Origin: Candidatus Undinarchaeales archaeon SRR5007147.bin71 | GTDB taxonomy: Archaea > Undinarchaeota > Undinarchaeia > Undinarchaeales > Undinarchaeaceae | Assembly (NCBI GenBank): GCA_014189675.1 | Contig: DVAE01000022.1 | Coordinates: forward strand, 1-26,172 | Length of the DNA stretch: 26,172 bases | Direction: 5' to 3' | Part shown: positions 1 to 26,172 of the stretch, in pieces | Layout: each line of letters begins with the position of its first letter | Position numbering within the stretch: position 1 is the stretch's first letter | Made by a program: the position numbers and the translations under genes | Notes under the pieces: model-generated | Seen by the model: only the letters and a program-made list of their open reading frames with translations | Database searches by the model: none | Told to the model about the DNA's origin: nothing

Positions 1-2
1 AC

Positions 3-1658
3 AGCCAGGAACTTGGAAACCTCGACCTACAGGGCGAGAAGCTGTGGTTCATGGGAGAGGAGTACACAATTGTCTCCGTTACCGGAACCAAGGTCAAGCT
101 AGGAGCATCAGATGCTGAGCTTGTTCTAACATCTGCAAATCCAAGTGCAACTGTTGCTGACGTAGACGTCGTTATGGGCGGAGTATTCTCAGCCGGTGCA
201 GGTTCAACAACCTACAAGGCTAAGATTACTCTAACAAGCGGCGGAACAACAGAGACCAAGTATGTAAATTCTGGAACAACCGAGACCGTTGCAGGAATTG
301 AGGTCTATGTAAAGAACGCTGTTGTTACAACAAGCGGAACCAATGAGGGCGAAGTACAGGCAATTGTTGGAGCTGGACTTGTTGAGCTAACAGACGGTGA
401 CTACCTGAAGTTCGGAGACGGAACTGAATCAAGCTGGCTTGTTTCAAAAGCATCAACAACAAAAGCAAACGCTATTGGTTCAATAACCATCAATGAATCA
501 CAGGCACATACTGCAAGAACAGGAAATCATCCTGTCTTAGAGGTTGGAGGATCAATAACTGTTCCCTCTGACTTGTTCGGTGCAACATACATCGGTCTAA
601 CAGACAAAGACGGAAATTCTGTCAAGTACAGGACTGTAAATCTACAGCCAGAGACAAAGAACCTTGGAAGAGGTTCAACAACTGAAGCAGTTATCAGGAT
701 AAGAACACCTGATGGAAACTTCGTTGAGTTCACTGATGCTGCAGGAAATACAAGAACAGATGATGAAATCTGGCTCGCAACTAACCAGACGCTCAGTGCT
801 TACTGGAAGAATGAGACCGGAACTTCAACTGTCTACAGCAACTTGACATCCCCAGTCATTAGACTGAGCACTGCAGACACTGTAGCTGTTAATGCAAACC
901 TTGCAACAATTACAACCACTGGTCAGCACCTAAACTTGTCTGACCCAAGACTGACTGAAAAGGCAACACAGTACAATATGACTGTTGAGTACAACAGTAC
1001 AAACAGCAGATTCGAGAAGACTGCAAACTCTTCAACAGGAAACTCTGGTGTTTACATGTACTTCAACGGAAATGCTGCACAATTCGTTGCGAGAGGAACA
1101 AACGACACAACCTCAGTTAGGGACTACTACACACCATACGGTACATATGTAGACGCTGCAGGAAGCCATCTGGTAACTCTAAAGTACCCAGAAGGCCAGA
1201 CCTACGGTGAACTTGTTCTCGGTCAGCTAGAAGGAACTGAAGGAACACCTATAACAGCTGATGCAGGCGAAACTGTAACCATCGGTGGAGAAGATGTAAG
1301 AGTTGGCGGAGGCCTCAGTGCTGATGTCGCAGTAACTCTACCTTCAACAATCGGTAAGGTTGACAGTGCAGTTACTTCCGCAGACAAAGCTGCAGGCACA
1401 CTTGTGCTTGTCGGTGGTCCAGCGGTTAACACATTGGTAACTGAACTTCAGACAACTGGTAAGCTAACAACAGATGTTGCAGGCCTAGGAGCCGGCGGCG
1501 GAGTTGTTGAGCTAGTTGCTGACGCATTCGCAGACGGCAACTATGCAGTTGTTGTTGCAGGTTCTGACAGAGCTGGAACTGCAAAGGCCGCAAACGTCCT
1601 TGCAAACTTCGACAGCTATGCAGCAGAGCTTGACGGCATGACTGTATACGAGGTATAA
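3..1658 (+). CDS. S-layer protein, C-terminal part (5' end outside window)
   Basis: Main structural protein of the cell-surface lattice. The frame is open to the window edge, so this is the last 551 codons of a longer gene; the ATG at 51 is internal. The chain is rich in Thr, Ser, Gly, Val and Asn with beta-type patterning. The last ~90 residues look like the archaeal S-layer C-terminal domain: a GGPAVN motif (455-460 counted from the ATG at 51), a Gly-rich loop, then GSDRAGTAKAA near 504-514. No C-terminal membrane segment or sorting signal is visible, so anchoring would have to be N-terminal or lateral. Nine N-glycosylation sequons are present (148, 245, 254, 264, 295, 309, 315, 326, 351), eight within about 110 residues. 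Lysine is mostly AAG (17 of 21 by my count), as expected of a very highly expressed gene. Family assignment is good; exact boundaries of domains are inferred. Confidence 0.85.
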   Translation, partial: SQELGNLDLQGEKLWFMGEEYTIVSVTGTKVKLGASDAELVLTSANPSATVADVDVVMGGVFSAGAGSTTYKAKITLTSGGTTETKYVNSGTTETVAGIEVYVKNAVVTTSGTNEGEVQAIVGAGLVELTDGDYLKFGDGTESSWLVSKASTTKANAIGSITINESQAHTARTGNHPVLEVGGSITVPSDLFGATYIGLTDKDGNSVKYRTVNLQPETKNLGRGSTTEAVIRIRTPDGNFVEFTDAAGNTRTDDEIWLATNQTLSAYWKNETGTSTVYSNLTSPVIRLSTADTVAVNANLATITTTGQHLNLSDPRLTEKATQYNMTVEYNSTNSRFEKTANSSTGNSGVYMYFNGNAAQFVARGTNDTTSVRDYYTPYGTYVDAAGSHLVTLKYPEGQTYGELVLGQLEGTEGTPITADAGETVTIGGEDVRVGGGLSADVAVTLPSTIGKVDSAVTSADKAAGTLVLVGGPAVNTLVTELQTTGKLTTDVAGLGAGGGVVELVADAFADGNYAVVVAGSDRAGTAKAANVLANFDSYAAELDGMTVYEV

Positions 1659-1671
1659 ACAACACTCTGAG

Positions 1672-1716
1672 GAAGGGAGAGAGGGCTATGTCCCTCTCCC
1701 TTCTTTTATTTTTTTC
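1672..1716 (+). terminator. Hairpin plus T-tract terminator after the S-layer gene
   Basis: The 5' arm (1672-1685) and 3' arm (1692-1703) form a GC-rich stem of 7 bp and 5 bp separated by a 2-nt bulge (GA, 1677-1678), with a 6-nt loop. A run of T broken by one A follows (1704-1715). It starts 13 nt past the S-layer stop codon. It is the strongest terminator-like structure in the window, fitting the need to insulate a highly expressed gene. Confidence 0.85.
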
Positions 1717-1723
1717 AAAATCA

Positions 1724-1730
1724 TTATAAG
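1724..1730 (+). promoter_or_regulatory. TATA-like box of the 1752 gene
   Basis: The sequence ttataag is centred 25 nt before the ATG at 1752, immediately after the S-layer terminator. This spacing predicts transcription starting at or next to the start codon (leaderless). Confidence 0.6.
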
Positions 1731-1751
1731 CAGTGTTAACTTTCTCTACCT

Positions 1752-2339
1752 ATGGCAAATAAAAAGACAAAAAACCACGGAGATTTAATTCTCATTACCT
1801 CTCTAATTTTATTTCTCGTAATTTCAGTATTCCTAGTACTCCCAGAAGAGAAGAAAGCACCTCCTGACATCTTCACCTGCCAGGGCCAGGAAACTGACTT
1901 CAATGTAAACATATCTGACTGTCGCGCAGTTCAAATAATCCCCAGCGAAGCAGCTCTCGTCGGAATGCTTCTGAACAGTCAAGTAAACGGCATAACCCTG
2001 CTTATGGATCCTAACAAAAGCTGTACAGGCTGTCACCAGGGCGGTTACATAGGCCTGGCGGTCGGAACGGTCCAAAAACCAGCCCAGGCTCTTCACTTGC
2101 CTGTTGCCTTTGCATACACAGAGCAGTGGTTCAAAACACCCGGTATTAGAGTTAGTTCTCCAGCCGATGCAAGCACCAGAAATCCAATAATTTGGTTTAA
2201 TCCCCTCAATCAGACTGAAAACTCAATCCAAGTCTGGCCTGACGGCTTAATTACAATTAATGCAAAGGACGGTCACGGTATGCAAGCCGCCTCCTGCAAG
2301 ATTGCAATAACTCTAATAGAGAGCGTCCTTACCTGCTAA
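1752..2339 (+). CDS. Membrane-anchored Cys-rich surface protein with a CxxCH motif, function unknown
   Basis: I do not recognise a named family. Residues 1-11 are basic, 12-30 form one hydrophobic segment, and the remaining ~165 residues should face outwards. Six cysteines (43, 57, 91, 94, 182, 195) include C91-T-G-C94-H95 followed by QGG, which fits the heme c-binding pattern CxxCH but could equally be a disulfide motif, since the Cys count is even. Sequons sit at N53, N88 and N153. The C-terminal DGHGMQAASCK stretch resembles in pattern the nucleotide-like repeat end of archaeal S-layer C domains (compare GSDRAGTAKAA upstream), which suggests a related surface fold; that is inference. It has its own promoter and is followed after 4 bp by the methyltransferase gene, so the two are probably co-transcribed. 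Confidence 0.75.
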   Translation: MANKKTKNHGDLILITSLILFLVISVFLVLPEEKKAPPDIFTCQGQETDFNVNISDCRAVQIIPSEAALVGMLLNSQVNGITLLMDPNKSCTGCHQGGYIGLAVGTVQKPAQALHLPVAFAYTEQWFKTPGIRVSSPADASTRNPIIWFNPLNQTENSIQVWPDGLITINAKDGHGMQAASCKIAITLIESVLTC

Positions 2340-2343
2340 TTAA

Positions 2344-3186
2344 ATGGACAGTAAAAAAGTGAAGAGGCCACGAAGTCTCAAGGAAGCCTTGAAAGGAAAG
2401 CTCACAGAGTCTGAAATGAAGCTTCTCGGAAGAGCTTTCGATTATCTTGGAGAAATAGCCATAATTGAAATCCCAGAAGAGCTTCACCCCAAGGAAAAGC
2501 TAATTGGTGAGGCACTTCTCGAAGTTCACAAAGCCCTCAGAGCGGTATTCAGAAAGTCAGGAAAAGTTTCAGGAGAACACAGAACTAGAAGCCTCAAAAG
2601 AATAGCCGGAACAGGTACAGCAGAAACAACCTACAAGGAAAATGGTTGCGCTTATCACTTTGACGCAGAAAAAGTCTTCTTCACAGGTCGCCTTTCAACA
2701 GAAAGACAGCGCGTTTCCGACTTGATTGGAAAAAAAGAAAAAGTCCTCGATATGTTCGCAGGCGTAGGTCCCTATACAATTCTCATAGCGAAAGAACATC
2801 CTGAAGCAAAGCTGACTGCCATTGATATCAACGAAGCGGCTATAAATTATCTTCAAAAGAACGCTGAACTGAACAAAGTTTCAGAACAGATAATGGTAAT
2901 TGTAGGTGATGCCTCAGAAGTAGCATCCAAACTAAAACAAAAGTTCGACAGAATTATAATGAACCTCCCAGCCGGCTGTGGCGGGCACATCCCTGCGGCT
3001 GTAAAATCCCTAAAAAAGAAAGGAGTCATTCACTACTACTTTTTTTCAGGGACATCTGAAGAAGCAAAAGAGGAAGCAGAGAGAGTATTTTCAGACTACA
3101 GTTCTAAAATATTGAATATTCAAAAAGTAAAACCATATTCTCCAAGAAACTTCACATTTGTTGCTGATGTAGAGCTCTCAAGATAA
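2344..3186 (+). CDS. tRNA (guanine-37) modifying methyltransferase, Trm5/Taw2 family
   Basis: SAM-dependent class I methyltransferase acting on G37 next to the tRNA anticodon: either m1G37 formation (Trm5) or the aminocarboxypropyl transfer of wyosine synthesis (Taw2). The middle of the protein has the family segment FDAEKVFFTGRLSTERQRV, then the SAM-binding motif DMFAGVGPYTI, the acidic strand-2 end AIDIN, a GDASEV segment and the catalytic-region motif MNLPAG. At 280 residues it is shorter than typical Trm5 (about 330-340) and starts near the D2 domain, so the N-terminal D1 domain that reads the tRNA elbow appears to be absent. Trm5 versus Taw2 cannot be settled by eye. It follows the surface-protein gene by 4 bp without functional connection. 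Confidence 0.85.
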   Translation: MDSKKVKRPRSLKEALKGKLTESEMKLLGRAFDYLGEIAIIEIPEELHPKEKLIGEALLEVHKALRAVFRKSGKVSGEHRTRSLKRIAGTGTAETTYKENGCAYHFDAEKVFFTGRLSTERQRVSDLIGKKEKVLDMFAGVGPYTILIAKEHPEAKLTAIDINEAAINYLQKNAELNKVSEQIMVIVGDASEVASKLKQKFDRIIMNLPAGCGGHIPAAVKSLKKKGVIHYYFFSGTSEEAKEEAERVFSDYSSKILNIQKVKPYSPRNFTFVADVELSR

Positions 3187-3189
3187 AGA

Positions 3190-3197
3190 TTAAATAG
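3190..3197 (+). promoter_or_regulatory. TATA-like box of the 3224 gene
   Basis: The sequence ttaaatag is centred about 31 nt before the ATG at 3224, just after the methyltransferase stop codon. It predicts a very short leader; the gggag at 3218-3222 is too close to the ATG to act as a normal ribosome-binding site. Confidence 0.5.
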
Positions 3198-3223
3198 TTC
3201 TTTCTTCAATCAAAATCGGGAGA

Positions 3224-4540
3224 ATGAAGCGCATCGCAATTATTACAATAATAGTATTCCTTTTGCTTTCTAGCTCAGCCTATGCAGGAAGTATCCTTAC
3301 TATAAGTAATGCGAGCATGGAAAACGGCTCAATTGTTCTGCATATCAAAAACGAAGTTTCCTCAGTTATGTATACAAATTCAAGCAAGCACAGCACTGAA
3401 TCACTTTCCTTCATGGTTGACGGAAATTCAGTCAATATAAAATCATCTGAAGCGAATGACATCGCCTATGGCTCTACAAAGAAAGTAGTTCTCGACTCAA
3501 CCTGGCCAACAACTGGAGCCAAGCTGATAAATGTTACTTATACAGATTCCGCCAGCACTTCCTATCCTTCAGAATTCTGGGTCGTATTTGCTCAAAAAGG
3601 ACTTGTGAAGATAGACTACTCTTACTCTCCCTCTATCGCTGATACTGACAGCGACCTAATTGCAACATTTACTCTCAAATCAAGTAGTGAAGCGGCAATA
3701 ACGAGCCTGGATATCGATATACCAAATAATCCCCGCTATTTCTTTGTCGACTCAAAAGGCTTCCCTAACAGCATGTCCGCGGGAGATGAGCGTGAATTCA
3801 AAATATATCTGAAATCCACAGGAAGTTCGATGTCTGACACTACAATATACACAACTGCCTATCTTGCCATCAACGTTACTTATGCCTACCTAGGCTACAA
3901 TGATGAACTCTCACTAAATGAAAGTATTATTGTTTTCAATCCACTGAAAGTTTCAACACTTCCTCATGTTATGACGAAAATGGAAGGTCCGCAAAGCTCA
4001 GAGCAGGGAACGACTGCTGAAATAAAGGCCTTTGCATGGAATGATAAAGAAGGCAGCAACAAAGGCTGCAGCCTCAGTCTCTCACTCTCTTCAGACGAGA
4101 GCAGGCTGTCAATACCTGTAACTACTATTATTCCCGGTGAAGACTTAGTTCACACTTATGCAGTTCCTGCTGACTCTTTAGGAACATTCAAAGTTGAAAT
4201 CCCCTCTGATTTATCTGATGGCGAGTATTATCTTACTCTAAAAGGAAGCTACAAAGATTGCGAAGTTAACGCACCGCTATCTGTTGAGGAATCAGTTTTC
4301 GTTCTCCGTGTCGCCTCCGCCACGAAAGAAGAGGCTCCTGTAGATGAACCGGCGGCAGAAGAGCCACCAGAGGAAGGGAGTCCAGGTCTTACAAACCAAA
4401 CCGCGGAGCCTGAAGTCGTAGAAAAAAAGTCCTTCAGAGAGAAAAATCCCTTCCTTTTCTTATTGCTACTTGGAGCACTTGCCGGTCTTGGCACATTTGG
4501 TGTAATCCACTATCTAATAAGAAGAACCAGCTACATCTAA
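3224..4540 (+). CDS. Secreted type I membrane surface protein with acidic stalk
   Basis: Predicted export signal at 1-21 (MKR, hydrophobic core, AYA cleavage before G22), a ~340-residue extracellular region, an acidic Pro/Glu-rich linker (about 369-400) and a C-terminal membrane helix (about 410-433) with a basic RR tail. The extracellular part reads as tandem beta-sandwich modules; the segment around 255-365, with NDKEGSNKGC and a late DC, looks like a CARDB/NEW3-type (COG1361-like) domain with a probable disulfide between C282 and C346. Seven sequons (29, 34, 52, 103, 217, 232, 391) mark it as a likely AglB substrate. The layout is that of an archaeal cell-surface adhesin or S-layer-associated protein. 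Its specific role is unknown. It ends convergently, overlapping the next gene by 4 bp. Confidence 0.8.
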   Translation: MKRIAIITIIVFLLLSSSAYAGSILTISNASMENGSIVLHIKNEVSSVMYTNSSKHSTESLSFMVDGNSVNIKSSEANDIAYGSTKKVVLDSTWPTTGAKLINVTYTDSASTSYPSEFWVVFAQKGLVKIDYSYSPSIADTDSDLIATFTLKSSSEAAITSLDIDIPNNPRYFFVDSKGFPNSMSAGDEREFKIYLKSTGSSMSDTTIYTTAYLAINVTYAYLGYNDELSLNESIIVFNPLKVSTLPHVMTKMEGPQSSEQGTTAEIKAFAWNDKEGSNKGCSLSLSLSSDESRLSIPVTTIIPGEDLVHTYAVPADSLGTFKVEIPSDLSDGEYYLTLKGSYKDCEVNAPLSVEESVFVLRVASATKEEAPVDEPAAEEPPEEGSPGLTNQTAEPEVVEKKSFREKNPFLFLLLLGALAGLGTFGVIHYLIRRTSYI

Positions 4541-4878
4541 CTTTTTTTCAAAAAGAATTTCGGATAGATTAAGAGCCACCAGTATAGGTATATGTAGGCT
4601 GAAACAACTGCAAACAGGAAGGAGCTTGCGTATGTCATCCCTGCTGAGCTGTAGGCAACCGCACACAAGCTCGCCACAATTGCTGTCTGAGATAGAGGCT
4701 TCTTGCTTCCAAAGGGAAGAAGCATTTTCACAGGAATATACAATAGCGCGGCTCCCAATATAAAGGCGTAAACTTCCGTCGCTCCCAAATACAAACTTAC
4801 TGATGTTATTGCGCTTGATATAATCGCAGCGCTGTTGAATAACAGTCCCATATCATTAAGTTCTAAAATGTACAACAT
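4537..4878 (-). CDS. Small multi-pass membrane protein, unknown function
   Basis: A 113-residue, highly hydrophobic protein with three to four predicted membrane spans (about 12-33, 36-55, 66-86 and 87-106) and a basic C-terminus ending FFLKKS. No motif or family is recognisable. The ATG at 4878 is favoured because a TATA-like element lies ~30 nt upstream on this strand; M10 (4851) is an alternative. It stands alone, with its 3' end overlapping the stop of the surface-protein gene and its 5' end facing the FEN-1 gene. The even hydrophobicity and absence of stops support a real gene, but only weakly. Confidence 0.65.
   Translation of the reverse strand: MLYILELNDMGLLFNSAAIISSAITSVSLYLGATEVYAFILGAALLYIPVKMLLPFGSKKPLSQTAIVASLCAVAYSSAGMTYASSFLFAVVSAYIYLYWWLLIYPKFFLKKS
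4542..4548 (+). terminator. T7 tract after the surface-protein gene
   Basis: Seven consecutive T begin 2 nt after the stop codon at 4540, inside the end of the opposing gene. Archaeal RNA polymerase can terminate at U-runs without a hairpin; I see no strong stem here. Confidence 0.4.
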
Positions 4879-4913
4879 AAACTTTATCTATATAGTGTCA
4901 TTACCCTATATTC
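4879..4913. promoter_or_regulatory. 35-bp divergent promoter (small membrane protein / FEN-1)
   Basis: Only 35 bp separate the two start codons. On the plus strand tttatcta/tctatata (4883-4894) is centred ~26 nt before the FEN-1 ATG. On the minus strand gaatatagg (4904-4913) is centred ~30 nt before the ATG at 4878. Each TATA-like box therefore lies beside the other gene's predicted start site, so the two promoters must interleave. Confidence 0.6.
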
Positions 4914-5924
4914 ATGGGAGTAAATTTTCGGGATATCCTTGAAAGGGATGAAATTCGTCTTGATTCTCTTGCAGGAAAGCGCGTTGGAGTCGATGCTTTC
5001 AACACGCTGTATCAATTTCTGAGCACAATCAGGCAAAAAGACGGAACGCCATTGATGGATTCCAAAGGAAATGTAACTTCACATCTTTCAGGTATTTTCT
5101 ACAGAAATGTCCGCCTTCTTGAGCACAAAATCTTGCCAGTATATGTTTTTGACGGAGAACCTCCTTCACTGAAAGAGGATACAATAAAAGAGCGCAAGGA
5201 GCGCAAGGAAGAAGCACGGAAAAAATGGAGAGCCGCTATTGAGGCAGGAGATTTAGACAGGGCAAAAACATATTCTCAGGCAACTTCTCAATTAGATAAG
5301 AAAATGATAGATGAATCAAAAAAACTCCTAGATGTGCTGGGAATTCCACACGTCCAGGCCCCTTCTGAGGGAGAAGCGCAGGCCGCCTATATGTGCAAGA
5401 ACAGCGAGATAAATGTTGTCGCTTCCCAGGACTATGATTCCCTTCTATTCGGTTCTCCTATTTTAGTCAGGAATATAACAGTAAGCGGAAAACGAAAGGT
5501 TCCGCGCAGAAATATGTATGTAGCGGTGCATCCTGAAAAAATGGTTCTTCAGGAGCAACTTGAAAGGCTGGGGATAAGCCTGGAAAATCTCATAGAGATT
5601 GCAGTTCTCACAGGGACTGATTTCAATCCTGGCATCAAAGGAGTCGGTGCAAAAACCGCTCTTAAAGTAATAAAAAAGGATGGATTCGAAGCTGCAATTG
5701 AAAAATACGACTTCCAGGTTGATCCATATGCCGTCAAAAAAATATTCACAAATCCAGAGACAACTGATGACTACAAATTATCTTGGGGATTTCCTGACGA
5801 GGAAAAGGCGCTTGAGCTCCTTCACGAGAAGCACGAATTTTCACGCGAACGCATAACTAATGCTCTTTCAAAACTTGAGGAGGCTACAGGTAGTCGTGAC
5901 CAGACAAGCCTGGACACTTGGTGA
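4914..5924 (+). CDS. fen: Flap endonuclease 1 (FEN-1)
   Basis: Structure-specific 5' nuclease that removes 5' flaps during Okazaki-fragment maturation and base-excision repair. The N domain starts MGVNFRDIL with metal ligands D27 (GVDAFN) and D80 (VFDGEPP). The basic helical clamp (KERKERKEEARKKW) follows, then the I domain with APSEGEAQAA and SQDYDSLLFG, and the helix-two-turn-helix DNA-binding motif TGTDFNPGIKGVGAKTAL. All catalytic acids are present and 336 residues is normal. The C-terminus is a PCNA-binding PIP box, QTSLDTW, but the protein stops there, so the second aromatic residue normally found is missing. The stop codon overlaps the next start by one base (TGATG), implying translational coupling. 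Confidence 0.97.
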   Translation: MGVNFRDILERDEIRLDSLAGKRVGVDAFNTLYQFLSTIRQKDGTPLMDSKGNVTSHLSGIFYRNVRLLEHKILPVYVFDGEPPSLKEDTIKERKERKEEARKKWRAAIEAGDLDRAKTYSQATSQLDKKMIDESKKLLDVLGIPHVQAPSEGEAQAAYMCKNSEINVVASQDYDSLLFGSPILVRNITVSGKRKVPRRNMYVAVHPEKMVLQEQLERLGISLENLIEIAVLTGTDFNPGIKGVGAKTALKVIKKDGFEAAIEKYDFQVDPYAVKKIFTNPETTDDYKLSWGFPDEEKALELLHEKHEFSRERITNALSKLEEATGSRDQTSLDTW

Positions 5925-6331
5925 TGGAGATAATCGCAAGCGGTCACGCCAATGTTCTCGGAACCCATCCAACAACAATTGAGATAACAAAGGAAGCAGA
6001 GCTAAGTCTTCAGGGAAACTGCATCATCGCAGTCCGCGCAGATACAGCCTGCTCAGACCTTCCTGAAGAAATTAAAAAAGAACTACTCCGTGGAGGAAAA
6101 TTCAAGGTTACACTACAAGCCGGAGAACTTACTGAGGAGGTAATCGGAGAGGGCTCTCCTGACTTATTTTTCATACATCGAGAAGATATAGTACTTCGAA
6201 AATCAGAATTCATAGATGACAGAACTCTCCTTGTAAATTGCGACAAAGCCTGCTCAGACCTAAACAGGAAATTCATTGAAAAGCTTAAGAATCCGGAGAC
6301 AAAACTCCACTTTACAATCGAAAAAATATAA
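5924..6331 (+). CDS. DUF371 family protein
   Basis: A 135-residue archaeal conserved protein of unknown biochemical function. The start at 5924 (MEIIASGHANV, then THPTTIEITKE) matches the usual DUF371 opening; the upstream TTG/GTG codons at 5918 and 5921 add only two residues. The protein carries an internal duplication: ACSDL followed by a Lys/Glu-rich helix occurs at 42-46 and again at 109-113, one copy in each half, each after an acidic xD turn. The family usually has Ala-Lys rather than Cys-Ser at these places, as far as I recall. It is coupled to FEN-1 by a one-base overlap and ends 2 bp from the convergent peptidase gene. Confidence 0.85.
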   Translation: MEIIASGHANVLGTHPTTIEITKEAELSLQGNCIIAVRADTACSDLPEEIKKELLRGGKFKVTLQAGELTEEVIGEGSPDLFFIHREDIVLRKSEFIDDRTLLVNCDKACSDLNRKFIEKLKNPETKLHFTIEKI

Positions 6332-6333
6332 AC

Positions 6334-7347
6334 TTAAAGAATTTTACAGCCATTCTTCGTCACAAGGATATTATCTTCTATTCTGACTCCGTATTTCCCT
6401 TTGATATATATTGCCGGCTCAAGAGTAAAAACCATTCCTTCTTCAAGAACTTTGTCCGAGCCAGTCCTGATATTTGGTCTTTCGTGCACCTCGAGTCCTA
6501 TACCGTGCCCGAGTGAGTGCACCATCTTATATCCTTCTTTTTCAATTATATCGTCAGCCACCTTTGAAATATCCGAAATCCGGGCTTCGGGTTCTATCAA
6601 GTCTATTGCGGTTTTCTGCGCTTCCTCAACAGTTCTATAAATCTCCTTCAGTTCTTTCTCTGGCTCAAGAAGAAAAGTCCTCGTTATATCTGCTCCATAT
6701 CCTTCGTAAGAGCCACCACTGTCAACAAGAAGGCACTGTTTTCCAGGCTTACTCACACCTCTATAATGCGGAACTGCAGAATCATCGTCATAGGCAACTA
6801 TTGCACGGTAAAATTCATCCATATCTCTCATCGCATACTGTCGAAGAAGCTCAGCCCTTATCTCATTTCCCGGAAGGGAAGTATCTATTTTCTCTATAAT
6901 CTGCTTTGTCTCTTTTACAGCCTTTCCAATCAAGCCAAGCTCTTCTTTGGTCTTATATTGTCTCAAATCAAGAAGCGCCTCAGAAACATCCTTGGTTCGT
7001 ATTCCAACTTTCTGCATTTTTTCCTGCATTCGAAGAGGAAGGAATTTTCCATTCACTCCGATTGTATTGTTTCCAACTATCTTCTTGATATCCTTCAAAG
7101 TATTTTTTGTAGAAAACTCGCGAACATCCTTAACCCAGCTCTCCTCTGAAGCTCTCTCCATTTCAAAACCTGGTATGTAAAGAACTGGCTCTTCTCCAAT
7201 AAGAGCAAGGGAGCTCTCAAAGCCAGAAGCTCCTGTAAAATAATAAAAGAAAGGATCCTTCGCCTGAAGGTTTATCAGGAAAAGAGAATCTATTCCTTGC
7301 GCCTCAAAAATCCCAAGAGCTTTCTTCGTCTGCTCTTTTCCAATCAT
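6334..7347 (-). CDS. M24 family metallopeptidase (Xaa-Pro dipeptidase/aminopeptidase type)
   Basis: Cytosolic dimetal peptidase that cleaves N-terminal residues before proline or Xaa-Pro dipeptides. An N-terminal creatinase-like domain (about 1-130) precedes the pita-bread domain. All five metal ligands are visible: D209 (LVDSGG), D220 (GADITRTF), H281 (SLGHGIGLEVHE), E310 (FTLEPAIYI) and E324 (VRIEDN). Length (337) is slightly below the common ~350 but complete. Its start overlaps the end of the coiled-coil gene by 4 bp (ATGA), so it is the second gene of a two-gene unit. Substrate range (dipeptidase versus aminopeptidase) cannot be read from the sequence. Confidence 0.93.
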   Translation of the reverse strand: MIGKEQTKKALGIFEAQGIDSLFLINLQAKDPFFYYFTGASGFESSLALIGEEPVLYIPGFEMERASEESWVKDVREFSTKNTLKDIKKIVGNNTIGVNGKFLPLRMQEKMQKVGIRTKDVSEALLDLRQYKTKEELGLIGKAVKETKQIIEKIDTSLPGNEIRAELLRQYAMRDMDEFYRAIVAYDDDSAVPHYRGVSKPGKQCLLVDSGGSYEGYGADITRTFLLEPEKELKEIYRTVEEAQKTAIDLIEPEARISDISKVADDIIEKEGYKMVHSLGHGIGLEVHERPNIRTGSDKVLEEGMVFTLEPAIYIKGKYGVRIEDNILVTKNGCKIL

Positions 7348-8087
7348 TCTACCTCTATTATCTGCCGTATTCTATCCATTACTGCCTTCAGATCTTGCTT
7401 CAACTCATCTAACTTAGCCAGATCAGTTTCACCCTGTGCTTCCTCATATATCTGGTCAATCTGCTTCAGACAAGACTTGAAATCATTTTTCAAATAGTCA
7501 ATTATTATTTTTGATGTAAAACCCTTTAAGGCTCCGGCATCTTCATGGGCTCCTTTAAAAATTTCCAAGTCAGTTCCAATCCTAATAAGACTTTCTTCAA
7601 TCTGCAAAAGAAGGAAATTTGCTTCGGCAATTTTGTTATCTCGCATCAGTCCTAGAATGTCTAAAAAAGTTTTTGGATATTCTCCAATCTTCCGTATACC
7701 CAGTTCCTTTGCCTTTTTCTTGGCCTTATCATATCGGTCTAATATCTCTTCCTTCTTCTGCAATGACCACTCATGAACACTCAGAGTTTCCCCTCGTTTT
7801 TTACTATTAACATATGCAACCGCAAAACTCCTTAGATAAGATGTAATAGCCTTAAGTCTCTCCAAACTACTATCCTCTTCAACCTTATTAGAAACTTCAG
7901 TGAGTCTATTCGTATCAGGATAGACCATTTTCATTATTTCCATTGTAGTGTCCATTCCAAGAGCTTTATTAGCCTTTGAAATCTGGTCAATAACTCGGCT
8001 TTTCTCTCTTTCAAGGCGTTCCTCTTTTTCTGAGCTTTCCTCTTTCTCCAGCCTTTTTCTTACATCTTCAAAAGGTTCTTTTGCCAT
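7344..8087 (-). CDS. Coiled-coil protein, unknown function
   Basis: A 247-residue, Lys/Glu-rich, almost entirely helical protein without signal peptide, membrane segment or cysteines outside C191. The N-terminal ~40 residues (KRLEKEESSEKEERLEREKS) are a charged coiled coil. The middle (about 60-110) is more globular with AITSYLRSFAVAYVNSKKRGE, and the last ~50 residues form another amphipathic helix pair. I do not recognise a family. It is first in a unit with the M24 peptidase and has a TATA-like box 28 nt upstream of the ATG, so the pair is probably expressed as a leaderless bicistronic message. A functional link with the peptidase is only positional. Confidence 0.8.
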   Translation of the reverse strand: MAKEPFEDVRKRLEKEESSEKEERLEREKSRVIDQISKANKALGMDTTMEIMKMVYPDTNRLTEVSNKVEEDSSLERLKAITSYLRSFAVAYVNSKKRGETLSVHEWSLQKKEEILDRYDKAKKKAKELGIRKIGEYPKTFLDILGLMRDNKIAEANFLLLQIEESLIRIGTDLEIFKGAHEDAGALKGFTSKIIIDYLKNDFKSCLKQIDQIYEEAQGETDLAKLDELKQDLKAVMDRIRQIIEVE

Positions 8088-8110
8088 AATTCTATACTAA
8101 ATTGCTTTCC

Positions 8111-8120
8111 AGATATATGT
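8111..8120 (-). promoter_or_regulatory. TATA-like box of the coiled-coil/M24 unit
   Basis: On the minus strand acatatatct is centred 28 nt before the ATG at 8087, consistent with a leaderless start. Confidence 0.55.
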
Positions 8121-8144
8121 CTTTTTTCCTTTCTCGTCCGCAAG

Positions 8145-8154
8145 TTTTTAATAA
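8145..8154 (+). promoter_or_regulatory. TATA-like box of the zinc-finger microprotein
   Basis: The sequence tttttaataa is centred about 25 nt before the ATG at 8175, the same spacing as at the other leaderless genes here. This supports the tiny downstream reading frame being expressed. Confidence 0.6.
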
Positions 8155-8174
8155 GTAATGATATTAAAGTATGT

Positions 8175-8303
8175 ATGGAACAAGCCGGAATATGTCAAAA
8201 CTGCAAAAAAGAGCTCGCGTCTTCACCCTGTTCTGTCTGCAAGTTTAATCTTTGTTCAGAATGCCGAGGCTCTCACAACTGTATGTCTTCAAATAAGGGT
8301 TAG
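8175..8303 (+). CDS. 42-residue zinc-finger microprotein (B-box-like Cys/His spacing)
   Basis: A short frame that is easy to miss. It has ATG at 8175, TAG at 8301 and 42 residues. Seven Cys and one His are laid out as C7-x2-C10-x8-C19-x2-C22-x4-C27-x2-C30-x3-H34-x1-C36, enough ligands for two zinc ions in a cross-brace. The spacing resembles B-box/RING-like small zinc domains rather than the CPxCG zinc ribbons common in archaea. Start choice is set by the TATA-like box 25 nt upstream; another ATG at 8171 is in a different frame. The 3' end overlaps the convergent aEF1B gene by 15 bp. Eight well-spaced ligands in 42 residues make chance unlikely. The target (RNA, DNA or protein) is unknown. 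Confidence 0.75.
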   Translation: MEQAGICQNCKKELASSPCSVCKFNLCSECRGSHNCMSSNKG

Positions 8304-8549
8304 AGCAAGCTGCTCTATACTACTGACTCCTTCAGTTTCCGATAAGGTCTTTTCAATAGAGTCAGGATCGCTCTTCGGATCCTTGTCATCAAGAATAAAA
8401 GTTGCAACAATCTGATCCATTCCATATATGAAAGGTTTTTTCTCAAGCGTTTCGAAATAAGAGATCTTCCTTATATCTTCCTCAAGCTTTTTCATATCAA
8501 CATCTGGTCCGTCCGGCCTTATTGCATAAATCAGTGCTGCTTTTCCCAT
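8289..8549 (-). CDS. ef1b: Translation elongation factor 1-beta (aEF1B)
   Basis: Nucleotide-exchange factor that recharges elongation factor 1-alpha with GTP. The 86-residue protein is the normal archaeal size and has the family layout: MGKAALIYAIRP strand, PDVDMKKLEEDIRK helix, a KKPFIYGMDQIVATFIL strand region, an acidic DDKDPKSDPDSIE helix start and the C-terminal EGVSSIEQLALTLI strand. It is monocistronic here with a TATA-like box ~27 nt upstream. Its 3' end overlaps the zinc-finger gene on the opposite strand. Confidence 0.93.
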   Translation of the reverse strand: MGKAALIYAIRPDGPDVDMKKLEEDIRKISYFETLEKKPFIYGMDQIVATFILDDKDPKSDPDSIEKTLSETEGVSSIEQLALTLI

Positions 8550-8570
8550 AGCGATTTGATATAATCTCAG

Positions 8571-8581
8571 CGCTTAATAAT
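8571..8581 (-). promoter_or_regulatory. TATA-like box of aEF1B
   Basis: On the minus strand the ttattaagcg element is centred about 27 nt before the ATG at 8549. It lies in the 101-bp divergent region shared with the glycolytic operon. Confidence 0.5.
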
Positions 8582-8602
8582 ACTTTCCAAGCACCGCTAA
8601 AA

Positions 8603-8625
8603 GCTTTTTAACAATCTTTTTAAGG
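8603..8625 (+). promoter_or_regulatory. Two overlapping TATA-like boxes of the glycolysis operon
   Basis: gctttttaa (8603-8611) is ~26 nt before a GTG at 8633, and ctttttaagg (8616-8625) is ~31 nt before the ATG at 8651. Either could drive the operon; they imply different starts for the first gene. Confidence 0.5.
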
Positions 8626-8650
8626 GCAAAAAGTGATAGGAAAACGGGAA

Positions 8651-9310
8651 ATGGCCTTTATACTATTGAATTTGAAAGCCTATGAACAGGGAGTGGGAAA
8701 AAACGCTGAGAATCTTTCTAGCATAGCTAGGGAAGTGTCTGAGTCTTCAGGTGAGCGAATAATTATTGCTTCTCAGGCTACTGATATCCAGGTGGTTTCC
8801 AAACTTATTGAAACCTTTGCCCAGCATGTGGATTCCGCACCTCTTGGAGCACAAACAGGCTCAATTCTCCCAGAATCAGCAAAGGCGGCAGGAGCTAGAG
8901 GAAGTCTTCTAAACCATGCCGAGCAGCAGATTTCTGATGACGATATAAAAACTGGAGTTGCAAGACTTAAGTCTCTTGAAATGGAAAGCATGGTTTGCGC
9001 AAGCAGTCCTGAACTTGCTGCAAAATATGCAGAATATGGACCAACTTACATTGCAATAGAGCCCCCTGAACTGATAGGAAGCGGAGTTTCAGTTTCCACG
9101 GCAAATCCAGATATCGTTACTGATAGCATAGAGAAAGTAAAGGCAGTAAATCCGTCTGTAAAAGTAGTCTGCGGAGCAGGCATATCCAGCGGCGAGGACG
9201 TCAGAAAAGCAATAGAACTCGGTTCTGAAGGGGCACTGGCTGCAAGCGCCTTTGTCAAGGCAGATGACCCGAAAGCAGTTCTGGAAGACCTGGTCGGGGG
9301 TCTAAAATGA
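8651..9310 (+). CDS. tpiA: Triosephosphate isomerase
   Basis: Interconverts dihydroxyacetone phosphate and glyceraldehyde 3-phosphate in the cytosol. Short archaeal type (219 residues from this ATG versus ~250 in bacteria). Active-site residues are visible: N7/K9 in LLNLKAY, H89 in LLNHAEQ, the catalytic E137 in YIAIEPPELIGSG (with the loop-6 region), and the phosphate-binding CGAGISSGED and ALAASAFVKA segments. I chose the ATG at 8651 because it places the protein directly before strand 1 as in relatives. A GTG at 8633 would add six residues and has a well-spaced TATA-like box, so it remains possible. It overlaps the PGK gene by 4 bp. Confidence 0.95.
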   Translation: MAFILLNLKAYEQGVGKNAENLSSIAREVSESSGERIIIASQATDIQVVSKLIETFAQHVDSAPLGAQTGSILPESAKAAGARGSLLNHAEQQISDDDIKTGVARLKSLEMESMVCASSPELAAKYAEYGPTYIAIEPPELIGSGVSVSTANPDIVTDSIEKVKAVNPSVKVVCGAGISSGEDVRKAIELGSEGALAASAFVKADDPKAVLEDLVGGLK

Positions 9311-10527
9311 ACTCTTTCAACACAATGGATGATTTTGATTTTTCAGAAAAGACAGTAATAGTCAGGCTTGATTTAAACTCACCAATAGATCCTCAAACTG
9401 GAGAGTTTTTGGACATAAGGAGAATAGAAAAGCATGCAATAACTATCAAAGAACTTTCCGAAAAAGGGGCAAAAGTTGTTGTTCTTTCTCACCAGGGTCG
9501 TCCTGGCTCAAGAGACTTCACAACTCTTGAAAAACACACCGTATATCTTCAGAAGGAAGTCGGACTTCCTATTGAGTATATAGAAGGCGGTCTCATAAGT
9601 CCTGGTGTTGTCAAAAAAATAAAGGAAATGAATAAAGGGGAAATAATTTTACTTGAGAATGTTCGTTTCCTTTCAGAAGAAAATATTTCACAGCCCTCAG
9701 ATGTTCAGGCAAAGACCCATTTTGTTGGGGTGCTCGCGCCTCTGGCTGATATTTATGTCGGAGATGCCTTCGCAACAGCTCACAGAAGTCAGAGTTCTCT
9801 TGTCGGTTTCCCGGAACTCCTTCCATCCTGTGCCGGAAGGGTAATGGAAAAAGAAATTTCAATGCTATCTGAGGCAAGAAGTTCTGATGCTAGACCTAGT
9901 GTATTCTCAGCTGGTGGGGCGAAGGTTCGTGACAGCCTGAAAGTTATTGCACACTTCTTGGACCGGGAAATTGTTGACACAGTTCTAACCTCAGGTCTCG
10001 TTTCCAGTGTATTTCTGGTAGCAAAAGGATATAAAATCGGAGGTCTGGAATATATGGAAAATTACACTTCACTTGTAAGAAAAGCAAAAAGACTCTACAA
10101 TGATTATCCTGATAAAATAATTCTTCCTGAAGATCTTGCTGCAGACAAATACGGAGAAAGGATAGAGCTGCCTCTTTCAGAGCTTCCAATTCCTTACAAA
10201 ATATCTGATATAGGAAGTAAGACTGCTAAAAATTATTCCGAAATTCTCAGGTCGGCAAAGACTATTATAGCTAATGGACCTGCGGGGATTTTCGAAGACG
10301 AAAACTTTTCCAAGGGAACTAATGAAATTGCAAAGGCAATCGCCGAATCTGGCGGATTCACAGTTGTTGGAGGCGGTCATATAGCAACAGCAATACGCAA
10401 GCTAAATCTTGGAGATAAAATCACCCACATTAGCACAGGAGGCGGAGCATGCATACTCTTCTTGGCAGGGGCAAAGTTGCCTGCTATAGAAGCTCTTAAG
10501 AAGTCAAAGGAACGAGAATCTAAGTAA
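9307..10527 (+). CDS. pgk: Phosphoglycerate kinase
   Basis: Transfers phosphate between 1,3-bisphosphoglycerate and ADP in glycolysis or gluconeogenesis. The 406-residue protein has normal length. Visible motifs are VIVRLDLNSPID near the N-terminus, LSHQGRPG, LLENVRFLSEE, GDAFATAHRSQSSLVGF, FSAGGAKVRDSLKV, the hinge region with NGPAGIFE and the nucleotide-binding THISTGGGACILFLAG at the C-terminus. The start overlaps the TPI stop (ATGA), and one base separates it from GAPDH. This order makes a contiguous triose-phosphate module. Confidence 0.97.
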   Translation: MNSFNTMDDFDFSEKTVIVRLDLNSPIDPQTGEFLDIRRIEKHAITIKELSEKGAKVVVLSHQGRPGSRDFTTLEKHTVYLQKEVGLPIEYIEGGLISPGVVKKIKEMNKGEIILLENVRFLSEENISQPSDVQAKTHFVGVLAPLADIYVGDAFATAHRSQSSLVGFPELLPSCAGRVMEKEISMLSEARSSDARPSVFSAGGAKVRDSLKVIAHFLDREIVDTVLTSGLVSSVFLVAKGYKIGGLEYMENYTSLVRKAKRLYNDYPDKIILPEDLAADKYGERIELPLSELPIPYKISDIGSKTAKNYSEILRSAKTIIANGPAGIFEDENFSKGTNEIAKAIAESGGFTVVGGGHIATAIRKLNLGDKITHISTGGGACILFLAGAKLPAIEALKKSKERESK

Positions 10528-10528
10528 A

Positions 10529-11548
10529 ATGAGCAAGGTAAAAGTAGCAATCAACGGATACGGAACCATAGGGAAAAGAGTAGCGGATGCTGTCAGTCTT
10601 CAGAATGATATGGAAGTCCTCGGTGTTACAAAAACAAAACCAACTTTCGAAGCTCGCCTTGCAAATGAGAAAGGATATCCATTATACGGAATTTCAAAAG
10701 AAAGCGTTAAGTCTTTTGAAGAGGCAGGTCTTAAAACAGAGGGTGTTTTCGACAGTCTTCTAGAACAGGCCGACATAATTATTGACTGCACACCTGGAAA
10801 AGTCGGCGCGAAAAATAAAGAAGATCTTTATATTCCAAAAAAACTCAAAGCTATCTATCAGGGTGGAGAAAAGGCATCAGTTGGCGAAACAAGTTTTGTC
10901 GCTCAGATAAACTACAATTCTTCCATTGGGAAGGATCACGTTCGTGTGGTCAGCTGTAACACAACTGGCCTGTCAAGAGCTATTGGAGCATTATCTTCAA
11001 ACTTCAGTATCGGGACTGTCAGGGCTTTTCTAGTAAGGAGAAGCGTGGATCCCAGAGATTCCTCAAAAGGACCAATAAATGCTATAATTCCGGATCCTCT
11101 GACGGTTCCAAGTCATCACGGTCCAGACATCCAGACTATTCTTCCTGACCTTAATGTAATAACAAGCGCGGTAAAAGTTCCTACAACTCTGATGCATCTT
11201 CATTCTCTTATGGTCGAGCTCAAAGACGGCACCTCAGAAAGCGATGTTAAAAATGTTCTCGAGCAGACCAGGAGAACAAAAGTTCTACACTCAAAAGAGG
11301 GCTTTCGTTCAACAGCTGAAGTTATAGAATATGCCCGTGACCTTGGTCGTTCAAGATATGACCTGTATGAGAACATGATTTGGGAGGACTCTATTGTCGT
11401 GAAGGACAAAGAGGCCTATTTTTTCCAAGGAATAGCTCAGGAGTCTATTGTCGTTCCTGAGAATATAGACGCAATTCGCGCTGCTCTGGAGTTGGAAACA
11501 GATGCAGAGAAGAGTATGGATAAAACAGACAAAACACTTTCAATCTAA
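10529..11548 (+). CDS. gap: Type II (archaeal) phosphorylating glyceraldehyde-3-phosphate dehydrogenase
   Basis: NAD(P)-dependent oxidation of glyceraldehyde 3-phosphate to 1,3-bisphosphoglycerate, often working mainly in the gluconeogenic direction in archaea. The Rossmann motif INGYGTIGKRVADAV (8-22), DCTPGKVGAKN (86-96) and the catalytic Cys143 in VVSCNTTGLSR are typical of the archaeal class, which is distant from bacterial GAPDH. At 339 residues it is full length; the last ~15 residues (KSMDKTDKTLSI) are a polar tail. It directly follows PGK by one base and overlaps the Pth2 start by one base (TAATG). Confidence 0.97.
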   Translation: MSKVKVAINGYGTIGKRVADAVSLQNDMEVLGVTKTKPTFEARLANEKGYPLYGISKESVKSFEEAGLKTEGVFDSLLEQADIIIDCTPGKVGAKNKEDLYIPKKLKAIYQGGEKASVGETSFVAQINYNSSIGKDHVRVVSCNTTGLSRAIGALSSNFSIGTVRAFLVRRSVDPRDSSKGPINAIIPDPLTVPSHHGPDIQTILPDLNVITSAVKVPTTLMHLHSLMVELKDGTSESDVKNVLEQTRRTKVLHSKEGFRSTAEVIEYARDLGRSRYDLYENMIWEDSIVVKDKEAYFFQGIAQESIVVPENIDAIRAALELETDAEKSMDKTDKTLSI

Positions 11549-11892
11549 TGCCTCACAAACAAGTAATAGTTGTCAGAAAGGATCTCAAACTTAGCCCCGG
11601 TAAGATGTCTGTTCAGGTGGCTCACGCTTCTGTAGAGTCTCTCTGGAAATCAGACGGAAAAGTTGCATCTAACTGGTCCGAAGAAGGCGCAAGAAAAGTT
11701 GCAGTATATGCGGAAGACGAGAAAGAACTTCTTGAAATTTTTGAGAAAGCAAAATCAATGGGAATTCCTGCAGCTCTCATAACAGATGCCGGAAAAACTG
11801 AGATTCCTCCTGGTACAAAGACTGCTGTCGGTCTCGGACCGGATACACAGGAAAATCTGAACAAAATAACTGGAAATCTTTCTCTTGTATGA
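11548..11892 (+). CDS. pth2: Peptidyl-tRNA hydrolase, archaeal/eukaryotic type
   Basis: Frees tRNA from peptidyl-tRNAs that drop off ribosomes. The 114-residue size is that of Pth2. Family motifs are RKDLKLSPGKMSVQVAHASVES (20-residue core from K5 region), the AGKTEIPPGTKTAVGLGPD segment and the final strand. It lies between GAPDH and TruD with a one-base overlap upstream and a 4-bp ATGA overlap downstream, so it is translated as part of the same operon although its role is in translation quality control. Confidence 0.95.
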   Translation: MPHKQVIVVRKDLKLSPGKMSVQVAHASVESLWKSDGKVASNWSEEGARKVAVYAEDEKELLEIFEKAKSMGIPAALITDAGKTEIPPGTKTAVGLGPDTQENLNKITGNLSLV

Positions 11893-13025
11893 ATGATATA
11901 GGAATTCGGGCCTACGCCACAAAATCAAAAGGGATAGGCGGAACTATCAAAGAAGTTCCGGAAGATTTCATAGTCCAGGAAATCCAGAATGACATTAGTG
12001 TTTCCAGTCTCGAGCCCTCAAAGAATTTACCTTCTGATTCGGATGAATCTAAAGAATATACTCACTTTACTCTGGTCAAAAGGGACTGGAACCAGGAACA
12101 AATTCTTAAGCGTGTAGCAAGGCGCATCGGAATTTCAAGAAAGCGTTTCTCTGTATCGGGAACAAAAGACAAAAAAGCTCTTACTGCTCAAAAAGTTTCC
12201 GCCTGGAATATCTCAGCTCAGAATCTTTTAAATGTCCGAATAAAGGACTGCGAAATCGGAGACTTCTCATATTCCACTGGAAGGATAGAGCTTGGAGATC
12301 ACTGGGGAAACCGTTTCACAGTAAAAATTCTCGGAGCGTCAGGAAGTCCTGAACAAACACTCTCAGAACTCGAAGAGCTCGGCGGAATTCCAAATTTCTT
12401 TGGAGAACAGCGTTTCGGTCTGCGACTTAACAATCATATTGTTGGAAAACATATTCTTGAAGGAAATATAGAGTCTGCAGTTCACGAGTTCCTCGCAGGA
12501 ACTGGTGAAAGAGAGTCTAAAGAAGGAAGGCAGGCTCGCGAAGCTCTTGCAGAAAACTGGGGGGATTTTGGAAAGGCTCTTAAAGATTTTCCAGTCTATA
12601 TGCGCTTTGAACGGGCTCTTCTAGATCATCTTAATGTTCATTCAAATGACTATGTCGGAGCTTTCAAAAAACTGTCAAAACAGACATACAAATTTTTCAC
12701 CCACGCTTATCAGAGCTATCTTTTCAATATAATTCTAAGTGATCGTATCAATAAAGGCTCCTCTCTAGAAGGAAACGCCAGCATACTCGGCTACAAATCG
12801 GAGCCTGACGAGACCGAATCAGCACTTTTGGAAAAAGAAGGTCTGAGTTTGAAAGATTTCAAAGTCAGCCAGTTTCCTGAGGCCAGCGTTCGCGGAGACC
12901 GCCGAAATTTCCTCGCTGAAATTAAAAATTTGAGCTTTCAGGGTAAAAATAACATTACTCTGAGCTTCGATCTCACAAAAGGAGCTTACGCCACCATTCT
13001 TTTAAGGGAGGTTCAAAAGGCATAA
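11889..13025 (+). CDS. truD: tRNA pseudouridine(13) synthase TruD
   Basis: Isomerises uridine 13 of tRNA to pseudouridine. Motifs: VPEDFIVQEI near the N-terminus, HFTLVKRDWNQEQILKRVARR (60-80), the catalytic motif SGTKDKKALTAQ with D94, and NFFGEQRFGL, which builds the active site of this family. The 378-residue length is within the archaeal TruD range. It is the last gene of the operon that begins with TPI; the next TATA-like box overlaps its stop codon. Confidence 0.95.
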   Translation: MNDIGIRAYATKSKGIGGTIKEVPEDFIVQEIQNDISVSSLEPSKNLPSDSDESKEYTHFTLVKRDWNQEQILKRVARRIGISRKRFSVSGTKDKKALTAQKVSAWNISAQNLLNVRIKDCEIGDFSYSTGRIELGDHWGNRFTVKILGASGSPEQTLSELEELGGIPNFFGEQRFGLRLNNHIVGKHILEGNIESAVHEFLAGTGERESKEGRQAREALAENWGDFGKALKDFPVYMRFERALLDHLNVHSNDYVGAFKKLSKQTYKFFTHAYQSYLFNIILSDRINKGSSLEGNASILGYKSEPDETESALLEKEGLSLKDFKVSQFPEASVRGDRRNFLAEIKNLSFQGKNNITLSFDLTKGAYATILLREVQKA

Positions 13026-13029
13026 ATAG
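13021..13029 (+). promoter_or_regulatory. TATA-like box of aglB
   Basis: cataaatag overlaps the TruD stop codon and is centred 28 nt before the ATG at 13053, giving the oligosaccharyltransferase gene its own leaderless promoter. Confidence 0.6.
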
Positions 13030-13052
13030 ATACTGTCCCATGAAAACTTTCT

Positions 13053-15080
13053 ATGGCTGAGCAGGAATATTCAGTTGATTTTTCAAAAATTGCTGAAAAA
13101 CTCGTAAAGAATAAAAAAGTCATTTTCTTCGTTTTACTAGCCTTAGTACTTCTTTTCTCAGCCTGGGTTCGCCTGATACCTGCAGACCAGTATTATCTGT
13201 CCGCGATGGACCCTTACTGGCATTATCGCCACTCAGCTGAAATAGTGGACCACGGTTATCCTGGAACTGAGTTAAGAGAAATAGATGGAAAGATGGTTCC
13301 TTGGGACTCTTTCCACAATGCACCTTACGGCGGGGAGGCCTCAAAAGAGTTCTACCAATATTTCACAGCCTATAGTTACATGTATTTAGGGAAGTTCCTT
13401 GTTGCCGATTTAATGACTTGGACTAAACTTACTCCAGTCTTTTTCGGAGTTCTCTCAGTTCTTTTCATGTATTTACTGGTTGCCCAGCTATTCGGCAGAG
13501 GGGCAGGTCTTGGCGCAGCCTTCATGTTTTCTATAGCTCCCTCCTTCCTCATGCGAAGCGTTGCAGGTTTCGCCGATACTGACGCTCCAATAGCCTTCTT
13601 TACAATACTCAGCTTCTATCTCTTTCTTTTAGCATGGGACCGAGAATCCTATTTATGGGGAGCTTCAGCCGGTCTTTCTATGGGGTTGTTCGCATTCACT
13701 TGGGGTGGCTACAGATTCGCCCCGCTATTTATAACAGCGGCTGTAGGTTTCCACCTGGTTTCAAAAATAACTCTTGCCTATGTCAGAAAAAAGAACATAA
13801 TTGATGAACTCAAAACCCACAGGAAAAAATACACAGTATTCGCGGTTTTCCTTCTTTCAATGTTCATATTCGTTACACTATTCAAAGGCATAGAGCTTGC
13901 AAAATTCTGGAGCGCAACAAGAGTGTTCTCCTCTCTGAAAGAAATGCAAAGAGAATCACTTGATACGGGCGTAAGGAATGTTTTCCTGACTGTTTCAGAA
14001 ATGAGCCCAGGAAGTCTTGTAGAAATCGTAAGCCGCGTTCACATAATCTCAGTATTCCTCTTCTTCGGATTCCTCGCACTTCTTCCCTTCGGTTTATGGA
14101 AAAAACTTTCAGGCAAATTCTTCCACTTGTCCTTCTTTACAATATGGTTGGCCGCTACCTTCTATTCGTCTTTCACGGCTGTTCGTTTCATAGAAATGTT
14201 TGCAATACCACTCGCCATCTTCAGTGGAATCGTAATTGCCGAAATGATTTCTAAAATATCAAGCAAAAAGCCAGCTATTTCTATATTTATAGTTGTTACA
14301 CTCATCGCACTTATTTTCTTCGTTCCAAACTATAACCTCAGCGGACCCTCATATTTCCAAACTTCAATCTCAATAGCATCTCAGTCAGGTCCCGGAGTTT
14401 CAGGTCCTTGGCTTGATTTCTATGATTGGGTAAAAACAGAAACTCCAAAGGGTGCAATATTCGCAAGCTGGTGGGATCCGGGTCACGCTCTTACAGCTCT
14501 CGGAGAGCGTCCAGCGGTAGCAGACGGAAGCCAAAATGACGAGCATGTCCACGATCTTGCCCTAATGTTCACATCAACTGATATGGACACTTCTCTGAGC
14601 CTTATGAAAGAGTATAATATCAGTTATTTCTTCACAAGTTCTGACCTTCTTCCAAAATACAGTGCAATAAGCTTCCTTGCAGGGGAGCCTGACTACTATC
14701 CACAGGTTCCACTGTCCCAGACAAGTCAGCAGGGAGACACAGTCGTCCTTGAATACAAACTCAGCCAGACTGAAGCTGTTTATGTATCCTTAACAGGACC
14801 CTTTGCATCAGCAACTCTCCAAAGTGGCTATAACACAGTTCCAATACAAAGAATTATAGTATTTTCAAGTGGTCAGCCGGTAAAATTCGAGACAGAGGCT
14901 GAGAACGCTGTTGATTATATGATATACGTCCTTCCTGACTATCAGTCTGTTTTCCTTCTTCCACCAAGGCTCGAGAACAATCTATTGACACGCTTGCATC
15001 TCTTTTCAGGAGCCGATGTTGATGGTCTGGAATTTGTAAAGGACTTTGGCGGAACTATTAAGGTTTTCAAAGTGAAATAA
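13053..15080 (+). CDS. aglB: Oligosaccharyltransferase AglB (STT3 family)
   Basis: Membrane enzyme that transfers the lipid-linked glycan to Asn in N-x-S/T sequons on the outer face of the membrane. The N-terminal half has about a dozen membrane spans and the first-loop acidic motif D53-P-Y-W (AMDPYWHYRHS). The second acidic motif is in AGFADTDAPI. The sequon-recognising motif W473-W-D-P-G-H begins the C-terminal globular domain, followed by ALGERPAVADGSQND. A possible DK-like element, D531-x3-K535-x3-I539, is one residue longer than the usual D-x2-K spacing. At 675 residues it is a short-form AglB with only ~200 residues of soluble domain. It stands first in a ~13-kb glycosylation region; sequon-rich surface genes at the left end are likely targets. 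Confidence 0.96.
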   Translation: MAEQEYSVDFSKIAEKLVKNKKVIFFVLLALVLLFSAWVRLIPADQYYLSAMDPYWHYRHSAEIVDHGYPGTELREIDGKMVPWDSFHNAPYGGEASKEFYQYFTAYSYMYLGKFLVADLMTWTKLTPVFFGVLSVLFMYLLVAQLFGRGAGLGAAFMFSIAPSFLMRSVAGFADTDAPIAFFTILSFYLFLLAWDRESYLWGASAGLSMGLFAFTWGGYRFAPLFITAAVGFHLVSKITLAYVRKKNIIDELKTHRKKYTVFAVFLLSMFIFVTLFKGIELAKFWSATRVFSSLKEMQRESLDTGVRNVFLTVSEMSPGSLVEIVSRVHIISVFLFFGFLALLPFGLWKKLSGKFFHLSFFTIWLAATFYSSFTAVRFIEMFAIPLAIFSGIVIAEMISKISSKKPAISIFIVVTLIALIFFVPNYNLSGPSYFQTSISIASQSGPGVSGPWLDFYDWVKTETPKGAIFASWWDPGHALTALGERPAVADGSQNDEHVHDLALMFTSTDMDTSLSLMKEYNISYFFTSSDLLPKYSAISFLAGEPDYYPQVPLSQTSQQGDTVVLEYKLSQTEAVYVSLTGPFASATLQSGYNTVPIQRIIVFSSGQPVKFETEAENAVDYMIYVLPDYQSVFLLPPRLENNLLTRLHLFSGADVDGLEFVKDFGGTIKVFKVK

Positions 15081-15093
15081 TTGCCAAGAGAAA

Positions 15094-15104
15094 GCTTTAA
15101 TAAT
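15094..15104 (+). promoter_or_regulatory. TATA-like box of the structured RNA candidate
   Basis: The element ctttaataat is centred near 15099, 14 bp or so after the aglB stop codon. With this window's usual 25-28 nt spacing, transcription would begin at about 15124-15127, exactly at the base of the first hairpin. Confidence 0.5.
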
Positions 15105-15124
15105 ACAATTTACTAATGCTTAGT

Positions 15125-15222
15125 TTATGTGGTTTCCCTAAAAGATACTACATAATCTTAGCAGCTATATGCTGCAGGCGCCTCCCTTCTGTGCAAAAAC
15201 ACAGACCACCACCGGGGGGCGC
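15125..15222 (+). ncRNA. Candidate structured ncRNA, three tandem hairpins, unknown family
   Basis: Hairpin P1 pairs 15125-15132 with 15148-15155 (8 bp, one G-U), with a possible inner TTT/AAA extension. P2 is GCAGC 15161-15165 with GCTGC 15171-15175 around TATAT. P3 has a 9-bp outer stem 15178-15186/15214-15222 (one U-G), an inner 6-bp stem TCTGTG 15188-15193/CACAGA 15200-15205, loop CAAAAA, and an unpaired CCACCACC (15206-15213) on the 3' side. Both wobble pairs would be A-C mismatches on the minus strand, so the plus strand is favoured. A TATA-like box is correctly placed upstream, and the next gene has its own box after the structure. It is not a tRNA, 5S, SRP or RNase P RNA. It could instead be a leader of the downstream gene if transcription runs through. 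Confidence 0.55.
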
Positions 15223-15240
15223 ATACCTTTCTCATAAGAG

Positions 15241-15248
15241 TTATAAAG
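15241..15248 (+). promoter_or_regulatory. TATA-like box of the nucleotide-sugar dehydrogenase
   Basis: ttataaag is centred 25 nt before the ATG at 15270, so the dehydrogenase can be transcribed independently of the upstream hairpin region as a leaderless message. Confidence 0.65.
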
Positions 15249-15269
15249 CATCTAATCAACCTCTAGAGC

Positions 15270-16508
15270 ATGAAAGTAAGCGTTATAGGAACTGGATACG
15301 TCGGCCTGATAAGTGGAGTGGGCTATGCCAGCCAGGGGCATGATGTTATCTGTGTTGACGTAATAGAGGAAAAAGTCGCAAAAATAAACGCGGGCGAGCC
15401 CCCAATACACGAGGCAGGCCTTCCTGAGAGACTAAGACAGGTTCTGACCACGGGAAAATTCAGAGCAACTACTGATATCACAGATGCTGTAGAAAATTCA
15501 GATATCTGCTTCATCTCTGTAGGAACTCCCTCTGCCGCTGACGGTTCAATAGACCTAAAATACATAGAACAGGCTTCAAAGGACCTCGGAATAGCACTAA
15601 AAAACAAAAATTCCTATTTCACAATTGTTGTTAAAAGCACAGTAAGTCCGGGAACTACAGAGGGAACTGTAATAAAAAATGTAGAGGAAGAATCAGGCAA
15701 GAAAGCGGGACAGGATTTCGGTGTCTGTATGAATCCTGAATTCCTGAGGGAAGGAAAGGCAATAGAAGATTTTGATAATCCTGACAGAATAGTCATAGGA
15801 AGTTTCGATGAAAAAAGCTCAGAATCTCTCAAAGATCTCAACAAGGCCTTCAGCTGCCCTGTTCTTGAAACTCCCCTTTCAACAGCTGAAATGATAAAAT
15901 ACGTCAGCAATGCCTTCCTTGCAGTGAAAATTTCATACGCAAATGAAGTTGCTGAATTCTGCAAGAAAATAGGAGCCGACCCATACGAAGTTTTCAAAGG
16001 CGTCGGAATGGATAAACGCATTAATCCAGCATTCTTCAACTCAGGCCTTGGCTGGGGCGGAAGCTGCTTTCCAAAAGATACACGGGAATTCGCGGACGCG
16101 GCAAAAAGAGAGGGCGCAAATCCACGAATTGTTGATGCTGCAATCGAGACAAACAAAATACTCCCTTCTAAAATAGTTGAGCTTGCCGGAGATGTTTCCG
16201 GGAAAACAGTTGCAGTTCTCGGTCTTGCCTTCAAAGCCGGAACTGACGATGTCCGTGAATCACAGGCTGTCGAAGTTATAAAACTTCTGAATGAGAAAGG
16301 GGCAAAGATACAGGCCTATGACCCAGAAGCAGCAGAAGTCGAGGGTGTAGACAGAGCGGAAACAATGGAAAAAGCTCTCGAAGGCGCTGAGATCTGCCTT
16401 GTTCTGACTGAGTGGCCTGAATTTGCAAATATTCCTTTCTCTGGAAAAATAATTGACGGAAGAAATATAGTCGAAAACAGGGAAAACTACGAGGGGCTCT
16501 TCTGGTAG
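15270..16508 (+). CDS. UDP-glucose/UDP-sugar 6-dehydrogenase
   Basis: Two-step NAD-dependent oxidation of a UDP-hexose (most likely UDP-glucose to UDP-glucuronate) in the cytosol. The N-terminal Rossmann motif is GTGYVGLISGVGYAS. SVGTPSAADGSIDL, KSTVSPGTTEG and NPEFLREGKAIEDF are the conserved nucleotide and substrate contacts. The catalytic cysteine is C266 in GWGGSCFPKDT, and the C-terminal domain begins with VLGLAFKAGTDDVRES. The 412 residues are normal. UDP-GlcNAc or UDP-ManNAc dehydrogenases share these motifs. The UDP-glucuronate epimerase-like gene directly downstream makes UDP-glucose the best guess. The stop is 30 bp from the next start. Confidence 0.92.
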   Translation: MKVSVIGTGYVGLISGVGYASQGHDVICVDVIEEKVAKINAGEPPIHEAGLPERLRQVLTTGKFRATTDITDAVENSDICFISVGTPSAADGSIDLKYIEQASKDLGIALKNKNSYFTIVVKSTVSPGTTEGTVIKNVEEESGKKAGQDFGVCMNPEFLREGKAIEDFDNPDRIVIGSFDEKSSESLKDLNKAFSCPVLETPLSTAEMIKYVSNAFLAVKISYANEVAEFCKKIGADPYEVFKGVGMDKRINPAFFNSGLGWGGSCFPKDTREFADAAKREGANPRIVDAAIETNKILPSKIVELAGDVSGKTVAVLGLAFKAGTDDVRESQAVEVIKLLNEKGAKIQAYDPEAAEVEGVDRAETMEKALEGAEICLVLTEWPEFANIPFSGKIIDGRNIVENRENYEGLFW

Positions 16509-16510
16509 AT

Positions 16511-16518
16511 ATATTAAA
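16511..16518 (+). promoter_or_regulatory. TATA-like box of the UDP-glucuronate epimerase-like gene
   Basis: atattaaa is centred 25 nt before the ATG at 16539, and so helps choose that start over the ATG at 16530. Confidence 0.55.
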
Positions 16519-16538
16519 AAGAAGAACTAATGGGATTT

Positions 16539-17471
16539 ATGGCAAAAGCTATTGTAACAGGGGTCGCCGGTTTTATCGGCAGTACCTTGTCAGATACCCT
16601 GCTTGAACAGGGAACGGAGGTCATTGGAATTGACTGCTTCACAGACTATTATGAGCGTTCCACTAAAGAGAAAAACCTAGAAAGCTCAAAAGAAAACGAG
16701 AACTTCTCTTTTCTTGAACTTGACCTGGCAGAAGCAGATCTCTCAGACGCATTCAATGAGGTTGATGTCGTTTACCATCTTGCCGCCCAGCCTGGCGTTC
16801 GCTACAGCTGGGAAAACTTTGATGTCTATCTAAAAAACAACATAAAGGCAACACAGAGAGTTCTAGAAGCCTCAAAAGAGTCCGGCTCACGAGTTATTTT
16901 CGCTTCATCATCTTCAGTATATGGTGATGCTGAACTCCCTCTTACAGAGGATACAAAAGCAAGACCAGTATCTCCTTATGGTGCATCGAAACTGGCCTGC
17001 GAACACCTCTGCAGAATATACAGCGAATCCTTCAAGGTTCCGACAGTTTCTCTCAGATATTTCACAGTATACGGACCTCGCCAGCGTCCTGATATGGCGA
17101 TTAATATTTTTACCCACAAAATCCTCGCCGGCGAGCCAATCAAAATATACGGAAGCGGCGAGCAAACTCGTGATTTTACATATGTCCAGGATATAGTTGA
17201 CGGAACAATCGCTGCCGGAGAAAGCAGTCTCAGCAAGGATATCCTAAATATCGGCGGCGGTTCTCAAATTATGCTTAACGACCTTGTTTCAAAAATAGAA
17301 AAGGCACTTGGAAAAGAAGCCAAAATAGAGAAAGAAGGTTCACAGCGCGGTGATATGAAGCACACAAAAGCCTCTCTCGACAAAGCAAAGAAAGAGATAG
17401 GCTACAAGCCAAAAATTTCAATTGATGAAGGAATAAAAAGATACACTGACTGGGTAGTTTCAAATGGATAA
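16539..17471 (+). CDS. NAD-dependent sugar epimerase, UDP-glucuronate 4-epimerase-like
   Basis: Short-chain dehydrogenase-type epimerase. NAD binding is by TGVAGFIGS (7-15); the catalytic triad is S124-126 region, Y147 and K151 (SPYGASK). The CFTDYYERSTKEKNL segment (33-47) and the QPGVRYSWEN segment (84-93) match the marks of UDP-glucuronate 4-epimerases (DNxNDYY...LK and QAGVRYS), so it probably makes UDP-galacturonate from the product of the upstream dehydrogenase. The start at 16539 (MAKAIVTG) is preferred for homology and promoter spacing; 16530 would add MGF. It overlaps the GT39 gene by 8 bp. Confidence 0.88.
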   Translation: MAKAIVTGVAGFIGSTLSDTLLEQGTEVIGIDCFTDYYERSTKEKNLESSKENENFSFLELDLAEADLSDAFNEVDVVYHLAAQPGVRYSWENFDVYLKNNIKATQRVLEASKESGSRVIFASSSSVYGDAELPLTEDTKARPVSPYGASKLACEHLCRIYSESFKVPTVSLRYFTVYGPRQRPDMAINIFTHKILAGEPIKIYGSGEQTRDFTYVQDIVDGTIAAGESSLSKDILNIGGGSQIMLNDLVSKIEKALGKEAKIEKEGSQRGDMKHTKASLDKAKKEIGYKPKISIDEGIKRYTDWVVSNG

Positions 17472-19107
17472 GTTCGTAGCCGACATAAAAAAGAATCGAA
17501 AAATCTACGTTGCACTATTCCTCATACTCCTTTTCGGAATGTACCTCAGGGTCTATCACATTGACTATCCCACTATCGGTTATCACAATTGGAAGGAAAG
17601 CCACTACTTGGCAGAGTCAAGGAATTTTGCAGAGGACGGTTTCTTCAATCACGGTTTCTTTGTTCCCGAGTGGGACGCACTTCGCTCTTTCGATGACCCG
17701 ACAGGAGCTCATTCTGACACATTTCCTGTTATATCAATTTTGATAGCCATTGCATTCAATATATTTGGTCCTTATCTCTGGGTCGCCCGTCTCGTCGGGA
17801 TAATATTTAGTCTCGGAACTGTCCTTATGATGTTCCTTCTGTCAAGAGAGCTCTTCAAAAGGGACGATATTGCAATTATTGCGGCCGCTCTCACAGCAAT
17901 AAATCCACTCTTCGTTTTCTTCAGCCACAATGTCCAGCTCATAAATCCAGGTGTTTTCTTTATGATAAGTTCAGCCTACTTCTATGTCAGATGGCGTGAT
18001 TCTGATAAAAATTCACACTTAATCAGTACTGCAGTCTTCCTTACCCTTGCAGGGCTGACAAAATACACCTTCTTAGTAATCGCTATACCATTCGCACTCA
18101 CTTTCCCTTACAAAAAACTACTAAAGCTAAACAAGTCCCAGATTAAAGCCTATTCAGTCTCATTCATGGCAATGCTCGCACTTCCTGCCTGGTTCCTCTA
18201 CTCAAAAACAATAGTCCAGGCTGAGGGAACAGCACTCGCCACCGGAGAGATGAATCTATGGGCCTTCCTCACTTCAGGTTGGTGGAAATCTGTCTGGCCA
18301 TTTTTATCTGACAACTACACAACTATCGGCTTCTTCTTTGCAATTTCTGGAATTGCAATGCTTGCCGTATTTTACAAGTCAAACAAAAAATTCGCAGAAC
18401 TTTTCCTATTGTCTTACGCCATAGCCATCATCCCCTTTATCATGATAATGTCAAACAAGCTGAAGGGACACAGCTACCATCAGTTCCCAATAGCCCCAAT
18501 CATAATACTCACAATGTCCTACTTCATAATGGTAGTTTCACAGACCTCTCTCGGGCTCTTCAAAGTGAAAGCTGAAAAACGAGAGATTCTTAAATGGGCT
18601 GCAATTCTGGTTCTCTTCCTTGTCTTACTATCTCCTTCAATGGATGCAAAAAACAAGCAGTTTGATACACAGTTCTTCGGTCTGGATATTGCCGGAGATT
18701 ACATCAGGGAAAACAGCGAAGAGACCGAAAAAGTCATGTTTTCAGGTGGCCAGTCCTTCGGCTTTCTCTGGAATGCCGACAGAAAGGCCTACTACAGCAC
18801 AGATCTTACTCTAGATATTCTTAAACAGGCAGAAGAAAATGGAGTCCGCTGGATTTTTATGTACCACTGGGGTTTCGTAGATTTACAGGACCCGGTACTT
18901 CTACAATATCTTGAGGAAAACTATGTGTTCAGGCAGATGGCATATCTCTCACAAGGAAAGGATAATATTGTTTACTACATTATTCTTGAAAAGGGAGAAG
19001 GCGGATTTTCAATGGATGCTCTGCAAAGCTGGACAGACGGCAAAGATCTCAGGTATAAAGACTACGACCTAAATTCAGGAAAAATAAAACTTTACTACGT
19101 AAACTAG
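17464..19107 (+). CDS. Membrane glycosyltransferase, GT39/ArnT-like (GT-C fold)
   Basis: A 547-residue integral membrane protein with about 10-12 hydrophobic spans and a ~140-residue soluble C-terminal domain. GT-C enzymes use polyprenyl-phosphate sugars on the outer membrane face. The first extracellular loop carries GYHNWKESHYLAESRNF, which resembles the HNWR...ARNF loop of a GT39 subfamily, with the acidic residue of KE as the probable catalytic base. It is translated from a start inside the epimerase gene (8-bp overlap). The neighbouring polyprenyl-phosphate-sugar synthase could supply its donor. It may add a sugar to the lipid-linked or protein-bound glycan; the sugar is not readable from sequence. 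Its stop codon abuts the stop of the converging GT2 gene. Confidence 0.85.
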   Translation: MDKFVADIKKNRKIYVALFLILLFGMYLRVYHIDYPTIGYHNWKESHYLAESRNFAEDGFFNHGFFVPEWDALRSFDDPTGAHSDTFPVISILIAIAFNIFGPYLWVARLVGIIFSLGTVLMMFLLSRELFKRDDIAIIAAALTAINPLFVFFSHNVQLINPGVFFMISSAYFYVRWRDSDKNSHLISTAVFLTLAGLTKYTFLVIAIPFALTFPYKKLLKLNKSQIKAYSVSFMAMLALPAWFLYSKTIVQAEGTALATGEMNLWAFLTSGWWKSVWPFLSDNYTTIGFFFAISGIAMLAVFYKSNKKFAELFLLSYAIAIIPFIMIMSNKLKGHSYHQFPIAPIIILTMSYFIMVVSQTSLGLFKVKAEKREILKWAAILVLFLVLLSPSMDAKNKQFDTQFFGLDIAGDYIRENSEETEKVMFSGGQSFGFLWNADRKAYYSTDLTLDILKQAEENGVRWIFMYHWGFVDLQDPVLLQYLEENYVFRQMAYLSQGKDNIVYYIILEKGEGGFSMDALQSWTDGKDLRYKDYDLNSGKIKLYYVN

Positions 19108-20001
19108 CTACTTCCTTTCTCTAGTTCTAATTATAAGCTCGGCGAGAAGCCCGTTAAATATGAACTGCATTCCAAGCAGTACCAAAAGAACAACAAGTAT
19201 CAAAAGCGGTCTGCTTCCTATTCCTTGACCAAGAGCATATTTATCATAAAGAAGTTTTACTCCTCCTAGAAAACCAAGCCCCATAAGAGCAAAACCGGTG
19301 GCTCCGAAAATATGTATTGGTCTTGAGCCGTAGGAAGTCAGGAATTTAAGGGTAATGAGGTCCAGAAATCCCTTCGGAAGTCTAGAAAGTCCGTACTTAG
19401 TTTTTCCGGATTTCCTTTCGTGGTGTTTTACCTTCATTTCTATAACTTTATGTCCTTTAACTGAAAGCATTGCAGGTATATATCTGTGCCCTTCTCCGTG
19501 AAGTTCAAGATCCTTTATCGCAGAGCTCTTGTAAGCCCTGAGTGTACATCCCTGATCATGAAGGCTTAGCCCGAAAAAGCGCCTTACAAGGAAATTATTC
19601 AATTTAGATGCCATTCGCTTCCCAATAGTGTCCTTCCTGTTCGCTCTCCAGCCGCAGACAACGTCCGCTTTTCCCAGACCTTCAACAAGTTTCGGTATAT
19701 CTGAGGGGTCATTCTGCAAATCAGCGTCCATAGAAACAACAATCTTCCCTTTACTTGCCTTAAAACCAGTAAGAAGGGCGGCAGTTTGTCCTTTATTGCT
19801 TCCGTGCTTTACAAGTTTCACAGATTTATCGTGCTTTGCAATTTTCTCAAGCTTTTCAATAGTTCCATCACTGCTACCATCGTCTACAAAAAGAATTTCA
19901 TGGCTTTTCTTCATTCTTGTCAGTACAGTTGCCAGCTCCATATAGAGCCTTTCTACATTTCCTTCCTCATTATAGGCTGGTATGACAACAGAAATTTCCA
20001 T
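19108..20001 (-). CDS. GT2 glycosyltransferase, dolichyl-phosphate sugar synthase (DPM1/GtrB-like)
   Basis: Transfers a sugar from a nucleotide donor to polyprenyl phosphate on the cytosolic membrane face. GT-A fold: ISVVIPAYNEEGNV (3-16), FVDDGSSDGT (38-47), and the metal-binding MDADLQNDP with D92 and D94. KTKYGLSRLPKG is the conserved lipid-interface region, and two C-terminal membrane helices (about 230-290) anchor it. The ATG at 20001 is chosen because it starts right at strand 1 and has a TATA-like box 25 nt upstream; a TTG at 20040 would add 13 residues of unlikely sequence. It faces the GT39 gene tail to tail with no gap and is probably the donor maker for it. Confidence 0.9.
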   Translation of the reverse strand: MEISVVIPAYNEEGNVERLYMELATVLTRMKKSHEILFVDDGSSDGTIEKLEKIAKHDKSVKLVKHGSNKGQTAALLTGFKASKGKIVVSMDADLQNDPSDIPKLVEGLGKADVVCGWRANRKDTIGKRMASKLNNFLVRRFFGLSLHDQGCTLRAYKSSAIKDLELHGEGHRYIPAMLSVKGHKVIEMKVKHHERKSGKTKYGLSRLPKGFLDLITLKFLTSYGSRPIHIFGATGFALMGLGFLGGVKLLYDKYALGQGIGSRPLLILVVLLVLLGMQFIFNGLLAELIIRTRERK

Positions 20002-20021
20002 GCGAAATCGTTGTACAGAGG

Positions 20022-20031
20022 CATATAAATA
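20022..20031 (-). promoter_or_regulatory. TATA-like box of the DPM1-like gene
   Basis: On the minus strand tatttatatg is centred 25 nt before the ATG at 20001. Confidence 0.6.
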
Positions 20032-20062
20032 ATTGTCCAAGACATAATTTTTTCATAGAGAG

Positions 20063-20071
20063 CTATAAATA
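20063..20071 (+). promoter_or_regulatory. TATA-like box of the phosphohexomutase
   Basis: ctataaata, one of the best TATA matches in the window, is centred 27 nt before the ATG at 20094. It shares the 92-bp divergent region with the GT2 promoter. Confidence 0.65.
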
Positions 20072-20093
20072 GCAAATATCCTACACATATGCT

Positions 20094-21422
20094 ATGGCGC
20101 TTTTTTCAACAACTGGCATCCGGGGCATAGCGAATATCGACATAACACCTGAGTTTATGTTGGACCTCGGAAAAACATTCGGGACGATGGTAGGTCCCTG
20201 TAAAGTTCTTGTTGCCAGAGACACAAGAACCAGTTCAGAGATGCTTTCAAACTCCTTAATTGCAGGATTACTTTCGACTGGCTGTGATGTATTCGACACT
20301 GGAATTGCTGCTGGACCTGTCGTAAATCACGCGGCTCAGAGCGCTTATGATGCAGGCGTCATGATAACAAGCTCCCACAATCCTCCTGAATACAATGGAG
20401 CAAAATTCATTCTCAAAGGTGGCAAGGAAGTTGGCGAAAAGGAAGAGATAGAGTTCGAAAAAATACTAAACTCCCGTAAATTCATCACTGTAAGTTGGGA
20501 CAAGGTCGGCTCATATTCAGAGTGCGACTCAGTAAGTCCTTACATTATGGATGCTCTGGCTCTCGTTAATTTAGAAAAGATAAAGTCCAAAAAATTCAGA
20601 GTCCTTGCAGACCCTGGAAACGGCGCTCAAATCGACGCAGTTCCGCGAATACTCAAGGAGCTTGGTTGTGAGGCTGTAATAATCAATGGAGAAAACACCG
20701 GAAAGTTCGGACGACTTCCTGAGCCAAGACCTGAGACACTTTCTGAGCTTTTCGAAGAGGTCCGAAAACAGAAGGCAGATTTCGGCGTTGCCTTCGACTG
20801 CGACGGTGATAGAGCAGTATTCTGTAACGAAAAGGGCGAGTTCATCATGGGCGATGTTACAGGTTCAATGATAGCCGGCTCTCTAGCAGAAAAAGGAGAC
20901 AAAATAGTAACTCCTGTTGCAACTTCCAGCATCATTGATGATGTTGCCTCAAATTCAGGTGCCGAAATTGTCAGAACAAGAGTCGGCGCCAAGTATGTCA
21001 GCGATTCTGTGATTTCAGGTGGCGCTGTCTTCGGTTTCGAGGAAAACGGTGGCTGCATCTTCCCAAAACTCAGCCCAGGTCGCGACGGTTCAATGACACT
21101 CATAAAAATGCTAGACCTTCTTACAGATTATGACTCTTTCAGCTCTGCAGTTTCCAGCCTTCCAAAATATTTCCAACTTAAGGCTAAATTTGAATGCAGC
21201 GATGATAAAAAAGAAGACACAATGAAGCGTGCTATGGAAAGGGCAAAACAAGATGGACGAAAATTCTCCGATATTGATGGTCTCAAATTTTTCGAAGATG
21301 ATGGCTGGATTCTCGTCCGAGCCTCAGGAACTGAACCAGTACTTCGAGTTTTCTCAGAAGCAAAAACAGAGTCAAGGGCGCAGGAACTTCTTGAACTTGG
21401 AAAAGCACTTCTCTCAGACTAG
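20094..21422 (+). CDS. glmM: Phosphoglucosamine mutase / phosphomannomutase family
   Basis: Moves phosphate between C6 and C1 of a hexose or hexosamine, supplying GlcN-1-P, Glc-1-P or Man-1-P for nucleotide sugars. All four family sites are visible: the phosphoserine loop TSSHNPPEYNGAKF (S94), the Mg-binding loop DCDGDR (D235, D237, D239), the sugar-binding GFEENGGCIF, and the phosphate-binding RASGTEPVLRVFSEA at the C-terminus. GEENGG-type loops are typical of archaeal GlmM/ManB, whose specificity is hard to separate by motif. It is monocistronic and opposes the six-gene minus-strand operon (2-bp gap), fitting a precursor supplier for the GlcNAc-1-P transferase there. Confidence 0.9.
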   Translation: MALFSTTGIRGIANIDITPEFMLDLGKTFGTMVGPCKVLVARDTRTSSEMLSNSLIAGLLSTGCDVFDTGIAAGPVVNHAAQSAYDAGVMITSSHNPPEYNGAKFILKGGKEVGEKEEIEFEKILNSRKFITVSWDKVGSYSECDSVSPYIMDALALVNLEKIKSKKFRVLADPGNGAQIDAVPRILKELGCEAVIINGENTGKFGRLPEPRPETLSELFEEVRKQKADFGVAFDCDGDRAVFCNEKGEFIMGDVTGSMIAGSLAEKGDKIVTPVATSSIIDDVASNSGAEIVRTRVGAKYVSDSVISGGAVFGFEENGGCIFPKLSPGRDGSMTLIKMLDLLTDYDSFSSAVSSLPKYFQLKAKFECSDDKKEDTMKRAMERAKQDGRKFSDIDGLKFFEDDGWILVRASGTEPVLRVFSEAKTESRAQELLELGKALLSD

Positions 21423-21424
21423 AC

Positions 21425-22387
21425 TTAAAGTCTCCAGATTTTTACTGGGTCTGCCAGCCAGAAAAGCAGTCCAAGAGATGCAATGAAATAATTAAACAAA
21501 AGAATTATCAGAGAAAAGGCAACTGCGCTTCCTGCTCCAATCCCTAGAAGTCCTAACATCCCTATTAAAACAAGGTCTCTTGTTCCTATTCCTGATATAG
21601 ATATTGGGATGAGCTCGGCAAGCATACTAACTGGTATTATCATTGTCATATAGAAGAAGCTAATGTTAATTCCTGCTGACAATAAAAGCAAATAATATTG
21701 CAGAAACACAATTCCCCATGCAATCAGGGTGAGGCCTGCAATCTTTTCCAGAAGAAAACGCTTCCTTCTTATTACTCGGACGCCTTCATAAAATTCCTCA
21801 AAATTTGTTCTCAAAATATTCTGGTGTCTTTTCGGAACCAGTTTGCGAAAAATTGGTCTCATCATTCTCCTCGTTACTCCTTCCTCTAAAACTAGCAAAA
21901 TTACAATCGCAAAAACCACAAATGCCCCTATTGCTATCTTAGGTGTGCTAAACCCAATTGCAAACTCGGCAGTCATATAATATATTCCAATTATAGCCAG
22001 AAGAAATAGTAAGATAGTATCAACTACCCTATCTATAAAAACGGTTGCAAATGCTTTCCCAGTTCTAATTTTCCTGTCATCAGCCGCGTATATTGCCTTT
22101 ATAATTTCTCCAATTCTTCCTGGTGTTATAACTGCCGCGAAAATTCCTATAATAAAGGCTTTCCAGGCATCAATAAACTTAAATCCAGGTTTCTGCGCAT
22201 CGACTCCCAGCTTCCACTTGTAGGCTTTTATTCCTGAACTGAGAAAAACTAGAAGCAGTGCAAAAATGAAGTATAGAGGATTTGCCTTCAGAAAGGCTTC
22301 AGTTATTACAGATACTCCTACTGAATTAACAATGTAAGCAAATAGGAGAAGCCCTATAAGAGGAAGAAATCTCTTTGCGCTAAACAT
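21425..22387 (-). CDS. UPF0104 family membrane protein (lysylphosphatidylglycerol synthase TM-like), possible glycan-lipid flippase
   Basis: About 320 residues with roughly eight membrane spans and the family segments GVDAQKPGFKFIDAWKAFIIG, TPGRIGEIIKAIY, FIDRVVDTILLF and PISISGIGTRDLV (each at or under 20 residues and in family order). UPF0104/LPG_synthase_TM proteins are common in archaeal glycosylation loci, where some are proposed to flip lipid-linked sugars; no catalytic domain is attached. I chose the ATG at 22387 (MFSAKRF), giving an 8-bp overlap with the DUF2304 gene; the upstream ATG at 22411 would give a 32-bp overlap and a basic extension. It is the last gene of the minus-strand operon. 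Confidence 0.85.
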   Translation of the reverse strand: MFSAKRFLPLIGLLLFAYIVNSVGVSVITEAFLKANPLYFIFALLLVFLSSGIKAYKWKLGVDAQKPGFKFIDAWKAFIIGIFAAVITPGRIGEIIKAIYAADDRKIRTGKAFATVFIDRVVDTILLFLLAIIGIYYMTAEFAIGFSTPKIAIGAFVVFAIVILLVLEEGVTRRMMRPIFRKLVPKRHQNILRTNFEEFYEGVRVIRRKRFLLEKIAGLTLIAWGIVFLQYYLLLLSAGINISFFYMTMIIPVSMLAELIPISISGIGTRDLVLIGMLGLLGIGAGSAVAFSLIILLFNYFIASLGLLFWLADPVKIWRL

Positions 22388-22730
22388 TCTTCTTCCGGCC
22401 CTTCTGCTCAAGTTCCAGGGAAACCTTTCTGACCAGGTTTGTTATTTGCCTCTGAGTTTCCTGGTTACGTATATACACCTGAAAGACGAAACCATAAACT
22501 CCCAATATTCCAAGAACCAGAAGCGCATCAAGCCCCCTTCCAATTTTCAGCCAGCTAAGAAGGGAATCAAGAGCAGTAGGATATACTGAAACTCCAACAA
22601 TCGCGATAGCGACTGAGCCCCATGTAATAAAATCACGATCCTTAAAATTCCCTTTCCTGTAAAGTTTTACAGCATAGTAGAACATAATAAGCCCGAGGGC
22701 CAGTCCGAATGCCTGTATTCCAGCTATCAT
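22380..22730 (-). CDS. DUF2304 family small membrane protein
   Basis: A 116-residue protein with three membrane helices (about 1-20, 32-52, 64-86) and a cytosolic C-terminal helix rich in Glu, Lys and Arg (NQETQRQITNLVRKVSLELE). DUF2304 proteins usually sit next to GT2 glycosyltransferases, as here, and may anchor or regulate them; the function is not established. The ATG at 22730 is set by the 4-bp ATGA overlap with the GT2 stop; the TTG at 22742 is unlikely. Confidence 0.85.
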   Translation of the reverse strand: MIAGIQAFGLALGLIMFYYAVKLYRKGNFKDRDFITWGSVAIAIVGVSVYPTALDSLLSWLKIGRGLDALLVLGILGVYGFVFQVYIRNQETQRQITNLVRKVSLELEQKGRKKNV

Positions 22731-23416
22731 TTTCTCAACCAAAGGCGTTTAAGGAGAATTCCATGCATTATTTTTACTCCCTCACGCACGTTTGTACCTT
22801 TTCTTTTACTACGTTCGTCATATAAAGCTTTTATCGGGACTTCTTCTATTTTCATTCCATATCTTCCGAGCTCGTAGACAATTTCCGATGATACATCATA
22901 GCGGTCGCATACAATAGATATAGCTTTTGCAGCCTTTTTATCAAATGCCCTCAGCCCGCTTTGCGAATCAGTAACCTTTGTCCTGGCAAGCAAGTTTGTG
23001 AATCCTGTAAGAAACCAATTCCCAAACTTTGTAACTGGAGGCATCATCTCTAAATCTTCTTTTCTTAGAAATCTAGAGCCTATAACCGCGTTCGCCCTCT
23101 TCTTCTGTATTGGCTCTATCAAGTTTTTTATATCTCTTCCACTATGCTGAAGGTCCGCATCAAAAGTAACTATAATGTCAGCGTTTTTTCTCATAGCAGA
23201 TTTTATCCCGGTCGCAAGTGTGGCTCCCAGTCCGCGATTGATAATATGGCTTGCAACAAAGGCTCCCTCTGCCAAGGCAATCTCTTCCGTCTTATCTGAT
23301 GAGCCGTCATTAACAACAACAACATTTGCCCTTGGGAACCCCTCTTTGAGGCTCTGCAGACTCTTTTTTATTGTCTTTTCTTCGTTGTAAGCAGGCATTA
23401 CAATAACAACTTTCAT
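22727..23416 (-). CDS. GT2 family glycosyltransferase (soluble, DPM1-like)
   Basis: A 229-residue GT-A domain: VVIVMPAYNEEKTI, VNDGSSDKTEE, a Gly-rich INRGLGATLATGI and the metal/nucleotide site FDADLQHSGRDI (D86, D88). The TDSQSGLRAFDKKA segment and the basic YDERSKRKGTNV tail match the polyprenyl-phosphate sugar synthase branch. It has no membrane helices of its own, and the adjacent DUF2304 protein could provide the membrane link. Starts and stops overlap both neighbours by 4 bp (ATGA). Confidence 0.9.
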   Translation of the reverse strand: MKVVIVMPAYNEEKTIKKSLQSLKEGFPRANVVVVNDGSSDKTEEIALAEGAFVASHIINRGLGATLATGIKSAMRKNADIIVTFDADLQHSGRDIKNLIEPIQKKRANAVIGSRFLRKEDLEMMPPVTKFGNWFLTGFTNLLARTKVTDSQSGLRAFDKKAAKAISIVCDRYDVSSEIVYELGRYGMKIEEVPIKALYDERSKRKGTNVREGVKIMHGILLKRLWLRK

Positions 23417-24291
23417 TTTAACATATCCTTTATCCCTTCTTCAATAGAATATTCCGGTCTATATCCTATTTTTTCAGAGGCACGGCTTATGCTTGTCCAG
23501 CTCCTCTTTATATCGCCTTCCTTCTCCGTCGTTTTCACAACATTCAGTTCTTTTCCAAGTGCATTCTCCATAGCAGATACAATATCATTTATGCTTGTCT
23601 CCTCTCCGGAAGCAATATTCAAGATCATACTCTTTCCTGACTCGTTTTCAAGACAAAGAATGCAGGCTCTTACCAAGTCTTTCACATACAAAAAATCCCT
23701 TGTCTGTTCTCCATCTCCGTAAATCTCAGGAGACCTTCCTAAGTTTGCCTCCCCAAGCATTTTTGGAATCACTCCCTGACCTCCATTTCCATATATATTA
23801 AAGATTCTTAAAATAAAAGTCGGTATAGAACTTTCAGCACAAAGTTTCTCAGCAGCAAGTTTCGATTCACCATAGGGCGATATCGGATTGGTTTCAGTTT
23901 CTTCTCCAACTGGAAATTCAAGAGGATTTCCGTAAACTGCCGCGGAGCTAAAGAATACAAGTTTTTTCACTCCAGCTTTCTCGGCTGCCTCGAGAACATT
24001 TTCGGTCCCTAAAACATTTATCTCACTATCCTCTTCCGGATTTTCCATCGACCTCTGAACAGAGCTCTGAGCCGCAAGATGAAAAACAATTTCACATCCT
24101 TCCATCGCCGATTCAACATTCTCTAAATTTCGTATATCTCCTTCTACAATTTTTGCAGAGCTACCTTCTACATTAGCTTTATTACCACTTGAGAAATTAT
24201 CAAGAATAACTACTTCATGCCCCACGTTTGTCAGAGCTCCAACTAAATAAGGCCCTATAAATCCTGCCCCTCCAGTTACAAGCACTTTCAT
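23413..24291 (-). CDS. NAD-dependent nucleotide-sugar 4-epimerase (GalE/WbpP-like)
   Basis: Extended short-chain dehydrogenase. MKVLVTGGAGFIGPYL binds NAD, HLAAQSSVQRSMENP is the conserved mid-region, S115-S116 and Y140/K144 (SPYGESK) form the catalytic site, and YGDGEQTRDFLYVKDL binds the nucleotide. The 292-residue length is typical. It probably interconverts UDP-glucose/galactose or their N-acetyl forms; without the GAE marks it is unlikely to act on UDP-glucuronate. It sits between the GlcNAc-1-P transferase and GT2 genes with 4-bp overlaps on both sides. Confidence 0.9.
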   Translation of the reverse strand: MKVLVTGGAGFIGPYLVGALTNVGHEVVILDNFSSGNKANVEGSSAKIVEGDIRNLENVESAMEGCEIVFHLAAQSSVQRSMENPEEDSEINVLGTENVLEAAEKAGVKKLVFFSSAAVYGNPLEFPVGEETETNPISPYGESKLAAEKLCAESSIPTFILRIFNIYGNGGQGVIPKMLGEANLGRSPEIYGDGEQTRDFLYVKDLVRACILCLENESGKSMILNIASGEETSINDIVSAMENALGKELNVVKTTEKEGDIKRSWTSISRASEKIGYRPEYSIEEGIKDMLK

Positions 24292-25175
24292 ATTACTAAG
24301 GTCACCATTCCAAGCGCAATCTCAACAAGCCAGTAAATTGTCACCAACTGCCACTCACGCATTCTTTTTATGCGAAGTATGAGGTTTGTAAGTGATAAAT
24401 AACTTTTCTGAGGCACTAAAATTCCATTTTCAACCCTCGTCGGTACGATATTCTTACTCGAAGCAACTCCCATTGTAGTCAGCTTCAGGATCATATCTAG
24501 AAAGTAGGGTATGGACAAAATTGCCAAGTCAATCAATGGCGCTCCAAGAGCAACTGACGCCGCGAGGAAAGCACCTATAGGAAGAGTTCCGACATCACCC
24601 GGAAAAACCTTCGCAGGATATCTATTGAACATAAGAAATCCGAGCAAGGCAAGCGAGTAGGCGAATAGTGCGGTTCTCACTTCAAAATTCCACGTATTCA
24701 GTCCGAGAAAGAAAAGCGCAATCGCACCCATTCCGGCTTCAAGTCCGTTGAATCCAGCAAGCATATTTGTCCAGTTAGACAGAACAACTATTGCAGCAAC
24801 AACAGCCAAAACCTGGTAAACTCCAAAGCCCCAAAACAAAATCAGAGGAAGAGCCGGAATTGCGCTTAGTGCAAGTTTCTGGTAGGGATTAAATCTGAAA
24901 AGGTCATCAAGAAGTCCGACGCTCGCAGATATTAAAAAAACAAGAGTCAGTGTCATATAGATAGCTGAACTTGTAACAAGGTACATCCCTAGAAGAATAG
25001 TTCCAAGAGCGGCTGCCACCGAAATTCCTCCAAAATTGGCTTGCATCGGCCGTCCTTCCTTATGAATATCCTCTGCTGTGCGGCCAATACGCTTGAATCG
25101 CCTTATGAAAATATATGTTAGGGCTATTGAAAGTACGAAGGCGGAAAAAACAGGGAGTGCATCAAAGGATACCAT
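24288..25175 (-). CDS. UDP-GlcNAc:polyprenyl-phosphate GlcNAc-1-P transferase (GT4/MraY superfamily, AglH/ALG7-like)
   Basis: Makes the first lipid-linked sugar by transferring GlcNAc-1-P to dolichyl phosphate in the membrane. About ten hydrophobic spans. Family motifs in order: AEDIHKEGRPMQANFGGIS (35-53), the acidic pair D90-D91 (LLDDLFRFNPYQK), NMLAGFNGLEAGMG (137-150), which is typical of the eukaryotic/archaeal ALG7 branch, and FPGDVGTLPIG with a further catalytic Asp. The 295-residue size is on the short side but all motifs are present. The start overlaps the DUF354 gene closely (1-bp gap) and the stop overlaps the epimerase start (ATGA). This is the committed step of the proposed glycan pathway. 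Confidence 0.9.
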   Translation of the reverse strand: MVSFDALPVFSAFVLSIALTYIFIRRFKRIGRTAEDIHKEGRPMQANFGGISVAAALGTILLGMYLVTSSAIYMTLTLVFLISASVGLLDDLFRFNPYQKLALSAIPALPLILFWGFGVYQVLAVVAAIVVLSNWTNMLAGFNGLEAGMGAIALFFLGLNTWNFEVRTALFAYSLALLGFLMFNRYPAKVFPGDVGTLPIGAFLAASVALGAPLIDLAILSIPYFLDMILKLTTMGVASSKNIVPTRVENGILVPQKSYLSLTNLILRIKRMREWQLVTIYWLVEIALGMVTLVI

Positions 25176-25176
25176 C

Positions 25177-26172
25177 TCAAATTGCAGTAGATCTTACAGT
25201 GTTTGCTATAACCTCTGCCGGATCCTCCATTGAGCTTATCATTTTTTCGGCAATTTCCCTCTGCCGGCTCTTATGTTCTCCATTTCTTCTTATAAGGTCA
25301 GAAGCCTGCTCAAGTAAGCCCTCTTTAGTAGTTCTGGAGACCAGCTGTTTCTCTATTACATAATCCTCATAAAAAGTTCTTATTGGTCTGCAGGCAAGTG
25401 TCGGAGTTCCAAGAAGAGCTGACTCAAGCGTCATAGTTCCTCCTCCTCCAATAAACAATTCTGAGTGATAAATAAGGCTCTGCGCATCTACGACTTTGTC
25501 CGGAACCAAAACCCGTTTTGCCCCTATATTTCTTATCTCCTCGGCCTGTTCTGGATATCTTGCAAGAACAACTATTCTATGATCAGGAAAATTTTCAGAC
25601 ATCTCCGTTATCATAGGCTTAATCAGTACTTTTTCTCCATTCGAACTTTCATTAAGATAAGCTGCGTTTGTTTCAGAGGTTCTGAAAGTTATAATTTTCT
25701 CATTTTTCAGTTCAAGCATACTGAGAACCTCATTACTTGGCTTAAAATCCCTCAGCCAAGCGACCGGGTCCAACGCGTCGTACTGAACTACCCTTTCAGG
25801 AGGCATTCCATACTTTGCCCAAACTTCCTTTGGTATGAGCTTCGGGGCGACAATCTTTTCAGATAGCGGAACTGACAGCCTTGACTGAGCTGTTGCCTCA
25901 GGTATATCATTGATACAAATGTGAGGTATTCCTAGTCCAAAAGCGACTCTGGCCGCCTCTGGAGAGGACAAAGAAAGGGCTATATTCGGACTTTCCTTAG
26001 CCACAATACCGTTCATTTCGCGCATTCTTTCTATACTCGCGCCAAGCTTTCCTTCGAGGCTCGCGCCTCCGTGCTTTCCCACGACGACAGCTTCTATTCT
26101 CTTCGTCAGTAGAAGCTCAGAAGTTTCCTTATAGTCTCTTGTTGTTACGAAAACTTCCTCTCCGCTCTTCTC
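25177..26172 (-). CDS. DUF354 family glycosyltransferase-like protein (5' end outside window)
   Basis: The frame is open to the right edge, adding 30 codons before the GTG at 26082, so the first ~20-30 residues of the protein are missing. Those extra codons read EEVFVTTRDYKE followed by EAVVVGKHGG, which matches the DUF354 N-terminal domain. The family has a GT-B fold akin to UDP-GlcNAc 2-epimerase/MurG. The second domain shows IRNIGAKRVLVPDKV and FIGGGGTMTLESALLGTPTL, the nucleotide-binding C-terminal motif. DUF354 genes are frequent in archaeal polysaccharide loci but no reaction is assigned. It precedes the GT4 gene by 1 bp and is the most upstream visible gene of the minus-strand operon. 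Confidence 0.85.
   Translation of the reverse strand, partial: EKSGEEVFVTTRDYKETSELLLTKRIEAVVVGKHGGASLEGKLGASIERMREMNGIVAKESPNIALSLSSPEAARVAFGLGIPHICINDIPEATAQSRLSVPLSEKIVAPKLIPKEVWAKYGMPPERVVQYDALDPVAWLRDFKPSNEVLSMLELKNEKIITFRTSETNAAYLNESSNGEKVLIKPMITEMSENFPDHRIVVLARYPEQAEEIRNIGAKRVLVPDKVVDAQSLIYHSELFIGGGGTMTLESALLGTPTLACRPIRTFYEDYVIEKQLVSRTTKEGLLEQASDLIRRNGEHKSRQREIAEKMISSMEDPAEVIANTVRSTAI

Follow-up and report, generated by a model that had tools for sequence, protein, structure and literature searches.

The DNA that was analyzed (the window) is a stretch of 26,172 nucleotides from SRR5007147.bin71, a marine Undinarchaeales MAG of 0.62 Mb with 39 contigs, the largest of which has a size of 54.083 kb (PMC7414124); the assembly that carries the window comprises 623,718 bp on 39 contigs. 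The plus strand contains aglB (13053-15080, STT3 family; PF02516, 3e-32) and, further downstream, ugd (15270-16508; PF03721, 1.5e-60), which encodes a protein of the UDP-glucose/GDP-mannose dehydrogenase family and is followed on its 3′-side by an epimerase gene and a gene for a PMT-family glycosyltransferase. The gap between aglB and ugd has a length of 189 bp (15081-15269) and had been called the only sizeable gap in the window. This is correct in effect; a further 217 bp between the ORFs 8158-8415 and 8633 are mostly occupied by the aEF-1beta gene (8289-8549, minus strand). For comparison two congeners were used, archaeon UBA55 and Euryarchaeota archaeon ARS1358. In UBA55 (genome G002, contig C17:8990-11086) the aglB match is split into residues 1-303 and 298-675, perhaps due to a frameshift or to a MAG assembly error.

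Folding of the single sequence and of the alignment revealed three tandem hairpins on the plus strand of the gap. Hairpin 1 (15125-15155) contains the invariant loop segments UUUCCC and AAAAGAUA and is followed by hairpin 2 (15161-15175). Hairpin 3 (15178-15222) is composed of a 9-bp lower stem, a one-sided bulge with the sequence CCACCACC (15206-15213), and a 6-bp upper stem. The preliminary description had proposed the same coordinates for all three hairpins, the same architecture of hairpin 3 with CCACCACC unpaired, and the two wobble pairs G15131-T15149 and T15183-G15217, and all of these features could be verified. The minimum free energy of the 102-nt core was -42.6 kcal/mol (z of about -6), which was not matched by any of 200 shuffles. 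When 2006 sliding windows on both strands were analyzed (mean z -0.2, standard deviation 1.15), the lowest value of all, -7.8, was found for the 102-nt window that starts at 15133. The second-lowest value (-6.3) belonged to the minus strand at 25871-25972, within a coding frame.

It had also been claimed that the plus strand is the RNA strand, and the comparison of the three species was in agreement with this. In each of them the fold of the plus strand was superior to that of the minus strand (z of -5.9, -4.5, and -3.8 vs. -2.3, -0.6, and -1.8). The two further helix substitutions that preserve pairing are both changes from C to T opposite a G: the outer G-C pair of hairpin 2 is a G-U pair in ARS1358, the outer G-C pair of hairpin 3 is a G-U pair in UBA55, and both changes keep the pairing on the plus strand only. 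Fold strength and wobble pairs thus favor the plus strand.

For the analysis of promoters a matrix of 14 positions was trained on the 5′-flanks of 35 tRNA genes of the same genome, with the candidate excluded. The BRE/TATA motif GAAAGCTTTAATAA at 15090-15103 on the plus strand, upstream of the hairpins, had a score of 14.3 bits and occupied rank 1 of the 52,318 positions in the window. It equals the best tRNA promoter according to the matrix, that of tRNA-Ala-GGC (GCAAGCTTTAATAA, 14.4 bits). Only about 0.01 matches as strong as GAAAGCTTTAATAA are expected per dinucleotide-shuffled window, and none was found in 2000 shuffles of the gap. Both the motif and its spacing to hairpin 1 are identical in the two congeners. 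A TATA-like box ahead of the hairpins had been noticed from the letters of the sequence, and its rank showed that it is stronger than could be told at that stage.

The matrix also detected promoters of protein-coding genes. The second-best match at 8140 is located 35 nt ahead of an ATG at 8175, and the matches at 13015, 15234, and 20058 are located 38, 36, and 36 nt ahead of the ATGs of aglB, ugd, and a phosphomannomutase-like gene, respectively. As a side observation, in the region 8140-8305 the ATG at 8175 opens a short ORF that is rich in Cys (zinc-ribbon-like) and for which the listed start at 8158 is probably too early. An offset of 35–38 nt from the start of the motif to the start site was calibrated on the leaderless genes at 8175, 13053, 15270, and 20094. 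Because the matrix recovers the starts of real leaderless genes, the predicted transcription start of the RNA was placed at 15125-15128, within the interval 15124-15128 at the foot of hairpin 1, in agreement with the earlier proposal that the start coincides with the first stem. The TATA box that had been assigned to ugd (15241-15248; 7.4 bits, rank 65) is likewise a separate promoter, which is kept in all three species; the motif starts 36 nt ahead of the ATG, which is the spacing of a leaderless gene. The box upstream of the hairpins is thus a strong start site, and the matrix detects mRNA promoters (8140) as well. As such promoters also drive mRNAs, the box by itself does not prove the presence of a separate RNA gene.

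Two additional observations were made at promoters and tRNA genes. The sequence CTAATCAAC is common to the promoter of the SRP RNA (locus L032, minus strand) and the ugd promoter (15241-15269 of the window), about 10 nt past the TATA box, and similar GCTAAT motifs were found past the TATA boxes of several tRNA genes; this could possibly be a proximal promoter element of the lineage. At L032:2350-2470 (contig C32 of genome G000) a unit of about 58 bp, GCGCTTGAGTTAGTTCACAAATGACGCGGGGTTATTCACGAAGTGAATCTGACCC, is present in two tandem copies 3′ of the gene for tRNA-Ser(UGA).

The probable 3′-end region of the RNA is the pyrimidine-rich sequence CCTTTCTC (15223-15235), which is weak as a terminator. 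The T content over the first 20 nt past hairpin 3 is 0.40, identical to the mean of the tRNA 3′-flanks, the longest T run has a length of 3, and no classical terminator was called past hairpin 3.

Each of the three genomes contains one copy of the RNA, with the same three-hairpin fold. For the gap, the sequence identity amounts to 93% with UBA55 and to 89% with ARS1358. The RNA is more conserved than the fourfold degenerate sites of ugd, with 17 of 100 (17%) vs. 62 of 172 (36%) variable sites (p = 8e-4). The variation is unevenly distributed within the 100 columns of the three-species alignment, and only 4 of 62 paired columns are variable compared to 13 of 38 unpaired columns (Fisher p = 6e-4). 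Neither congener has retained the outermost U-A pair of hairpin 1. Two one-sided changes from G-C to G-U and no pair changed on both sides were found, and the missing covariation signal can be explained by the low divergence of the three sequences. Hairpin 3 of ARS1358 has the apical loop C(UUCG)G, an unusually stable RNA tetraloop, and 1 nt of its stem is deleted; a 6-bp upper stem is still predicted in the centroid fold.

Outside the genus the RNA was not detected. When the three sequences were combined into a covariance model, no match was obtained in the remaining three families of the order with a threshold as permissive as E = 1, and a search of 394 archaeal genomes retrieved the three congeners only and none of the other 391; as the model was built from three close sequences, fast-evolving homologues could escape it. 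Collections of phages, plasmids, and viruses also did not contain a match to the RNA. In members of the three other families, a gene follows aglB almost directly, without a gap, and ugd is located elsewhere with different neighbors. On the basis of these searches, the RNA appears to occur only in the genus. In the literature library that was queried, no paper on small RNAs of Undinarchaeum was retrieved.

The earlier proposal, a structured RNA that has not been described before and has a plus-strand promoter of its own, is well supported by the promoter, by the fold, and by the conservation in the three species. The locus very probably is a structured RNA gene that is transcribed, and it probably represents a true archaeal orphan sRNA gene of about 100 nt. 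Among the explanations that were weighed, a separate trans-acting small RNA is the most likely and a structured leader of ugd comes next.

As a cis-acting leader of ugd, i.e., a riboswitch or an attenuator, a transcript that starts at 15126 would comprise both the hairpins and ugd, and ugd expression would be controlled by the fold. The hairpins are indeed on the same strand, 47 nt ahead of the ugd start, the sequence that connects hairpin 3 to the ATG is 94–98% identical, and structured RNAs from archaeal 5′-UTRs exist (PMC3124441). However, ugd has a TATA box of its own with the leaderless spacing of 36 nt (counted from the start of the motif) that is also found at aglB and other genes. In addition, there is no SD sequence that could be masked and no strong U-tract past hairpin 3. 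The other families of the order do not have such an element upstream of their ugd homologues, and recurrence before homologous genes was found neither in these three families nor in the rest of the 394 archaeal genomes. A leader function is therefore considered unlikely.

Still less likely is the possibility that the locus is not an RNA gene. In this case the hairpins would belong to the 3′-part of the aglB transcript, as a terminator or as an element that affects its stability, and would lie next to a promoter region that is conserved as DNA. While the hairpin region indeed lies 44 nt past the aglB stop codon, it is separated from aglB by the top-scoring promoter, which is at the correct distance. 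Short intergenic stretches are well kept in the genus anyway (e.g., 16506-16529 is identical in all three species), but here there are three hairpins with stems that are more conserved than the loops, and a fold that is far stronger on one strand.

Membership in a known RNA class was analyzed with several approaches. No family was found in the window when 4227 Rfam families were searched at gathering cut-offs, and a permissive Rfam scan yielded only matches at chance level. ARAGORN did not find a tRNA or tmRNA in the window, and the C (RUGAUGA) and D (CUGA) boxes of C/D box sRNAs are absent from the RNA sequence. The only lead from the permissive scan was the H/ACA RNA Pab91 (RF02795) with 13.8 bits (E 4.6), compared to a family cut-off of 71 bits. 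It is a weak whole-length match, in which the similarity spans the 9-bp GC-rich lower stem and the following ANA box only. An AUA box is in fact present directly after the lower stem of hairpin 3 (15223-15225), and AUA is an accepted variant of ACA (PMC7991803). Hairpin 3 and this box could thus direct pseudouridylation as an atypical H/ACA guide. Archaeal H/ACA RNAs have a K-turn or K-loop 5–6 nt above the pocket, and the target uridine is 14–16 nt from the box (PMC7991803). The RNA described here differs from Pab91 and from this scheme: neither a K-turn/K-loop nor a tandem G-A is present in hairpins 1 or 3, and the C(UUCG)G apex rules out a K-loop in ARS1358. Furthermore, the internal loop of 1 nt by 8 nt is one-sided and does not form a bipartite pocket, and the distance from the upper stem to the box is 17 nt rather than 14–16 nt. 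Pairing to rRNA, which is reported below, was not above shuffles across all three species. An H/ACA guide was thus rejected as identity and is regarded as very improbable. These results are in agreement with the statement that no known RNA class fits.

The RNase P RNA, which is missing from the assembly, was also rejected as identity of the RNA. The five other genomes of the order all contain it, with the 23S gene as its neighbor in ARS1358, and therefore its absence from the assembly looks like missing sequence. A second RNase P-like match (62 bits, cut-off 84) was observed in genome G003 on contig C34:3118-3398 (L038), in addition to the full one on contig C23. A small protein gene can practically be dismissed, because the 75-aa ORF at 15116, although open in the window and, through two offsetting indels, in ARS1358, has its ATG about 10 nt upstream of the predicted transcription start, is frameshifted to 40 aa in UBA55, has a frame that is shifted by 1-nt indels and a middle that is read in differing frames, and has substitutions that track stems and loops rather than codons.

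Putative targets were searched with several approaches. Pairing to 16S and 23S rRNA, for which the rRNA of ARS1358 was used, was not above shuffles for the species of the window or for ARS1358. With the UBA55 RNA and the 16S rRNA, again that of ARS1358, 4 of 300 shuffles were as good, and this pairing was not common to the other two species. Independent of this, it was observed that contig C20 of genome G000 terminates within the 16S rRNA gene, and that the 16S rRNA match on this contig is interrupted at 6254-6328, around model positions 828-902 (pieces 5440-6254, 6256-6283, and 6328-6585). The best energies of the invariant loops against the gene starts in the window were within the range of shuffles (27 of 200 and 79 of 200). 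It had been suggested that CCTCCC in hairpin 3 could face GGAGG-type sites. This idea turned out to be weak, because an SD-like site was found at only 2 of the 26 gene starts in the window, leaving little to act on, and the other 24 are devoid of it. The suggested regulation of the glycosylation genes also did not gain support; its sole basis was the position of the RNA, and the order aglB-RNA-ugd was not seen outside the genus.

Returning to a separate small RNA gene, the promoter, the fold, the strand, and the conservation within the genus were all read from the sequence, and from them we infer that the gene is transcribed, where exactly the transcript starts and ends, that it acts in trans, and which segments make contact. 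The tRNA-type BRE/TATA box at 15090-15103 would recruit the RNA polymerase, and transcription would begin at around 15126, at the base of the first hairpin. The product would be an RNA of about 100 nt with three tandem hairpins, which would end shortly past 15222 and would work in trans as a structured molecule. The invariant unpaired segments UUUCCC, AAAAGAUA, and CCACCACC are likely contact sites, which would touch a target RNA or a protein, and the apical loop of hairpin 3 would merely cap the stem. The chances that the RNA acts in trans by contact via these segments are about even. The account as a whole, a stand-alone gene for a trans-acting sRNA with a tRNA-type promoter and three hairpins, seems somewhat better than an even bet.

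Several characterized archaeal RNAs offer parallels. The Pyrococcus abyssi RNAs sRk11, sRk28, and sRk33 (SscA) are single-copy intergenic ncRNAs of unknown function, with hairpins that are conserved in relatives (PMC3124441). They resemble the RNA described here in being single-copy and intergenic, in their conserved hairpins, and in the co-directional flanking ORFs of all three. In addition, sRk11 and sRk33 share with it a BRE/TATA box upstream (PMC3124441). In contrast, the sRk RNAs have been shown by Northern blot analysis and primer extension and exhibit compensatory changes (PMC3124441), while the present RNA is known from its sequence. Another difference is that sRk33 overlaps the promoter predicted for the gene that follows it (PMC3124441), whereas the present RNA is predicted to end before the ugd promoter. 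A sequence or Rfam relationship to the P. abyssi sRk RNAs was not found. The Methanosarcina sRNAs sRNA162 and sRNA154 are trans-acting and intergenic and have experimentally supported mRNA targets (PMC3510493, PMC5867862). The intergenic location and the possible pairing through unpaired segments are similar; in contrast to these sRNAs, the target searches for the present RNA did not find any target.

It is tempting to speculate, as a rather unlikely possibility, that the locus encodes a lineage-specific, highly expressed housekeeping-type RNA of the Undinarchaeales, of an undescribed class that is neither a guide, nor SRP RNA, nor RNase P RNA, nor a classic mRNA-pairing sRNA, or alternatively a ligand-sensing leader for nucleotide-sugar metabolism. 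A genome of 0.62 Mb with almost no intergenic DNA keeps a 100-nt RNA behind a promoter that matches the best tRNA promoter. The retention of the RNA and its tRNA-grade promoter in such a compact genome suggests that the RNA is used and is possibly abundant. Taken together, the promoter calibration yields an exact predicted 5′-end, and the same matrix could reveal further RNA genes in the lineage.
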